Assembly (NCBI RefSeq): GCF_030143245.1 | Contig: NZ_JARJNS010000003.1 | Coordinates: forward strand, 496,001-560,000 | DNA: 64,000 nucleotides | Origin: Rhabdaerophilum sp. SD176 | GTDB lineage: Bacteria; Pseudomonadota; Alphaproteobacteria; Rhizobiales; Beijerinckiaceae | Reading direction: 5' to 3' | Part shown: positions 1 through 64,000 of the stretch, piece by piece | Layout of the letters: the number at the start of each line of letters is the position of its first letter | Position numbering within the stretch: the stretch's first letter is position 1 | The notes under the pieces: model-generated | Told to the model about the DNA's origin: nothing | Database searches by the model: none | The model's input: the letters and a program-made list of their open reading frames with translations, nothing else | Translations under genes and position numbers: made by a program

Positions 1-267
1 TTTGACCCTGCCGAGGATCTCTCGTCGGATAAGGCGATTGCCGTCTTCATGGAAAAGGCGTTCAAGACTGGGGATGTTGGCTATATCGCCCACGCTCTGG
101 GTGTTGTGGCGCGCGCCAAGGGGATGACGCAGATCGCGAACCAGACCGGGCTTTCGAGAGAACAGCTCTACCGGTCCTTCAGCGAGAACGGCAATCCGAC
201 CCTGAAAACCACGATTGCCGTGATGAAGGCCCTGGGCGTCGAGCTGACCGTGAAGCCTCACGCCTGA
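1..267 (+). CDS. Addiction-module antidote protein (HigA-like), 5' partial
   Basis: The reading frame is open from the first base, so the N-terminus lies outside the window; 88 residues are visible. The remaining part has the layout of the putative addiction-module antidote family: an acidic lead (FDPAEDL), a region that counts residues before a helix-turn-helix (ARAKGMTQIANQTGLSREQL), then the family signature SENGNPTLKT and a C-terminal VMKALGVELTV. These proteins bind their own promoter and neutralise a RelE/HigB-type toxin, which is normally encoded just upstream and would lie outside the window. The internal ATG at 49 is not the likely start because similarity continues upstream of it. 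Family assignment is from motif recognition only. Confidence 0.85.
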   Translation, partial: FDPAEDLSSDKAIAVFMEKAFKTGDVGYIAHALGVVARAKGMTQIANQTGLSREQLYRSFSENGNPTLKTTIAVMKALGVELTVKPHA

Positions 268-302
268 TTGTTGTCGGATTGCACTTTAGCGAGCCTGAGA
301 GC

Positions 303-542
303 CTACCGTACCACGGAGATCCTCGACCAGCCGGCATTGTGCAGCATGGCCATCCGGATCACCTCGAGAATTCCGTCATAGTCGGCTGGTGATGAAGACA
401 GGACGGTGATCGCGATCCCGGTTTCACGCAAACCGGCGATAGCTGCGGGTTCAAGCAGATCGGCAGCGACCTAATAATCGGCTCCCTGATCGAAATTTCG
501 GGGAATCGCCTCTTTCGACAGAACGACAGTCACTTCGGTCAT
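303..542 (-). pseudogene. Small ORF interrupted by a TAG codon, unknown family
   Basis: An 80-codon frame starts at an ATG with a good upstream GGAGGC and would read MTEVTVVLSKEAIPRNF and so on to a stop at 303-305, but it has an in-frame TAG at 471-473. Apart from that stop the frame looks protein-like, with no other interruption. I do not recognise the family. It lies just downstream of the transposase relic, so it is probably decayed accessory DNA. A genuine short peptide or a sequencing error at the stop remain possible. Confidence 0.35.
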
Positions 543-671
543 GCTCGTGAAGCCTCCGTTGCGAATCTCGTCGCTGCTTCCATTCAGTCAGTTTTCCATT
601 CGAACAAGACCCGCAAACTCCCGATCGGCATAGTAGCGGAGCTTGCGGGCGACGACGGGCCGTGATCCGGC

Positions 672-860
672 GAGGACGAGCGGCTCTGTCGGCAGCAGGC
701 CGTCGTCTTTCTTCTTCGAGGTGAAGGAGGTCGCTTGGCTGATCCCGGCCTCGCGGCCGATTTCCGCCGCGGCCAGGTCGTCAGCCCTTCACTTGAGCAT
801 GATTGCCTTCGGCGTGTCCGAACCGGAGGTCTGCGCAAGCGAAAACTTGCTTGCCTTCAT
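672..860 (-). pseudogene. Relic of IS3-family transposase OrfA
   Basis: Read on the minus strand from the ATG at 860, the sequence begins MKASKFSLAQ, like the N-terminus of IS3-family OrfA proteins. It hits a TGA at 789-791, then continues in frame with AEIGREAGISQATSF and KKKDDGLLPTE. This is a recognisable but mutated copy of the OrfA helix-turn-helix (usual form: AEICRKAGISQATYF, then WKKKY, then LLPTE). No OrfB with a DDE catalytic core and no terminal inverted repeats are visible, so the element is dead. The rest of 543-1020 holds nothing I can identify. Confidence 0.6.
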
Positions 861-1020
861 CGACTTCCGCTGCTGCCAGCCCAAGGAAAAATGGCAAGGA
901 AAACTCTAACCAAAAAAGGTCCAGTTTGGCGGGAGAAGATCATTGGCAGCCTATGGGTTCGGCACCGAGGGGATGGCTCGGAAGCCCCGGCGCGACCATT
1001 GCCGGAACGACAATCCCTTC

Positions 1021-1578
1021 TCAATAAAAGGAAACCTCGCGGATTTCGATCTCGGCCTCGTGATCGCGGCCATAGGCAACGATGCCGATCGAGGTGAGGC
1101 TTGTGGCCCGAGCGGTTGCGGCCAGCATGGCGCCGGAGGGCTTGAAACTGCCAAGGGGCAGGCGAACCTCTTTCCAGCTGGCGCCAGCCTCGAAACCCGC
1201 CTGATAATATTGCCAGGGCAAAAGCGTGCCCGATGTCCGGAGATGGATGAAATAGCGCTGCCGGTTGCCGCGCACGACCAGCTTCACGCCCTGGATATCG
1301 GCCGGCGGCGGGTTGGCGAGATCCATCCGGATCTGGATAAAGCCGCCCCTGTTCGCCGTGCTGACCTTGCCCGTCATCCGGGCATGGACACGCCCGCCTT
1401 CGGAGACAAAATCAAGCTGTCCTTTCGAGACCCCGCCCATCACGGTGTCGGTGAAAAAACGCCAGCGCGTCTCGGGGGCGCCGGTGAAGGTCTCGATCAT
1501 CGGCTGGGCCTCGGCAGGGGAGGCGAGGGTCGCAAGGCCGAGCAGAGCGGCGAGGCGGCAGGCAGATCGCAAGAGCAT
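1021..1578 (-). CDS. CIA30-domain secreted protein
   Basis: This 185-residue protein has an N-terminal signal peptide (MLLRSACRLAALLGLATLASPAEA) and a CIA30 (NADH:ubiquinone oxidoreductase intermediate-associated protein 30) beta-sandwich domain. The hallmark near the start of the domain is WRFFTDTVMGGVSKGQ, the conserved D-x-VMGG-S signature. The later pattern of FIQIRMDL and VRGNRQRYFIHLR also fits. In bacteria these domains are thought to bind carbohydrate or assist in assembly; the exact role is unknown. I chose the ATG at 1578 because it gives a clean signal peptide; an upstream ATG at 1602 would add eight residues. It is the last gene of a four-gene minus-strand operon. Confidence 0.7.
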   Translation of the reverse strand: MLLRSACRLAALLGLATLASPAEAQPMIETFTGAPETRWRFFTDTVMGGVSKGQLDFVSEGGRVHARMTGKVSTANRGGFIQIRMDLANPPPADIQGVKLVVRGNRQRYFIHLRTSGTLLPWQYYQAGFEAGASWKEVRLPLGSFKPSGAMLAATARATSLTSIGIVAYGRDHEAEIEIREVSFY

Positions 1579-1629
1579 GGCGTGATCCTCATGGGGGCAC
1601 ATGGTCCTTCCGGGCCCCCGACCCGGCGT

Positions 1630-2025
1630 TCAGCCGTTCAGGAACCGGGCGAGCACATAGCCGGCCATTCCGATATGGGCCAGCGTGATGAAAACGGAAA
1701 GCCCGTGCAGGATCTGGAAACGTGCCTTCTGTTTGTGATCGGTGGCACGGTTGATGGCAGGCATCAACACCTGCCGTGTCGGCAGGGTGGTGATCGCGAT
1801 CAGGGCCAGCAAGGCGGCGCCGGTCCCGTCATGGCTCGCCAGCAAGGCGGCAGCCAGCGCCGAACCAGCCATAACGAAAAGATAGAAATGCGGGAAGGCC
1901 CGCCGGATTGTCGGGCCGGCCACATCCGGCGGCAGGGCCGTAAAGAGGAAGGCGGCAAACCCGAAGGCATAGAGAACCATGCCGCCGAAGAGCAAAGCGG
2001 TGGTCAGGAGGGCGAGGGTCACCAT
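1630..2025 (-). CDS. DUF4149-type membrane protein
   Basis: This 131-residue hydrophobic protein has four predicted membrane segments. It starts MVTLALLTTALLFGGM, a typical DUF4149 opening, and has a polar segment ATDHKQKARFQ before the last helix. The frame is open further upstream, but that extension overlaps the methyltransferase gene in another frame and is a shadow. The start at 2025 lies 14 bp after the upstream gene, so it is almost certainly co-transcribed and possibly translationally coupled. No catalytic motif is visible; function is unknown. Confidence 0.65.
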   Translation of the reverse strand: MVTLALLTTALLFGGMVLYAFGFAAFLFTALPPDVAGPTIRRAFPHFYLFVMAGSALAAALLASHDGTGAALLALIAITTLPTRQVLMPAINRATDHKQKARFQILHGLSVFITLAHIGMAGYVLARFLNG

Positions 2026-2039
2026 GAACAATCTCCAGA

Positions 2040-2951
2040 TCAGCGCTCGCGGGCAGCAGGCGAGGCTTCCGCAGCGGTCTTGGTCGGAACGTGCCGATCC
2101 TTGCCGCGCGGTAGGGGCCACCGGGGCAACGCATAGGGGACCTGCGCGCGATACGCGTCGAACCGCGTGCCATAGCGCGCGGCAAACCGGCGCTCTTTCA
2201 GCCGTGGCGCGAACAGGCAATAGGCCGTGTAGCAGAGCGCGAGCAGCAGCTGATCGGGTGTCCAGACCGGCACGGTCCAGAGGGTGAGCGCGAAAGCGAC
2301 ATAGATCGGCTGCCGGATGAAGCGGAACAGCCCCGATACCGGCATGTCGGGGAAGACAGGACGGATTTTCGCGAGCAGGGACATCCAACCCAACGCCCCG
2401 GATTGCACCTCCGCCCCGGCATCGAAACTGGCTTTCAGGAGAAGCAGCCAGGCTAAGCCATAGGCAAGGGTGATGGCCCAGAATGCCCATCCCTCTGCGC
2501 GCCACCAGATGATCCCGGAGGGTGTCCAGAAGGCAAACAGCATCAGCAACTGGGTTGAAGCGATGAGGGCGTAGGTGGTGCTCGCCAGCGTCTGGCCATG
2601 CGGCCCCGGCACCAGCCGCGCGAGCAACCGGCCACCTTGAGGCGTGAGGAGTAGCGAATGGGCGAGCGGGAACTGGAGGATCAGCGCCAGATTGGCGAGC
2701 CACGCCCAGGGCTGTGGCACGCGGCCGAGGCTTTCGCTCATGCCGAAGAACATGGCGACCATCATGGCAAGGACCGCCATCCCGAAGGTGACGTGGCAGA
2801 TGAGGCCGAAGGAAAGGGCCAGCAGGATCCGCCTGCGGCCGGGCGGCGGCGTCAACGCGCCCCGGATGAGGCGGAGTAGCCCGGCGAACCGGGGGTCTGC
2901 CAGGCGCGGGGCCACCAGCCCGTCTGTGATGCGCCGACGCTCAACCGGCAT
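2040..2951 (-). CDS. Isoprenylcysteine carboxyl methyltransferase (ICMT/NnrU-like) family membrane protein
   Basis: This 303-residue integral membrane protein has about six hydrophobic segments. Its C-terminal part carries the ICMT/phospholipid-methyltransferase motif: FRFIRQPIYVAF in a membrane helix, then a helical pair ending RLKERRFAARYGTRFDAYRAQVP. In ICMT-like enzymes the corresponding RHPxY and E-R regions bind S-adenosylmethionine. The histidine of the usual RHPxY is glutamine here (RQPIY), so activity is not certain. The start at 2951 overlaps the end of the upstream flavoprotein gene by 11 bp, suggesting coupling. The substrate cannot be deduced. Confidence 0.65.
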   Translation of the reverse strand: MPVERRRITDGLVAPRLADPRFAGLLRLIRGALTPPPGRRRILLALSFGLICHVTFGMAVLAMMVAMFFGMSESLGRVPQPWAWLANLALILQFPLAHSLLLTPQGGRLLARLVPGPHGQTLASTTYALIASTQLLMLFAFWTPSGIIWWRAEGWAFWAITLAYGLAWLLLLKASFDAGAEVQSGALGWMSLLAKIRPVFPDMPVSGLFRFIRQPIYVAFALTLWTVPVWTPDQLLLALCYTAYCLFAPRLKERRFAARYGTRFDAYRAQVPYALPRWPLPRGKDRHVPTKTAAEASPAARER

Positions 2952-3894
2952 GGAGATGCCTCATCAGCGCCTGCGCAAGCGCGGTTCCGCTCTGCCAGGC
3001 CGCTTCGACCCGCGCGCCGAGGCACCAGTCGCCACCGAGCCATAACGTGCTGTCATCGTCGCCGAGATACGGCTCGCCCAGCGGCGCGGTCACGCGGGCA
3101 TAGCGCCAGCGATGGGCCGAAGCATGGAGCGCCCTTTCGGGGTCCGCGCCGATCGCTTTGGCCAGCAGCGGCAGCATGAGGCGGGCGAGGCTGTCGGGAC
3201 TCTCCTCGAGATTCGCTGCGCTCCAGTCCGGGCCGGCCTGGGCAACCCAGCAGGTCAGGCCGGCATGGCGGCCGGGCTTCGAACTGTCCTGCGCGATCCA
3301 GCTTAGCGGTTCTGTTTCCGAGGATCGGTGGGGGAAAGGCCGGGGTGCTTCTGCCGGAAAGGCTGCCATCAGGGCAAGACAGGGGGCTATCCGGACGGAA
3401 TCGAGGCGCGCGGTCAGCGGGTGATCCCTGCCGAGCAGGCGCGCCGCCTGCGGGGCCGGCATCGTCATCACGAGATGGCGCGCGAGGATCGGCCCGCCGC
3501 CGGTCTCGAGCCGCCAGGCCGATCCCTCGCGGCCGAGGGCCAGAACCTCGATCCCCTGGCGAAGATCGATCCCCTCGGCCATCGCCTTCTGAAGGCCGGA
3601 CATGCCCGGCCGCCCGACGAAACGGGGCTCGCTCCCGCCTTCGTCCCATGGCGCGATCGCGTCCGCCACGGGGGACAGCGCTGCGCGGAATTCCGGATCA
3701 CGGATTGTGAAATACTGCGCGCCATGATCGAAGCCGCAGGCATGGCCGGCAATCTCGACCCGACGGGTTGCCATGCGTCCGCCGACACCGCGCCCCTTGT
3801 CCAGAACCAGCGGTCGAGGCCCGGCGGCGGCAAGCTGGCGTGCGCAGGCGAGCCCCGCCATGCCGGATCCGATAATGACGATTGGATGTTCCAA
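2941..3894 (-). CDS. Renalase-like FAD-dependent amine oxidase/oxidoreductase
   Basis: This roughly 317-residue soluble flavoprotein opens with the Rossmann dinucleotide-binding motif IVIIGSGMAGLACARQL. Next come KGRGVGGRMATRR, the GG-doublet that contacts FAD in renalase-like amine oxidases, and FDHGAQYFT, the family's second signature. The C-terminal FAD motif is LWLGGDWCLGARVEAAWQSG. Members oxidise dihydropyridine-type cofactor isomers or amines. I place the start at the TTG at 3894, which has AGGAAG nine bases upstream and begins the Rossmann strand as usual; the ATG at 3939 would add 15 residues. It is the first gene of the minus-strand operon running to 1021. Confidence 0.8.
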   Translation of the reverse strand: MEHPIVIIGSGMAGLACARQLAAAGPRPLVLDKGRGVGGRMATRRVEIAGHACGFDHGAQYFTIRDPEFRAALSPVADAIAPWDEGGSEPRFVGRPGMSGLQKAMAEGIDLRQGIEVLALGREGSAWRLETGGGPILARHLVMTMPAPQAARLLGRDHPLTARLDSVRIAPCLALMAAFPAEAPRPFPHRSSETEPLSWIAQDSSKPGRHAGLTCWVAQAGPDWSAANLEESPDSLARLMLPLLAKAIGADPERALHASAHRWRYARVTAPLGEPYLGDDDSTLWLGGDWCLGARVEAAWQSGTALAQALMRHLHAG

Positions 3895-4134
3895 TGCGGT
3901 GGGCTTCCTGATGTATCGGGTGGGACATGGACAGCGCATCGGCAAGGACAAGGGGATGCGGCAACCGGTCTGGTGAGGTCTCGGCGTGTGGCTGCCTTGT
4001 CCGAGAAAGGCCACGGGAGGCGGCTCACCCGGGCTGCTGGTTTGCCTGCGGTTTGTTTTCGTCGATTTGACTTGCGTGCCTCGGAAAGCTGTTGTTCGAT
4101 TGCAGCCGTCCTGACCCGAGCACCGAGGCAAAGC

Positions 4135-4461
4135 ATGGCATCGAACACGCACAGGCTGTTCCGTCTTCTGATCGTCAACGGTCTTGTCGGCGCCCTGCTC
4201 GGCATTGCTTTTGTGATCGGTATCCTTGCGCTTGATGTCGCGCAGATCCGGACGATGCTGGCCGCGTCCGGGGAATGGCTCGTCCCCATGGGCCTTCTGA
4301 CCATGGGGTCGGTCGTGACGTTTGCTTCGGTGGCCATGGGCGGTGCGATCATGCTGATGCCGCGCGACGATGACGGGGATCGCCCGGGTCGCCGCTTGCC
4401 GCCGGTGCTGCCATCCGGCCATCTGGTGCCCGTCCGAATCCGGGCCCGTCGCACCCGCTGA
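4135..4461 (+). CDS. Hypothetical small membrane protein
   Basis: This 108-residue protein has two clear hydrophobic segments (around residues 8-30 and 48-75) and an arginine-rich C-terminus. The first segment is LLIVNGLVGALLGIAFVIGI and the second contains GSVVTFASVAMGGAIMLMP. I recognise no named family. The gene sits alone between the divergent flavoprotein operon and the NIPSNAP gene, with 64 bp to the latter, so the two could share a transcript. Codon usage matches the neighbours, which supports a real gene. Confidence 0.6.
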   Translation: MASNTHRLFRLLIVNGLVGALLGIAFVIGILALDVAQIRTMLAASGEWLVPMGLLTMGSVVTFASVAMGGAIMLMPRDDDGDRPGRRLPPVLPSGHLVPVRIRARRTR

Positions 4462-4525
4462 GGCTGCCCGATCCAGAGACGCGCGCCAGCCGAGGCGCGC
4501 GAATCCCCTGTCAGGAATCCGCATC

Positions 4526-4843
4526 ATGGCTGTTTTCGAGATCCGGACCTACACGATCAGGCCCGGCAAGCTGCATGACTATCTGAAGCTCTATCACGCG
4601 GAAGGCTTCGAGATTCACTGCCGCTTCCTCGGCCCGTCCGTCGGCTGGTTCTACACCGAGATCGGCGCCCTCAATCAGGTGATGATGATGTGGCGCTACG
4701 AGAACCATGCCGATCGGGAGGCGCGCCGCGAGCGGCTTTATGCCGATCCGGATTGGCTGGCCTTTATCCCCAAGACCGGCGCCTATATCGAGAAAATGGA
4801 GAATGCCATCGTCCGGCCGACCTTCTTCTCGCCGATGCAATAG
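4526..4843 (+). CDS. NIPSNAP family protein
   Basis: This 105-residue protein begins MAVFEIRTYTIRPGKLHDY, the standard opening of the NIPSNAP fold, a ferredoxin-like dimeric alpha/beta barrel. It continues with VGWFYTEIGALNQVMMMWRYEN and ends with MENAIVRPTFFSP, both typical. Members are small cytoplasmic proteins of mostly unknown function, often near catabolic genes. It stands alone between the small membrane protein and the convergent regulator gene. Confidence 0.85.
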   Translation: MAVFEIRTYTIRPGKLHDYLKLYHAEGFEIHCRFLGPSVGWFYTEIGALNQVMMMWRYENHADREARRERLYADPDWLAFIPKTGAYIEKMENAIVRPTFFSPMQ

Positions 4844-4875
4844 CCCGGGCCGAAACCCGGCCCTGCCTGCCCGGC

Positions 4876-5892
4876 TCATCCGGGCCTTGCCGTGCTCGCG
4901 CGCAGGCAGGGCAGGGCGGGAACCAGCCGGCTGATCGCCGTCGGCATGGCATCCCGCCGGGTCTTGAAAGCCTCGCCGATGATCGCTCCGGCTTCGCGGC
5001 CGATCTGGCCCGCATCGATCTGGACCGTGGTGATCGCCGGTACAGCGATCCGCGCGATCTCGAAATCGCCGAAGCCCGATACGGCCATCCGGCCCGGCAC
5101 GGCCCAGCCCCGCCGCTGGCAGGCGGCAATCACGCCGAAGGCGAGCGGGTCGGACACGCAGGCCACCAGCTCGGTATCGGGATAGGCGCCGAGAACGGTA
5201 TCGAGGCCGCGCTCGCCGTCGGACATCGTGGCCGGAGGGCGCCCGATCGAGCAGAGGCGCGGCGCGAGGCCGGCTGCCGCCATCGCCTCGCAATAGCCGA
5301 GCCGGCGGGAAGCGCCGCGCGTTTCGGCATCATCCGCCTCGCCAAGATAGGTGATCCGCGAATACCCCTCGCCGATCAGCGACGCGATCAGCCCGCGCAT
5401 CGCCAGCTGGTTCGAGAAGCCGACAACATGCTGGATGGGCCGGGCCGGAAGGTCCCAGATTTCGATCACGGGGATTTTTGCCTTGCTCAGCATCGGCAGG
5501 ATACGGGGGTCATGGCCGTCACTGGTCAGGATGATCGCCTCGGGCTTGCGTGCAAGGAAGGCGCGCACCAGCTCGGCCTCCCTGTGGCGGTCATAGTCTG
5601 TATTGCCGATCAGCAACTGCATGTTGCGGTCATGGAGGGCATTGCCGAGTGCCAGTACCGTCTCGCTGAAATGCGGATTGTTGAGCGAAGGCACGAGGAT
5701 GGCGGCGAAACCCGACCGGCTCGACGAGAGCGAGCCGGCAATCTGGTTGGGCACATAGCCCAGTTCCTCGATCGCTTTCAGCACCGCCGCCCGCGTTGCC
5801 GGGGCGACCGACGCATCGGATTTCAGCGCGCGGGAAACGGTCATGGCCGAAATGCCCAGCCGCCGCGCAATGTCCTGCATCCGCATTGTCAT
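4876..5892 (-). CDS. LacI-family transcriptional regulator, GntR (gluconate)-like clade
   Basis: This 338-residue regulator has an N-terminal LacI helix-turn-helix (MQDIARRLGISAMTVSRAL), the hinge ELGYVPNQIAGSL, and a type 1 periplasmic-binding-protein ligand domain. Segments such as ILTSDGHDPRILPML, IPVIEIWD and VVGFSNQLAMRG resemble the ligand domain of E. coli GntR more than LacI or GalR. It is transcribed away from the ABC-transporter operon starting at 6083. The shared intergenic region holds a perfect palindrome that differs from the E. coli GntR operator at only two positions, so it most likely represses that operon and its own gene until a sugar acid or related ligand binds. Confidence 0.88.
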   Translation of the reverse strand: MTMRMQDIARRLGISAMTVSRALKSDASVAPATRAAVLKAIEELGYVPNQIAGSLSSSRSGFAAILVPSLNNPHFSETVLALGNALHDRNMQLLIGNTDYDRHREAELVRAFLARKPEAIILTSDGHDPRILPMLSKAKIPVIEIWDLPARPIQHVVGFSNQLAMRGLIASLIGEGYSRITYLGEADDAETRGASRRLGYCEAMAAAGLAPRLCSIGRPPATMSDGERGLDTVLGAYPDTELVACVSDPLAFGVIAACQRRGWAVPGRMAVSGFGDFEIARIAVPAITTVQIDAGQIGREAGAIIGEAFKTRRDAMPTAISRLVPALPCLRASTARPG

Positions 5893-5959
5893 GCTCCGAA
5901 CCTGGTCCGATGGGTGGCCAAAGCAGAGGGCTTGTCAAGAAGCGGGAATCCGGCATACG

Positions 5960-5975
5960 ATGTTATCGATAACAT
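5960..5975. promoter_or_regulatory. LacI/GntR-type operator, perfect 16-bp palindrome
   Basis: ATGTTATCGATAACAT is a perfect palindrome with the central CG typical of LacI-family sites. It lies 68 bp before the regulator start and 108 bp before the ATPase start, in the only space between the two divergent genes. The E. coli GntR/IdnR operator is ATGTTACCGGTAACAT, so the two differ at two symmetric central positions. This makes it the probable binding site of the product of the adjacent regulator gene. Confidence 0.75.
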
Positions 5976-6082
5976 ATGTCATCCGGGCTGGTCTGCATGG
6001 AAGCAGCGCCGATCCGGCAGGCAAGAGACGGGCGCAAGGCCCGCGATCAGGACGGGCAAAGGCCCGCCGGGGAGAGGAACCG

Positions 6083-7174
6083 ATGCCGCATATCCGCATC
6101 CGGGATCTGCAGAAGCATTTCGGCGATGTCGCGGTGATTGCCGGGCTCGATCTCGACCTTGCGGACAAGGAATTCACGGTGCTTGTCGGCCCCTCCGGCT
6201 GCGGCAAATCCACCACCCTCCGGATGATCGCCGGCCTCGAGGAGGCCAGCCAAGGCGAGATCTGGATCGGCGAGCGCGAGGTCAGCCGGCTGGAGCCGAA
6301 AGACCGCGACATCGCCATGGTCTTCCAGGATTATGCGCTCTACCCGCATATGGATGTGGCGCGGAACATGTCTTTCGCGCTCCGGCTCGCGCGCTACCCG
6401 AAGGCCGAGATCGATGCCCGCATCCGGCGAGTCGCGGACATGCTCTCCATCGGCCATCTGCTGGACCGGAAACCCGCCGCGCTTTCCGGCGGCCAGCGCC
6501 AGCGCGTGGCGATGGGCCGTGCGCTTGTGCGCGATGCCGGCGTCTTCCTGTTCGACGAGCCGCTCTCGAACCTCGATGCCAAGCTGCGCAACCAGATGCG
6601 GGCCGAGCTGGCATTGATGCGCAAGCGCGTCGAGAAGAACATGATCTATGTCACGCATGACCAGATCGAGGCGATGACTTTGGCAGACCGGATCGTCGTC
6701 ATGCATGCCGGCAAGGTGCAGCAACAGGGCCGGCCCGAGGATCTCTACCGCGCACCGGCCAATCTCTTCGTCGCCGGCTTCATCGGCGCGCCGCCGATGA
6801 ATTTCCTGCCGGTCCGGCTGGATTCGCAGCATGGCCAGCCCATGCTCCTCGGGCGGGATTACACCCTGCCGGTCCCGCATTCCCGCATGGCGGCGCTTGC
6901 TTCCTATGCCGGGCGCGACATCATCGCCGGCATCCGGCCCTCCGCCTTGCGGCAGGGCCTTGGGCCGGAAGGTGCGCCAGCGCTGACCCTCCATATCGAG
7001 CTGGCCGAATATGTCGGCGCACAGTCCGTGCTGGTAACGCGGTGCGGCGGCGAACGTGTCATTGTCGAGGTCAATTCCGAGCAGCGCCTTGCCGGCGAGG
7101 GCGAGCAGCCCTTCTGGTTTGACCCCGACAGCCTCCACCTTTTCGACCCGGAGACGGAAGCGGCCATCCGGTAA
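6083..7174 (+). CDS. Sugar ABC transporter ATP-binding protein (MalK/UgpC type)
   Basis: This 363-residue ATPase has a Walker A GPSGCGKST, Q-loop VFQDYALYPHM, signature LSGGQRQRVAMGRA, Walker B VFLFDEPLSNLDA and H-loop YVTHDQIEAM. The C-terminal third is the TOBE/regulatory extension found in MalK/UgpC-type subunits that energise carbohydrate importers. The ATG at 6083 has GGAGAGGAA upstream. It is first in the operon, ahead of the binding protein and two permeases, which is less common than last place. It acts at the inner face of the membrane with the permeases at 8694 and 9596. Confidence 0.93.
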   Translation: MPHIRIRDLQKHFGDVAVIAGLDLDLADKEFTVLVGPSGCGKSTTLRMIAGLEEASQGEIWIGEREVSRLEPKDRDIAMVFQDYALYPHMDVARNMSFALRLARYPKAEIDARIRRVADMLSIGHLLDRKPAALSGGQRQRVAMGRALVRDAGVFLFDEPLSNLDAKLRNQMRAELALMRKRVEKNMIYVTHDQIEAMTLADRIVVMHAGKVQQQGRPEDLYRAPANLFVAGFIGAPPMNFLPVRLDSQHGQPMLLGRDYTLPVPHSRMAALASYAGRDIIAGIRPSALRQGLGPEGAPALTLHIELAEYVGAQSVLVTRCGGERVIVEVNSEQRLAGEGEQPFWFDPDSLHLFDPETEAAIR

Positions 7175-7225
7175 CCTCACGGGCCCCGCCAAGAGGGCAC
7201 CAGACAATCCAAGGAAGGAAACCCC

Positions 7226-8578
7226 ATGCAGACAAGACGCGGACTTCTGAAGACCGGCGCTGCGGCCGCCTTCACCACGGCACTCTGGCCCTCGGCCGGC
7301 AGCGCCAATCCCTATGCGCGGTTCAAGGGCACCAGCCTTGTGGTGAATTTCCCCGCGCATCCGCATTTCGACGCGGTCACGAAGATCCTGCCGCAATTCA
7401 CCGCCGAAACCGGCATCAAGGTCGAGGTGGATACGCTCCAGTATCTCCGCATGCGCGACAAGCAGCTGCTGGAGATGTCGAAACCCGGCAAGGGTGATTA
7501 CGACCTCCTGGCCTATGTCGTGTTCTGGAAATCCGAATACGCCAACAAGGGCTTGATCCGCGAAGTCGGGCCGATGTTCAAGGATGCCGCGCTCGCCGTG
7601 CCGGATTACGATTTTGGTGATCTCATCCCCGGCTATGTCGAGAATATCGGGCTGGTCGGGGGCCGGAAGGGCTATCTCGCTGGCCCCTCGGCGAAGCTGA
7701 TCGGCATGCCGTTCGGTGCCGAAACCTCGGCTCTGGCCTACCGGGCCGATCTCTTCGCCCAGAACGGCTGGAAAGTGCCGGAGACCTATGCCCAGCTCGA
7801 ACCGCTGCTCGCGCGCATTCCCGAAACGATGAAGGGCATGGGCGCGCTCGCCTCGCGCGGGCAGACAGGGCATCAGGTTGTCCATGCCTGGCTCCTGCAC
7901 ATGGCGCCGATGGGCGGCCGCATCTTCGATGACCAGTGGCAGCCGACCTTCAACAATGCCGCCGGCATCCGCTCGGCAAGCCTGCTGAAGAAGATCATCG
8001 AGACCGGCCCGGCCGGCGGTGCCGCTTTCGGCTTTGACGAGATGAAGAACGCCTTCATGCAGGGCAATGCCGCGATGTTCCTCGATTCCATCGCTGTGGC
8101 GGGGGAAATGAACGATCCGGCGAAATCCAAGGTCGCCGGCAAGGTGGCCTGGGCCTATCACCCCGAGGATATCCGGCGCGGCTCGCAGACCGGTGGCTTC
8201 GGCATCGCCATTCCGAGGAATGCCGCCAATGGCGAGGCGGCCTTCATGTTGATGCAGTGGCTGACCTCGAAAAAGGCGGACCGGCTGATCGCGGCGGCGG
8301 GGGGCTCGCCCTCGCGCTTCTCGACCTATAACGATCTCGAACTCCAGCAGAAGTTCAAGCACTACGTGACCTTCGCCACCGCGCTCAAACATGCCGATCC
8401 CGACTGGCGGCCGATCATCAACGAATGGAACGAACTCAATGCGCCCGTCTTCGGCGTGGCTTTGGGCGAGATCGTGACCGGCAAGAAGGATCCGAAACAG
8501 GCGCTGGACGATATCGTGCCCAAGGTCCGCGCCATCATGGAGAAGGGTGGCTATTACGGTCCCAATGCGCCGAAATAG
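7226..8578 (+). CDS. Extracellular sugar-binding protein, ABC transporter (family 1)
   Basis: This 450-residue protein begins with a twin-arginine-like signal (MQTRRGLLKTGAAAAFTTAL, cleaved near AGSA) and is a family 1 extracellular solute-binding protein: FKGTSLVVNFPAHPHFDAV starts the first lobe, and GMPFGAETSALAYRADLF is the usual hinge strand. The segment FMQGNAAMFLDS in lobe two is typical of sugar-binding members. It delivers substrate in the periplasm to the following permeases. Substrate is unknown; the GntR-like regulator and lactonase in the operon point to a sugar that passes through an aldonolactone, or to a sugar acid. Confidence 0.88.
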   Translation: MQTRRGLLKTGAAAAFTTALWPSAGSANPYARFKGTSLVVNFPAHPHFDAVTKILPQFTAETGIKVEVDTLQYLRMRDKQLLEMSKPGKGDYDLLAYVVFWKSEYANKGLIREVGPMFKDAALAVPDYDFGDLIPGYVENIGLVGGRKGYLAGPSAKLIGMPFGAETSALAYRADLFAQNGWKVPETYAQLEPLLARIPETMKGMGALASRGQTGHQVVHAWLLHMAPMGGRIFDDQWQPTFNNAAGIRSASLLKKIIETGPAGGAAFGFDEMKNAFMQGNAAMFLDSIAVAGEMNDPAKSKVAGKVAWAYHPEDIRRGSQTGGFGIAIPRNAANGEAAFMLMQWLTSKKADRLIAAAGGSPSRFSTYNDLELQQKFKHYVTFATALKHADPDWRPIINEWNELNAPVFGVALGEIVTGKKDPKQALDDIVPKVRAIMEKGGYYGPNAPK

Positions 8579-8591
8579 CCCGGCTTCCTCC

Positions 8592-8614
8592 GGGGCGCCT
8601 GCGTCGGGCGCCCC
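8592..8614 (+). promoter_or_regulatory. Intercistronic GC-rich hairpin after the binding-protein gene
   Basis: GGGGCGCC (8592-8599) pairs perfectly with GGCGCCCC (8607-8614) around a 7-base loop. No U-tract follows. It sits 13 bp after the binding-protein stop and 79 bp before the first permease. Such hairpins usually stabilise the upstream message or reduce read-through, so more binding protein than permease is made. Confidence 0.6.
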
Positions 8615-8693
8615 AGCCTGAGGGAGGTGTCGGCTGTGCCGGCTGAAACCGGGCCCTGCCGGGCCTCCCTCGTTTCTCTTGCGGGATCGAACC

Positions 8694-9590
8694 ATGCCGA
8701 GCCGTCACGGCCTCAACCGCGCCTCGCCCTATTTCTTCCTCGCTCCGGCCGCGGCCGTGGCGTTGGTCGGGCTCGTCTATCCGATGCTGCGTTCGGTCTG
8801 GCTGTCCTTCCACGAATGGTCGATCGGCACTCCGCCGGAATCGGCACGCTTCGTCGGGCTCGAGAATTACCGCTGGCTGCTCGCCGATGATTCCTTCTGG
8901 ATCTCGGTCGGCGTGTCCATGGCCTTTGCCGTGGCCGTGGTGATCCTGGAAGTGGTGCTCGGCGTCGCGCTCGCGCTTGTTCTTGACCGGGACCTGCGTG
9001 GCACCAGCCTGTTCCGCACGATCTTCATCCTGCCGATGATGATCGCCCCGATCGTCGTCGGGCTGATCTGGCGTTTTCTCTACAACGAGCAGTTCGGCCC
9101 GCTGAGCCAGGCTCTCAAGGCGCTCGGCCTGCCCGGCATTCCCTGGCTTTCCTCGCCCGACATGGCCCTGATCTCGGTGATCATCGCCGATGTCTGGCAA
9201 TGGACGCCCTTCATCTTCATCCTTGCGCTGGCTGCGTTGCAGGGGCTGCCCGCCTCCGCTATCGAGGCCGCGCGGATCGACGGCGCCACGCGCTGGCAGA
9301 CAACGCTCTACATCAAGCTGCCGCTCATCGCCCCGGTCATCGCGGTGGCGGCTTTGCTGCGGCTGATCGACGCCTTCAAGGTGCTGGAGGTCATCTACAT
9401 CCTCACCGAGGGTGGCCCCGGGCTCTCCACCGAGATCCTGTCCCTTCACATCTACAAGACAGCCTTCGTGAGCCAGCAGCTCGGCCGGGCCTCGGCCCTG
9501 TCGAACCTGCTCCTGCTGATCGTCCTGATGCTGACCTTGCTGCTCGTGCTGGCCCGCAGCCTGCGCGAACGCCGCGCCGGGAAGGAGTGA
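8694..9590 (+). CDS. Sugar ABC transporter permease (MalF-like)
   Basis: This 298-residue membrane protein has six predicted segments. The ASPYFFLAPAAAVALVGLVYPM opening is typical of MalF/UgpA-type permeases. The EAA loop that docks on the ATPase is IEAARIDGATRWQTTLYIKLPLI. I chose the ATG at 8694; a TTG at 8679 would add five residues. It forms the membrane pore with the permease at 9596. Confidence 0.92.
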   Translation: MPSRHGLNRASPYFFLAPAAAVALVGLVYPMLRSVWLSFHEWSIGTPPESARFVGLENYRWLLADDSFWISVGVSMAFAVAVVILEVVLGVALALVLDRDLRGTSLFRTIFILPMMIAPIVVGLIWRFLYNEQFGPLSQALKALGLPGIPWLSSPDMALISVIIADVWQWTPFIFILALAALQGLPASAIEAARIDGATRWQTTLYIKLPLIAPVIAVAALLRLIDAFKVLEVIYILTEGGPGLSTEILSLHIYKTAFVSQQLGRASALSNLLLLIVLMLTLLLVLARSLRERRAGKE

Positions 9591-9595
9591 CCCCC

Positions 9596-10432
9596 ATGTC
9601 CGGCACCGCCACGACCCGCCGCGCCACGCCGTTCTCCTATGCCGTGATCATCCTCCTCGCGATGCTCTCGCTCGGGCCGATCCTCGTCATGATCGCCACC
9701 TCGCTGAAAACCAAGCCGGAGATCTTCTCGGGCAGTTTCAGCCTCATTTTCATGCCGACGCTGGAAAATTACCGGGCCGTGCTCGGCGACAGCCAGAATG
9801 CGCGCTACCTTACCAATTCGCTGATCGTCGCCACGGTCTCGACCTTCCTGACGCTCGTTTTCGGCTGCATGGCCGCCTATGCGATCGTGCGGTTCCGCTT
9901 CTTCGGGCGCGATGTCGTCTCGGGCGGCACCCTGCTGATGCGGATGGTCCCGCCAGCGGTGCTGACCGTGCCGGTCTTCATGATCTGGACCTACGAATTC
10001 GGGCTTTCCAATTCGCTCTCGGGCGTGATCCTCGTCTACACCGCGATCAACCTGCCTTTTGTGATCTGGATCCTCCAGAGCTTCATCGCGCAGGTGCCGC
10101 CGGCCCTTGAGGAGGCCGCCCGGATCGACGGGGCGAACGATTTCCAGGTCTTCTTCCTCGTCGTCCTGCCGATGATCAAGCCCGGCCTCGCGGCGGCGGC
10201 GATCTTCACCTTCCGCATCGCCTGGAACGAGTTCATCCTGGCGCTGGTCCTGACCAACCGGTTCACCCGTACCATGCCGGTGAAGGTCTCGCTCTTCATC
10301 AACGAGCACAACATCGAATGGGGGCAGATCATGGCGATCGGCACCTTGATCGCCGTGCCGCCGCTGGTTTTCACGTTCCTTGCCTCGCGCCAGATCATCA
10401 CCGGCATGACGGCCGGCGCGGTGAAGGGCTGA
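9596..10432 (+). CDS. Sugar ABC transporter permease (MalG-like)
   Basis: This 278-residue permease has six membrane segments. The SLKTKPEIF element after the first helix is typical of MalG/UgpE-type subunits, and the EAA loop is LEEAARIDGANDFQVFFLVVLPMI. It starts 5 bp after the partner permease gene, with GGAGTGA upstream, so translation is likely coupled. It is followed after 3 bp by the b561-like gene, showing that all six genes belong to one operon. Confidence 0.92.
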   Translation: MSGTATTRRATPFSYAVIILLAMLSLGPILVMIATSLKTKPEIFSGSFSLIFMPTLENYRAVLGDSQNARYLTNSLIVATVSTFLTLVFGCMAAYAIVRFRFFGRDVVSGGTLLMRMVPPAVLTVPVFMIWTYEFGLSNSLSGVILVYTAINLPFVIWILQSFIAQVPPALEEAARIDGANDFQVFFLVVLPMIKPGLAAAAIFTFRIAWNEFILALVLTNRFTRTMPVKVSLFINEHNIEWGQIMAIGTLIAVPPLVFTFLASRQIITGMTAGAVKG

Positions 10433-10435
10433 GCG

Positions 10436-11158
10436 ATGGATTTCTGGCTCGCCCCGCTCGATCCGGCCCGGCCGCATCTCGTCGATGCCGCCATCGCCTG
10501 GCATGCGCGGCTGATGGTGCTGGCCTGGGCCATCCTGCTCCCCCTCGGCGTGATCCTCGCCCGCTTCTACAAGATCACGCCACGGCAGGACTGGCCCTCC
10601 CGCTGCGACAACCGCTTCTGGTGGATCGGCCATCTCGTGCTGCAATATGCCGGGGGCCTTGCCATGCTGGGCGGGCTTGCCATGCTGCTGGCCGGGCCGG
10701 GGCTGAAGGGCCCGGGCCATCTCCATGCTTTGGCCGGCTGGTCCGTCCTTGCCTTCGGCGGCGCGCAGTTCCTTGGCGGTTGGCTGCGCGGCTCAAGGGG
10801 CGGCCCGGGCGAGCCCTCCTTGCGCGGCGACCATTACGACATGACGCCCCGGCGCATCCTGTTCGAGTGGCTGCACAAGTCACTTGGCTATATCGCGCTG
10901 GCCCTTGCGGTGCTCGCCATTCTCACCGGATTATGGCTTGCCAATGCCCCCCGCTGGATGCCAGCTTTGCTCGGATTCTGGTGGGCGCTCTGGCTCTTCC
11001 TCTTCATCCGGATGCAGCGGCAGGGCAGGGCGGTCGATACCTATCAGGCCATCTGGGGCCCGTCGCCCCACCATCCCGGCAATGCCCGAAAGCCGATCGG
11101 CTGGGGCATCCGCCGGCCGGGCGGGGAAGGCCGCGAGGAAACAAGGGGAAGCCGGTGA
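10436..11158 (+). CDS. Cytochrome b561-like membrane protein
   Basis: This 240-residue protein has five to six predicted membrane segments and four histidines placed as in the cytochrome b561 domain: His23 (AIAWHARLM), His66 (IGHLVLQY), His97 (GHLHALAGW) and His147 (EWLHKSLGY). In the b561 family such histidines ligate two haems across the membrane and pass electrons from ascorbate or quinol. It lies 3 bp after a sugar permease and overlaps the lactonase gene by 4 bp. That is an odd place for an electron carrier; it may serve a sugar dehydrogenase encoded elsewhere. The C-terminus is hydrophilic and arginine-rich. Confidence 0.75.
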   Translation: MDFWLAPLDPARPHLVDAAIAWHARLMVLAWAILLPLGVILARFYKITPRQDWPSRCDNRFWWIGHLVLQYAGGLAMLGGLAMLLAGPGLKGPGHLHALAGWSVLAFGGAQFLGGWLRGSRGGPGEPSLRGDHYDMTPRRILFEWLHKSLGYIALALAVLAILTGLWLANAPRWMPALLGFWWALWLFLFIRMQRQGRAVDTYQAIWGPSPHHPGNARKPIGWGIRRPGGEGREETRGSR

Positions 11159-12072
11159 ACGAGGTCATCATCCATGACGAACGATTCCAGGCACTGGTCA
11201 TCGGCCATGCGCGGCTCGAGCGGCTCTGGACCGGCGGGCGCTGGATGGAGGGCCCGGCCTATTTCCCGGCTGGCCGCTATCTCGTCTGGTCCGACATCCC
11301 CAACAACCGGATGATGCGTTTCGACGAGACGGATGGCTCGGTCTCCGTCTTCCGCGAGCCCGCACAGAACAGCAACGGCAACACCACGGACCGGCAGGGC
11401 CGGCTCGTCACCTGCGAGCATCTGACGCGCCGCGTCACGCGGACGGAATTCGACGGCTCGGTCCGCGTCCTGACGGATCGCTTCGAGGGGAAGCGTTTCA
11501 ACTCACCGAACGATGTCGTGGTCGCCGCCGATGGCACGATCTGGTTCAGCGATCCGACCTACGGCATTGACAGCGACTACGAGGGCATCGCGGCCGAGAG
11601 CGAGATCGGTGCCTCGCAGGTCTACCGGCTCGACCCCGTTTCCGGCCATATCGAGGCCATGGTGCACGACCGCGTCAAGCCGAACGGCCTCGCCTTCTCG
11701 CCGGATGAGCGCCTCCTCTATGTTGCCGATACCGGCGCATCGCATCAGCCCGGCCTGCCGGCGACGATCCATGCCTATCCGGTCACCCCATCGGGGCAAC
11801 TTGGCGCGCCGCGCCTTTTCGCCACCTGTCCGGGAGGGTTCTTTGACGGTTTCCGCTGCGATGCCGCTGGCCATGTCTGGACCTCCGCCGGAACCTCGGT
11901 GCTTTGCTACCATCCGGACGGGACAATGATCGGCGAGATCCGGATCGGCGAGATCGTGGCCAATCTCTGTTTCGGTGGCCCGCGCTTCAACCGCCTCTAT
12001 ATCTGCGCGCAGACCTCGCTCTACAGCCTCTTTGTGAAAGCGCGCGGGGCCGTCACGCCGGCGGCGGGCTGA
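11155..12072 (+). CDS. SMP-30/gluconolactonase/LRE family lactonase
   Basis: This 305-residue protein is a six-bladed beta-propeller lactonase of the SMP-30/gluconolactonase family. The metal-site elements are WMEGPAYF (Glu ligand), FNSPNDVVV (Asn-Asp), KPNGLAFSPDERLLYVADTG (Asn and Asp), and the substrate-side FDGFRCDAAGHVW. It has no signal peptide. It starts at a GTG at 11155 preceded by AAGGGGAAG and overlaps the b561 stop (GTGA). Its presence indicates that the imported compound, or its oxidation product, is an aldonolactone hydrolysed to the sugar acid. Confidence 0.88.
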   Translation: MNEVIIHDERFQALVIGHARLERLWTGGRWMEGPAYFPAGRYLVWSDIPNNRMMRFDETDGSVSVFREPAQNSNGNTTDRQGRLVTCEHLTRRVTRTEFDGSVRVLTDRFEGKRFNSPNDVVVAADGTIWFSDPTYGIDSDYEGIAAESEIGASQVYRLDPVSGHIEAMVHDRVKPNGLAFSPDERLLYVADTGASHQPGLPATIHAYPVTPSGQLGAPRLFATCPGGFFDGFRCDAAGHVWTSAGTSVLCYHPDGTMIGEIRIGEIVANLCFGGPRFNRLYICAQTSLYSLFVKARGAVTPAAG

Positions 12073-12076
12073 AGGC

Positions 12077-13159
12077 TCATTGCAGCCCGCGCGGCTCGGC
12101 GCCCTGAAGGGCGTTCTGCCATTCGCGCAGGAAACGTTCGCGCTTGGCACGGTCCTGCGTCGGCAGCAGGCCGGGCCCGATCACGATCGGCCGCAACATG
12201 CCGGACGTCAGCCCGCCCGGTGGCGCCTCGACCCCCTCCGGGACGGAGCCGTTCAGCCCGAAGAAGAACGCTTCCTGCTGCACCACCCTCTGGCCGCGCT
12301 GGCTGAGCAGATAGTCGAGGAACCGTTTCGCGAGATCCGGTTGCCGCGTCCGCGTGGGGATCATCACCCCCCGGCTCAGCGCCAGCACGTAATCATGCGG
12401 GATGACGATCCCGATCGGCGCGCCGGCCTTCTGCGCCGAATAGGCATAGGAACCGAGGATATTGTAACCGATGAAAAGCTCGCCCTTGCCCAGTTCCTCG
12501 ATCAGGTCCGAGGAGCAGCACCGCGTGACGAGGCGCATCCGCCCGAACCCTTCGATCATGCGGCCATAGATCAGCGCGTTGCGGGCATCGAAGGCGGCGA
12601 AGAGATAACCGATCCCCGAGCGGGCAATGTCATAGCCGCCGATCCGGCCGGAAAACCGCGCCGGCTGCTCGCGCATCAGTTCGATCAGGTCGAGCCGGGT
12701 GCGCGGCACTTCCTCCGGCTTCAGCAGGGCGCGGTTATAGACGATCACCGCCGGCTCGAAGGTGAAGCCGAACACCTCGTCGCGCCAGCGCGTCCAGCCC
12801 GGTGCGGCCAGCGTTTCCGGCGAGCGATGCGCGAGGGCGCAGCCGGCATTGGACAAAACGACGAGATGATCGACCGAGGAGGTGATGACGAGATCCGCCC
12901 CGGTTCGTTCGGCGAGACACTCGCCCCGCGCCTGTTCGAACAGCGCATTGGTCACGAATTCCCGGTAGCGGATGGTGATATCCGGCGCGATCCGCTGGAA
13001 ATCGCGGATCAGCGGCTCGAAGGCCGCGAGGTCGGTTGCAGTGTCGAGCGTCAGCACCTGCCGCTCCGTGCCCGGCGCCGGGAAGGTCGTGACCGCATCC
13101 TGCGCCCGGATGGGCACGGCCATCAGGCAGGCGGCGAGCAGGGTCAGAACCGCCCTCAT
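12077..13159 (-). CDS. Periplasmic solute-binding protein of a three-component sensory operon
   Basis: This 360-residue protein has a signal peptide (MRAVLTLLAACLMAVPIRA) and the fold of family 1 / iron(III)-type binding proteins (LAAFEPLIRDFQRIAPDITIRY, GADLVITSSVDHL, AVIVYNRALL). No permease or ATPase lies next to it. Its start overlaps the stop of a sensor-kinase gene by 4 bp (ATGA), and the operon faces away from tctCBA. This arrangement resembles sensory systems in which a periplasmic protein presents ligand to a kinase, such as PgtC with PgtB. I infer a signalling rather than transport role. Confidence 0.78.
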   Translation of the reverse strand: MRAVLTLLAACLMAVPIRAQDAVTTFPAPGTERQVLTLDTATDLAAFEPLIRDFQRIAPDITIRYREFVTNALFEQARGECLAERTGADLVITSSVDHLVVLSNAGCALAHRSPETLAAPGWTRWRDEVFGFTFEPAVIVYNRALLKPEEVPRTRLDLIELMREQPARFSGRIGGYDIARSGIGYLFAAFDARNALIYGRMIEGFGRMRLVTRCCSSDLIEELGKGELFIGYNILGSYAYSAQKAGAPIGIVIPHDYVLALSRGVMIPTRTRQPDLAKRFLDYLLSQRGQRVVQQEAFFFGLNGSVPEGVEAPPGGLTSGMLRPIVIGPGLLPTQDRAKRERFLREWQNALQGAEPRGLQ

Positions 13160-14571
13160 GCCGCATCCTCCGTCAGGCGCGTTGCGTCCTCCGCCGGGGC
13201 AAGGAGCGGAAACCGCAGCGAAACCACGAAATGCCCGGTCGGGTCCTGACGGAAGGTCAGCCGGCCGCCATGGGCCAGCACGACGTCGGCCACGATGGTC
13301 AGGCCGAGGCCCGAGCCGGCAGCCTCGCTCGCTCCCCGCACGAACGGCTTCACGACCTCGTCCCAATGCGCGGGAGGGATGCCTGGCCCATCATCGACAA
13401 TCTCCACGAGCGCCTCCTCGCCATCCCGCGACAGCCGCAGCGCCAGCAGGCCCGGCGCACCATGGCGGATCGCATTATGGACCGCATTGGCAATCACCTC
13501 GCCGATCGAGACCCGGTCCCCCCGGATGACGAGGCTGGGCTCGGCCGGCTCGAACGCGACGCGGATATCGCGGTCGAGCGAGAGCGGCACCGCTTCCTTG
13601 AGCGCCGCCTGCGCCACCGGCACGAGATCGACCGGGCCGAGCCGCACCACCTCGCGGCGATGGATCACCATCGCATGGCTCAGCAACTGGCTGGTCAGCC
13701 GGCCAAGCTGCTCGATGCGCTCGCGCACGCGCGCCATCTGCTGGCGGCGCCGATCCGCCCGGTTCTCGGTGGAGAGGAGGTCCACCTGCGCAGCCAGAGC
13801 GGTCAGCGGTGTCCGGATCTGGTGCGCGGCATCGGCGATGAAGCGCTCCATTCCGCCCACCCGTTCGGCCAGCCGGCCGAGGAAGTGGTTGATCGAATCG
13901 ACCAGCATGGCGACCTCGCGCGGCGCCTCGATCTCGACCGGCTGGAGATCCTTCGGGTCTCGCGCCGCAATCACCGCCTGTACGGCCTGGAGCGGGCGCA
14001 AAGCCACCCGCACGGCAAGCAGCAGCGCGACCAGCGCCAGCACGCTCATCCCGAGAACCAGCAGCAGGGATTTCAACGTCAGGTCGCGGGCGAGGTCGAG
14101 CCGGGCGAGGCGGGTCTGGGCCAGGGTCACCTCCACCCAGCCATCCACGCCTGGCCCGGTCACATAGCGGCCGAGCGTGACGATCCGGACCGGAAAGCCG
14201 CGATAGGTTCCGTCCGCCAGAACGGGTTCGCGCCCCGGGCGGCCCTGCTTCCGCGCCGAGGCGAGGTCATCCTGCCCGGTCAGGCTGTCGCCGGCCGGGT
14301 CGGTCACCCGGTAGAAGATGCGGTCATCCGTGGCGAGGGCCAGCGTCTCGAAAGCCGAGATCGGTGGATCGACCGTGACGCGCCCCGGCTCGGTCGCCAC
14401 GCTCTCCGCGATCTGCAGCGCAGCCCCGACGAGCAGGCGGTCAAAGGCCTCGTCGGCCGCGACGCGCGCATAGAGCCACGCCGCCCAGCCCAGAACCAGC
14501 GCCCCGATGGCGAGCACCAGCGTGATGACCCCGGCGAGCCGGCCGTAGAGCGAAGGCCCGCGCGACGTCAC
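13156..14571 (-). CDS. tctE: Sensor histidine kinase, TctE-like
   Basis: This 471-residue kinase has two membrane segments (about residues 13-33 and 161-185) bracketing a periplasmic sensor, then HAMP, the phospho-acceptor box FIADAAHQIRTPLTAL with His250, an N box (EVIANAVHNAIRHG), G1 DDGPGIPP and G2 GSGLGLTIV. Order and sequence match the TctE clade, which controls tricarboxylate uptake. It overlaps the response regulator upstream and the binding protein downstream by 4 bp each. The likely target is the divergent tctCBA operon. Confidence 0.87.
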   Translation of the reverse strand: MTSRGPSLYGRLAGVITLVLAIGALVLGWAAWLYARVAADEAFDRLLVGAALQIAESVATEPGRVTVDPPISAFETLALATDDRIFYRVTDPAGDSLTGQDDLASARKQGRPGREPVLADGTYRGFPVRIVTLGRYVTGPGVDGWVEVTLAQTRLARLDLARDLTLKSLLLVLGMSVLALVALLLAVRVALRPLQAVQAVIAARDPKDLQPVEIEAPREVAMLVDSINHFLGRLAERVGGMERFIADAAHQIRTPLTALAAQVDLLSTENRADRRRQQMARVRERIEQLGRLTSQLLSHAMVIHRREVVRLGPVDLVPVAQAALKEAVPLSLDRDIRVAFEPAEPSLVIRGDRVSIGEVIANAVHNAIRHGAPGLLALRLSRDGEEALVEIVDDGPGIPPAHWDEVVKPFVRGASEAAGSGLGLTIVADVVLAHGGRLTFRQDPTGHFVVSLRFPLLAPAEDATRLTEDAA

Positions 14572-15233
14572 AGCACCACCATCTGGTAACCGAGGCCGCG
14601 CAGGGTGCGGATCTCCGCCGAGGCACCGGCAATCTTGCGGCGGAGCCGGGCGATATATTGCTCGACGGCATTCTCGCTCGGCTCGTCCTCGAAGCCGAAA
14701 AGCTGGTCCATCAATTCGTCCTTCCCGAAGACGCGCCCCGGCCGCGCAGCAAGGATTTCGAGCAGCGTCAATTCGCGCCGGGTCAGGTCCAGCGGCTTGC
14801 CATGGAGGGTCGCGGCGCGGCCGGCCTGGTCAAGCGTGATGCCGCCAACCTCGATCATGTTGGTGGCGGACCCGGTCTTGCGGCGCAGCAGCGCGCGGAC
14901 CCGCGCCTCCAGTTCGCGGAAATCGAACGGCTTGACGAGATAGTCGTCTGCCCCGAGATCAAGCGCGGAAACCCGGTCCTCCACCTGGCTCCGCGCCGTC
15001 AGGACCAGCACGGGTGTCGCCTTGCGGCGCTGGCGCAGGGCCTTGAGGATGGCGAATCCGTCCATGTCCGGCAGCATGACATCGAGCACGACGAGGTCAT
15101 AGACCTGGGCGCGGAGCAGGGCATCAGCCTCGCCGCCATTCCGCTCCCAGTCCACGGTATGGCCGATCCGCTCGAGCGAGGCGACAATCGCCTCGCCGAC
15201 ATCGGCCACATCCTCCACCACCAGGATCCGCAT
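14568..15233 (-). CDS. tctD: OmpR-family response regulator, TctD-like
   Basis: This 221-residue regulator has a receiver domain with the acidic pocket VVED, phospho-acceptor Asp51 (LVVLDVMLPDMDG) and the conserved Lys in DDYLVKPF. Its C-terminal winged helix (ARPGRVFGKDELMDQLFG, ending with IRTLRGLGYQMV) binds DNA. It is the first gene of the sensory operon. The 184-bp region between it and tctC must hold both promoters and presumably its binding sites, though I see no strong repeat there. Confidence 0.88.
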   Translation of the reverse strand: MRILVVEDVADVGEAIVASLERIGHTVDWERNGGEADALLRAQVYDLVVLDVMLPDMDGFAILKALRQRRKATPVLVLTARSQVEDRVSALDLGADDYLVKPFDFRELEARVRALLRRKTGSATNMIEVGGITLDQAGRAATLHGKPLDLTRRELTLLEILAARPGRVFGKDELMDQLFGFEDEPSENAVEQYIARLRRKIAGASAEIRTLRGLGYQMVVL

Positions 15234-15417
15234 TCCGCCCGTTCCCCCTGATTCTTCATTTTACGGCGCGTCAGGTTCGCGACAGGTCGGAAGGGTATCC
15301 AGCAACCATCGCCCCGCCAAGTGGGTGAGCCAAACAACGAACGGGGGAGGAAACGGGAGCGGCGGTGCCGCATCCCGTTATCGCGTCCCTCGCTCGTCCC
15401 TGATGTGAGGAAACACC

Positions 15418-16380
15418 ATGCGCAAGACGCTCCTGTTCGCCGCGCTCGCCCTGACCGGCCTTGCCGGCCCGGCGCTGGCCCAGCCCGCCAAGACCGAATG
15501 CCTTGCCGGCGCCAAGCCCGGCGGCGGCTTCGACCTGACCTGCCGCCTCGCCGGCAACGCGCTGCATGCCGCCAAGCTGATCAAGGATCCGATGGCAGTG
15601 AGCTACATGGAAGGCGGCGTCGGCGCCGTGGCCTATAACCACGTGATCGGCACCCGCCCGGGCGATGGTGGCCTCGTCATTGCGGCTTCGTCGGGTTCGG
15701 CCCTGCTGATCGCCCAGGGCAAGTTCGGCAAGCATGACGAGAATGCCGTCCGCTGGGTTGGCGCGCTCGGGACTGATTTCGGCGTGGTCGCCGTGGCGCC
15801 AGACAGCCCGATCAAGACACTGAAGGACCTGATTGCGGCCTTCGGCAAGGATCCCGGCGCCTTCCCGGTTGGCGGCGGCGGTGCCGTCGGCAGCCAGGAC
15901 TGGATGAAGATGGCGATGATCGCCAAGGAAGCGAAGGTCGATCCGAAAAAGATGCGCTACGCCGCGCTGGAAGGTGGCGGTGCCGTCACCACCGCGCTTC
16001 AGGGCGGGCATATCAAGATCGCCTCGGGCGATGCCTCGGAGATGATCAACCTGCACCAGCAGGGCAAGCTCCGCATTCTCGCCGTCATGTCGGATCGCCG
16101 TCTGGCGGGTGCCTTCAAGGACATCCCGACCACCTACGAGCAGGGCTACACGATCGACTGGCCGATCTGGCGCGGCCTCTATGTCGGCCCGAAAGTCAGC
16201 GATGCCGATTACAAGTGGTGGGTCGACACGCTGACCAAGCTCACCAAGACGGATGAGTTCGTGAAGGAACGCGAGGCGCGCGGTCTCTTCGCCTTCGATT
16301 CGCTCGGGGCAGACTTCGACAAGCGCGTGAAGGCGGATACCGCGAAGTTCCGCGCGCTCGCCAAGGAAGCCGGGCTCTGA
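15418..16380 (+). CDS. tctC: Tripartite tricarboxylate transporter substrate-binding protein TctC
   Basis: This 320-residue periplasmic protein has a signal peptide (MRKTLLFAALALTGLAGPALA) and the TctC/Bug fold. Instead of the common ECIVPxxPGGGxD entry motif it has ECLAGAKPGGGFDLTCRL, and it carries GGVGAVAYNHVIG after the first strand. The start has GAGGAAA six bases upstream. It captures a carboxylate and hands it to TctAB; citrate is the classic ligand, but TctC proteins bind many carboxylates. Confidence 0.9.
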   Translation: MRKTLLFAALALTGLAGPALAQPAKTECLAGAKPGGGFDLTCRLAGNALHAAKLIKDPMAVSYMEGGVGAVAYNHVIGTRPGDGGLVIAASSGSALLIAQGKFGKHDENAVRWVGALGTDFGVVAVAPDSPIKTLKDLIAAFGKDPGAFPVGGGGAVGSQDWMKMAMIAKEAKVDPKKMRYAALEGGGAVTTALQGGHIKIASGDASEMINLHQQGKLRILAVMSDRRLAGAFKDIPTTYEQGYTIDWPIWRGLYVGPKVSDADYKWWVDTLTKLTKTDEFVKEREARGLFAFDSLGADFDKRVKADTAKFRALAKEAGL

Positions 16381-16414
16381 GCCTCCGCATTCCGCATTGA
16401 CGTGAAACCGAACG

Positions 16415-16450
16415 GGACAGGCCGCGGCATTCTTCCGCCATGGCCTGTCC
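16415..16450 (+). promoter_or_regulatory. Intercistronic hairpin between tctC and tctB
   Basis: GGACAGGCC (16415-16423) pairs with GGCCTGTCC (16442-16450), with GCGG and CCGC inside giving a second short stem. It follows the tctC stop by about 35 bp with no U-tract. It likely sets the binding protein to be made in excess over the membrane subunits. Confidence 0.6.
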
Positions 16451-16484
16451 GCAACAAGGGGGGTGAAGCCCCCGGGGGGCCACC

Positions 16485-16943
16485 ATGTCCGATCTCGCCC
16501 AACGCCAACGCCGGATCGGCCGCATCGCGGCCGCCGTACTGATGGCTTTCGCCGTGTTCTACGGCACTTTCGGCCTGATGATCGAGTATTCCTTTTCGTC
16601 CGATCCGATCGGCCCGCGCGGCTTTCCCGCCGGCCTTGCTGTAGCCCTGTTCGCGCTTGGCGCCTGGTACTGGCTCGTGCCGGGCTCGACCGAGGAATGG
16701 CCGGAACAGGAAGGCCGGATCGCGGCGCTCACCTTCCTCGTCGTCAGCGCCGCCTGCGTGCTGGCGATGGACTGGATCGGGTTCGTCCCGGCCATGCTGG
16801 TGCTGATGACCGTGATTGCCCGCCTCTTCGGCGCCAACTGGACGCTGGCGCTCGTCAATGGCGCCGGGCAGGCCCTGCTCTGGTGGCTGATGTTCGGCCC
16901 GCTTCTCGGCGGCACGCTGCCGAAAGGCCCGCTCGGCTTCTGA
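16485..16943 (+). CDS. tctB: Tripartite tricarboxylate transporter small membrane protein TctB
   Basis: This 152-residue protein has four predicted membrane segments, as expected of TctB, with FSSDPIGPRGFPAGLAVALF after the first helix, which is the usual TctB element. It partners TctA as the small membrane subunit. It follows tctC after the hairpin and precedes tctA by 35 bp. A run of G residues just before the ATG could pair with nearby C residues, which might limit its translation. Confidence 0.88.
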   Translation: MSDLAQRQRRIGRIAAAVLMAFAVFYGTFGLMIEYSFSSDPIGPRGFPAGLAVALFALGAWYWLVPGSTEEWPEQEGRIAALTFLVVSAACVLAMDWIGFVPAMLVLMTVIARLFGANWTLALVNGAGQALLWWLMFGPLLGGTLPKGPLGF

Positions 16944-16978
16944 CGCCGCAACCTGCCCCCTTCTCGCGGAGACATTCC

Positions 16979-18487
16979 ATGTCATTCGATTTCCTCTGGC
17001 AGGGCATGGGCGTTGCCCTCATGCCGCAGAACCTGCTCATCGGCCTTGTCGGCTGTTTCCTCGGCACGATCATCGGCTGCCTGCCGGCCATCGGCCCGAT
17101 CAACGGCATCGCCCTGCTGCTGCCCATCGCCTACACATCCGGATTGCCGGCGGAATCCGCGCTGATCCTGCTCGCCGCCGTCTATTATGGCGCCGAATAT
17201 GGTGGCCGCATTTCCTCCATCCTGCTCAATGTGCCCGGCGATGCCGGTGCGGTGATGACCGCGGTGGACGGCTATCCCATGGCCCGGCGCGGCGAGGCCG
17301 CGAAGGCGCTCGCCATCTCCGGCATCTCGTCCTTCTATGGCGGCATGATCGCGGTGGTGGCGATGACCTTCCTGGCCGTGCCGCTCTCCCTGCTCGCCAT
17401 CAAGTTCGGTCCGGCGGAATATTTCGTGCTGATGGTCTTCGCCTTCGCCACCCTGGGCTCGATGGTCGGCCACGAGCCGGTCAAGACCCTGCTCGGCTGC
17501 GTGCTCGGCCTGATGCTGACGACGATCGGCCTTGATGCCACGTCCGGCGCCTATCGCTTCACCTTCGACCAGCCGGAACTGCATGACGGGATCGAGTTCA
17601 TCATCCTCGTCATCGGCTTGTTCTCGATCTCCGAAGTGCTGCTGATGCTCGAAAGCCAGGTCAAGGGCACGCTGAAGCCGCTGGCGGTCACCGGCAGCTA
17701 TCCGAGCTGGGCCGAGATCCGCCACATCTGGTGGCCCTCGGTGCGTGCCACGGCGATCGGCTTCACCATCGGCGTCCTGCCGGGCACCGGTGCCTCGGTA
17801 GCGAGCGCGGTCTCCTACACCACCGAGAAGCGCCTGAGCGACAAGGAAGGCACCTTCGGCAAGGGCGATATCCGTGGTCTTGCCGCCCCGGAAGCGGCGA
17901 ACAATGCCGCGGCAACCGGCGCCTTCGTGCCGATGCTGACGCTCGGCGTGCCCGGTTCCGGCACCACGGCGGTGATGCTCGGTGCGCTGATGCTCTACAA
18001 CATCCAGCCCGGGCCGCAGCTCTTCGTCGAACAGCCCAAGCTGGTCGGCGGCCTGATCGCCTCGATGTATATCGGCAATATCCTGCTGCTGATCATGAAC
18101 CTGCCGATGGTCCAGCTCTTCGCCCGGATGCTGCTCATGCCGAACTGGATCCTGATCCCCGGCATCACCGCCCTGTCGATCCTCGGTGTCTACACGGCCT
18201 ATTCGAGCGTGATGAGCGTGCTGATCATGTTCGGCATCGGCATTGTCGGCTACCTCCTGCGCAAGCTCGGCTTCGACATGGCGCCGATCGTGCTCGGCTT
18301 CGTGCTCGGCAAGGTCATGGAAGTGAATTTCCGCAATGCCCTCGCGCTTTCGGGCGGGGAATTCGGGATCTTCTTCTCGAGCACGCTCTCGATCATCCTC
18401 TGGATCATGGCCGTTGCCATCGTCCTCGTGCCGATCTGGCTCCGGCGAAGGCAGGCGGCCCGCGCCGCTGCCGGGCAGACGGCCTGA
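16979..18487 (+). CDS. tctA: Tripartite tricarboxylate transporter large permease TctA
   Basis: This 502-residue, about twelve-segment permease has both TctA repeats: GCLFLPAIGP-like GCLPAIGPINGIALLLP near residues 36-52, AEYGGRISSILLNVPGDAGA, and the second-half GVLPGTGASVASAVSYTTEKR and TLGVPGSGTTAVMLGAL. These P-G-x-G loops line the transport path. It completes the sodium- or proton-coupled secondary importer. It ends convergently with cbbR. Confidence 0.95.
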   Translation: MSFDFLWQGMGVALMPQNLLIGLVGCFLGTIIGCLPAIGPINGIALLLPIAYTSGLPAESALILLAAVYYGAEYGGRISSILLNVPGDAGAVMTAVDGYPMARRGEAAKALAISGISSFYGGMIAVVAMTFLAVPLSLLAIKFGPAEYFVLMVFAFATLGSMVGHEPVKTLLGCVLGLMLTTIGLDATSGAYRFTFDQPELHDGIEFIILVIGLFSISEVLLMLESQVKGTLKPLAVTGSYPSWAEIRHIWWPSVRATAIGFTIGVLPGTGASVASAVSYTTEKRLSDKEGTFGKGDIRGLAAPEAANNAAATGAFVPMLTLGVPGSGTTAVMLGALMLYNIQPGPQLFVEQPKLVGGLIASMYIGNILLLIMNLPMVQLFARMLLMPNWILIPGITALSILGVYTAYSSVMSVLIMFGIGIVGYLLRKLGFDMAPIVLGFVLGKVMEVNFRNALALSGGEFGIFFSSTLSIILWIMAVAIVLVPIWLRRRQAARAAAGQTA

Positions 18488-18495
18488 CGGGAGAG

Positions 18496-18517
18496 GGCCC
18501 TGCCGTCCGGCAGGGCC
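18496..18517. terminator. Bidirectional terminator-like hairpin between tctA and cbbR
   Basis: GGCCCTGCCG (18496-18505) and CGGCAGGGCC (18508-18517) form a perfect 10-bp stem in the 34-bp gap between the convergent genes. There is no T-run on either side, so termination may depend on Rho. Its position between two converging transcripts makes terminator or insulator function likely. Confidence 0.6.
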
Positions 18518-18521
18518 AGTC

Positions 18522-19451
18522 TCAGCGGGCCATCGGCGTGACGAGCCTCGGCAGGAAATGGCCGCAGCGCTCGCGCGCGAAATCCCGGAAGGACAGGGCG
18601 GCCGGGGAGAGTTCGCGGTCGGTCCGGTGCACGACATACCAGTGCCGGATGATCGGCAGGCCGAGCACATCGAGCCGCACAAGCCTCCCGTCGCCGATCT
18701 CCGCCGCAATCGTATGCGCCGAGATCAGCGCGATGCCGAGCCCGGCAATCACCGCCTGCTTGATCGTCTCGTTGGAACCCAGCTCGATCCCGATCCGCGC
18801 CCGCTGGATCGGGATGTCGCCGAGGAAATAGTCGAAGAGCGCGCGCGATCCCGAGCCCTCCTCGCGGAACAGGAAGGCCTCGCCAGCCAGTTCTTCCTTG
18901 GGAATGTCGGTTCGCCCGCTGAGTCGGTGGCCGGGCGGCGCGATCATCAGATAGGGATGCGCCCCGATCGGATAGCGCGCAGCCGGAATGTCGCTCGGCG
19001 GACGCCCGGTCAGCGCGACATCCACCTCGAAGCGCCGAAGCGCTTCCATCATCTCGTCGCGGTTGCCGATCATCAGGCGCATGTCGACGCCGGGAAATTC
19101 CTGCGTGAAGGCCGAGACAAGGCGCGGCGCGAAATACTTGGCGGTCGAGACCACACCGACCGCGAGCCTTCCGCCCTTGCCGGTGCGGATCACTTCCATG
19201 AGCTCCACGAATTCGCGGATCGCATTCTCGATCTTGCGCGCGGATTCCAGCGCCGCCTGCCCGGCCATGTTGGGCCGCAGGCCAGAGGGAAGCCGGTCGA
19301 AAAGCTGCATGCCCACCGTATCCTCGAGAGCCTTGACCCGCGCGGTCAGCGCGGCCGGCGTCATGTTGAGGCGCTGCGCCGCGCCGACGAGCGAGCCCTC
19401 GGCAGCAATGGCCTGGAGGGTCTCGATCTGCTTGAAGGACAGCTGGGTCAT
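18522..19451 (-). CDS. cbbR: LysR-family regulator of the Calvin cycle, CbbR
   Basis: This 309-residue LysR-type regulator begins MTQLSFKQIETLQAIAAEGS with the helix-turn-helix LVGAAQRLNMTPAALTARVKALE. The effector domain starts GGRLAVGVVSTAKYFAPRLV, the segment typical of CbbR. It is divergent from cbbF, the classic CbbR position. CbbR senses reductant or metabolites such as phosphoenolpyruvate, ATP, NADPH or ribulose bisphosphate and activates cbb transcription. The ATG at 19451 is preferred over one four residues upstream because it gives the normal N-terminus. Confidence 0.92.
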   Translation of the reverse strand: MTQLSFKQIETLQAIAAEGSLVGAAQRLNMTPAALTARVKALEDTVGMQLFDRLPSGLRPNMAGQAALESARKIENAIREFVELMEVIRTGKGGRLAVGVVSTAKYFAPRLVSAFTQEFPGVDMRLMIGNRDEMMEALRRFEVDVALTGRPPSDIPAARYPIGAHPYLMIAPPGHRLSGRTDIPKEELAGEAFLFREEGSGSRALFDYFLGDIPIQRARIGIELGSNETIKQAVIAGLGIALISAHTIAAEIGDGRLVRLDVLGLPIIRHWYVVHRTDRELSPAALSFRDFARERCGHFLPRLVTPMAR

Positions 19452-19464
19452 GGGCCGACACATT

Positions 19465-19490
19465 CAATTTTTTTTAATTGACGTCCAATT
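19465..19490. promoter_or_regulatory. Putative CbbR binding region and cbb promoter
   Basis: This AT-rich patch contains three half-sites in alternating orientation: CAATT (19465-19469), AATTG (19476-19480) and CAATT (19486-19490). Spacings are 6 and 5 bases. They give two overlapping inverted repeats and the T-n-A architecture typical of LysR regulators. A TTGACG (19478-19483) could be a -35 element for cbbF, but no convincing -10 follows. It lies in the 126-bp gap between cbbR and cbbF. Confidence 0.55.
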
Positions 19491-19577
19491 TAAGTCAGTT
19501 TTCTTTTTCGCGAAAGCCGTCAAGTTTTCCTGACAAGCAACAGCCCTGCAGCAAGCAGGGCGATCCTGGAGGGAACC

Positions 19578-20624
19578 ATGACGGAGCCGCACGAGGCGAT
19601 CGGGCTGACTTTGCCGGCTTTCCTGGCCCGGGAGACGACCCCCGGGATCGCCGCCCTCATCAATGCCATCGCAGAGACGGCCATCGGCATCAGCCTGACA
19701 ATCCGGCAGGGCCATCTCGCCGGTGCGCTGGGCGCGGATACCGGCGCGGTCAATCTCGATGGTGACAGCCAGAAGACGCTCGATGTCCTTGCCGACGAGG
19801 CATTTTCCGCCGCGATCGAGGCGGCCGGTGCCGCTGCGATCCTGTCCGAGGAACTCGAGGCGCCGCGTATTCTCCGCGAGGAGGGCGGGCTTGTCGTGGC
19901 GATCGATCCGCTCGACGGCTCGTCAAACATCGATACCAATGTCTCGATCGGCACAATCTTCTCGATCCTGCCCGCCACGGCGTCCGATATCGGCGGGGAC
20001 CGGGCCTTCCTTCGCCCGGGCCATGCCCAGGTGGCGGCCGGCTTCGTGATCTACGGGCCGCAGACCAGCCTGGTCTTCACCACCGGTACCGGCACCCACA
20101 TGGCCACGCTCGATCCGCTCGCCGGCAGCTTCCGCCTGACCCGCCATGCTGTCCTCGTGCCGGAGGGTTCGCCGGAATTCGCGATCAATGCCTCGAACTA
20201 TCGTCACTGGCATCCGCCCATCCAGGCCTATATCGACGATTGCGTCGAAGGCGACGAGGGCCCGCGCGGGAAGAATTTCAACATGCGCTGGATCGCCTCG
20301 CTCGTCGCTGATGCCTATCGCATCATCGTCCGCGGCGGCGTGTTCCTCTACCCGGCCGATAACCGCCGCGGCTACGAGCGCGGCCGCCTGCGGCATCTCT
20401 ACGAGGCAAATCCCATTGCCTTCCTGGTTGAACAGGCCGGCGGGGCGGCAACCGATGGCGTCAATCGTATCCTCGATGCCATTCCCTCGGGCCTCCATGT
20501 CCGGATCCCCTTCATCTTCGGCTCCTTCGACAAGGTCGAGCGCGTTCGCCGCTATCACCTCGGCACCATGACCGGTGCCGAACAATCCCCGCTTTTCGGC
20601 CGTCGCGGCCTCCTCCGCGCCTGA
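19578..20624 (+). CDS. cbbF: Fructose-1,6-bisphosphatase class I
   Basis: This 348-residue enzyme hydrolyses fructose 1,6-bisphosphate (and possibly sedoheptulose bisphosphate) in the regenerative phase of the Calvin cycle. The metal-binding elements are LSEELEAP and VAIDPLDGSSNID; the substrate loops are INASNYRHWHPPIQAYI and GKNFNMRWIASLVADAYRI. It is the first gene of the cbb operon, with CTGGAGGGAACC upstream of the ATG. Confidence 0.96.
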   Translation: MTEPHEAIGLTLPAFLARETTPGIAALINAIAETAIGISLTIRQGHLAGALGADTGAVNLDGDSQKTLDVLADEAFSAAIEAAGAAAILSEELEAPRILREEGGLVVAIDPLDGSSNIDTNVSIGTIFSILPATASDIGGDRAFLRPGHAQVAAGFVIYGPQTSLVFTTGTGTHMATLDPLAGSFRLTRHAVLVPEGSPEFAINASNYRHWHPPIQAYIDDCVEGDEGPRGKNFNMRWIASLVADAYRIIVRGGVFLYPADNRRGYERGRLRHLYEANPIAFLVEQAGGAATDGVNRILDAIPSGLHVRIPFIFGSFDKVERVRRYHLGTMTGAEQSPLFGRRGLLRA

Positions 20625-20647
20625 CTTCGCCTGTTCGGGAGAATTCC

Positions 20648-21523
20648 ATGTCCATCCGGCATCCCATCATTGCCATTACCGGGTCCTCCGGCGCCGGGAC
20701 CACCTCGGTGAAGCGCACCTTCGACCAGATCTTCCGCCGCGAGAATGTTTCGGCCGCCTATATCGAGGGCGATGCGTTCCACCGCTACAACCGGATGGAA
20801 ATGCGCGAGAAAATGGCCGAGGCCGCCCGGTCCGGGAACCAGCATTTCAGCCATTTCGGTCCGTATTCGAACCTGTTCGAGGAGCTGGAGGCGACCTTCG
20901 AGAATTACGGCCGCAACGGCGGCGGCCGCACCCGGCACTATATCCACGACGAGGAGGAATCCCGTCTGCATGGCGCGGCGCCGGGAACCTTCACCGAGTG
21001 GCAGGAATTCCCGAAGGACACCGACCTGCTCTTCTACGAGGGGCTGCATGGCGCAGTCATCACCGACACCGTCAATATCGCCCGGCATGTCGATCTGAAG
21101 ATCGGCGTGGTTCCGGTGATCAATCTCGAATGGATCCAGAAGCTCCACCGTGACCGGTCGGCGCGCGGCTATTCCACCGAGGCCGTGACCGACACGATCC
21201 TCCGCCGGATGCCGGATTACATCAATTACATCTGCCCCCAGTTCGGCGAGACCGACATCAATTTCCAGCGTGTCCCGACTGTCGATACGTCGAACCCCTT
21301 CATCGCGCGCTGGATCCCGACGCCGGACGAATCGATGGTCGTGATCCGCTTCAAGAGCCCGCGCGGCATCGATTTTCCGTATCTGCTCTCGATGATCAAC
21401 GACAGCTTCATGAGCCGCGCCAATTCCATCGTCATTCCCGGCGGCAAGCTCGATATCGCGATGCAGCTCATCCTCACGCCCATGATCCTGAAGCTGGTGG
21501 AACGCCGGCGCAGGTCCCTCTGA
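20648..21523 (+). CDS. cbbP: Phosphoribulokinase
   Basis: This 291-residue kinase converts ribulose 5-phosphate to ribulose 1,5-bisphosphate, the RuBisCO substrate. The P-loop is [10 protein letters not shown], the catalytic-acid region is [12 protein letters not shown], and [14 protein letters not shown] carries the second conserved acid. Its length is that of the bacterial, octameric, NADH-activated type, not the plant type. It follows cbbF after 23 bp with GGGAG upstream. Confidence 0.97.
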
Positions 21524-21537
21524 CCGGAGGCCGTTCC

Positions 21538-23553
21538 ATGCCCGCATCCGCCGCCCTGATTGGCCGTACCGAAGCGCCCGCCCGTCCTGCCTTTGCCGAA
21601 ATGGCCAATGCCATCCGCGCTCTCGCGATGGATGCCGTCGAGAAGGCAAAATCCGGCCATCCCGGCATGCCGATGGGCATGGCCGATGTGGCCAGCGTGC
21701 TCTTCACCGAATTCCTGAAGATCGATCCCGCGCGGCCGGACTGGCCCGACCGCGACCGCTTCATCCTCTCTGCCGGCCATGGCTCGATGCTGCAATATGC
21801 GCTGCATCATCTGATCGGCTATGCCGACATGCCGGCTTCCGAATTGCAGCGCTTCCGCCAGCTCGGCGCGAAAACCGCAGGCCACCCCGAATTCGGCCAC
21901 GCCCTCGGCATCGAAACCACCACCGGCCCGCTGGGCCAGGGCATTGCCACCGCCGTGGGCATGGCCTTGGCCGAACGCATGATGCAGGCGCGGTTCGGCA
22001 CCCGGCTGGTTGACCATCATACCTATGTGCTCGCCGGCGATGGCTGTCTGATGGAGGGCATCAGCCATGAGGCCATCGATCTCGCCGGGCATCTCAAGCT
22101 CAACCGGTTGATCGTGCTCTGGGACGATAACGGCATCTCGATTGACGGCAAGCTCTCGCTCTCGACCTCGATGGACCAGCTGCGCCGCTTCCGTGCCGCC
22201 GGCTGGCGCGTCGCCCGCATCGATGGCCATGATCCCGAAGCGATCCGCACCGCCCTGCATGCGGCCAAGGCGAGCCGGAAGCCGAGCCTGATCGCGTGCC
22301 GGACCGTGATCGGCAAGGGCGCCCCGAACAAGCAGGGCTCCGAGGCCACGCATGGCGCACCGCTCGGCGAGGCCGAAATCGCGGCCGCTCGCGCCCATCT
22401 CGGCTGGAAAGCGGCGCCGTTCGAAATCCCGACAACCATCCGGGCCGCCTGGCGTGAGGCCGGGCAGCGTTCGGTCGCCGAACGCGAGGCCTGGGAAGCG
22501 CGGCTGGCTGCCAGCCCGGCCCGGCGCCGGTTCGAGGCCGCCCTGTCCCGGGACATTCCCCGCGCCTTCTCCCGCGCCATGGCACAGCACAAGGAGGCCC
22601 TTCTCGCTGACAAGCCGAAGATCGCCACCCGCAAGGCGTCAGAACTGGCCCTTGGTGTGATCAACGAGGCGCTCCCGATCATCGCTGGCGGTTCGGCCGA
22701 TCTCACCCATTCGAACCTCACGATCACCAAGGGGCAGGTTGCGGTCGCGCCCGGGCGTTTCCGCGGAAGCTACATCCATTATGGCATCCGCGAGCATGGC
22801 ATGGCAGCGGCCATGAACGGCCTCGCGCTCCATGGCGGCTTCATCCCCTATGGCGGCACCTTTCTGGTCTTCTCGGATTATGCCCGCGGGGCCATGCGCC
22901 TTTCTGCCCTGATGGAGCAGCGCGTCATCTACGTCATGACGCATGATTCCATCGGCCTCGGCGAGGACGGCCCGACGCATCAGCCGATCGAGCATCTGGC
23001 GATGCTGCGCGCGACGCCCAACCTCCAGGTCTTCCGTCCCTGCGATGCGATCGAGACCGCCGAGGCCTGGGAAATCGCCTTGGCCAGCCCCCGCACACCG
23101 AGTGTGCTCTGTCTCTCCCGCCAGAACCTCCCGATCCTCCGGCAGGATGTCCGGGCCAATCTCTCCGCCCGCGGGGCCTATCTCCTGCGGGATCCCGGTG
23201 CGAAGCGCGCGGTCACCCTCCTTGCCACGGGTTCCGAGGTCGAGATCGCATGTGCCGCGGCGGACCGGCTCGACGCCGCCGGCACCCCGGCAGCCGTGGT
23301 CTCGATGCCGTGCTGGGAACTCTTCGAGCAGCAGGACGAGGCCTATCGCCGGACAGTGCTCGGCACAGCCCCGCGGATCGCCATCGAGGCGGCCGCCCGC
23401 CTCGGCTGGGATCGCTGGATCGGCGAGCGCGGCGCCTTCATCGGCATGACCGGCTTCGGCGCCTCGGCCCCGGCAGCGGATCTCTACCGCCAATTCGGCA
23501 TCACGGCGGATGCCGTGTTCGCCGCTGCGCAAACCCGTCTTTCGCAATCCTGA
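21538..23553 (+). CDS. cbbT: Transketolase
   Basis: This 671-residue thiamine-diphosphate enzyme moves two-carbon units between sugar phosphates. The cofactor motif is [13 protein letters not shown] followed by [11 protein letters not shown]; the first domain has [14 protein letters not shown], and the pyrimidine-domain glutamate lies in [17 protein letters not shown]. Full length for the family. It starts 14 bp after cbbP with GGAGG upstream. Confidence 0.97.
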
Positions 23554-23563
23554 GGAACCCACC

Positions 23564-26135
<2,572 letters not shown>

Positions 26136-26149
26136 ACCGGAGCAAGACC

Positions 26150-26545
26150 ATGCGGATCACCCAGGGCTGTTTCTCGTTTCTCCCCGATCTCACCGACGCA
26201 CAGATCACAAGCCAGGCGCAATATTGCATCGAGCAGGGCTGGGCGCTCGGCATCGAATACACGGACGATCCCCATCCCCGGAATACCTACTGGGAAATGT
26301 GGGAATTGCCGATGTTCGACCTCGCCGATGCAGCCGGCGTGGTGCGGGAACTCGTCGCCTGCCGTCAGGCCCATCCGGAGAAATACATCCGGATCAATGC
26401 CTTCGATTCCACCCATGGCTGGGAGACGGTACGGATGAGCTTCATCGTCAACCGCCCGGCCCGTGAGCCGGAACTGGTGCTGACCCGGCAGGAAGGGCCA
26501 GGGCGCAACCAGATCTATGCGATGACGGTTCGCCCGGCCTCATGA
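26150..26545 (+). CDS. cbbS: RuBisCO small subunit, red-type
   Basis: This 131-residue subunit caps the large-subunit octamer. It begins [19 protein letters not shown] and contains [21 protein letters not shown]. Its extended C-terminus ([22 protein letters not shown]) corresponds to the extra beta-hairpin present in red-type, but absent in green-type, small subunits, agreeing with the class of the large subunit. It is followed by a strong hairpin. Confidence 0.97.
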
Positions 26546-26588
26546 CGTCTCTTTTCGCGTCGGGCGCCTTCTGTCGTCCGGCCTGACT

Positions 26589-26624
26589 GGGTGGCTGCCG
26601 GTCCGGACCTTCCGGCAGCCGCCC
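26589..26624 (+). promoter_or_regulatory. Strong hairpin between cbbS and cbbX
   Basis: A 13-bp stem (26589-26601 with 26612-26624, one G-U pair) encloses a 10-base loop. It lies in the 106-bp gap after cbbS, the largest gap in the operon, and has a short TTTC after it rather than a long U-run. It would allow partial read-through, giving much RuBisCO and less CbbX and CbbY. Confidence 0.65.
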
Positions 26625-26651
26625 GCTTTCCTGGCCATGCGGAGAGGGATC

Positions 26652-27605
26652 ATGGACATGCGTTCCGAGGACATGCTTTCCGGGGACTTGAGCCCCGACG
26701 GGCGGCCTGCCGGCCCGATCGACCTGCAGGCCGAGTTCACCGAAAGCGAGATCGGCAGTGTGCTCGATGCGCTTGATGCCGAACTTGTCGGGTTGAAGCC
26801 GGTCAAGCTGCGCATCCGGCAAATCGCCGCCCTGCTGCTGGTGGACCGCGTACGGGCCCGGCTCGGCCTGACCGCCGGCGCGCCTTCGCTTCATATGAGC
26901 TTCACCGGCAATCCCGGCACCGGCAAGACGACCGTCGCGATGCGGATGGCCGAGATCCTCCATCGCCTTGGCTATATCCGCCGCAACCATCTTGTCTCCG
27001 TCACCCGCGATGACCTTGTCGGACAATATATCGGGCATACCGCGCCGAAGACGAAGGAGGTGCTCAAGCGCGCCATGGGCGGCGTGCTGTTCATCGACGA
27101 GGCCTATTATCTCTACCGGCCGGAAAACGAGCGTGATTACGGGCAGGAAGCCATCGAGATCCTGCTTCAGGTCATGGAGAACCAGCGCGATGACCTGGTG
27201 GTTATCCTTGCCGGCTATGCCGAAAGGATGGAAACCTTCTTCCGCTCCAATCCCGGGTTCCGAAGCCGCGTCGCCCATCATGTCGATTTTCCCGATTATG
27301 GCGACGGGGAATTGCTGGACATCGCCGGCAGGATGCTCGCCGGGCAGAATTACCGGTTCTCCGCCAGCGGCGAGGCCGCCTTCCGGCTCTATGTCGAGGC
27401 CCGCCGCGCGCAGCCGCATTTCGCCAATGCCCGCTCGATCCGCAACGCTCTCGACCGTGCCCGGCTGCGCCAGGCCAGCCGGATTTTCGCGCTGGGCCGT
27501 CCGCTCTCGGTGGAGGAACTGACCACGCTGACCGAGGAGGACATCCTCGCGAGCCGCGTCCTTACGCAGGGCGGTGCCCTCGGCCCGGCCGGACAGGGCG
27601 GCTAG
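26652..27605 (+). CDS. cbbX: Red-type RuBisCO activase CbbX
   Basis: This 317-residue AAA+ protein frees red-type RuBisCO from inhibitory sugar phosphates by pulling on the C-terminus of the large subunit. Walker A is [11 protein letters not shown], Walker B is [15 protein letters not shown], and the pore-loop region is [13 protein letters not shown]. The arginine region is [13 protein letters not shown] chose the ATG at 26652, which has GGAGAGGG five bases upstream, over an ATG five codons earlier. Confidence 0.96.
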
Positions 27606-27609
27606 GCCG

Positions 27610-28326
27610 GTGCCGGCCCGGCTGGAAGCCATCCTCTTCGATGTCGACGGCACGCTGGCCGAGACCGAGGAGGGCCATCGCGCGGCCTTCAACGCGGCCT
27701 TCCGCGCACAGGGCCTTGGCTGGCATTGGGACCCGCCGCTTTATGGACGGCTGCTCCATGTCACCGGCGGGCGAGAACGGATCCGCGCCTATGCGGCCCA
27801 GCCGGACGTGCCGTCGGGCCCGGCGGACGAGGCGGCCATCCTGGCACTGCACCAGGCCAAGAACCGCCTTTATGCCGAGCAGGCCCGGGCTGGTGGCCTG
27901 CCGTTCCGGCCGGGGATTGCGGCCGTCCTGCAGGCGGCGAGGGCCGAAGGGCTTCGCCTCGGCATCGCGACCACCACTTCACCGGAAAATGTCGAGATCC
28001 TGCTGGCACATCAGCCGGACGGCGACTGGCGCGGTCATTTCGAAATCGTGATTGCCGGCGATGCCGTGCCGCACAAGAAGCCCGCACCGGATGCCTATCT
28101 CGCCGCGCTCTCGGCCCTTGGCCTGCCGGCGGAAGCAGCCATCGCCATCGAGGATTCCCGCCCCGGGCTCGAGGCAGCCCTGGCGGCAGGCCTCGCCACG
28201 CTGATCACGCCCAGCCTCTATTTCGCCGCCAGCGATTTCACAGCGGCCCAGGCCGTCCTGGCGCCCGGCCAGCCCTTGACCATGGCAGCGATCCGCGCCG
28301 CCCATGCCGCCGCTAACGCCGGATGA
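27610..28326 (+). CDS. cbbY: CbbY-type HAD phosphatase
   Basis: This 238-residue HAD-superfamily hydrolase dephosphorylates xylulose 1,5-bisphosphate, a RuBisCO inhibitor released by the activase. Motif I is LFDVDGTLAETEEGHRAAFN, motif II contains IATTTSPEN, motif III is HKKPAPDAY and motif IV is AIEDSRPGLEAA. It starts at GTG 27610, only 4 bp after cbbX; no ATG fits. Its last 14 bp overlap the 3' end of the convergent LacI-type gene. Confidence 0.9.
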   Translation: MPARLEAILFDVDGTLAETEEGHRAAFNAAFRAQGLGWHWDPPLYGRLLHVTGGRERIRAYAAQPDVPSGPADEAAILALHQAKNRLYAEQARAGGLPFRPGIAAVLQAARAEGLRLGIATTTSPENVEILLAHQPDGDWRGHFEIVIAGDAVPHKKPAPDAYLAALSALGLPAEAAIAIEDSRPGLEAALAAGLATLITPSLYFAASDFTAAQAVLAPGQPLTMAAIRAAHAAANAG

Positions 28327-29320
28327 GCCGGTGCGGCAGGATCCGGTCGGCCACCGCCGCGCCCTCCCAGCAGGCCCGGAGCTGCTCGACGACAACCGGC
28401 CCGAAATCCCGGTAGGGAATCTCGACTGAACTCAGCCAAGGCGCGATCCACTGGTTGAAGGCATTGTTGTCGATGCCGATGATGCGGGTTCCGTCGGGCA
28501 CCGCGCGGCCGGTCTCGCTGGCATGGCGGAAGGCGGCATAGGCCATCAGGTCGCTGGGGCAGAGCAGCCCGGCGGGCCAGCCATGCTGTGCCACCAGCGC
28601 CTGGATTGCCGCATAGCCCATGGCGAGATGATCCGGGCCCGCACCTGCAGCAACGGGGATCGCGTGGCGCGGCAGGCCATGTTCGCCGCAGCGATCCAGA
28701 AACCCGTCGACCCGTTCCGCGATGGAGGAGGACATGATCTCCGGCCGGATCGCCGCCAGCCCGGTGATCCCGAGTTCGTGGAAGCGATCCGCCACATCCG
28801 CCCCGGCCTTCCGGTTGTCGATGCCGACGAAGGGGGAGGGGCCAAGCGGGTTGCGCCGGTTGACGCAGACAATCGCCTCGCCCCGCGCCATGGCTGCGCG
28901 CAAGCCCGGGCTCGGCACGGCCGAAACGAGGATATAGCCCCGTGCCAGCTGCGCCCGCATGGCTTCGAGATATTCGTCCTGCAATTCCGGCCGGTCATGC
29001 GTGTCGCACAGAACCATGACATGGCCGGCATCGCGCAGGGCCTGCTCGGTCGAGGCGGCGATCGCGGCCATGGCCGGGTTGTCGAGATTGGGCGAGAGCA
29101 TGGCCACGATCAGGCTTTCGCGGCGGCGCAGGCTGCGCCCGGCATGGTTCGGCCGATAGCCGAGCCCGGCAATGGCATCCTGCACCTTGCGGATCGTTAC
29201 GCCGGAGGCACGCCCGAAATCGCCGTTGACGATGCGCGAGACCGTCGCCGCCGAAACGCCGGCCGTGCGCGCAACATCGCTCAGCGAGGGAGGGGCTCCC
29301 GGTTTTCTCATACCCGGCAT
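28313..29320 (-). CDS. LacI-family regulator of the alpha-glucoside operon
   Basis: This 335-residue regulator has the LacI helix-turn-helix SLSDVARTAGVSAATVSRIV, the hinge GLGYRPNHAGRSLRRR and a sugar-sensing domain with PSPFVGIDNRKAG, GLLCPSDLMAYAA and RIIGIDNNAFNQW. It is divergent from the ABC/GH31 operon at 29501. A perfect 20-bp palindrome lies between them, so it is the likely repressor, relieved by an alpha-glucoside. The start may be 29320 or 29311; neither has a strong ribosome site. Confidence 0.88.
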   Translation of the reverse strand: MPGMRKPGAPPSLSDVARTAGVSAATVSRIVNGDFGRASGVTIRKVQDAIAGLGYRPNHAGRSLRRRESLIVAMLSPNLDNPAMAAIAASTEQALRDAGHVMVLCDTHDRPELQDEYLEAMRAQLARGYILVSAVPSPGLRAAMARGEAIVCVNRRNPLGPSPFVGIDNRKAGADVADRFHELGITGLAAIRPEIMSSSIAERVDGFLDRCGEHGLPRHAIPVAAGAGPDHLAMGYAAIQALVAQHGWPAGLLCPSDLMAYAAFRHASETGRAVPDGTRIIGIDNNAFNQWIAPWLSSVEIPYRDFGPVVVEQLRACWEGAAVADRILPHRLIRR

Positions 29321-29381
29321 TGTCGGACCTGCATTGTCTGGAGAACGATCACCAAAAAATCCGGCTTGGCAAGATTGACGT

Positions 29382-29401
29382 CTTGGCAAACGTTTGCCAA
29401 G
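29382..29401. promoter_or_regulatory. LacI-family operator, perfect 20-bp palindrome
   Basis: CTTGGCAAACGTTTGCCAAG is a perfect palindrome with a central CG, the canonical form of LacI/GalR-family sites. A second partial copy, CTTGGCAAG, lies 17 bp upstream (29365-29373). A TTGACG at 29375-29380 directly before the palindrome could be the -35 element of the transporter operon, which would place the operator across the promoter spacer. Confidence 0.8.
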
Positions 29402-29500
29402 CTTGATTTCCCGGTGAACAGCGCGAGGCCTCGCATCTGGCTGCCGGCAAACGAGATCGCGGCGCTGGACGAACCGGCTGCCCTTCCTGGAGGAAACGAC

Positions 29501-30778
29501 ATGAATCGCAGGCATTGGCTCGCGGGCGCGCTGGTTGCGGTTGCCCTGGCATCGAGCCCGGTCCAGGCGCAGACAACCCTGCGCATGACCTGGTATTCCG
29601 ACGGCAATGAAGGGGAGGTGATGCGCGACCTCCTGAACCGGTTCGAGGCCGGCAATCCGGGCATCAAGGTCGTGCTCGACACGGTGCCCTTCAAGGCCAT
29701 CAACGAGAATCTGCCGGTGCAACTCGCGGCGGGGCAGGGGCCGGACATGGCCCGGATCGTCGATTTTGGCGGCCTCGCCAAATTCGCGCTCGACCTCCGG
29801 CCGCATCTCGCGAATGCTCCCAACTGGGAGCAGAATTTCGGGCCCTTCCTCGAATGGATGCGCGAGCCCGGCAATACCACGGCCATTCCCGGCTACATGA
29901 CGCAGCTCACCGTGACCGGCCCGCTGGTCAACAAGACCCTGTTCGAGCAGGCCGGTGTGGCAATCCCCGGCCCGAAGGCGACGTGGGATGACTGGGCGAA
30001 GGCGGCCAAGGCCGTCGCGGACAAGGTCAAGGCGCCCTATCCGGTGGCTTTTGACCGGTCCGGCCACCGCTTCTTCGGCCTCGCCGTCTCGCAGGGCGCG
30101 AAGATGATCGGCGCCGATGGTCTGCCGACCCCGTCCGATGAAGGCTTCCGCCGTGCCGCGCAGCTGATCGTTGACTGGCACAAGAGCGGTGTGATGTCGA
30201 AGGAGCTCTGGGGCTCGGTTTCCGGCACGGCCTATCGCGGCGCCAACGAGGAATTCAAGAACGCGCAGGTGCCGTTCTATCTCTCCGGTTCCTGGCAGAT
30301 CGCCCAGTTCGACAAGACCGTCGGCAATGCCTTTGACTGGATTGCCGCGCCCACGCCTTGCGGCCCGGCCAATTGCTCCGGGATGCCCGGCGGCGCCGGC
30401 GTGATCGGCATCAAGGCAACGAAGCATCCGGCGGAAGTCGCCAAGGTGATGGATTTCCTCGCCAGCGAGCCGATCCTGTCGGAATTCTATGCCCGGACGC
30501 TTTTCGTGCCCGGCCATATCGGCATCGCGAAGAAGGGCGTTGCCTATCGGGGCGCTTCCGCCCAGGCCGCCGCTGCCCTGAAGGTCTTCGGAGATGCCGT
30601 CGGCGCGCTCGACCCCGCCGCCTACCGGATCCAGGGCAATGCCTATAGCCGGATCGTCTTCAACGCGGCGATCAGCCGGATCGGCCAGGCGGTGGCCGGC
30701 GAGATCACGATCGACGACGCCATCAAGCGCATCGATGCCGATGTCGCCCAGCAGGTCGCCGAGCGCAACAAGAAGTGA
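29501..30778 (+). CDS. aglE: Alpha-glucoside ABC transporter substrate-binding protein (AglE-like)
   Basis: This 425-residue periplasmic protein has a signal peptide (MNRRHWLAGALVAVALASSPVQA) followed by the family 1 solute-binding fold (LRMTWYSDGNEGEVMRDLLNRFEA). The cysteine-bearing loop PCGPANCSGMPGGAGV is a trait I associate with AglE-type proteins. TGGAGGAAA precedes the ATG. It binds a glucoside for the AglFG permease pair. Confidence 0.87.
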   Translation: MNRRHWLAGALVAVALASSPVQAQTTLRMTWYSDGNEGEVMRDLLNRFEAGNPGIKVVLDTVPFKAINENLPVQLAAGQGPDMARIVDFGGLAKFALDLRPHLANAPNWEQNFGPFLEWMREPGNTTAIPGYMTQLTVTGPLVNKTLFEQAGVAIPGPKATWDDWAKAAKAVADKVKAPYPVAFDRSGHRFFGLAVSQGAKMIGADGLPTPSDEGFRRAAQLIVDWHKSGVMSKELWGSVSGTAYRGANEEFKNAQVPFYLSGSWQIAQFDKTVGNAFDWIAAPTPCGPANCSGMPGGAGVIGIKATKHPAEVAKVMDFLASEPILSEFYARTLFVPGHIGIAKKGVAYRGASAQAAAALKVFGDAVGALDPAAYRIQGNAYSRIVFNAAISRIGQAVAGEITIDDAIKRIDADVAQQVAERNKK

Positions 30779-30784
30779 TGGCCA

Positions 30785-30812
30785 GGGCGCGCGGTTCGCC
30801 CGCTGCGCGCCC
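30785..30812 (+). promoter_or_regulatory. Intercistronic hairpin after aglE
   Basis: GGGCGCGC (30785-30792) pairs perfectly with GCGCGCCC (30805-30812), 12-base loop, and a short TTTT follows about ten bases later (30820-30823). It begins 6 bp after the stop codon. It looks like a leaky terminator or message stabiliser that favours the binding protein over the permeases. Confidence 0.6.
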
Positions 30813-30866
30813 TCCCGCCTTTTCGTTCCGGCAACCGACGGCGAAACCTGATCGCAAGGGTCCATC

Positions 30867-31880
30867 ATGTCCGCAAACGGCTCCCCGCCTCGCGCGATCC
30901 CGCGTGACAGCTTCGCCTCGCGCCTGATCGAGGCCGTGGCGGGCCTCGCTGACCGGCCGATGGCGTGGATCCAGCACGCCGTCGGCGGGCGCGGCATGGC
31001 CTATGTGTTCCTCGCCCCGAACATCCTGTTCTTCGGGCTCTTTGTCTTCCTGCCCATCGGCATCAACATGGCGATGTCGCTGACCGGCGGCACCAATCTC
31101 TTCCTGTCCGAGCGGCCTTTTGTCGGCGGTGATCATTATCGCGCCCTGATGCAATGCGGCTCCTATCTCGACCCCGCCTCCTGCCGGGAGGATCATTTCT
31201 GGAAGGGGGTCTCGAACACGCTGAAATTCACGCTGTTCCAGATGGTCGCTATGGTCGGCACGGCTCTGGTGACAGCGCTTGTGCTCAACCGCAAGATCCG
31301 CGGCCGCGGATTCTTCCGTGCGGTCTATTTCTTCCCGGTCCTGCTCTCGCCGGTCGTGGTCGCGCTGATCTGGAAATGGATCCTCCAGCGCGATGGCCTC
31401 CTCAACGGCGCGATCACGCTTGCGGGCGGCGAGAAGATCCTCTTCTTCGTCGAGCCCGGCTGGGCGATGTTCTGGGCCGTCTTCGTCTCGGTCTGGGCGC
31501 ATATGGGCTTCTACACGCTCATCCTGCTGGCCGGTTTGCAGGCCATCCCGGCCGATCTCTACGAGGCGGCGGAAATGGACGGCACGAAGCCGATGCGCGT
31601 CCTGACGCGGATCACCCTGCCGCTGCTCTGGCCGAACCTGGTCGTTGTGCTGGTCCTCGTGCTGATCAAGGCCGTGCAGACCTTCGACGAGGTCTTCGTG
31701 TTGACGGGCGGCGGGCCCGGCACGGCGACGCTGATGGTTGTGCAATACATCTACGAAACCGCTTTCGCCAACCAGGTGCAGAATTTCGGCCTCGCCGCGG
31801 CCGCCTCGATGCTGCTCGGCTCGCTGCTCTTCGCGCTGACCATGCTGCAGCTCTGGATCGCGAGGAGGAAGGCCGCATGA
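30867..31880 (+). CDS. aglF: Alpha-glucoside ABC transporter permease (AglF-like)
   Basis: This 337-residue permease has an N-terminal cytoplasmic extension and six membrane segments. The EAA loop is LYEAAEMDGTKPMRVLTRITLPLLWP, and KAVQTFDEVFVLTGGGPGTAT is the conserved end segment of MalF-type subunits. It overlaps the next permease by 4 bp (ATGA), consistent with equal expression of the two pore subunits. Confidence 0.9.
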   Translation: MSANGSPPRAIPRDSFASRLIEAVAGLADRPMAWIQHAVGGRGMAYVFLAPNILFFGLFVFLPIGINMAMSLTGGTNLFLSERPFVGGDHYRALMQCGSYLDPASCREDHFWKGVSNTLKFTLFQMVAMVGTALVTALVLNRKIRGRGFFRAVYFFPVLLSPVVVALIWKWILQRDGLLNGAITLAGGEKILFFVEPGWAMFWAVFVSVWAHMGFYTLILLAGLQAIPADLYEAAEMDGTKPMRVLTRITLPLLWPNLVVVLVLVLIKAVQTFDEVFVLTGGGPGTATLMVVQYIYETAFANQVQNFGLAAAASMLLGSLLFALTMLQLWIARRKAA

Positions 31881-32932
31881 GCCGCGTTACCTCGCTCCTC
31901 CGGCAGACCCGCCGGCCTGGCCGCCTCGGCTGGACCGATATCCTCTCCTATGGCTATCTCGCCCTCGGCGTCGTGCTGATGTTCGGCCCGGTGCTCTGGC
32001 TGGTCCTCTCTTCGCTGAAGACGCCGGCCGCCCTGCTGGAATTCCCGCCTTCCTTCCTGCCGCTCACGCAGAAGACCATATCCGTCCCCGGCCATGCCCG
32101 GCCGCTGGAACTGCATCGCGTCCGCCTGCCGGATGGTTCGGTGAAGGAACTGGCGCAGGTCCGTCGCATCGGCATCCAGGCGACGATGATCGACCCCGCC
32201 GATCCGGCCAGGCCGGCGATCCGCGTCCCGATCGAGGCGCGCGAACCGATCCGCGAGATCGCCTTCGCCTGGTCGAACTATACCGAGCCGCTGAAGCAAT
32301 TCGCGTTCGGCCGCTATTTTGCCAATTCGCTGATTGTGACGATCCTCGCGACGATCATCACCCTGCTCATCAATTCCATGGCCGCCTATGCGCTGGCCAT
32401 CTACGAGTTCCGCGGAAAGAACGCCGCCCTGCTGATGGTGATCGGCACGTTGATGATCCCGATCACCATCGTGCTGGTGCCGGTCTTCCTCGTCGTCACC
32501 CAGCTCGGGCTCAACAATTCGCTCTGGGCCGTGATCCTGCCCGGCGCCGCTACGCCGACCGGCGTCTTCCTGCTGCGGCAATACATGCTGACCCTCCCGC
32601 GCGACCTGATCGAGGCCGCCCGCATGGACAAGGCGTCGGAATGGCAGATCTATTCCCGCATCGTCATGCCGCTCACCCTGCCGGCCCTCGCCGTGCTGGC
32701 GATCTTCTCGATCATGTGGCGATGGAACGAATTCCTCTGGCCGCTGGCGGTGCTCACGAAGAGCGAGGTCTACACGCTCCAGATCGGCCTCAACGCGTTC
32801 CAGGGCGAATTGCAGACGCAATGGCACTACCTGCTGGCCATGACGGTGATGACGCTGGCGCCGGTGGCCCTCGTCTTCGTGTTCCTGCAGCGCTTCATCA
32901 CCACCGGCATCGCCAATACAGGGATGAAATGA
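31877..32932 (+). CDS. aglG: Alpha-glucoside ABC transporter permease (AglG-like)
   Basis: This 351-residue permease is longer than usual MalG proteins because about 75 residues (roughly 55-130) form a large periplasmic insertion between helix 1 and the core, as in AglG. The EAA loop is LIEAARMDKASEWQIYSRIVMPLTLP. It overlaps aglF by 4 bp and ends 1 bp before the ATPase gene. Confidence 0.9.
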   Translation: MSRVTSLLRQTRRPGRLGWTDILSYGYLALGVVLMFGPVLWLVLSSLKTPAALLEFPPSFLPLTQKTISVPGHARPLELHRVRLPDGSVKELAQVRRIGIQATMIDPADPARPAIRVPIEAREPIREIAFAWSNYTEPLKQFAFGRYFANSLIVTILATIITLLINSMAAYALAIYEFRGKNAALLMVIGTLMIPITIVLVPVFLVVTQLGLNNSLWAVILPGAATPTGVFLLRQYMLTLPRDLIEAARMDKASEWQIYSRIVMPLTLPALAVLAIFSIMWRWNEFLWPLAVLTKSEVYTLQIGLNAFQGELQTQWHYLLAMTVMTLAPVALVFVFLQRFITTGIANTGMK

Positions 32933-32933
32933 G

Positions 32934-34001
32934 ATGGCAGGTCTTGTCCTGAAGGGGATCGGCAAATCCTTCGGCCCGGTCGAGGTGCTCCGCGGCATCG
33001 ATCTCGATGTGGCGGATGGCGAATTCGTGGTCTTTGTCGGCCCCTCGGGCTGCGGCAAATCCACCCTGCTGCGGGTCATCGCAGGGCTGGAGGAGGTGAC
33101 TTCCGGCTCGATCCGGATCGACGGGCAGGATGTCACCACCGAGCGCGCCGCCGAGCGCGGCCTCGCCATGGTCTTCCAGTCCTATGCGCTCTATCCACAT
33201 ATGAGCGTCTACCGGAATATCGCCTTCGCGCTGGAGAACATGCGCCTGCCGCGTGAGGAGATCGACGCCCGCGTCCGCCGCGCCGCCACCATGCTGCGCC
33301 TGACCGAGTATCTCGACCGGAAGCCCGGCGCCCTGTCGGGCGGGCAGCGCCAACGCGTGGCCATCGGGCGCGCGGTCGTGCGCGATCCGAAGATCTTCCT
33401 CTTCGACGAGCCGCTCTCCAATCTCGACGCCGAATTGCGCGTCGCCACCCGCAAGGAACTGGCGGGCCTGCATGCGGAGATCGGCGGCACGATGATCTAT
33501 GTCACCCATGACCAGGTCGAGGCGATGACCCTCGCCAACCGGATCGTGGTGCTCAACAAGGGACGGATCGAGCAGGTCGGCACGCCGCTCGACCTCTATA
33601 ACCGCCCCGCCAATCTCTTCGTCGCCGGCTTCATCGGCTCGCCGCGCATGAATTTCATCCGCGGCCAGGTCGGGCCGGAGGGCAGGCTGGTCACGCCGGA
33701 TGGCAAGGTGAACCTGCCGCTCCCGCCCGGGTCGGCGGCCACGGGCGAGGTCACGATCGGCATCCGGCCGGAACATGTCGCGCCGTGCAGCCCGGCCGAA
33801 GCGGATGCCCGGATCGCCGTGGAACTGGTCGAACAGCTCGGCAGCGAATCCTATCTCTATGGCACTCTGGCCGATGGCACCGCCCTGACCTTGCGCTCGC
33901 CGCTGGAGGATCCCGCCCGCCGGGGCGAAGAAATGCCCGTCCGGTTCGACCCGGCCCGCCTGCATCTCTTCGATGCGGCCGGCCTCGCCATCCGCCCCTG
34001 A
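32934..34001 (+). CDS. aglK: ABC transporter ATP-binding protein (AglK/UgpC type)
   Basis: This 355-residue ATPase has Walker A GPSGCGKSTLL, Q-loop FQSYALYPHMSV, signature LSGGQRQRVAIGRA, Walker B IFLFDEPLSNLDA and H-loop YVTHDQVEAM, plus the C-terminal TOBE domain of carbohydrate importers. It is the second such ATPase in the window; the two are clearly paralogous but not copies. It begins 1 bp after aglG. Confidence 0.93.
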   Translation: MAGLVLKGIGKSFGPVEVLRGIDLDVADGEFVVFVGPSGCGKSTLLRVIAGLEEVTSGSIRIDGQDVTTERAAERGLAMVFQSYALYPHMSVYRNIAFALENMRLPREEIDARVRRAATMLRLTEYLDRKPGALSGGQRQRVAIGRAVVRDPKIFLFDEPLSNLDAELRVATRKELAGLHAEIGGTMIYVTHDQVEAMTLANRIVVLNKGRIEQVGTPLDLYNRPANLFVAGFIGSPRMNFIRGQVGPEGRLVTPDGKVNLPLPPGSAATGEVTIGIRPEHVAPCSPAEADARIAVELVEQLGSESYLYGTLADGTALTLRSPLEDPARRGEEMPVRFDPARLHLFDAAGLAIRP

Positions 34002-34031
34002 TCCCCGATCCTGCTTCCGGAGCCAAGGCCC

Positions 34032-36215
34032 ATGAAAGCCCTTGTTGATGCAACCTATCTCGGCCGGGAGGGCGCCTGGTTCCGCTTCGGCCTCGATCAC
34101 GGCTTCGAGGCGCGCCTCGCCGTGCTCGACCACGGCCTCGCCCGCGTCATGTTCCGTCGGCCCGGTGGCTACCGGCTCGATCGGGGCTGGGCCATTGCCC
34201 CGGATCGTTGCGAGCCGGGTTTCGAGGGCCGCCCGCGCGAGGACCTGTCCGGCTTTGCCTTGCCGGAAACGATGGCGGTGGCCGGGAACCGCCAGGTCGA
34301 GATTGCCGGGGCCGGGCTCTCCGTCACGGTCCGGCTGTCGCCGTTTGGCTTCATCTGGCGGCGGGCTGGCGAGACGGCACCCTTCCTCGAGGATCGCGGC
34401 ACGCAAGCCTATCTCGTCTCGCGCCGCAACGGCGCCTTCGCGCATTTCCTCGCCCGCAAGGGCAGCGACCGGCATTTCGGCCTCGGCGACAAGACCGGCC
34501 GCCTCGACAAGACCGGCCGCCGCTTCCGGATCGATGCTGTCGATCCCTGCGGCTATGATGCCGAGACGAGCGATCCGCTCTACAAGATGATCCCGTTCTA
34601 CATCGTCGATGGCGAGGCCGGCGCGCATGGCCTGTTCTACGACAATCTCGCCACGGCCTCGGTGGATCTCGGCGCCACGCTCGACAATTACCACGGCCTT
34701 TTCCGCTCCTATGCGGCCGATGATGGCGATCTCGATTACTATGTCTTCGCCGGCCCGCGCGTGGCGGATGTCACCCGGCGCTTCTCCTGGCTGACGGGCG
34801 GGCAGGCCTTCCCGCCGCTCTGGTCGCTCGGCTTCGGCATGACCAGCATGGCCATTGCCGATGCCCCGGATGCCGATGCACGGATCACCGCCTTTCTTGC
34901 GAAATGCCACGAGCATGGCATTCCCTGCCGCAGTTTCCATTTCGGCTCGGGCTATTCCATGCATGACGGCAAGCGCTATGCCTTCCGCTGGAACAACGAG
35001 AAGTTTCCCGATCCCGCCGGCACCATCGCCCGGATCGAGGCCGCTGGGATGCGGGCCATCACCAATCTCAAGCCCTGCCTGCTGGAGGATCATCCGCGCG
35101 TCGGCGAGCTGGAAAAGGCCGGCCTTGTGCGCGACAGCGCCACTGGCGCGCCGGCCACGGCGCAGTTCTGGGACGGTCTCGGCTTCCATCTTGATTTCAC
35201 CAGCCCGGAAGGCCGGGCATGGTGGCGCGACGGCATGGACAGGACCCTGCTCGCCCATGGCGTCACGACGATCTGGAACGACAACAACGAATACGAGATC
35301 TGGGACGAGGATGCCCTCTGCGCCGGCGATGGCCGCCCCTTCCCGCAGGCTTTGGCTCGCCCGGCCCAGGCCCTGCTGATGACCAAGCTCGCGGACGAGG
35401 CCCAGCGTGCCCGCGCGCCGGGTGAGCGCCCCTACAATATCACGCGCGGCGGCTCGGCCGGGATCTGGCGCTATGGCCAGACCTGGTCTGGCGACAACGC
35501 CACGGCCTGGAAGACCCTGCGTTTCAATCTCAGCCAGGGCCTCACCATGGTGCTGAGCGGCATGTACAATACCGGCCATGATGTCGGCGGTTTCCATGGC
35601 CCGCGGCCGGGGCCGGAACTGCTGGTCCGCTTTGCCGAATTCTGCTGCCTCTGGCCACGCTTCGTCATGAATTCCTGGAACGATGACGGCATCACCACCG
35701 TGCCCTGGCTGTACCCGGAGGTCCTGCCGGAGATCCGCGCCGCGATGGCCCTGCGCGAACGGCTCCTGCCGCTGATCTACACGCTGATGTGGCAGGCCGC
35801 GACGACCGACGAGCCGGCCATCCGGCCCTTGCTCTGGCATTGGCCGGACGACCCTGCCGCCATCGACGCCGATGACGTGTTCATGCTGGGCCCGGACGTG
35901 CTGGTCGCGCCGGTCCTCGAGGAGGGCGCCGCCGGCCGACGCGTCTATTTCCCCGCCCATCCCGGCGGCTGGATCGATTTCCATGATGGCACCGTCTATC
36001 CCGGCGGCGCCATGCATAAGGTGCCCGGCCCGATGGGGCGGCTGCCGCTTTTTGTCCGGCACGGCGCCGTGCTGCCGCTGGCAGGCGCAGATGGGCGGCC
36101 GGAAGCCCGCGCCTTCGGCCCGCCGGCACAGCCGTTCTGCATGGTCTATCAGGATGACGGCGTCGCAGCGGATTGGCGGCAAAGGCCGCTTGTCCGGCTC
36201 GACCTCCCTGCCTGA
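34032..36215 (+). CDS. Alpha-glucosidase, glycoside hydrolase family 31
   Basis: This 727-residue cytoplasmic enzyme is a GH31 hydrolase: an N-terminal beta-sandwich (MVGNR-like AVAGNRQVEIAGAG, then FGLGDKTGRLDKTGRRF), a catalytic barrel and C-terminal beta domains. The predicted nucleophile is Asp417 in TTIWNDNNEYEIW and the acid/base is Asp488 in TWSGDNATAWKTL. Members release glucose from alpha-glucosides. No signal peptide is present, so it should act on sugar brought in by AglEFGK. It is 30 bp after the ATPase gene. Confidence 0.92.
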   Translation: MKALVDATYLGREGAWFRFGLDHGFEARLAVLDHGLARVMFRRPGGYRLDRGWAIAPDRCEPGFEGRPREDLSGFALPETMAVAGNRQVEIAGAGLSVTVRLSPFGFIWRRAGETAPFLEDRGTQAYLVSRRNGAFAHFLARKGSDRHFGLGDKTGRLDKTGRRFRIDAVDPCGYDAETSDPLYKMIPFYIVDGEAGAHGLFYDNLATASVDLGATLDNYHGLFRSYAADDGDLDYYVFAGPRVADVTRRFSWLTGGQAFPPLWSLGFGMTSMAIADAPDADARITAFLAKCHEHGIPCRSFHFGSGYSMHDGKRYAFRWNNEKFPDPAGTIARIEAAGMRAITNLKPCLLEDHPRVGELEKAGLVRDSATGAPATAQFWDGLGFHLDFTSPEGRAWWRDGMDRTLLAHGVTTIWNDNNEYEIWDEDALCAGDGRPFPQALARPAQALLMTKLADEAQRARAPGERPYNITRGGSAGIWRYGQTWSGDNATAWKTLRFNLSQGLTMVLSGMYNTGHDVGGFHGPRPGPELLVRFAEFCCLWPRFVMNSWNDDGITTVPWLYPEVLPEIRAAMALRERLLPLIYTLMWQAATTDEPAIRPLLWHWPDDPAAIDADDVFMLGPDVLVAPVLEEGAAGRRVYFPAHPGGWIDFHDGTVYPGGAMHKVPGPMGRLPLFVRHGAVLPLAGADGRPEARAFGPPAQPFCMVYQDDGVAADWRQRPLVRLDLPA

Positions 36216-36400
36216 ATTCGCGCCCGAAGAGCGGGCAGGTTGCTGCTTTTCCATGCAGGGCTTCCGGCGGATGCCCGTTCGAAACACGGAAATCGACCCG
36301 GCGAAGCCCTTTCCACAGGCCGGGCGGCCGTCCGGACTTCGCGCTTCCTTGGCACGGTTCTTGTGATAGCGTGCTGTATGCAGGGCAGGGAGTTCAGCGC

Positions 36401-37456
36401 ATGAAGAACAAAGCAGGCAACGCAATCAAGGCCGGTCTCGCGGCCGCCATCCTTCTGGGGCTGGCATCGGGCAATGCGGCAGCGCAGGGCGCGCCGAAGC
36501 TGAAGGTGATGGGCATGCCGCTCGCCACCGGAAACATCCAGAAGAACCGCGAGCAGCCGTTCTTCGAGAAGCTGAAGGAAACGACCGGCATCGAGGCGGA
36601 TTACAAGGTCCTCGACCAGACCGGCATCAAGGAATTCGAGCAGCTGCGCATCGGCAAGTCCGGCCTGTTCGACATTATCGGCCTGCGCCTCGGCCAGGTC
36701 TCGCGCGATGAGCCGACCATCCTCGGCCTCGACCTTGTCGGCCTGAACACGAATTACGACACGGCGAAGAAGGTTGTCACAGCCTTCCAGGGCACGGTGG
36801 CGGAGCGGCTGGACAAGCAGTTCAACATGAAGCTGCTCGGCGTCTGGCCCTTCGGCCCGCAGCTGATCTTCTGCAAGCCCGCCATTACCGGCCTCTCGGA
36901 TCTCAAGGGCAAGAAAGTCCGGATCCTCGATGGCGTGATGGCCAAGGTCATGGAGAAGGTCGGCGCCACGCCGGTCACGCTCGCTTTCGGCGAAGTCAGC
37001 CAGGGCCTCGCGCTCGGTACGATCGACTGCGCCGTGACGGGCCCGTCCTCGGCCAATTCCGCCGGCTGGCCGGAAAGCGCCACCCATGTCTATCCGCTCG
37101 CCCTCCAGGTGGCGGTGCAGGGCTATGCCATCACGAATGGCGCCTGGGCCAAGCTCACGCCCGACCAGCAGAAGAAGCTCCAGGGCGCCATCGAGAAGCT
37201 GACCGACGATATCTGGGCCTACTCGAAGGAACTCTGGGATGACGGCATGCGCTGCAATGCCGGCGCCGATCCCTGCACGACCGGAAAGAAGTACAAGCTC
37301 AAGACGGTCGAGGTGAAGCCCCAGGATATCGAGTTCGTCAAATCCGCCGTCAAGGAAATCTCCTTCCCGGCCTGGGCGGAAGCCTGCGACAAGGTCAACC
37401 CGACCTGCTCGGCCAGCTGGAAGGCCAAGGTTGGCCCGATCGTCGGCATGAACTGA
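36401..37456 (+). CDS. dctP: TRAP transporter substrate-binding protein (DctP family)
   Basis: This 351-residue periplasmic protein has a signal peptide (MKNKAGNAIKAGLAAAILLGLASGNAAA) and the DctP fold. LKGKKVRILDGVMAKVMEKVGATPV and FGEVSQGLALGTIDCAVTG correspond to the segment in which a conserved arginine (in KVR) grips the substrate carboxylate. It heads an operon with the TRAP permeases and hydantoinase genes, so the ligand is likely a carboxylate feeding those enzymes. Confidence 0.9.
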   Translation: MKNKAGNAIKAGLAAAILLGLASGNAAAQGAPKLKVMGMPLATGNIQKNREQPFFEKLKETTGIEADYKVLDQTGIKEFEQLRIGKSGLFDIIGLRLGQVSRDEPTILGLDLVGLNTNYDTAKKVVTAFQGTVAERLDKQFNMKLLGVWPFGPQLIFCKPAITGLSDLKGKKVRILDGVMAKVMEKVGATPVTLAFGEVSQGLALGTIDCAVTGPSSANSAGWPESATHVYPLALQVAVQGYAITNGAWAKLTPDQQKKLQGAIEKLTDDIWAYSKELWDDGMRCNAGADPCTTGKKYKLKTVEVKPQDIEFVKSAVKEISFPAWAEACDKVNPTCSASWKAKVGPIVGMN

Positions 37457-37468
37457 ACCATCCTGCCG

Positions 37469-37498
37469 GCCCGCGCGATCCTTAAAGGTCGTGCGGGC
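37469..37498 (+). promoter_or_regulatory. Intercistronic hairpin after dctP
   Basis: GCCCGCGCGATCC (37469-37481) pairs, with one mismatch and one bulge, with GGTCGTGCGGGC (37487-37498) around a short TTAAA loop. It follows the dctP stop by 12 bp and precedes the permease gene by 20 bp. No U-tract follows. Likely role: differential expression of binding protein over permease. Confidence 0.55.
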
Positions 37499-37518
37499 TT
37501 GCCATTGCGGGGGCCATC

Positions 37519-38112
37519 ATGCCTGTTTTCGAGCGTCTCGCGGCCTGGATCTTCGGGCTGACCTTCGTCGCCCTTGCTCTGGCCGTAGCGGTCGAAACCA
37601 TCATGCGGCGCGTTTTCGTGCGTTCGCTGCAGGGGGTCGACGAGTTTGGCGGCTACGCCCTCGCCATCGGCGCGGCTCTCGCCATCGCGCTGGCGCTCCG
37701 TTCCCGGGCGCATATCCGGATCGATGTCGTGCATGACCGGCTGCCCCGCGCCCTCCGCGTTACACTCAACCTGATCGCCTATCCGGCCCTCGCTGTCGCC
37801 GCGATCGCCATCTTGGTCATGGCCTGGTTCGCCTTCCGGGAAACGATCGAATTCGGCTCTGTCGCCCAGACGCCCTGGGCCACGCCGCTGAAATATCCGC
37901 AGGGCGCGTGGCTTGCTGCTCTCGCAGTCTTCGTCGTCTTTGCTTTGGTCGAGGCTGCGAAAGTCATTGGCCTTGCCCTGTCGGGCCGTTTCCGCGAGGT
38001 GGACCGGCATTATGGCCCACGTGGCGCGCAGGATGAGCTGGAAGAGGAACTGGCCGATCTCAAGGCGCGCGGCGGCCTCGCCGAACCGCCTGCCGGCGGG
38101 GCGGCCCGATGA
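37519..38112 (+). CDS. dctQ: TRAP transporter small permease (DctQ family)
   Basis: This 197-residue protein has four membrane segments in the DctQ pattern: AVAVETIMRRVFVRSLQGVDEFGGYALAIG gives the typical conserved R and DE-F elements after the first helix. The charged C-terminal tail (DELEEELADLKARGG) may be a short coiled coil. It overlaps the large permease by 4 bp. Confidence 0.9.
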   Translation: MPVFERLAAWIFGLTFVALALAVAVETIMRRVFVRSLQGVDEFGGYALAIGAALAIALALRSRAHIRIDVVHDRLPRALRVTLNLIAYPALAVAAIAILVMAWFAFRETIEFGSVAQTPWATPLKYPQGAWLAALAVFVVFALVEAAKVIGLALSGRFREVDRHYGPRGAQDELEEELADLKARGGLAEPPAGGAAR

Positions 38113-39410
38113 GTACGGTTGCTGTCGGGATTGTTGGCTTTCTCGCCATGGTCGGGCTGATGCTGGTCGGCATGCCGATCGCGGCGGTCATGCTCCTGCT
38201 TGGCCTGGCCGGCGGCGTGATGGCCTATGGCTTTGCCTTCTTCTCCTCCTCGGCTTCCGTGGCCTGGGGCGTGATGAGCGAATACACGCTGACAGCGATC
38301 CCGCTTTTCGTGATGCTCGGCGAATTGCTGCTGCGCTCGGGCATTGCCGACCGCATGTACACCGTGTTCGCGGCATGGCTCGGCCGCCTGCCCGGCGGCC
38401 TGCTGCACACGAATATCGGCTGCTGTGCCCTCTTCGCCGCCACCTCCGGCTCGTCGGTGGCCACGGCAGCGACCATCGGCACCGTGGCTCTGCCGTCGCT
38501 GCGCAAGAACGGCTACCCGATGCCGGATTCGCTCGGCTCGCTCGCGGCCGGCGGCACGCTCGGCATCATGATCCCGCCGTCGATCAATTTCATCATCTAC
38601 GGCTCGATGACGAACACCTCGGTTGGCAAGCTTTTCATCGCCGGCATCATTCCCGGCCTCGCGCTTGCCGGCTGTTTCATGCTCTGGATCACGCTCCGCC
38701 ACCGCTTCGCGAAGGAGAAGATGGTGCCGGTCCACGTGCCGCTGGCCGAGCGCATCCGCCTGCTGCGCTACCTCGTCGAGCCCTTGCTTGTCTTCGGCCT
38801 CGTCATGGGCACGCTCTATTCCGGCATTGCCACGGCCACGGAAAGCGCCGCCCTCGGTCTTGTCACCGCCTTCATCCTCATCGCGCTGCAGGGCCGCCTG
38901 ACGCTCTCGCTGCTCGAGACCTGCTTCCTCTCCAGTGCCCGCACCACCGGCATGATCCTGCTGATCGTGCTCGGCGCCTTCATCCTCAATCTCGCCCTGA
39001 GCCTCACCGGCATCGGCGAGGCGCTGACGAAATGGGTCACCGGCTTCGGGCTGGAACGGGTGCAACTGCTGCTCGCGCTGATCCTGTTCTATCTCGTCCT
39101 CGGCATGTTCATGGACACGCTCTCGATGATGGTGGCCACGATCCCGCTGGTCTTCCCGGTCGTCAGCTCGGTTGGCGTGGACCCGATCTGGTTCGGCGTC
39201 TTCATCGTGCTGATGTGCGAACTCGGGCTGATCACGCCCCCGGTGGGCATGAACCTCTTCGTCGTGCAGGGCATCCGCACCGATGGCGGCCCGGTGGCGG
39301 ATGTCATCCGCGGCGCCTTGCCCTATGCGGCGATCATGATGCTCTTCGCCGTCCTGATCATCCTGTTCCCGGCCATCGTGACATGGCTGCCGACCTATAT
39401 GCGCGGGTAG
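38109..39410 (+). CDS. dctM: TRAP transporter large permease (DctM family)
   Basis: This 433-residue, about twelve-segment permease carries the DctM hallmarks: PLFVMLGELLLRSG, AATSGSSVATAATIGTVALP, LGIMIPPSINFIIYGSMT and ELGLITPPVGMNLFVVQGI. Together with the small subunit it drives sodium-linked uptake of the substrate delivered by the DctP protein. The next gene begins 2 bp after its stop. Confidence 0.95.
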   Translation: MSTVAVGIVGFLAMVGLMLVGMPIAAVMLLLGLAGGVMAYGFAFFSSSASVAWGVMSEYTLTAIPLFVMLGELLLRSGIADRMYTVFAAWLGRLPGGLLHTNIGCCALFAATSGSSVATAATIGTVALPSLRKNGYPMPDSLGSLAAGGTLGIMIPPSINFIIYGSMTNTSVGKLFIAGIIPGLALAGCFMLWITLRHRFAKEKMVPVHVPLAERIRLLRYLVEPLLVFGLVMGTLYSGIATATESAALGLVTAFILIALQGRLTLSLLETCFLSSARTTGMILLIVLGAFILNLALSLTGIGEALTKWVTGFGLERVQLLLALILFYLVLGMFMDTLSMMVATIPLVFPVVSSVGVDPIWFGVFIVLMCELGLITPPVGMNLFVVQGIRTDGGPVADVIRGALPYAAIMMLFAVLIILFPAIVTWLPTYMRG

Positions 39411-39412
39411 TG

Positions 39413-41488
39413 ATGTCAGCAGGCAACCACGACGGTAAGCCCGTCCGGATCGGCGTCGATATCGGCGGCACCTTCACCGATTTCCAGATCCTCGATTCCC
39501 GCTCGGGCCAGATCCGCTCCTTCAAGGTTCCCACGACGCCGGAGGATCCGTCCCTCGGCCTGATGGAGGGCATCCACGGCGCGGCAGCCCGGGACGGGTT
39601 CCGCCTCGACGAGGTCGGCTACATCCTCCATGGCACCACCATCGCTACCAATGCGGTGCTGGAGAACAAGCTTGCGCGCGGCGCGCTCGTCACCACGGCC
39701 GGCTTCGAGGATGTGCTGGAGATCGGACGTCATAACCGGCGCGACATCTACGCCACCTGGCCGCGCCCGGTTCCTGCCCTTGTGCCGCGCAGCCGGCGGC
39801 TTGGCCTGCGGGAGCGGATGAAGGCCGATGGCCGCGCCGAGATCGAGCCCGGCGAGGCCGATTTCGAGGTCATTATCGCCCGGCTTGCCGCGTTGAAGGT
39901 CGACGCCGTGGCGATCAGCCTGCTCCATGCCTATGCCAATCCGGCCCATGAGGCCCGGCTGGCAGCGCGGATCGCGGAAGCCTTGCCCGGCCTTGCCATT
40001 TCCTGCTCCTCGACGGTGAGCCCGGAAATCCGCGAATACGAGCGCACCAGCACCACGGTCCTCAATGCGCTGCTCCAGCCGGTCGTCCGCTTCTATCTCG
40101 AACGGCTCGAAAGGCGCCTCGCGGCTGAGGATTTCACGCCGCGGCTGCTGATCGTCCAGTCGAATGGCGGGGTCTGCGCCCCGGCCACGGCTGCTGCCGA
40201 ACCGGTGCGGCTGCTGCTCTCCGGTCCGAGCGGCGGGGCCATGGCCGCGCTCGGCCTCTCCCGCGCGCTCGGCGAGGCGAATGTCGTCGCCGTCGATATG
40301 GGCGGCACCAGCTACGATGTCTCCGTCGTGCGCGAGGATCGGCTGGAGATCGTCACCCAGAGCGAGATCGAGCGCCTGCCGGTCCGCGTGCCGATGATCG
40401 ATATCCGCACCATCGGCGCCGGCGGCGGTTCCATCGCCCGTGTGGAAACCGGTGGCGGGCTCCGCGTCGGCCCGGAAAGCGCCGGTGCCCGGCCGGGCCC
40501 GGTCTGCTACGGCCGCGGCGGCACCGAACCCACAGTCACCGATGCCAATCTCGTGCTGGGCCGGCTCGACCCGGCCTTCTTCCTTGGCGGCAAGATGGCG
40601 CTGGATCTCGAGGGCGCCCGCGCCGCCATTGCCGGCCGGATCGGCACGCCGCTTGGCCTGGCGGTCGATGCCGCGGCGGCCGGCATCCTGCGGCTCACCA
40701 ATACCAGCCTCGCCGCGGCGATCCGCGTCAGCCTGTTCGAGAAGGGGCTCGACCCGCGTGATTTCACCCTTCTGAGCTTTGGTGGGGCGGGTTCGGTCCA
40801 TGCCTGCGCCGTTGCCGAGGAACTGGCGATCCGCCGCATCGTTTTTCCGGTCGACGCCTCGACCCTCTCGGCGCGCGGCATTCTGGAGGCGGATATCGAG
40901 CATGCCTTCGCCCGCTCTCTGATCCGCCGTTTCGATGCCGCCGCGGGCGAAAGCCTTGCCCGGATGGAGGCGGAGATGCAGGCTCAGGCCGAGGCCCAGC
41001 TCGCGGCCGATGGCATTCCGCCGGAAAGGCGGATCTTCCAGCTCGCCATCGACCTGCGCTATCGCGGCCAGGCCTTCGAGCTGACGGTGCCCTGCCTCGA
41101 TTCCGGCTTCGAACCGGAAGGCATCGCCGCCATCGCCGGGCGTTTCCACGCCCAGCACGAGCAGCGCTTCTCCTATTGCAACCCGGGCGACGCTGTGGAG
41201 ATGGTCACGCTGCGCCTTGCCGCGAAGGGTCTGCTGCCGCGCCCGGCTGCCGTCGAAAACCCGGTCGAGGCAGCCGGCACGCCGCTCGGCAGCCGCGCGG
41301 TCTATTTTGCCGATCGCTGGGGCGAGGCCGCGATCTGGCGCCGCGAGGCCATCGACGCCACTGTCGAGATCACGGGCCCGGCCATGATCGAAGAGGCCTA
41401 TACCACGATCTATCTCGCGCCAGCCTGGCGGCTGCGCCGCGCCGCAGGCGGGCATCTCGTCGCGGATTTCGAGGGGGAGGGCGGATGA
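39413..41488 (+). CDS. hyuA: Hydantoinase/oxoprolinase subunit A (HyuA)
   Basis: This 691-residue protein has the actin-like ATPase fold of HyuA: phosphate-1 loop RIGVDIGGTFTDFQIL, HGTTIATNAVLENK, the central SGPSGGAMAALG and VVAVDMGGTSYDVSVV, and LLSFGGAGSVHACAVAEEL. HyuA with HyuB opens cyclic amides (hydantoins, oxoproline) using ATP, or as acetophenone/acetone-carboxylase-like complexes. The ATG at 39413 is 2 bp after dctM. It overlaps hyuB by 4 bp. Confidence 0.92.
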   Translation: MSAGNHDGKPVRIGVDIGGTFTDFQILDSRSGQIRSFKVPTTPEDPSLGLMEGIHGAAARDGFRLDEVGYILHGTTIATNAVLENKLARGALVTTAGFEDVLEIGRHNRRDIYATWPRPVPALVPRSRRLGLRERMKADGRAEIEPGEADFEVIIARLAALKVDAVAISLLHAYANPAHEARLAARIAEALPGLAISCSSTVSPEIREYERTSTTVLNALLQPVVRFYLERLERRLAAEDFTPRLLIVQSNGGVCAPATAAAEPVRLLLSGPSGGAMAALGLSRALGEANVVAVDMGGTSYDVSVVREDRLEIVTQSEIERLPVRVPMIDIRTIGAGGGSIARVETGGGLRVGPESAGARPGPVCYGRGGTEPTVTDANLVLGRLDPAFFLGGKMALDLEGARAAIAGRIGTPLGLAVDAAAAGILRLTNTSLAAAIRVSLFEKGLDPRDFTLLSFGGAGSVHACAVAEELAIRRIVFPVDASTLSARGILEADIEHAFARSLIRRFDAAAGESLARMEAEMQAQAEAQLAADGIPPERRIFQLAIDLRYRGQAFELTVPCLDSGFEPEGIAAIAGRFHAQHEQRFSYCNPGDAVEMVTLRLAAKGLLPRPAAVENPVEAAGTPLGSRAVYFADRWGEAAIWRREAIDATVEITGPAMIEEAYTTIYLAPAWRLRRAAGGHLVADFEGEGG

Positions 41489-43137
41489 TGGACGCTTCGT
41501 GCGAGATCGATCCGATCGAACTGGAGGTCATCCGCAACGCGCTGACCGCGGCGGCAGCCGACATGGATGTCACGATGTGGCGGACCAGCCGCTCAACCAT
41601 CGTGCGCGAGATGCTGGATTACTCGACCGCCATCTTCGATGCGGCCGGCAACAACATCGCGCAATCCGCCCGTATTCCCCAGCATCTCAATTCCATGGGC
41701 TACGGGCTCCGCGCCATTCTCGAGCGCTTCATTCCGGCCGAGGAATGGAACGAGGGCGATGTCATCATCACCAATGATCCCTATTGCGGCGGCCAGCACC
41801 TGCCGGACATCCTCTCCTTCCGTCCGGTCTTCGAGGCGGGCCGCTGCATCGCGATTGTCGGCACGCTCTGCCACCATCTCGATATGGGCGGCATGTCGCC
41901 CGGTTCCTATGCTGCAACAGCCACCGAGATCTACCAGGAGGGGTTGCGCATCCCGCCGGTGAAGCTGTTCGAGGCGGGGCGGCGAAACGAGGCGCTCTGG
42001 GCGCTGATCGGCCAGAATGTCCGTCAGCCCGCGACCGTGATGGGCGATCTGCAATCGCAGGTGGCTTCGCTCGGCGTCGGCGTCGAGGCGATCACCCGCC
42101 TCGCCCGGCGCTATGGCGGCGCCACCCTTCAGAAGGCGGCCGCGCGCCTGCTCGACGCCTCCGAAGCCGCGATGCGGGATTGCATCCGCCGCATTCCCGA
42201 CGGCACCTATGCATTCGAGGATTTTCTCGATGATGACGGCATCACGCCGGACAGGCCGGTCCGCATCCACGCCGCCATCACCGTGGCGGGCGACCGGCTG
42301 GTCGTCGATCTCTCCGGCTCCGCGCCGGAAGCGGCGGGGCCGATCAATGCCACGCTCGGCTCCTCCAGCTCGGCGGTCTATTTCGCTGTCATGGCGGCGG
42401 CCGACCGGCCGATCGTGCCGAATGCCGGCTGCTATCGCCCGATCGAGATCATCGCGCCGGAAGGGCTGATCATTTCGGCCCGCCACCCCGCGCCGGTCGC
42501 GCACCGCATCGCCCCCTGCCATGTGCTGCTCAATGTCGTCTTCGGTGCGCTCTCGCAGGCCATCCCCGACCGGATGCCCGCCGCCTATTACGCGGTGAGC
42601 TATGTCTGTTCGTTCCAGACCCGCACGGCCGATGGAAACCGCAAGGTGCTGGTCGAGATCGAGGTCGGCGGCTGCGGCGCCCATCCACGCGGCGACGGGG
42701 CCAACGCGCTCTCCTTCGGCATGCACAACAATGCCGCCATCCCGATCGAGATGATCGAGAGCGACGTGCCCGTCACCTATCTCGGCTATGGCCTCGCACC
42801 CGGCTCGGGCGGGGTGGGCCGGCAGCGCGGCGGCCTCGGCCTGACGCGGATCTGGCGGATTGATTCCGAAGCCGCCACCTTCACCGCGCAGATGGACCGG
42901 TTCCGCTTCACGCCCTTCGGCCTCAAGGGCGGCGGCTCGGGTGCGGCCGGCCGGCTGACCCTGACGCGTGACGGTGCCCTGCAGGATCTGCCCTCCAAGG
43001 TCGCCAACATGCCGCTCAGGAAGGGCGACATCGTTCAGCTCGTGACATCCGGCGGGGGCGGTTTCGGCCCGCCCGCCGAGCGTGATCCCGCCGCCATTGC
43101 CACCGACCTGGAGGAGGGCTATGTCCTTGAATCCTGA
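41485..43137 (+). CDS. hyuB: Hydantoinase/oxoprolinase subunit B (HyuB)
   Basis: This 550-residue subunit has the HyuB signature: IDPIELEVIRNALTAAAADM at the N-terminus, ITNDPYCGGQHLPDIL with metal-site residues, HHLDMGGMSPGSY, and the C-terminal GGGSGAAGRLTLTRDG. It should form the heteromeric enzyme with HyuA. The start codon overlaps the hyuA stop, and the gene overlaps the racemase-family gene by 17 bp, so all three are tightly coupled. Confidence 0.93.
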   Translation: MMDASCEIDPIELEVIRNALTAAAADMDVTMWRTSRSTIVREMLDYSTAIFDAAGNNIAQSARIPQHLNSMGYGLRAILERFIPAEEWNEGDVIITNDPYCGGQHLPDILSFRPVFEAGRCIAIVGTLCHHLDMGGMSPGSYAATATEIYQEGLRIPPVKLFEAGRRNEALWALIGQNVRQPATVMGDLQSQVASLGVGVEAITRLARRYGGATLQKAAARLLDASEAAMRDCIRRIPDGTYAFEDFLDDDGITPDRPVRIHAAITVAGDRLVVDLSGSAPEAAGPINATLGSSSSAVYFAVMAAADRPIVPNAGCYRPIEIIAPEGLIISARHPAPVAHRIAPCHVLLNVVFGALSQAIPDRMPAAYYAVSYVCSFQTRTADGNRKVLVEIEVGGCGAHPRGDGANALSFGMHNNAAIPIEMIESDVPVTYLGYGLAPGSGGVGRQRGGLGLTRIWRIDSEAATFTAQMDRFRFTPFGLKGGGSGAAGRLTLTRDGALQDLPSKVANMPLRKGDIVQLVTSGGGGFGPPAERDPAAIATDLEEGYVLES

Positions 43138-43876
43138 CATCACCCATCGCCGCATCGGCATGCTCGTGCCTTCGTCAAACACGGTGCTTGAGCCGGTCAC
43201 CGCCGCCCTGCTCGCGGGTTTGCCCGGCGTCACCGCCCATTCCAGCCGCTTCCGGGTGACCGAGATCGCCCTTGATGCTGCCGCGCTCGCCCAGTTCGAC
43301 GACAGCGAGATCCTCCGCGCCGCCGAGTTGCTTGCCCATGCCAAGGTCGATGTCATCGCCTGGAACGGCACCTCCGCGTCCTGGCTCGGCTTCGACCGTG
43401 ACCGCCGGCTTGTCGAGCGGATCGAGGCGGCCACCGGCATCCGTGCCACCACCTGCATCCTGTCGCTGCTCGAGATTCTCGGCCGCCTCGGCGCGGAAAC
43501 GCAGGCCCTCGTCACGCCCTACACGGAGGATGTGCAGGCCCGCATCATCGCCACCTATGCGGCGGCGGGGTTTGCCTGCCCGGCGGAGCGGCATCTCGGC
43601 ATCCGGGACAATTTCGCCTTTGGCACCGTACCGCCGGCGACGATCGCCGGCATGATCGGGGAATGCCTCGCCGTGAAACCGGATGCGATCACCGTGCTCT
43701 GCACCAACATGGATGGTGCCGCTTTGGCGCCGCAGCTGGAGCCCGCCGAGGGCACGATGGTGCTCGATTCGGTCTCGGTCACGCTCTGGGGCTGCCTGAT
43801 GGCCATCGGCCTCCGCCCCGACAGCCTGGCCGGCTGGGGCCGCATCTTCACTGATCCGCGCCTGCAACCGGGCTGA
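43121..43876 (+). CDS. Asp/Glu racemase superfamily enzyme (maleate isomerase/arylmalonate decarboxylase-like)
   Basis: This 251-residue protein begins RIGMLVPSSNTVLEPVTAAL, the opening of the maleate isomerase/arylmalonate decarboxylase branch of the Asp/Glu racemase superfamily. Two cysteine regions are visible, ATTCILSLLEIL and VLCTNMDGAAL, the second matching the conserved catalytic Cys; CNG of hydantoin racemases is replaced by WNGTSAS in the first half. With HyuAB and the TRAP system, it may isomerise or racemise the imported compound or its hydrolysis product. Confidence 0.8.
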   Translation: MSLNPDITHRRIGMLVPSSNTVLEPVTAALLAGLPGVTAHSSRFRVTEIALDAAALAQFDDSEILRAAELLAHAKVDVIAWNGTSASWLGFDRDRRLVERIEAATGIRATTCILSLLEILGRLGAETQALVTPYTEDVQARIIATYAAAGFACPAERHLGIRDNFAFGTVPPATIAGMIGECLAVKPDAITVLCTNMDGAALAPQLEPAEGTMVLDSVSVTLWGCLMAIGLRPDSLAGWGRIFTDPRLQPG

Positions 43877-43996
43877 TCGCCCCGCACCCTCTGATCCTGC
43901 CGCAACAGCCTGTGGGTGGCGTCTCGCGCAGGCGGTTCGTCGGGTCGCAATTCCCGTCCGGGATGGTATTTCTGACCGATCGTCACGAGGATCCGC

Positions 43997-45094
43997 ATGG
44001 CTGCCCATTCCGCCACCAATCCACCCTGGACCTGGATTGCCCCGCTCGTCGCCTGTCTGGTGCTCGGGCTGAAATTCAGCGGGATCATTCCCGCCGATGC
44101 GATCTGGGTGCTGCTCCTCGTCTCGGTCCTGCTGGGCGGGGCCGTCTTCTCCGCCGTCCATCATGCGGAAATCCTCGCGCTGAAGCTTGGCGAACCCTTC
44201 GGCTCCATCCTCCTCGCCGTCGCCGTCACGGTGATCGAGGTCGGGCTGATCGTCTCGATCATGCTGTCCGGGGTTCAGGGCGCCGAAGGCGTCGCACGGG
44301 ATACCGTCTATGCTGCCGTGCTGATCGTGCTGAATGGGGTGATCGGCCTTTGCCTGCTGGCCGGCGGCCGCCGTCATTTCGAGCAGAGCTTCCAGCTTCT
44401 GGGCGCCTCCTCGGCCCTTGCTGTCCTTGGTACGCTGGCCGCCATAACCCTGATCCTGCCCAATTTCACCCTCGCCGAATCCGGCCCTTCCTTCTCGAAG
44501 GTCCAGGTTCTGGTGGTCGGCGCGGTCTCGCTCCTGCTCTGGGGCGCCTTCGTCTTCACCCAGACCATCCGCCACCGGAACTACTTCCTGGAAACCCCGG
44601 TGGTCGGGGAGGAGGTCCATCAGCACGACCGTCCGACCCGCACCGTCGCGCAGGCCAGCCTCGCCTTGCTGCTGGTCTCGCTCGGTGCCGTCATCCTGCT
44701 CGCCAAGGTCCTTTCGGCGCCCCTCGATCGCGCGGTGGCCTATGCCGGCCTGCCCGATGCCTTTGTCGGCGTGGTCATCGCCACCATCGTCCTGCTGCCG
44801 GAAAGCATCGCGGCCGTGAAATCGGCGCTCCAGAACCGCCTCCAGAACTCGATCAATCTGGCGGTCGGGTCGGCCATTGCCAGTATCGGGCTGACCATTC
44901 CCGTGGTCGCCGTGCTCTCGGTCATGCTGGGCATGAAGCTGGATCTGGGCGTCTCGAACTCGGCCATGGCCATGCTTGTCCTGACGCTTTTCGTCAGCAC
45001 CTTGACGCTGGGAACCGGCAAGACGACCGCTCTGCACGGGGTGATCCATCTCGTCATCTTTGCGGTTTTCCTGCTGATCTCTGCCGTTCCGTGA
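43997..45094 (+). CDS. chaA: Calcium:proton antiporter (ChaA, CaCA superfamily)
   Basis: This 365-residue membrane protein has eleven or so hydrophobic segments and the two inverted alpha-repeats of CaCA exchangers: FGSILLAVAVTVIEVGLIVSIM (first acidic residue) and VLLPESIAAVKSALQNRLQNSINLAVGSAIAS (second). A cytoplasmic acidic loop with HQHDRP lies between halves. It likely exports Ca2+ (or Na+/K+) at alkaline pH. It is monocistronic, with 120 bp before it and 155 bp to the next gene. Confidence 0.88.
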   Translation: MAAHSATNPPWTWIAPLVACLVLGLKFSGIIPADAIWVLLLVSVLLGGAVFSAVHHAEILALKLGEPFGSILLAVAVTVIEVGLIVSIMLSGVQGAEGVARDTVYAAVLIVLNGVIGLCLLAGGRRHFEQSFQLLGASSALAVLGTLAAITLILPNFTLAESGPSFSKVQVLVVGAVSLLLWGAFVFTQTIRHRNYFLETPVVGEEVHQHDRPTRTVAQASLALLLVSLGAVILLAKVLSAPLDRAVAYAGLPDAFVGVVIATIVLLPESIAAVKSALQNRLQNSINLAVGSAIASIGLTIPVVAVLSVMLGMKLDLGVSNSAMAMLVLTLFVSTLTLGTGKTTALHGVIHLVIFAVFLLISAVP

Positions 45095-45149
45095 GCCCAT
45101 TTGGCCGCGCATTTCAGGAGCCGGCAACGGACCTGGAGGCCAGCTCAGC

Positions 45150-45235
45150 GATGAATTCCAAAAGCTCATACTTTTCAATATATTAACCATATATTATACA
45201 ATTCAAATCAAAATTTGCCGTTGATAGTCACTTGT
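45150..45235 (+). promoter_or_regulatory. AT-rich promoter region of the Amt-chemoreceptor gene
   Basis: In this otherwise GC-rich window, 45150-45235 is strikingly AT-rich (TTTTCAATATATTAACCAT then ATATTATACAATTC). TTTTCA (45172-45177) and TATACA (45195-45200) lie 17 bp apart and could be -35 and -10 elements. I see no sigma-54 (GG-N10-GC) site. The boundary of the low-GC stretch is sharp. Confidence 0.4.
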
Positions 45236-45249
45236 CGACGGGAACGATC

Positions 45250-47679
45250 ATGACACCGGCTCGCCCTGCTGCCCGAAACGCTGTCGCCGCTTTGATCATC
45301 GGACTTGTTCTCGCGCCGGCCCCTTCTTTCGCTGCTGATGCCAACCTTGCCGCAGAACTGGCGGCGCTCAAGACAAGCCTCAACCATGTCTGGGTCATCA
45401 CGGCGGCTGCGCTGGTCCTGCTGATGCAATGCGGCTTCCTGATGCTTGAAGCCGGCATGGTCCGCTCCAAGAACACCATCAACGTCGCCCAGAAGAACGT
45501 GATCGATTTCTTCGTCTCGGCTTTCTGCTTCGCATTGTTCGGCTTTATGCTGATGTTCGGCCCCTCCATCGGCGGCCTGTTCGGCATGCCCGGCCCGATC
45601 TGGTCCTTCGAGGGTCTGGATGACTGGGGCCAGACCTATTTCGTCTTCCAGGTCGCCTTTGCCGGCACCGCTGCCACCATCGTTTCGGGCGCCGTGGCCG
45701 AACGCATGAGCTATGGCGCCTATATCATGCTGGCCGCCCTGGTCGGCCTTGTCATCTATCCGGTCTTCGGCCACTGGGCCTGGGGGGTGGGCCTCATCAC
45801 CGACAACAAGCCCTGGCTGGCCGCGCAAGGCTTTATCGATTTTGCCGGCTCCACCGTGGTCCATTCGGTCGGCGCCTGGATCGCGCTGGCCGGCATCATC
45901 ATGCTCGGCCCGCGCATCGGCCGGTTCGATTCGAACGGCAAGCCGATGCCCATCCATGGCCATTCCCATGTGCTGACGGCGTTCGGGGCCATGCTGCTGC
46001 TGGTCGGCTGGCTCGGCTTCAATGCCGGCTCCACCGTGGCCGCCAGCGGCGCCATCGGCAAGATCGCCGCGAACACCCTGCTGGCTGCGGCCGCCGGCGG
46101 TATCGTCGCCGTGCTGATCGGGCGCTTCCGTGACCGCTGCTACCAGACCAATCGCCTGATCAACGGCCTGCTCGCCGGCCTTGTCGGCATCACCGCCGGC
46201 TGCGACGCCGTCGGCCTGAAGGGCGCCGTCGCGATCGGTCTCATTTGCGGTGCGATGGTGGTCTATGTCGAGGATTTCGTGCTCAACCAGCTCAAGCTCG
46301 ACGATGTCGCCGGCGTTCTCGGCGTGCATGGTGTTGCCGGTGCAGTCGGCACGCTGCTGGTGCCGTTCTTCGCCCTGTCGGGCAAACTGGGCGACCTCAC
46401 CGTGATGGGTTCCTTCCTCGTCCAGTTGAAGGGCGTCTCCGCCGCCTTCATTTGGGCCTTTGGCATGGGCCTCGCCGCGTTCTGGCTCATGAAGAAGACC
46501 ATCGGCATCCGGCTTTCCGCCGAGGATGAACTGCGTGGCCTGAACGTCGCCGAACACGGCGCCCAGATCGGCACTGGCGCCTTGCAGGAAGAACTCTACC
46601 GGATCACGCAGATCGACCGTGACCTGACCCGCCGGCTCGATGCGGGTTCGGGCGACGAGGCCGGCGAGATCGCCAAGATCATCAACCCCTTCCTCGATGA
46701 ATTCCACCGCCTCCAGGCGCAGATCGCGCGGGATGCCGGCCGGATCGCCCAGGCCTCGGGCTCGCTCAAGGGCCTGTCCGAGCGCTTCCGTGGTGATTCC
46801 GAAACGCTTGACCGTGAGACTGCGGAAGTCGGGCGCTCGACACAGGACCTGCAGGGCCGTTCGCGCCAGAGCGCCGGTCAGGCCGAGGACCTGCGCGATG
46901 ATGCCGGCCGCGTCGCCGAGGCGGCGATGGGCATGAGCGAGACGATCAACGAACTCGCCCGCCAGATCGGCGCCCTCTCCGGCTCGGTGCTGGATGTCGG
47001 GGAATCCGCCCGCCGGGGCCGGGAAGTCTCCCATTCCGCGAGCGAGCTGGTTGGCCGCTCCGAGCAGCAGATGTCGAGCCTTGTTGTAGCCAGCGACCAG
47101 ATCAACGCCATCGCCGACCTGATCGACGATATCGCGAGCAAGACCAACCTGCTGGCCCTCAATGCCACGATCGAGGCCGCCCGCGCCGGCGAGGCGGGGC
47201 GCGGCTTCGCCGTCGTCGCCACCGAGGTCAAGGCGCTGGCGCTCCAGACCCAGCGCGCGACCATGGAGGTCAAGGCCCGCGTGGCTGCCCTGCGCAGCGG
47301 CACGGCAGAAGCCAGCCAGAGCTTCGAGGCTCTCCGCGCGGTGCTCGCCGATATCGGCGGCATCATCACGACCATCGCCGACGCCTCCGAAAGCCAGGCG
47401 CGCGTGGCCGGCTCGGTCCATGGTGCGGTGGAGGATGTATCCGGCCGCGTCAGCGTGGTGGCGCAATCGGTTGGCCGCATGTCAGGTGATGTCGTCCACC
47501 TCGCGACCTATATGAGCGATGTCGACCAGGCGATCTCCACCACCGGGCATGTCGTCGGCCAGATCCGCCAGACCGTTGGCGAGAATGTCCGGTCGGCGCA
47601 GGAACTCGACCAGCGCGCCGGCGACCTGACCGCCATCTCGGCCACGCTCCAGCAATCGGCGAAACGCTACAAGGTCTGA
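45250..47679 (+). CDS. Ammonium channel (Amt) fused to a methyl-accepting chemotaxis signalling domain
   Basis: This 809-residue protein joins two normally separate modules. Residues 1-29 look like a signal peptide (ends APSFAAD). Residues about 40-415 form a complete Amt channel: [20 protein letters not shown], twin pore histidines His205 ([11 protein letters not shown]) and His360 ([10 protein letters not shown]), and GWLGFNAGS. Residues about 455-485 ([20 protein letters not shown]) look like the second half of a HAMP domain. The rest is a chemoreceptor coiled-coil hairpin with the tip [31 protein letters not shown] (about residues 630-665). No NWETF tether is present. It should sense ammonium and signal to CheA/CheW. 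The ATG at 45250 is preferred over TTG 45232. No che or glnK gene is nearby. Confidence 0.92.
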
Positions 47680-47702
47680 CCCCGCGCAACCCGCCGGCCA
47701 TT

Positions 47703-47753
47703 GAAGCTCGCCTTCCATCTACGCTCGCCTTCCATGTACGCTCGCCTTCCATG
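47703..47753. repeat. Three 17-bp tandem repeats
   Basis: Three consecutive 17-bp units start at 47703, 47720 and 47737. Units two and three are identical (TACGCTCGCCTTCCATG); the first differs at its ends. A fourth, partial unit (CACGCTT) follows. They lie 24 bp after the Amt-chemoreceptor stop in a non-coding 300-bp stretch otherwise without features. Confidence 0.85.
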
Positions 47754-47980
47754 CACGCTTCAAGCCCTGGATTGACGCAATGACTTTCCGGCCCGTCGGG
47801 ATCATGGAGCGGAACGGGAATGGCCATCTTGCGCTTCAAACGGCGCGCCCGAAAAGGCGAAAGCGAGAACATCTATATCGTTGAATTGTCGATATAATTT
47901 CCGTCAACCAATCATCACTCCGCATCAGCTCTTGTCGCGGTCGTGGCGGGCAGGACATGGCGGTGAAGGGCGAGCGCGGG

Positions 47981-48369
47981 TCACGCCCGGATCGAGTTCT
48001 CCCTGAGGAAGGCCTCGTATCCAGCTTCGTCAAGCTCGCCGGCAGCAAGGGCCATCACGGCAGAGGCCGCAGCTTCCTCGCTCGCCTCAAACCGGAACCC
48101 GTTGAGCTCGAGGAAAAGCACGCCGATGACGAACCCGATGCGCTTGTTGCCATCCACAAACGGGCGGTTTCGGACAATCCCGAACGAGAGAGCGGCTGCA
48201 AGCCGCACGATATCGGCCTCTGGTTCATACCCGGCGATCTGACGCGGCCGGGCCAGGGCCGGGTCAAGAAGCGCCGCATCGCGGACACCCTTGGCCCCGC
48301 CATGGAGTTGAAGCGTCGTTCATGAATCATCAGGGCCAGGGTGCGATCGATAAAGACCCGCTCGCTCAT
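47981..48369 (-). pseudogene. doc: Doc/Fic-type toxin, frameshifted
   Basis: The gene starts normally (MSERVFIDRTLALMIHER at 48369) and, after a single missing base near 48310-48318, continues in another frame with LQLHGGAKGVRDAALLD, RQIAGYEPEADIVRLAAAL, the Fic/Doc active-site motif RPFVDGNKRIGFVIG and ends NSIRA. Adding one base restores a normal 129-residue Doc toxin, which phosphorylates EF-Tu. The catalytic motif (HxFx(D/N)GNKR) has Arg-Pro in place of the usual His-Pro-F context (NRPFVDGNKR). The start overlaps the upstream antitoxin by 4 bp. Loss of the toxin frame could be selected, or a sequencing error. Confidence 0.75.
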
Positions 48370-48599
48370 TTCGCAAGGGTGTGGAGCGTATTGCGGTACC
48401 GGCGCATGATCGCCTCGGCTTTCTCCATCTTCTCGGCGAAGCCCGGGTCATTGTGCGTGAGATGCAACCCGCCCTCCGCCGTCTCTACTGCGTAGAGTGT
48501 ATCGCCCTTGGCAATATTTAGCCTGGCCAGCATCTCCTTGGGGATGACGACGCCGGTCGCGGTGCCGATCGTTGTGAGTTTCAAGACGGCCACGGCCAT
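48366..48599 (-). CDS. AbrB/MazE-type antitoxin partner of Doc
   Basis: This 77-residue protein has the swapped-hairpin AbrB fold: KLTTIGTATGVVIPKEMLARLNIAKGDTLYAVET, then an acidic C-terminal tail that would neutralise the toxin. Antitoxins of this type are commonly paired with Doc in alphaproteobacteria instead of Phd. It overlaps the doc pseudogene by 4 bp. It still reads intact although the toxin is broken. The ATG at 48599 is chosen over upstream starts that are not conserved. Confidence 0.85.
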   Translation of the reverse strand: MAVAVLKLTTIGTATGVVIPKEMLARLNIAKGDTLYAVETAEGGLHLTHNDPGFAEKMEKAEAIMRRYRNTLHTLAK

Positions 48600-48756
48600 G
48601 CTCCGATTGTTATGCCAATCAGAATGAAAAGGCTCACGAAGCGTCAATCGGCGTGACAAGGCTGACAGATGTGGGGCGGGGCAACTCAGGGCTCCGTCCA
48701 CTTAGAGCGGGATTGCGGAATGGATGAAAGGGCAACCTCATGAGAATGCGCTGTCG

Positions 48757-49158
48757 TCAGGCTGGGGAAATCAGGCTGACCTTCGGGAAGGATGAACGAT
48801 ACCGCTGAGGATCGCGGGTCAACAGACCTATCCCCGACACAGCGGCATGCGCGCCGATGAAAAAGTCTGGCAGGACTCCCGCTCGGCTCCCACTTTGCCG
48901 GCGGTATTGCTGGAACGCCTTCCCCGCGAGGAAGAGTGCTTCGCGGGGGATCTCCGCCCAGCCGATATCCACGTCCTTCAGGAGGCGCTCGATATCCTCG
49001 ATCCGGTCATAGCCGACCGAGAATTCCGAATAGATCACCGCATTGATGACCACAGGACCACGCATCGCCGCCGCGTCCAGGTGTTCGATGGACCAGCCTG
49101 CCCAGTTCGGATCATTGGTTGCGATGTCCAGCAGCACATTGGTATCGATGAGGATCAA
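48757..49158 (-). CDS. vapC: PIN-domain toxin VapC
   Basis: This 133-residue PIN-domain ribonuclease has the acidic tetrad of VapC: Asp5 in ILIDTNVLLDI, Glu in IYSEFSVGY, Asp in GVLPDFFIGAHA and Asp in LLTRDPQRY. VapC cuts a tRNA or rRNA when its antitoxin is lost. Its start overlaps the antitoxin stop by 4 bp. All catalytic residues are present, so it looks functional, unlike the neighbouring toxin remains. Confidence 0.92.
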   Translation of the reverse strand: MILIDTNVLLDIATNDPNWAGWSIEHLDAAAMRGPVVINAVIYSEFSVGYDRIEDIERLLKDVDIGWAEIPREALFLAGKAFQQYRRQSGSRAGVLPDFFIGAHAAVSGIGLLTRDPQRYRSSFPKVSLISPA

Positions 49159-49394
49159 GCAGCGTCGCCCCGCGTCAGCGCCATGATTTCATCCGTGCTG
49201 AGGCGTGTTGTGGCTGTTCCACGGAGGTGCTCGAAGCGACTGGTCAGCGGTCGCTCGGCACCCTCGGCCAGGATGAAGGCGCGACCATCCTTGTCGAGAC
49301 TGAAGGCCACTCTCGTCCCCGGTTTGATGCCGAGCCGATCCCGGATGGGCTTGGGGATGGTCACTTGTCCCTTGCTGGTAACAGTAGTGGGCAT
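49155..49394 (-). CDS. vapB: AbrB-type antitoxin VapB
   Basis: This 79-residue antitoxin starts MPTTVTSKGQVTIPKPIRDRLGIKPG, the typical AbrB/SpoVT N-terminus, and has an acidic, toxin-binding C-terminus (STDEIMALTRGD). It autoregulates the pair. The frame stays open upstream without a stop into an RHS-like remnant, so the upstream DNA was probably replaced or inserted close to the promoter. Confidence 0.9.
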   Translation of the reverse strand: MPTTVTSKGQVTIPKPIRDRLGIKPGTRVAFSLDKDGRAFILAEGAERPLTSRFEHLRGTATTRLSTDEIMALTRGDAA

Positions 49395-49434
49395 GGCGAT
49401 CCTCGTAATACCTTCTTGATTTTGAGTATTACAT

Positions 49435-49620
49435 ACCATGGTGTTCGTCGGCGTGCCAACCCATCCGTTACCAATGCCGGTCGCCATCAGGATGTTGCCA
49501 TCGATCGAAGTGGTAAAGCTCTGGCTCAAAGTCCGCGTTCGAGGTGTTCGTGGCCGTCGTCAGCCGGTCGAGCTCGTCATAGGCGTAGATTTCATGCCAC
49601 TTGAGAATCCCATGCCGATT
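49435..49620 (-). pseudogene. RHS/YD-repeat protein fragment, frameshifted
   Basis: On the minus strand the segment reads KWHEIYAYDELDRLTTATN followed by TSNADF, the YD-repeat pattern of RHS/wall-associated toxins (YxYDxLDRLTxATN). A frameshift follows, and the other frame continues SQSFTTSIDGNILMATGIGN, matching the next YD-repeat unit (QSFTYDxxGNI). There is no rest of the gene. It is a small remnant of a polymorphic toxin, next to the start of vapB. Confidence 0.55.
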
Positions 49621-50097
49621 CAGGCCGCTCGAAAAACGCTCTTAGCCAATGATTGTATCCGTTGCGAGCACTCCTGGCTGACCTGGGTTGACGTTGTCGG
49701 ATCTATCGGCGTTGTCATTGCAAGCTTGAGCTGAGGTGCGGCCTATCGGTCGATGGCAGGAGCTGCGGGATTGAAGCGCATCATCTTGCAGTGGACATAG
49801 ATTTCCTCGACCGCAAACAGGATCGCCCGCCAGGCTTCTTAAAGCATCGCCTCCGACGGCTTGGGAAATGCAATCAATATCATGTCAGTCAAATCGGGGT
49901 CCGTGCACTGAATAAGAATGCCCATGAGGGGTCACCCGTCCGCTTCTCGATGAGCAGTGGTGCCCATTTTTGCAGGGTCAGTTTCACTGCACCAAAGAAG
50001 CCATCAGCCCCATTGGCCCGCGAGCACCTTGATCCAGCGCGAGGAGGACAAGCTCCGGTGCGAGCGCCCCGGGTCCCGAGAGCCCCGGGTCTAATGT
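49621..50097. other. Non-coding stretch, nothing recognised
   Basis: No reading frame here has recognisable homology, good codon pattern and a ribosome site together. Fragments of several frames end in stops. It lies between an RHS fragment and a broken antitoxin gene, so it is probably decayed accessory DNA. Confidence 0.5.
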
Positions 50098-50454
50098 CGA
50101 TGCGGCGGTCATGCTCCGCAAAAGCACGTGCCAGCCGCTCCTTCGGAGCGGGCGGGTTGATGAGCGCCTCGAAGAATGCAGCCCGGTCCTGCTTCGACAG
50201 GCGGAGCTTCTCGTGCTCGGCGATAGTGCGGCGCCGGGAAGGGCCGTCAAGCAATCGTCTTTGATATTGCCCCGTTGCTGGTCTTGCCCCGTTGCTGATC
50301 TTGGCCCGTTGCTGATCTTGGCCCGTTGCTGATCTTGGCCCGTTCGAGAAGCGCGGCGCGCTCGATCAACCCCCGGGCTCTGCTCGGCGAGCCGGATGCC
50401 GAGATCGTCGTTCCGGATCATGCGGTCCTTGGCAGGGCTAGCCTTGCGGGTCAT
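50098..50454 (-). pseudogene. DUF1778 (TacA-type) antitoxin broken by tandem-repeat expansion
   Basis: The gene starts at the ATG at 50454 with MTRKASPAKDRMIRNDDLGIR, like DUF1778 antitoxins that pair with GNAT toxins. A frameshift at a G-run leads to LIERAALLERAKISN, after which four copies of a 17-bp repeat interrupt the frame. Beyond the repeat, the frame CLTAL and then RRRTIAEHEKLRLSKQDRAAF with LINPPAPKERLARAFAEHDRR gives the conserved C-terminus. No GNAT toxin remains. The repeat unit is not a multiple of three, so each copy shifts the frame. Confidence 0.65.
50269..50344. repeat. Four and a half 17-bp tandem repeats inside a broken antitoxin gene
   Basis: Full units begin at 50269, 50286, 50303 and 50320 (for example GGCCCGTTGCTGATCTT, the last two identical), followed by a half unit to 50344. 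The first two units differ by one or two bases. The array lies in the coding region of the DUF1778 antitoxin relic. Confidence 0.9.
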
Positions 50455-50580
50455 GGCAATGTCCATCGTTGGTCAAGAATGTCCGTCGAACAATCGCACC
50501 TATCGAGCAAGCTCTGCCCTAAACCGCCCTGGTGCGGCAAAGAGTGTGAATGTCGCGCAGAACGGATCAGGTTCGGAGGC

Positions 50581-52002
50581 TCAGCTGCGCTGGTAGACAT
50601 CCTCGAGGCGGATGATGTCATCCTCGCCGAGATAGGAGCCCGTCTGGACCTCGATGATCTCCACATCGATTTTGCCCGGATTCTCGAGCCGGTGCACGGC
50701 CCCCAGCGGGATATAGACCGACTGGTTCTCGGTGAGTTCCTTGAGGTCATTGTCAACCGTCACGCGGGCGGTGCCGCGCACCACGACCCAATGCTCAGCG
50801 CGGTGGAAATGCTTCTGCAGCGAGAGCTTGCCCCCGGGATAGACAACGATCCGCTTGACCTGGAACCGGCCCTGCAATTCCAGCGTCTGGTACCAGCCCC
50901 AGGGGCGATACATGCGGGCATGGTTGTTGGCCTGCGGCTTGCCCTGCTGGCGCAGGGTATCGACAACCTGCTTCACCTCGCCGGCGCGGGACTTGTCGGC
51001 GACGAGCACTGCATCCCGCGTGGCAACGACCACGAGATTGTCCACGCCCAGGGTCGCCACCAGCTGGTTCTCCGAGGAGACATAGCTGTTCCGCGTATCG
51101 ACCAGCACGGCCTCGCCGGAGGTGGCATTGTTGCCTGCGTCCCGGGTTGAGACATCCCAGAGCGCGTCCCAGCTGCCGATATCTGACCAGCCGAAATCCC
51201 CACCGATCACGGCGGCGCGATGCGTCTTCTCCATCACGGCATAATCGAACGAGATCTTGCGGGCGGCGCCGAAGGCCTCGGGATCGAGCACAGGCATCCC
51301 GAGATCCTGCCGGGCCTCCGCCAGGGCCTTCCGGATCGTCGCCACGCTGGCCGCATCGCTCGTTTCGTATTCAGCGATCACTGTGGCCGGGGCGAAGAGG
51401 AAATTGCCGGAATTCCAGAGGAAGCCCTGTTCAATATAGCGGATGGCGGTCGGCAGGTCCGGCTTCTCGACAAAGCGTTTAACGCTCTTCACCGCGCCGG
51501 AGACAGGTTCGCCCGGCTCGATATAGCCATAGCCGGTGGCAGGCCCGGCAGGAATGACGCCGAACGTGACGATCGAGCCGGCCAGAGCGGCTTCGCGGCC
51601 TTCGGCCACGGCTCCGCGGAATGCTTCCGGGCGGAGCACGAGATGGTCCGCTGCCAGGACCAGAGCCAGCTGGCCGGGGCTGGACTTCTCGCAGAACAGG
51701 CTGCCTGCGACGATGGCCGGCCCGGAATCCCGGGCGACGGGTTCCAGCACAAGGTCGGCCTCGGCGCCGATTTCGGCCATCTGCCGCTCGATCAGGAAAC
51801 GGTGGCCCTGATTGGCGATGATGATCGGCCTGCCGAAGATCGCCGGGTCCTTCAGCCGCAGCATCGTTTCCTGGAAGGTCGACCGACCGTCGAAAAGCGG
51901 CGCGAACTGTTTCGGCACCGCCTCGCGGGAGAGGGGCCATAGCCTTGTACCGGAGCCGCCGCACATGATGATCGGGCGAACGAGAGGGAGAGAAGCGGTC
52001 AT
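50581..52002 (-). CDS. manC: Mannose-1-phosphate guanylyltransferase / mannose-6-phosphate isomerase
   Basis: This 473-residue bifunctional enzyme of the AlgA/XanB type makes mannose 6-phosphate and then GDP-mannose. The N-terminal transferase has PIIMCGGSGTRLWPLSREAVPKQF with the pyrophosphorylase signature and FVEKPDLPTAIRYI; the C-terminal type II isomerase cupin has RPWGWYQTLE and GGKLSLQKHFHRAEHWVVVRGTA with zinc-binding histidines. GDP-mannose feeds polysaccharide assembly, in line with the capsule genes further on. The gene is alone on the minus strand. Confidence 0.95.
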   Translation of the reverse strand: MTASLPLVRPIIMCGGSGTRLWPLSREAVPKQFAPLFDGRSTFQETMLRLKDPAIFGRPIIIANQGHRFLIERQMAEIGAEADLVLEPVARDSGPAIVAGSLFCEKSSPGQLALVLAADHLVLRPEAFRGAVAEGREAALAGSIVTFGVIPAGPATGYGYIEPGEPVSGAVKSVKRFVEKPDLPTAIRYIEQGFLWNSGNFLFAPATVIAEYETSDAASVATIRKALAEARQDLGMPVLDPEAFGAARKISFDYAVMEKTHRAAVIGGDFGWSDIGSWDALWDVSTRDAGNNATSGEAVLVDTRNSYVSSENQLVATLGVDNLVVVATRDAVLVADKSRAGEVKQVVDTLRQQGKPQANNHARMYRPWGWYQTLELQGRFQVKRIVVYPGGKLSLQKHFHRAEHWVVVRGTARVTVDNDLKELTENQSVYIPLGAVHRLENPGKIDVEIIEVQTGSYLGEDDIIRLEDVYQRS

Positions 52003-52136
52003 GTCGGCCTACGCAAAGGATTTTATCGGCGTTTAAAGGCATAAGCCTCTGCACCTGACAAGCCTCCTGCCGGATCGTGTGGTCTGTTGCTTGGGAAAAT
52101 AGGCCGGGAAAGCCTTGCGCCTGCCGGATGGCAATG

Positions 52137-54515
52137 TCAGGCGGCCAGCGGCTTCGATCGGCCGGCAAGGTTGGTCCGTCCATGGCGCCGCGCCCTGGCA
52201 AGCAGATAAACAGCTGCATCAGCCACCGGCATCGGGCGGGCGAAGAAATAGCCCTGCAGGTAATCGCAGCGGATCTCCTTCAGGAGGCGGATCTCCTCCG
52301 CCGTTTCCACGCGCTCGGCGGTCAGTTCCACGCCAAGCTGGCGCGTCAGCATCGCAATCGCCTGCACGATATCCCGCGCGGTCTGGTCCTGCGTCATGGC
52401 GGCGATGAAGGCACCGTCGATCTTGATCTTGTCGAACGGGAACCGCCAGAGATAGGAGAGGCTCGAATAGCCGGTGCCAAAATCATCCATCGCGATGCGG
52501 ACGCCGATCGCCTTCAGTTCGCGAAGGCAATCGATCACAGCATCCGGGTTCTCGATCAGCACGCTTTCCGTCACCTCGAGTTCCAGGCGCTGGGGGGCAA
52601 GGCCGGTTTCGGACAGGATGCCCCGGATATCGGCCGCGAGATGGCCGGGTTCGAATTGCCGCGAGGACAGGTTGACCGCCATGATCACGTCGCCGGGCAT
52701 CGCGGCGGCCACACGGCAGGCCTCGCGCAGGGCCCAGTCGCCGATCCGGTTGATCAGACTGCTCTTCTCGGCCAGCGGTATGAAGAATGCTGGCGGGATC
52801 ATGCCGCGTTCGGGGTGTTTCCAGCGCAGCAGCGCCTCGAACCCGGCCACCGCTGCCCGCGGGGTCCGGACGAAGGGCTGGTAATGCAGCTCGAGTTCAC
52901 CCCGTGTGATGGCATGCGCGAGATCCGCCTCCAGAAGGGCGCGGTCGCGCTGGCGGTCCTCCATGTCGGGCCGGAAGATCCGGAAGGTCCGCCGCCCGGA
53001 TTCCTTGGCGATGTAGAGGGCGAGATCCGCCCGATGGAGCAGCGTCTCGGCATCGCTCGGGGTTTCCGCCACGACGATGCCAAGGCTCGCGCCGATGGTG
53101 AGGCGTGCCTCGCCGATCTCGAACGGCTCCGAGAGATGGGCGATGATCCGGCCGGCAAGGGCTGCAAGCTCGTGCTCGCCGCCTGGCGCATCCAGAGCAA
53201 GGGCGAACTCGTCGCCCCCCAGCCGCGCGACGATCGCCTCGGGCGGCACCAGCGCGCGCAGGCGCTCGACCACGGCCGCGAGCAGCAGGTCCCCCGTCCG
53301 GTGGCCATGCCGGTCATTCACCACCTTGAAGAAGTCGAGATCGACATAGACAAGTGCGAAAGGTGTCTGGCGGAGCGAAGCCCGCGCGGCAAGTTCGCAG
53401 AGAAGCTCGCCGAAACGGCCCCGGTTCACCGCGCCGGTGATGTTGTCGTAATGGGCGAGATAGGAAAGCCGGTTGGCCGATTCCCGCGCCTCGGTCACAT
53501 CGGAGCCGACGCCGCGAAAGCCGAGGAAACGCCCCGTATTGTCGAAGGCCGGTTCGCCCGAAAGGCGCCACCAGCGCGGCCTGCCTCCGATCGTCAGGCC
53601 GATCTCGACATCCCGGAACGCCCTTTTCCGCCGGAAGGCGAGGATCAGGCGGGCGATGCTTCCCGGCCTCACGCCGCTCCGGCGGAGTTGCACCGGTGCG
53701 GACATGCCTTCGATATCGGGCGCCGGCAGCCCGGCAGCATCGGCGAAGCGCTGGGAGACATGCTGGAACCGCCCGGCATCGTCGATATGCCAGAGCCAGT
53801 CGCTGGCATGGTCCTCGAAACTTTTGAGCAGCAGCCCGATCACGCCCTTCTGCTCGAGGGCGTCCCGCTCGGCCCGGAGATGGGAGACCAGCATCCGCGC
53901 ATGATGATGCGAGGCCAGCAGCGCAACGCCGACCAATGCGAACTGGAGGATGCCGAGCAGCAGGTCGACGGCGGTCATCCGCGCCAGCAGGGCCAGCGTC
54001 GAGCCGAGCGTGGCCGGCAGAAGGAAGACCAGCGTCGCGCGCGGGATGGCAGAGAGGGCGAAGCTCCCGGCGCTGAGCATGCCGGTCAGGACCGCCGTGA
54101 CGAGGAGGCGTTGGCCGTCACCGGAATCCGGGGTGGCAATCAGGGGCATCATGCCCCAGACGATGCCGAAGAGCGCGGCATTGATGGTCGCCCGGCGGAT
54201 GGCACGGGGCGAGGCCCAGTTGCGGGGAGGGGCCCGACGGAAAGCCCGCCATGCCCGCAGGGACCGGAAGACCAGAAAAGAGAGGATGAGGCTCCAGAGC
54301 ACGAGCAGGGGCATCGCGGGATGCGTGGAATACGAGACCAGCAGAATGGCAATGCTGAACATATTGCCCAGCATCATGGCCGGCGTCAGCCGCACGACAG
54401 CGCGGATCTGCTCGGCATGCGCGCGGCCGACAAATCCGGGATCCTGTCCCGCCAGGCCGACAAGCCGGTCCTGCACGCTGAAAATCGCTGAAAGCAAGAT
54501 GTCCCCCTGCGTCAC
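52137..54515 (-). CDS. Membrane-bound PAS-GGDEF-EAL protein (c-di-GMP turnover)
   Basis: This 792-residue protein has about five membrane helices (residues 45-200), a PAS domain (SFEDHASDWLWHIDDAGRF), a GGDEF domain with ARLGGDEFAL (Asp435) and an EAL domain with GFEALLRW (Glu560), MAVNLSSRQF, ELEVTESVLI and MDDFGTGYSSL. Both active sites look complete, so either synthesis or breakdown of c-di-GMP is possible. The inhibitory I-site before the GGDEF motif is not RxxD (PPEA there). The usual AEGVET in EAL reads AERVET. It probably controls matrix or capsule formation. Confidence 0.92.
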   Translation of the reverse strand: MTQGDILLSAIFSVQDRLVGLAGQDPGFVGRAHAEQIRAVVRLTPAMMLGNMFSIAILLVSYSTHPAMPLLVLWSLILSFLVFRSLRAWRAFRRAPPRNWASPRAIRRATINAALFGIVWGMMPLIATPDSGDGQRLLVTAVLTGMLSAGSFALSAIPRATLVFLLPATLGSTLALLARMTAVDLLLGILQFALVGVALLASHHHARMLVSHLRAERDALEQKGVIGLLLKSFEDHASDWLWHIDDAGRFQHVSQRFADAAGLPAPDIEGMSAPVQLRRSGVRPGSIARLILAFRRKRAFRDVEIGLTIGGRPRWWRLSGEPAFDNTGRFLGFRGVGSDVTEARESANRLSYLAHYDNITGAVNRGRFGELLCELAARASLRQTPFALVYVDLDFFKVVNDRHGHRTGDLLLAAVVERLRALVPPEAIVARLGGDEFALALDAPGGEHELAALAGRIIAHLSEPFEIGEARLTIGASLGIVVAETPSDAETLLHRADLALYIAKESGRRTFRIFRPDMEDRQRDRALLEADLAHAITRGELELHYQPFVRTPRAAVAGFEALLRWKHPERGMIPPAFFIPLAEKSSLINRIGDWALREACRVAAAMPGDVIMAVNLSSRQFEPGHLAADIRGILSETGLAPQRLELEVTESVLIENPDAVIDCLRELKAIGVRIAMDDFGTGYSSLSYLWRFPFDKIKIDGAFIAAMTQDQTARDIVQAIAMLTRQLGVELTAERVETAEEIRLLKEIRCDYLQGYFFARPMPVADAAVYLLARARRHGRTNLAGRSKPLAA

Positions 54516-54810
54516 GTACCGAAACGCTAGGCCATGACTGGTTACCGGGAGATGGCATCAAATTTCGACAAAGGCTCAGGAATTCCTGCGTGATTAAGGC
54601 CAGGTTGCCGGGATCTCCGAGGATTCCGTCAATCCGGCGGATGGCCTCCGCTCTTCCCGCGTGCGCACTTGGACATGTCTGGACGGCATGAGGGCGGCGT
54701 TATCCGGCCCGAATCCCCCTTGCCCTTCCGGCCCCGGCAGCATGGCAGGGGCTCAGTCAAATCCGGCTCGCCAATCCAGCCTGTTCGTGAGCTTGCCTGT
54801 CCATGCAAGC

Positions 54811-54886
54811 GGGCAGCATGGAAGAGAGAGGGCAGAATGGAGGAAAGAGGGCAACATGGAGAAGAGAGATTGACATGGAAGAGATC
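54811..54886. repeat. Four imperfect 19-bp tandem repeats
   Basis: Units begin at 54811, 54830, 54849 and 54868, each containing ATGGARG, for example GGGCAGCATGGAAGAGAGA. The units are purine-rich on the plus strand. They lie in a 630-bp stretch (54516-55148) between the c-di-GMP gene and the P450 gene where I see no reading frame that looks real. Confidence 0.8.
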
Positions 54887-54949
54887 TTCCCTGGGCAAGA
54901 CGCAGGTGCCTAACCTCCCCTCTCTCGCCGGCGGCCAGGCGCAGAGCCA

Positions 54950-54964
54950 TGTCACATAGTGACA
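54950..54964. promoter_or_regulatory. 15-bp inverted repeat upstream of the P450 gene
   Basis: TGTCACATAGTGACA is a 6+3+6 inverted repeat, 185 bp before the P450 start, just beyond the tandem repeats. Its symmetry suggests a dimeric regulator site. I cannot assign the regulator; no regulator gene is adjacent. Confidence 0.4.
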
Positions 54965-55148
54965 CCAAATAAAGACCCTTGTGCCAGTATTCTGAGCATT
55001 TGCGCCCACTAGGGGCAGGAAACGCTTGACCTCCATGCGGGTTGGCAGGAAGACCTCGGACGATGCATGTCATTGCCCGACCGTCGCCTCTCCGGTTTGC
55101 TATCCGGCGGCGCTGCGTTCGGTCTTATGTCAGTGGAAAGAAAGGCCC

Positions 55149-56561
55149 ATGGGGATGGCGTTCCGGCTCTACACCCCTCCTAGGGTGATCGAGGAAAGCG
55201 GTGACGGCTTTTTCATCGCCCCGCATCCTGAGCCGCGCAAGGACGCGCCGAGCCTGACGGCCATTGTCCTCGGCGCCCGGCACAGCCTGCTCGGCAACTG
55301 GATGGTGGACAGCTACCGCGCCGGTCTCGACCGGTTCGATGTGCTCGGCCGTGAGGTCGTCATTGTGAATTCGCCCGAGCACATCAAGTATGTGATGGTG
55401 ACGCGGCACCAGAATTTCGAACGCAAGAGCCCGCAGATGCGGCGCGCGCTCGAGGTCCTGCTTGGCGACGGCCTCTTCATCTCCGAGGGCGAGACGTGGA
55501 AGACCCGCCGCCCGCTGGTGGCCGATATCGTCCACAAGAACCGCGTTCCGGCTTTCGGCGTCACGATGGAGCAGGTCACGCTCGCCTTCGCCGAGCACTG
55601 GAAGACCTTGCGCCCGGACGAGGAATTCGAGCTGACCGCCTCGATGGCCGAACTGACGGCCGAGATCATCGCCCAGACCGTGTTCGGCCGGAACCTCGGC
55701 GCTGCGGCGGCCCGGCGGGTGATCGAGGGTTTCACCAGCTACCAGAAGTCGATCGACAACTTCAATCTCGGCTATTTCCTCGGCTGGGACGAGGGCTGGC
55801 CGGTGCTGCATGGGCCGGGCAAGCGCCGCTCTGTCGAGATGGTGCATTCGGTCGTCGAGGATGTCATCAACGCCCATCTCGCCGGCGATGGCGATTCCGG
55901 CTCGATGGTCGACCTGCTGATTAGGCGTCAGCAGCGCAACCCGGAACTCGCCCTCGATGTCACGGCGCTCCGCAACGAGGCCGCCACGATCTTCATGGCC
56001 GGCCACGAAACCACCGCCACCACGCTGACCTGGGCGCTCTATTGCGTGGCGAAATCCCCCTGGGTCGAGAAGAAGCTGCTGGCCGAACTCGACGCCCATT
56101 GCCCGGGCCGCACGCCGACGATCGAGGATCTCGACAAGCTCGATTATGCCCGATCGGTCATCATGGAGACGCTGCGGCTCTACCCGCCGGTGCCGCTCCT
56201 GCCGCGTCAGGCGCGCGAGGCCGACGAGGTGGGCGGCATCCCTGTCGCCAAGGGCGGCCTCGTCATGATCGCCCCCTGGCTGATCCAGCGCTGCCCGGAT
56301 ATCTGGGAGAATCCCACCCATTTCATGCCCGAGCGCTTCGAGAACAATGCGCGCTACAATCCCTTCGCATTCATTCCCTTCTCGGTCGGGCCGCGGATCT
56401 GCGCCGGGCTGAATTTCGGCCTGTCCGAAGCCATTCTCTGCCTGGCGATCCTCATCCGGATGTTCCGGGTGGCGCCGCGCCCGGGCTATATGGCCGAGCC
56501 GGTCTGCCGGCTTACGCTGCGTCCGGCCGGCGGCATGCCCGTCACGGTTCATCCGCGCTGA
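55149..56561 (+). CDS. Cytochrome P450
   Basis: This 470-residue soluble P450 has the I-helix oxygen-binding motif AGHETTATTLTW, the ExxR pair in METLRLYPPVPLLPRQA, the PERF motif FMPERFENNARYNPFAFIPF and the haem loop FSVGPRICAGL with ligand Cys418. No membrane anchor is visible. It resembles class-II/CYP4-like and CYP102-type fatty-acid hydroxylases more than small bacterial camphor-type P450s; no reductase is adjacent. It is 7 bp before an LpxL-like acyltransferase, suggesting a lipid or fatty-acid substrate. The start has GGAAAGAAAGG upstream. Confidence 0.92.
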   Translation: MGMAFRLYTPPRVIEESGDGFFIAPHPEPRKDAPSLTAIVLGARHSLLGNWMVDSYRAGLDRFDVLGREVVIVNSPEHIKYVMVTRHQNFERKSPQMRRALEVLLGDGLFISEGETWKTRRPLVADIVHKNRVPAFGVTMEQVTLAFAEHWKTLRPDEEFELTASMAELTAEIIAQTVFGRNLGAAAARRVIEGFTSYQKSIDNFNLGYFLGWDEGWPVLHGPGKRRSVEMVHSVVEDVINAHLAGDGDSGSMVDLLIRRQQRNPELALDVTALRNEAATIFMAGHETTATTLTWALYCVAKSPWVEKKLLAELDAHCPGRTPTIEDLDKLDYARSVIMETLRLYPPVPLLPRQAREADEVGGIPVAKGGLVMIAPWLIQRCPDIWENPTHFMPERFENNARYNPFAFIPFSVGPRICAGLNFGLSEAILCLAILIRMFRVAPRPGYMAEPVCRLTLRPAGGMPVTVHPR

Positions 56562-56568
56562 GCCTCGC

Positions 56569-57453
56569 ATGAGCACCGGCGAGCGGAACGCGGAATACTG
56601 GGCCAAGCGCGCCATCTATCATGCCCTTGGCCTGCTTCCGACGGATTGGGCCTCGAATATCGGCAGCCACGGCATCCGCCGGAATGTCCGGCTGAACCGG
56701 CCGGAGATCATCGCCAATGCCCGGGCCAACCTTGCCCGGCACCGCCCCGGCGCCTCGTCGGCCGAACTGGACGGGTGGGTCGACGAATTCCTCGACGGCG
56801 TCGGGCGCATCATGGCTGAATTCTCGGTCATCCACCGTTTCCTGCCTGAGGGGAGGTTGGCGGTCGAGGGGCTTGAGGCGTTCCGCACCCTCGCCGGCCG
56901 CGAGCCTCTCATCGCCATCGGGCTGCATACCGGCAACTGGGAAACGTTCGGGCCGGTCTTCCAGGAGGCCGGCATTCCGCTGACTTCGTTTTACCAGCCA
57001 CCGGATGATCTGCTGGAGCGCGAGGTGGCGGTGAAGACACGCCGGCGATTCGGCGTCGACCTGCTCCGGCCCGATGCTTCCGGCGTCCGCGAGGCGATGC
57101 GCCGGCTGCGCGCGAATCGGGTTATCATGATCTTCCCGGACGAGGCGCGCGACGGGCACACAATGGGCCCGCTTTTCGGCCGGGAGCCGCACGAAGCGGG
57201 CAATCTCTCGATTGCGGCGCGGCTTTCCCGCCATACCGGCGCACGGTTCGTGATCTGCCACAGCGAACGTCTGGCCGGAGCAAGGTTCCGGCTGCGTTTC
57301 GGCACGCCTTTCGCGCTGCCGGAACGGGCCCGGCCGGACCGGCTGGCCGATGTCGCCTTCCTCAATAGCGCGGTCGAGCCGATTGTGGCGGCCAATATCC
57401 CCCGCTGGTATTTCCTCGACGATTCCATCGCCCCGATCGATCAGAAAACCTGA
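56569..57453 (+). CDS. LpxL/HtrB-like lysophospholipid/lauroyl acyltransferase
   Basis: This 294-residue protein belongs to the LpxL/HtrB acyltransferase superfamily. The catalytic HX4(D/E) motif is HTGNWE in IAIGLHTGNWETFGPV; the second block is FPDEARDGHTMGPLFG. There is no clear transmembrane anchor. The end PEARPDR-like LPERARPDRLADVAFLNSAVEPIVAANIPRWYFLDD is typical. It is likely to acylate a lipid in the surface or outer membrane, with the P450 gene 7 bp before it in the same operon. Confidence 0.85.
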   Translation: MSTGERNAEYWAKRAIYHALGLLPTDWASNIGSHGIRRNVRLNRPEIIANARANLARHRPGASSAELDGWVDEFLDGVGRIMAEFSVIHRFLPEGRLAVEGLEAFRTLAGREPLIAIGLHTGNWETFGPVFQEAGIPLTSFYQPPDDLLEREVAVKTRRRFGVDLLRPDASGVREAMRRLRANRVIMIFPDEARDGHTMGPLFGREPHEAGNLSIAARLSRHTGARFVICHSERLAGARFRLRFGTPFALPERARPDRLADVAFLNSAVEPIVAANIPRWYFLDDSIAPIDQKT

Positions 57454-57596
57454 TGGATTTCATATGGTTAAGCTGGCATTAAACCTGTTGCGAAATTGCG
57501 TCATGGAGCCACAATCGTGTCACGGATCATTTGCATTCGCCATGCGACTGTGTAGTCAGGGTACGCAAGACTGACGGGTTGGGTTTGGTAGACCGG

Positions 57597-58760
57597 ATGA
57601 TTTCCAGCGGACAGATTTGGGCAGGCATCGTTCTCGCGGCCATCGGCCTTGCGGGCTGCTCGGCTCTGCCATCCTCTGGGCCCACTTCGGTCGAGGTCAC
57701 GACCGCCTCGACGAGCGAAACCAGCATTCGCTACATCCTGCGCGATGTGAACGAGGAGGTTGTTTCCATCCTCTCGAGCTCGCGGGCCCGGTCCTTCAAC
57801 GAAAGCTTCGGTGACCGCCGACCCGCGCCCTCCCAGCGCATCGGCATCGGTGACACGATCCTCGTCACTATCTGGGAAGCCGCGGCCGGCGGTCTGTTCT
57901 CCTCCCCGGCGATCGACCGGAATTCGACCGGCGCACGCTCGGCCGTGATCCCGGAACAGGTCGTCGCCCGCGATGGCTCGATTACGGTCCCCTATGCCGG
58001 CCGCGTTGCGGTGGCGGGGCTGACGACACCGGAAGTCGAGCGCCGTATCGTCGAGCGACTGACCGGAAAGGCCATCGAGCCGCAGGTGCTCGTGACCGTG
58101 CCGCGCGGCATGTCCAATGCCGTCACTATCCTCGGCGAAGTCACCAACGGGGCTCGTGTGCCGCTCTCGGTCCGCGGCGAGCGCATCCTTGATGTTCTGG
58201 CCACGGCCGGTGGCATTCGCGCTCCCGCGCATGAGACCTTCGTAAGCCTGCAGCGTGGTGGTCGCTCGGTTACGGTGCCGTTACAGCGGCTGATCAAGAA
58301 CCCGGCGGACAATATTTTCGCCCATCCGAGCGACGTGCTCACGGTGATTCGTGATCCGCAGACCTTCTCCGCCTTCGGCGCTGCCGGCCGCAATGCGGTC
58401 GTGCCCTTCGATGCGGCGGGCATCACGCTCGAACAGGCCCTTGCCAAGGCGGGCGGTCTGCTGGATTTCCGCTCCGACCCGGAAGGGGTGTTCCTGCTCC
58501 GCTTCGAATCGGTCTCGATTGCACGCCAGCTCGATCCGAACTTCGCGATGGCGGCGCACGATACCCGCGTACCGGTGGTTTATCGGGTCAACATGCGGGA
58601 TCCGCGCTCCTATTTCCTTGCGCAGAAAATCGATATCCGCAACCGCGACATGCTCTACATCGCCAATGCACCGCTGAACGAAATCCAGAAGGTTCTGGCT
58701 CTCTTCAACACGGCGGCCCAGCCGGCCCTGACCGCCTCGGCTCTGGCCAACGGATTCTGA
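57597..58760 (+). CDS. Capsule polysaccharide export lipoprotein (KpsD/BexD/Wza family)
   Basis: This 387-residue outer-membrane lipoprotein has the lipobox LAGC (MISSGQIWAGIVLAAIGLAGC), the poly-export domain GDTILVTIWEAAAGGLF and IPEQVVARDGSITVPYAGRVAVAGLT, and soluble ligand-binding-beta-grasp repeats (NAVTILGEVTNGARVPLSVRGERILDVLATAGG). It forms the export channel for capsule or exopolysaccharide. Start at 57597 chosen to give the lipobox signal. It is followed after 4 bp by the SDR gene. Confidence 0.9.
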   Translation: MISSGQIWAGIVLAAIGLAGCSALPSSGPTSVEVTTASTSETSIRYILRDVNEEVVSILSSSRARSFNESFGDRRPAPSQRIGIGDTILVTIWEAAAGGLFSSPAIDRNSTGARSAVIPEQVVARDGSITVPYAGRVAVAGLTTPEVERRIVERLTGKAIEPQVLVTVPRGMSNAVTILGEVTNGARVPLSVRGERILDVLATAGGIRAPAHETFVSLQRGGRSVTVPLQRLIKNPADNIFAHPSDVLTVIRDPQTFSAFGAAGRNAVVPFDAAGITLEQALAKAGGLLDFRSDPEGVFLLRFESVSIARQLDPNFAMAAHDTRVPVVYRVNMRDPRSYFLAQKIDIRNRDMLYIANAPLNEIQKVLALFNTAAQPALTASALANGF

Positions 58761-58764
58761 TCGC

Positions 58765-59577
58765 ATGGCCGGCGGTACCGGCCTGCCTGTCGCGGTCATC
58801 TCGGGCGGATCGAGCGGGATCGGGCTTGAAATGGCCCGGCAGCTTGGGCGCGAGGGCTGGCATCTCGTTCTCCTCGCCCGTCGGCAGGCCATGCTGGATG
58901 ACGCTGCAGCCTCGCTCGCCTCATCCGGTGCTACCCTGGTCGAGACGATCAGCGTTGATGTCACGGATAGCGCGGCCTGTGCCTCTGCTATCGCCAATAT
59001 CACGGCCCGTCACGGCAGGATCGACTGGCTCGTGACGTCGGCGGGGGTGGCCGAGCCCGGCATGTTCGTCGATATTCCGCTCGATAACCACCGGTTCCAG
59101 ATGGAAGCGAACTATTTCGGAACGCTGAACCTCATCCACCCCGTTGTGCCGGTGATGCGCCGCCAGCGCAGCGGCCGGATAACGCTGATCTCGTCCGGCG
59201 CGGCCTTCATTGGCATTGCCGGCTATTCAGCCTATGCGCCGAGCAAGTTCGCCATCCGCGGCCTCGCCGAATCCCTGGCCCTTGAACTTGAAGGCGAGGG
59301 GATTGTGGTCAGCGTCGCCTATCCGCCCGATACCGACACGCCGCAATACGCGCATGAGAACCTGACCAAGCCGGAAGCGACCAGGGAAATCACCGCGGTC
59401 GGCGGCCTGATGTCCGCCGGGGCCGTGGCTCGGGTTCTGATCAAGGACGCCAAGGCCGGAAAGCTGATGTTGCTTCCGGGCCTCCTGATCAAACTGCTCG
59501 CACCGCTGCACTCGCTCTATGCTCCGGTCTTCCGCTGGCAGCAGCGCCGCATCCTCCGCAAGTATCGCAACCGATGA
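58765..59577 (+). CDS. Short-chain dehydrogenase, 3-ketodihydrosphingosine-reductase-like
   Basis: This 270-residue SDR has the cofactor motif SGGSSGIGLEMAR, catalytic Ser in LISSGAAFIG and the YxxxK pair YAPSKFAIRG. The segment AYPPDTDTPQYAHENLTKP after it is the signature of 3-ketodihydrosphingosine reductases (KDSR/Tsc10). A hydrophobic C-terminal segment (LMLLPGLLIKLLAPL) could bind membrane. This suggests a sphingoid-base or other long-chain keto lipid substrate. It lies 4 bp after the polysaccharide-export gene, an unusual pairing. Confidence 0.85.
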   Translation: MAGGTGLPVAVISGGSSGIGLEMARQLGREGWHLVLLARRQAMLDDAAASLASSGATLVETISVDVTDSAACASAIANITARHGRIDWLVTSAGVAEPGMFVDIPLDNHRFQMEANYFGTLNLIHPVVPVMRRQRSGRITLISSGAAFIGIAGYSAYAPSKFAIRGLAESLALELEGEGIVVSVAYPPDTDTPQYAHENLTKPEATREITAVGGLMSAGAVARVLIKDAKAGKLMLLPGLLIKLLAPLHSLYAPVFRWQQRRILRKYRNR

Positions 59578-59771
59578 ACCCCTTCGGTCGGACGATGGCC
59601 GCTGGTGCGCATCCTTCGGAAATATCATGGTAACCCCAATTGATGTTCGTTCCTGGCAGGGACCGTTTCAATAACCTTCTCTCGTTAGGCTCCCAGCCGC
59701 CGACAGGACCCAATCGGCCTCGCGCCCGCAGGACAGGACGCGCAAGCGGCGGATAGATCACGGAGTTGAAG

Positions 59772-61430
59772 ATGCAGAACATGCGGGCCAGGGAACTGGA
59801 GACATTGGAACGCCGGTTCGTCGATCAGCCACAGGACCGCAGCCTCGGCGTCGTCATCGCCTGTTCCGGTGCCCGTGCGACCATCCTCGCCGATACCGCC
59901 CATATCCAGGCTGAACGGGCTGGCCGCTGGTCGGTCGGCAGCCTGATCACGCTGATCGGCCGTACCAGCCGCATCGTCGGCTTCGTCTACGAGATGCATG
60001 CTGAAGGCGTTGCCACGGAAACCGACCTCCCGCCGCGGACACAAGTCCAGATCGAGCTGGTCGGCGAGATCCAGGACAACGATGAGGGCCGGCCCGTCTT
60101 CCGGCGTGGCATCCGGGAATATCCCGGCCTCGGTGCCAAGGCCCATGTCATCCGCCAGGATGATCTTGAGGCGATTTATGCTGTGCGTTCCGGCCATGCC
60201 GCCGCCATTGGCGCGCTGGCCCAGGCACCAACCCTCAAGGCCCATGTGGATCTTGATGCGATGCTGCGCCAGCATTTCGCGCTGGTCGGCTCAACAGGGG
60301 TCGGCAAATCGACGGCCTTCTCGATCCTGATGACCGAGGCTATTGCTACCCGTCCAAACCTGCGCGCCCTCATCCTCGACCCGCATAACGAATTCGCCGC
60401 GGCCTTCGGCAAGGATGCCGTCGTGTTGGATCTGCGCTCGCTGGCCTTCCCCTATTACCTCTTCAGCTTCGAGGAATTCACGCATGTGCTGTTCCGCGGC
60501 CGCGAGGCGCCGGAAGGCGAGATCGAGTTCCTGCGCGAGGCCATCACCGAGGCAAAGGATGCCTTCCGGACGGAGGCCAGCACTTTCCATAGTGGTATTC
60601 TCAAACGTCAGCTCCGGGGCGAGAGCCAGGCAACCTCGGTGGATGCGCCTTCGCCCTATCGGCTCACCGACATCATGAGCTCGATCGACGAGCATCTCGG
60701 TCGCCTCGAACCGCGCTACAAGCGCTCGGACCTGCGCGCACTGAAGACCCGGCTCGATAGCCTGAAAAATGATCCGCAATTCGACTTCATGTTCGCCAAG
60801 GGCGAATCCGGTGACGTGCTTGAGGACCTGCTGCGCCAGATCTTCCGGATCGCCGATTCCGGCAGGCGGATCACTATCTTGCAGCTTGCCGGCGTTCCTG
60901 CTGATGTCGTCAGCGCGATCGTCTCCGTGCTCGCGCGTTTTGCGTTCGAGACGGCCATGCATGCCGGTGCGGGCTATGAAATCGTTCTGGCCTGTGAGGA
61001 GGCGCATCGCTACATCCCGCAGGACGAGCGGAGTGCTTTTGGCCCGGTGCGCCGCGCCATTGCGCGCATCGCCAAGGAAGGACGCAAATATGGCTGCTAT
61101 CTCGGACTGATTTCCCAGCGCCCGAGCGAGCTCGACCCGACCATTTTCTCGCAATGCTCGACAATCTTTGCGATGCGGCTGGCCAACGAACGCGACCAGG
61201 ATGTCATTCGAAGCGCCTTCCCGGACACGTCCGCCCATGTGCTGAGCTTCCTCGCAGCGATTGGAAACCGCGAGGCGATTGCTTTCGGCGAGGCCCTCGT
61301 GATGCCGATGCGGATGATCTTCTCGGAACGTCAGGTTGGCATGCTGCCAGCCTCCAACCACGCCACTCATGCCGCGCAGCAGGGTCTGAGTATCCATATG
61401 CTGGTCGAAAGATTGCGCGGTCGTCTGTGA
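59772..61430 (+). CDS. HerA/FtsK-type ATPase (DUF87)
   Basis: This 552-residue protein has an N-terminal HAS-barrel-like beta domain (SLGVVIACSGARATIL, VGSLITLIGRTSRIVGFVYE) and a HerA-type P-loop ATPase: Walker A GSTGVGKSTAF, Walker B EIVLACEEAHRYIP and sensor/arginine regions LISQRPSELDPTIFSQC. HerA ATPases usually partner the nuclease NurA in DNA end resection or phage defence; no nuclease is adjacent. It starts at ATG 59772 with GGAG six bases upstream. Its neighbours are capsule genes, so the genomic context is unexpected. Confidence 0.88.
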   Translation: MQNMRARELETLERRFVDQPQDRSLGVVIACSGARATILADTAHIQAERAGRWSVGSLITLIGRTSRIVGFVYEMHAEGVATETDLPPRTQVQIELVGEIQDNDEGRPVFRRGIREYPGLGAKAHVIRQDDLEAIYAVRSGHAAAIGALAQAPTLKAHVDLDAMLRQHFALVGSTGVGKSTAFSILMTEAIATRPNLRALILDPHNEFAAAFGKDAVVLDLRSLAFPYYLFSFEEFTHVLFRGREAPEGEIEFLREAITEAKDAFRTEASTFHSGILKRQLRGESQATSVDAPSPYRLTDIMSSIDEHLGRLEPRYKRSDLRALKTRLDSLKNDPQFDFMFAKGESGDVLEDLLRQIFRIADSGRRITILQLAGVPADVVSAIVSVLARFAFETAMHAGAGYEIVLACEEAHRYIPQDERSAFGPVRRAIARIAKEGRKYGCYLGLISQRPSELDPTIFSQCSTIFAMRLANERDQDVIRSAFPDTSAHVLSFLAAIGNREAIAFGEALVMPMRMIFSERQVGMLPASNHATHAAQQGLSIHMLVERLRGRL

Positions 61431-61534
61431 TAATGGCCTGTGTAATCGGGCATTTTTTCCTCCCCGCAGGCCTAAATCCGCGCTAAACGGCGTGCCTCGG
61501 GGCGGCGCAGTCGCCGGCCCCGCCATGGAGGCCC

Positions 61535-62836
61535 ATGTCATCCCCGCTGCGCGTGATCCTGATGCTGCATGGCCCGACCGCGCCCTTCTGGCGTGAGCTC
61601 GGCCGCGGCTTCGAGGCCGCCGGATGCCGGGTCGTGAAGGTCCATTTCGCGCTCGGCGAATTCCTCTACTGGGGGCGCCCTGGCGGCATCCATTATCGCG
61701 GCCGCCTCCGCAATTGGCCGGAATTCCTCCGCCGGCTCATTCGCCGCGAGGGCATCACCGATATCCTCTACTACGCCGATCGCTTTGCCTATCATGTCGC
61801 AGCCCGGCAGGTCGCGGAAGAAGCTGGAATACCGGCCTATGCCGTCGAGAACGGCTATCTCCGGCCCGACTGGATCACGCTCGAGCGGGGCGGTATGGGC
61901 GCCTATTCGCATATGCCGGTCGATCCGGCGCGCTACCGCGCGCTCGCGGCGGAGTGCCCGGCGCCCGATCTCGCCGTGCGCTATCCCGTCGGTTTCTGGA
62001 CCGAGATCCTCCATGAAGTGACCTATTCCTGGTTCAACTTTTTCTGGCGGGCATTGTATCCGGGATGGCAATCCGGCAAATACTACAATTCGATCCTGGA
62101 GGTGCTGGTCGGCATCCCTCGTCTCCTCAGGCAGAAGGGCCTTGCCCGGGCGGCCGAGGCGACGATCGAGGCGCATCTGGAATCCGGGCGGCCCTATTTC
62201 GTCCTGCCGCTTCAATTGCAGGGCGATTACCAGATCCGCGACAACTCGCCGTTCACGCATATGGGCGAGATGATCGAGATGGTCTTCGCCTCCTTCGCCC
62301 GCCACGCGCCGGCCGGGGCCGATCTTGTCGTCAAGCAGCACCCGCATGACAACAACGCCGAGGATTTCGCCGGCCTCGTCGCCCGCACCGCGCAGCAGCA
62401 TGGCCTTGCCGACCGGGTATCCTTCATCGATGGCGGCGATCTCGGACGCCTGCTGGCAAGCGCGCGCGGCTGCGTGATGATCAACTCGACCGTCGGCCTG
62501 TTCTCGCTCCGCAAGGCCTGCCCGACCAAGATCCTCGGCATGGCGATCTATGACATGCCGGGCCTGACGCATCAGGGCACGCTCGACAGCTTCTGGCAGG
62601 ATCCCGAGCCGGTCGATGCCGCCCTGGTGGAGGCCTTTGTCCGCGTCCTGGCGGCAACGATCCAGGTCAAGGGATCGTTCTACCATCCCGAGGGACGCCG
62701 GCAGGCGGTGCAGACGGTCATCCGCCGCATCCTCGAGGGCCAGGTCAACGAACCGGGCGGCTTTGTCGATCCGCCGCCCCGGCTGGAAGCCGCACGCCGG
62801 ATCGGCGTACCGGTGGACCGAAATCCGCTGACCTAA
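61535..62836 (+). CDS. kpsS: Capsular polysaccharide glycolipid-linker glycosyltransferase (KpsS family)
   Basis: This 433-residue protein matches the capsule polysaccharide biosynthesis family of KpsS/LipA: RVILMLHGPTAPFWRELGRGFEAAG at the start, AVENGYLRPDWITLERGGMG, PLQLQGDYQIRDNSPF, and VVKQHPHDNN with HQ/HP element of beta-Kdo transferases. KpsS adds the first Kdo residue onto phosphatidylglycerol to start the capsule's lipid anchor. Full length. It sits before a convergent glycosyltransferase gene. Confidence 0.85.
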   Translation: MSSPLRVILMLHGPTAPFWRELGRGFEAAGCRVVKVHFALGEFLYWGRPGGIHYRGRLRNWPEFLRRLIRREGITDILYYADRFAYHVAARQVAEEAGIPAYAVENGYLRPDWITLERGGMGAYSHMPVDPARYRALAAECPAPDLAVRYPVGFWTEILHEVTYSWFNFFWRALYPGWQSGKYYNSILEVLVGIPRLLRQKGLARAAEATIEAHLESGRPYFVLPLQLQGDYQIRDNSPFTHMGEMIEMVFASFARHAPAGADLVVKQHPHDNNAEDFAGLVARTAQQHGLADRVSFIDGGDLGRLLASARGCVMINSTVGLFSLRKACPTKILGMAIYDMPGLTHQGTLDSFWQDPEPVDAALVEAFVRVLAATIQVKGSFYHPEGRRQAVQTVIRRILEGQVNEPGGFVDPPPRLEAARRIGVPVDRNPLT

Positions 62837-62850
62837 AGCCCTGTCAGCCG

Positions 62851-64000
62851 TTAGACATCCTGCAGGATGCGTCCGATCTCGGTCATGTAGGTCGGCCAGC
62901 TTGCCGGCCGGAAATGCGACAATCGTTGCTTCAGGGCCAGATATTCGGCTCCGTCCTGACTGAGCCAGAGGATGTCCCGCCTCCAGCCGGCATGGTCATC
63001 CGGCGCCCGGAACAGGGCCCAGTCGCGATTGGCATCATGATGAGCCGGAATATCGGAGACAAGGGCGGGCGTGCCCAGCGCCATCGCCTCAACCGGCGGC
63101 AGGCCGAACCCTTCTGCGAACGAGGGCATCAGGACAGCACGTGCCCCGGCCATCAGCTCGGCCAGGGCCGGACTCGACAGGCCGCGTGCAGCGATGACAT
63201 GGTCCGACAGATGCGGCGATCCGGCGATCCGGGCCAGCACCTCGTCCGAGCGGAAGCCCGGCGCACCGGCAATCACCAGCCGCGGCGCGGCGGTGCCATA
63301 ATCGCGCACCAGCCCGTCCCAGATATCGAGGAGCAGGGCGTGGTTCTTGCGAGGCTCGATGGCCCCGCAGATCACAAAATAGGGATGCTTCTGCAAGGCA
63401 GGGTTCGGGGCAATGCGGTTGAGGAAAAGGTCGTCAATCGGCAACGGCACGGCATGGATTGGCTTGGGCGGCGCGTTCCACTCCTCGAGGCGGCGGGCGA
63501 TGCTTTCGCCGGCCGAGGCCGTCGGCACGATCAGCGCGCGCGCATGGCGCGCCACCTTCTTCATCACACGCTCATGCGAGGTGACGGTCTCATTTGCAAC
63601 GAAATGCGGGTAATCCAGCGGGATCACGTCATGGATCAGGAAGACAGGCGCAATATCCGGCCTCTGAGGACGCCATTTGAAGGCGCCGGGAAAGGTGATG
63701 CCGTAATGGCCGATATCGAGATAGACAGCGTCCTTCGGCAAATCCCGCATCGGCCGTCCGAGGGAGAACCCGTCACCCAGGAGCACATGCGCCATCCGGT
63801 AAAGCGATGGCGGCGATAAAAGGCCCGGCTGTGCCGCTCTGGAAAGGGTAAAGCCCGAGGGATCGCCAGCGCGGCGGCGTCCACCGAGCCGGTCAATCAC
63901 CCGCTCGAGAGCAGCATCATCGGCTGCGCCGCCATGCTCGCGCCACAGAGCGGCAAGGCGGTCGCGCCCGCGCAGCACGCGCTCGCGCGAGTAGAAGCGC
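62851..64000 (-). CDS. Glycosyltransferase family 4 (GT-B), 5' partial
   Basis: The frame is open to the right edge of the window, so the N-terminus is missing; 382 residues are visible. It has a GT-B fold of the GT4 group: PVFLIHDVIPLDYPHFVANETV, IVPTASAGESIARRLEEW, then PYFVICGAIEPRKNHALLLDIWD, and the donor-binding C-terminal block MPSFAEGFGLPPVEAMALGTPALVSD with the EX7E motif. It transfers a sugar, probably mannose or similar, in surface-polysaccharide assembly. It converges with the KpsS gene with a 14-bp gap. Confidence 0.88.
   Translation of the reverse strand, partial: RFYSRERVLRGRDRLAALWREHGGAADDAALERVIDRLGGRRRAGDPSGFTLSRAAQPGLLSPPSLYRMAHVLLGDGFSLGRPMRDLPKDAVYLDIGHYGITFPGAFKWRPQRPDIAPVFLIHDVIPLDYPHFVANETVTSHERVMKKVARHARALIVPTASAGESIARRLEEWNAPPKPIHAVPLPIDDLFLNRIAPNPALQKHPYFVICGAIEPRKNHALLLDIWDGLVRDYGTAAPRLVIAGAPGFRSDEVLARIAGSPHLSDHVIAARGLSSPALAELMAGARAVLMPSFAEGFGLPPVEAMALGTPALVSDIPAHHDANRDWALFRAPDDHAGWRRDILWLSQDGAEYLALKQRLSHFRPASWPTYMTEIGRILQDV

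What the first reader, a model, noticed from the sequence alone, without database searches (positions are those of the whole stretch)
45250..47679. Ammonium channel fused to a chemoreceptor signalling domain
One 809-residue protein holds a complete Amt channel with both pore histidines (His205, His360), a HAMP-like linker and a full chemoreceptor tip. Known Amt fusions that I can name carry a histidine kinase or a GGDEF/EAL domain. I know of no characterised Amt-chemoreceptor. This would be a direct ammonium chemotaxis receptor, or a channel whose transport state is read by CheA. The retained pore histidines suggest that it transports, and is not only a sensor.
Basis: partly seen in the sequence, partly recalled or inferred. 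Interest (0 to 1): 0.78.

Follow-up and report, generated by a model that had tools for sequence, protein, structure and literature searches.

The report
Ammonium-channel chemotaxis receptor
This bacterial gene joins an ammonium-channel protein to the signalling rod of a chemotaxis receptor and most likely lets the cell steer by ammonium; relatives are scattered through many bacterial groups, and I found no laboratory study of one.

Summary
Window 45250-47679 encodes one 809-residue protein: an Amt domain (residues 47-438), a HAMP-like segment (441-485) and a chemoreceptor hairpin with a normal tip. It is no assembly join: 9 of 17 genomes of its genus, its own included, carry the fused gene, and 48 of the 80 best loci from an 84,980-species collection are Amt-MCP fusions.

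Retained pore histidines do not show transport: Ks-Amt5, an Amt-histidine-kinase sensor, keeps them and does not efficiently transport (PMC5764959). The window protein keeps five of seven residues of Ks-Amt5's buried NH4+ pocket, plus one T-to-S change; six of the seven pocket columns are among the 27 (of 390) that separate fused sensors from AmtB transporters. The genome has a separate glnK-amtB pair and one che cluster. Two related Amt-MCPs lost both pore histidines yet keep most of the pocket. But unfused Amts can carry the pocket too.

Best reading: a dedicated ammonium chemoreceptor of the Ks-Amt5 sensor kind with an MCP output; a new variant of a known kind. How a threefold Amt drives twofold receptor dimers is open.

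The parts
45250..47679 (+). Complete Amt-MCP gene, 809 aa plus stop
   Evidence: fused in 9 of 17 congeneric genomes, own included
45250..45336 (+). N-terminal hydrophobic helix (residues 1-29) that looks like a signal peptide
   Evidence: sequence; helix 5-21 in the model; function inferred
45388..46563 (+). Amt (ammonium transporter family) domain, residues 47-438
   Evidence: Pfam PF00909 E 2.6e-102; best fold matches 6eu6 and 8qj3, TM-score by target 0.95 and 0.94
45427..45507 (+). Holds Q60, E67, N83, D86: equivalents of Ks-Amt5 Q24, E31, N47, D50 of the buried two-ion NH4+ pocket (helices 1 and 2)
45676..45687 (+). Holds T143 and S146: equivalents of Ks-Amt5 T109 and T112 of the same pocket (helix 4)
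45862..45864 (+). Pore histidine H205 (Ks-Amt5 H171)
46327..46329 (+). Pore histidine H360 (Ks-Amt5 H326)
46570..46704 (+). HAMP-like segment, residues 441-485: helix 441-455, connector 456-469, helix from 470
   Evidence: weak Pfam HAMP in P0001, E <= 0.001 in 18 of 47 aligned sequences; model; 42-44 residues from invariant H436 to invariant N479 in 47 of 47
46705..47664 (+). Chemoreceptor signalling hairpin, residues 486-805, turn at 646
   Evidence: PF00015 587-746; helices 539-645 and 647-805 in the model
47143..47193 (+). Hairpin tip, residues 632-648, expected to contact CheA/CheW
   Evidence: same motif as the genome's other receptors; contact role is established knowledge of MCPs

Best explanation
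It is a dedicated ammonium chemoreceptor. External NH4+ enters the Amt vestibule and is captured in a buried, negatively charged pocket (Q60, E67, N83, D86, T143, S146) of the kind solved in Ks-Amt5, rather than being passed on for uptake. Binding shifts the Amt C-terminal region, which runs within a few residues into a HAMP-like segment and then into an MCP hairpin whose tip controls CheA. SHOWN (by computation or in print): fusion, fold, conserved pocket and tip, separate glnK-amtB pair, one che cluster, flagellin genes; and for the relative Ks-Amt5, binding without efficient transport and ammonium-dependent kinase phosphorylation. INFERRED: that this protein binds NH4+, that it transports little, that CheA reads it, and that the cell swims by ammonium. 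UNKNOWN: attractant or repellent sign, and how a trimeric Amt serves dimeric receptor rods; my guess is two Amt trimers sharing one receptor trimer of dimers.
For: Pocket: of 55 Amt-MCP rows, Q at the Q24 position in 52 (two K, one gap), E31 in 54 (one gap), N47 in 55, D50 in 55, T109 in 55, and S at T112 in 53; of 30 AmtB rows none has E31 or D50 (rows related). After thinning at 80% identity, 6 of the 7 pocket columns are among 27 sensor-specific columns of 390 (69 sensors, 15 AmtBs; hypergeometric P 4e-7, which ignores shared ancestry). [quoted passage not shown]). Uptake is covered elsewhere: a second Amt at C20:77500-78846 directly after a PII gene. Output: CheA, CheW, CheY-like, CheB and CheR in one cluster, which holds all three CheW-domain matches of the genome; two flagellin matches. 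HAMP-motif-to-tip spacing is 164 in P0001 and in 6 of 18 own-genome receptors examined, so co-assembly is sterically plausible. Two Amt-MCPs (L041, L061) have C and N at the two pore histidines and L for S227 but keep E, N, D and T109: the fusion can persist without a normal pore.
Against: I found no binding, transport or motility data for any Amt-MCP. The pocket is not confined to sensors: five unfused Amts (L075, L076, L097, L099, L123) and one cut by its contig (L092) have Q, E, N and D too, and five unfused marine-type Amts have E31 and N47 but A and L at Q24 and D50. Of the three bulky pore-blocking residues of Ks-Amt5 only F27 is kept (F63); Y30 and F34 are L66 and M70, and pocket T51 is F87, so the pore may be less blocked. 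L041 and L061 have K in place of Q24. P0001 has no match to the strict methylation consensus as I recall it and, by eye, no C-terminal CheR-docking pentapeptide; its C-arm is longer (167 residues after E642 against 143-145 in 13 of 18 own receptors), so entry into a shared array is not certain. Of 18 own receptors, 9 gave no HAMP motif in the search, and L004 (165), L008 (246) and L019 (59) gave other spacings. None of the ten neighbouring genes scanned is a che or nitrogen gene.
Confidence: 0.7

Rival explanations
1. Transceptor: a working ammonium channel whose transport state, not mere occupancy of a pocket, is read by CheA.
For: Both pore histidines, Phe gate and selectivity residues are intact; two of three Ks-Amt5 plug positions hold smaller residues here (L66, M70); unfused Amts of the same clade also have the pocket.
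Against: Ks-Amt5 keeps the same pore set and does not efficiently transport. The alternative pocket is conserved. A separate glnK-amtB pair serves uptake. Two related Amt-MCPs lost the histidine pair.
Confidence: 0.2
2. An ordinary ammonium transporter with a chemoreceptor tail that only regulates or positions it; ammonium is not a chemotactic cue.
For: NCBI's amt model accepts P0001 as 'ammonium transporter' (355.3 bits over a cut-off of 343.3), and a Phaeobacter relative is annotated that way.
Against: In 47 of 47 aligned Amt-MCPs the H436-N479 spacing is 42-44 residues and the tip-region residues N638, G650 and F653 are kept; E642 is kept in 46 of 47. The same Amt type is joined to kinases and GGDEF/EAL outputs, the pattern of an input module.
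Confidence: 0.07
3. A receptor whose ligand or output is something else: for example another cation, or a non-flagellar output of the che pathway.
For: The pocket differs at T51 (F87); ligand untested. C-arm length differs from most other receptors of the genome.
Against: Six of seven pocket positions match or are conservative; Ks-Amt5 is selective for NH4+ over Na+, K+ and methylammonium; one che cluster was found, and flagellin genes elsewhere in the genome.
Confidence: 0.1
4. Assembly artefact, frameshift or decaying gene.
For: One relative (Gracilibacillus oryzae, L086) has its frame broken between Amt and hairpin, and 8 of 17 congeneric genomes gave no match.
Against: Fused frames without internal stops in 9 of 17 congeneric genomes and fused frames in 48 of 80 wider loci; GC3 is alike in both halves (0.83 and 0.85).
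Confidence: 0.01

Closest known systems
Ks-Amt5 of 'Candidatus Kuenenia stuttgartiensis' (PDB 6eu6; PMC5764959), Amt sensor histidine kinase
   Same: Amt domain (Foldseek 41% identity, TM-score by target 0.95), pore set, five of seven pocket residues identical and one T-to-S, C-terminal signalling fusion.
   Different: Output is a histidine kinase, not an MCP hairpin; its paper says it lacks a HAMP domain, whereas this protein has a HAMP-like segment; plug residues Y30 and F34 and pocket T51 differ.
Sd-Amt1 of Shewanella denitrificans (PDB 8qj3 'OFF-state', 8qj4 'ON-state', 8qpf; only titles and alignments seen)
   Same: Matches P0001 over residues 44-501 (E 5.4e-91); all seven pocket positions have the same letters as P0001, F at T51 included.
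   Different: Different plug residues (F and N at Y30 and F34); the match stops before the MCP domain. Its output domain was not examined and its paper was not read.
AmtB/GlnK-type ammonium transporters (E. coli AmtB; the genome's own C20 copy)
   Same: Fold, pore histidines, Phe gate, C-terminal region.
   Different: 25-28% identity to E. coli AmtB structures; 30 of 30 AmtB rows lack the E and D of the pocket; no signalling fusion.
Transmembrane chemoreceptors (MCPs), such as the 18 other receptors examined in this genome
   Same: HAMP-like segment, hairpin, tip motif; HAMP-motif-to-tip spacing identical to 6 of the 18.
   Different: Sensor is an 11-helix Amt, trimeric in known members, not a periplasmic ligand-binding domain on a dimer; longer C-arm than 13 of the 18.

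Membership tests
Amt/Mep/Rh family | Amt fold and PF00909 match | tested here: met
   E 2.6e-102; Foldseek to 6eu6, TM-score by target 0.95
AmtB-type ammonium transporter | Translocates ammonium | not testable with these tools
   Needs a transport assay; pore residues intact but they are intact in poorly transporting Ks-Amt5 too
AmtB-type ammonium transporter | Groups with AmtB sequences and is linked to glnK | tested here: not met
   A branch with 100% SH-aLRT parts five AmtB rows from P0001 and the other rows; the PII-linked copy is another gene
Ks-Amt5-type Amt sensor | Buried pocket Q24, E31, N47, D50, T51, T109, T112 | tested here: met
   Five identical, T112 to S, T51 to F, so six of seven; Sd-Amt1 has the same two differences
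Ks-Amt5-type Amt sensor | Bulky residues F27, Y30, F34 closing the pore | tested here: not met
   Only F27 kept; L66 and M70 at the other two
Ks-Amt5-type Amt sensor | Ammonium-dependent output activity | not testable with these tools
   No biochemical data
Methyl-accepting chemotaxis protein | MCPsignal domain with conserved hairpin tip | tested here: met
   PF00015 E 1.8e-28; tip like own-genome receptors
Methyl-accepting chemotaxis protein | HAMP transducer between membrane and hairpin | tested here: inconclusive
   Below Pfam cut-off in P0001, E <= 0.001 in 18 of 47 aligned sequences; HAMP-like helix-connector-helix in the model
Methyl-accepting chemotaxis protein | Methylation sites | tested here: inconclusive
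   No match to the strict consensus as I recall it; one loose match at residue 602
Methyl-accepting chemotaxis protein | Controls CheA; cognate pathway present | tested here: inconclusive
   One che cluster with CheA, CheW, CheY-like, CheB, CheR present; control of CheA itself not testable here

The most novel reading that the evidence does not exclude
Amt-MCPs are a widespread, unstudied class of bacterial ammonium receptors in which a channel fold has become a sensor, and the threefold symmetry of the Amt is married to the twofold receptor rods in a receptor-array unit not seen before (for example two Amt trimers sharing one trimer of dimers, or three rods from one Amt trimer each pairing with a neighbour). 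The same Amt input has been joined to MCP, kinase and c-di-GMP outputs more than once.
Probability: 0.3. Interest if true: 0.78.

Novelty: new variant of a known kind. Interest (0 to 1): 0.56.

Why it matters
My searches turned up no characterised bacterial receptor for ammonium chemotaxis. Of the 15 papers listed for that phrase, 7 name the alga Chlamydomonas in the title; one on Clostridium reports responses of a few species to ammonium salts, with the word receptor absent from its text (passages). This family offers a candidate with a predicted ion pocket, natural variants without the pore histidines, and relatives in named cultured strains (Phaeobacter, Tritonibacter, Roseibium, Metabacillus, Halobacillus), so that sensing and transport could be separated by experiment. 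It also poses a clean structural question: how a trimeric sensor drives dimeric signalling rods. NCBI's amt model names the window protein 'ammonium transporter', as a Phaeobacter record does for its relative, which could hide such proteins from surveys of receptors.

Tried and rejected
Assembly join or frameshift: rejected. Linked partner genes: in a comparison of flanking frames over 53 loci (window, L021-L069, L080, L177, L178) I looked at the 25 largest clusters; those shared with the window apart from the Amt-MCP gene and frames overlapping it were mostly confined to L021-L024 (its near relatives); I did not annotate most clusters, so a shared partner is not excluded (ten window neighbours annotated). 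Plasmids: 14 records match at E <= 1e-60, 3 cover at least 80% of the query. Receptor length class: arm counts suggest about 23 heptads per arm, but I had no class HMMs and the alignment to the solved MCP 2ch7 needed uneven gaps, so I assign no class. Number of fusion origins: the quick tree (118 rows; L021, L022, L024, L043, L045, L066, L092 and all but five AmtBs left out) needs at least 7 changes of the MCP label, 4 forced by starred branches, but 30 of 113 inner branches are open and several rows, Ks-Amt5 and Sd-Amt1 among them, sit on long branches; gain and loss cannot be told apart. A HAMP-motif count by regular expression found the motif in 35 of 49 MCP-class rows and in 0 of 20 kinase and GGDEF rows, though similar letters are visible by eye in the printed linkers of the latter. 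Literature: ten searches listed no paper that I recognised as being on an Amt-MCP; the library holds only CC-licensed papers. Passages only were seen of PMC10433425, PMC6978683, PMC8534201, PMC12918730 and PMC9689628; PMC8547431 holds none of four terms sought. The 2009 Tremblay and Hallenbeck review on Amt as a sensor was seen only as a citation.

Classification limits: MCP by an HMM I built from own-genome receptors, confirmed by Pfam for 46 of the 48 loci plus P0001 (L039 and L043 left out); kinase and GGDEF by regular expressions, with Pfam checks on a few. L082 was called HK by regex, but failed the stricter box test and Pfam found only Amt in it, cut by the contig end; it was still counted as HK. 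L077 was re-filed as GGDEF; Pfam confirms GGDEF and EAL.

Full report
WHAT IS THERE. The frame 45250-47679 on the + strand is open for 809 residues. Pfam finds an Amt domain at 47-438 (E 2.6e-102) and an MCP signalling domain at 587-746 (E 1.8e-28); a HAMP match at 454-481 is below the cut-off. An AlphaFold2 model from 47 aligned Amt-MCPs (mean pLDDT 83.6, pTM 0.61) shows the Amt fold, a helix at 441-455, a connector at 456-469, a helix from 470, and a hairpin that turns at 646; stretches 523-541 and 747-773, which lie opposite each other on the two arms, are predicted with low confidence. By Foldseek the closest solved structures are 6eu6 (titled 'Sensor Amt Protein') and 8qj3/8qj4 (titled 'Receptor Sd-Amt1', OFF-state and ON-state), ahead of E. 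coli AmtB.

IS IT REAL. A 300-residue query across the Amt-MCP junction finds one match, without internal stops and spanning the whole query, in each of 9 of 17 genomes of the genus, the window's own included. Near-identical fusions occur in four separate assemblies, L021-L024, at 91-97% identity. The fusion is not a sequencing or assembly error.

HOW COMMON IT IS. In a collection of 84,980 species genomes the query gave 325 relatives, of which the best 80 were kept. Of these 80, 48 are Amt-MCP by my receptor HMM, 10 look like Amt-kinase and 10 like Amt-GGDEF by regular expression, and 12 are none of these. Of the 12, three are cut by a contig end (L045, L066, L092), L077 is GGDEF-EAL by Pfam and L086 has an MCP tip in another frame; among the ten kinases L082 is unsafe. 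Pfam confirms both domains in 47 of 47 members of alignment A2, which holds P0001 and 46 of the 48. By record title the Amt-MCPs span Pseudomonadota (mostly Alphaproteobacteria), Spirochaetota, Bacillota, Thermodesulfobacteriota, Planctomycetota, Verrucomicrobiota, Myxococcota and Campylobacterota, plus SAR324; many are metagenome assemblies. It is patchy: in 149 genomes of the window's family I confirmed it in 3 (own, G117, G137), and two more have an Amt-GGDEF by regular expression. In 385 genomes of the class, 55 had a match at E <= 1e-60; of the 29 loci fetched beyond the own one, 4 are Amt-MCP, 23 look like Amt-kinase, one is unfused and one is cut. Matches without a fetched locus were not classified, so 5 of 385 genomes, own included, is a lower bound.

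WHY A SENSOR AND NOT SIMPLY A TRANSPORTER. Ks-Amt5 (PMC5764959; I read the abstract, sections 7 and 8, and found passages) binds NH4+ in a buried two-ion pocket, does not efficiently translocate it, and keeps the usual pore residues, both histidines included. The pocket is Q24, E31, N47, D50, T51, T109, T112. The window protein has Q60, E67, N83, D86, F87, T143, S146; Sd-Amt1 has the same seven letters. Among 55 Amt-MCP rows the positions are kept in 52, 54, 55 and 55 for Q, E, N, D, 55 for T109, and 53 have S at T112; 30 of 30 AmtB rows from relatives have Y at E31 and none has D at D50. Rows are related, so I thinned them at 80% identity: 69 sensors (39 MCP, 23 kinase, 7 GGDEF) and 15 AmtBs. 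Of 390 columns 27 are conserved in sensors (>=90%) and rare in AmtB (<=10%), and 6 of the 7 pocket columns are among the 27 (hypergeometric P 4e-7, which ignores shared ancestry).

AGAINST THIS. The pocket is not confined to fusions. Five unfused Amts of the clade (L075, L076, L097, L099, L123) and one cut row (L092) have Q, E, N and D too, and their function is unknown; L076 has a separate receptor-like gene about 1 kb downstream. Five unfused marine-type Amts have E31 and N47 but not Q24 or D50, so E31 alone says little. Of the three bulky residues that close the Ks-Amt5 pore only F27 is kept. Residual transport is possible.

A NATURAL TEST. Two Amt-MCPs from alphaproteobacterial metagenome assemblies, L041 and L061 (343 of 469 aligned positions identical to each other), have Cys and Asn at the two pore-histidine positions and Leu for the selectivity serine, but keep E31, N47, D50, T51 and T109 of the pocket; both have Lys for Q24. 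Their MCP halves match the receptor HMM as well as that of P0001. This suggests that the receptor role does not need the histidine pair; their own ligand is untested.

THE REST OF THE CELL. The genome has one other Amt, at C20:77500-78846, directly downstream of a PII gene at C20:77019-77336: the usual glnK-amtB uptake pair. All three CheW-domain matches lie in one cluster on C17 that encodes CheA (915 aa with Hpt, kinase, two CheW stretches and a receiver domain), CheW, a CheY-like protein, CheB and CheR. Two flagellin matches were found. Of ten neighbouring genes scanned, those next to the Amt-MCP gene are a Na/Ca exchanger, an Amdase-like protein and hydantoinase B and A upstream, and a PIN gene with a MazE-like gene downstream; none is a che or nitrogen gene. 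Among the 25 largest clusters of flanking frames over 53 loci, those shared with the window apart from the gene itself were mostly confined to L021-L024, but most clusters were not annotated.

GEOMETRY. The stretch from the invariant H436 to the invariant N479 is 42-44 residues in 47 of 47 Amt-MCPs, so the Amt C-terminal region is joined to the HAMP-like part in nearly fixed register. From N479 to tip residue E642 there are 163 residues in P0001; other members often differ by multiples of seven (156, 170, 142), though not always. The HAMP motif lies 164 residues before E642 both in P0001 and in 6 of the 18 own receptors examined; L004 has 165, L008 and L019 gave 246 and 59, and 9 gave no motif. 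The C-arm is longer than in 13 of the 18 (167 against 143-145). Known Amts are trimers (stated in PMC5764959) and MCPs are dimers in trimers of dimers (established knowledge). Two Amt trimers over one trimer of dimers would balance; this is inference. The Ks-Amt5 authors met the same puzzle and called kinase modules on a trimeric core unprecedented.

WHAT IS KNOWN. Ten searches of a library of open-licence papers listed no paper that I recognised as describing an Amt-MCP. The Ks-Amt5 paper notes that Amt modules joined to other domains 'were observed earlier', citing a 2009 review that I could not read, so the architecture itself may already be in print. NCBI's amt model accepts P0001 as 'ammonium transporter', and a Phaeobacter inhibens relative on a conjugative plasmid is annotated so. 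The kind (Amt sensor joined to a signalling output) is known; the MCP output appears uncharacterised. I therefore call it a new variant of a known kind.

VERDICT. Observation confirmed. Ammonium chemoreceptor: likely (0.7). Transport through it: undetermined, with the evidence leaning against. Interest 0.56: not rare, not unprecedented in kind, but an apparently unstudied class with a sharp prediction and natural variants.

Noticed in passing
L177:7941-10406 (Phaeobacter inhibens P88, plasmid pP88_b): An Amt-MCP relative (43% identity over 95% of the query) sits on a conjugative plasmid with recombinase and transposase genes nearby and is annotated 'ammonium transporter'; two Tritonibacter mobilis plasmid records carry a relative too.
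   Followed up: partly
L076:5941-7245 and 8254-10602: A Geminicoccaceae genome has an unfused Amt with the Q, E, N, D pocket and, about 1 kb downstream, a separate chemoreceptor-like gene: perhaps a split form of the same system.
   Followed up: partly
L041 and L061: Two Amt-MCPs lack both pore histidines and have other changes around the pore (for example W254 to A), yet keep E, N, D of the pocket.
   Followed up: partly
L042 and L043 (Azospirillum halopraeferens): Two contigs of one genome carry apparently identical Amt-MCP loci: a duplication or an assembly repeat.
   Followed up: no
L055, L058, L060, L065, L068: Amt-MCPs with short C-arms (62-92 residues after the tip glutamate) and clearly longer N-arms; L055 has a second HAMP-like match at 548-610.
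   Followed up: no
L012 (own genome, C22:132682-133623): A receptor gene with an in-frame TAG stop inside the matched stretch.
   Followed up: no
window 48760-49529, - strand: A PIN-domain gene preceded by a MazE-like antitoxin gene, and a further small frame at 48369-48701 with no Pfam match: a likely toxin-antitoxin pair just downstream of the Amt-MCP gene.
   Followed up: no
P0001 residues 523-541 and 747-773: Low-confidence stretches of the model lie at about the same height on both hairpin arms (about 101-127 residues from the turn), perhaps a flexible or irregular zone.
   Followed up: no
L095 (Vreelandella maris): Amt followed by PAS only, in a tree group whose other members continue into GGDEF: possibly truncated.
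   Followed up: no
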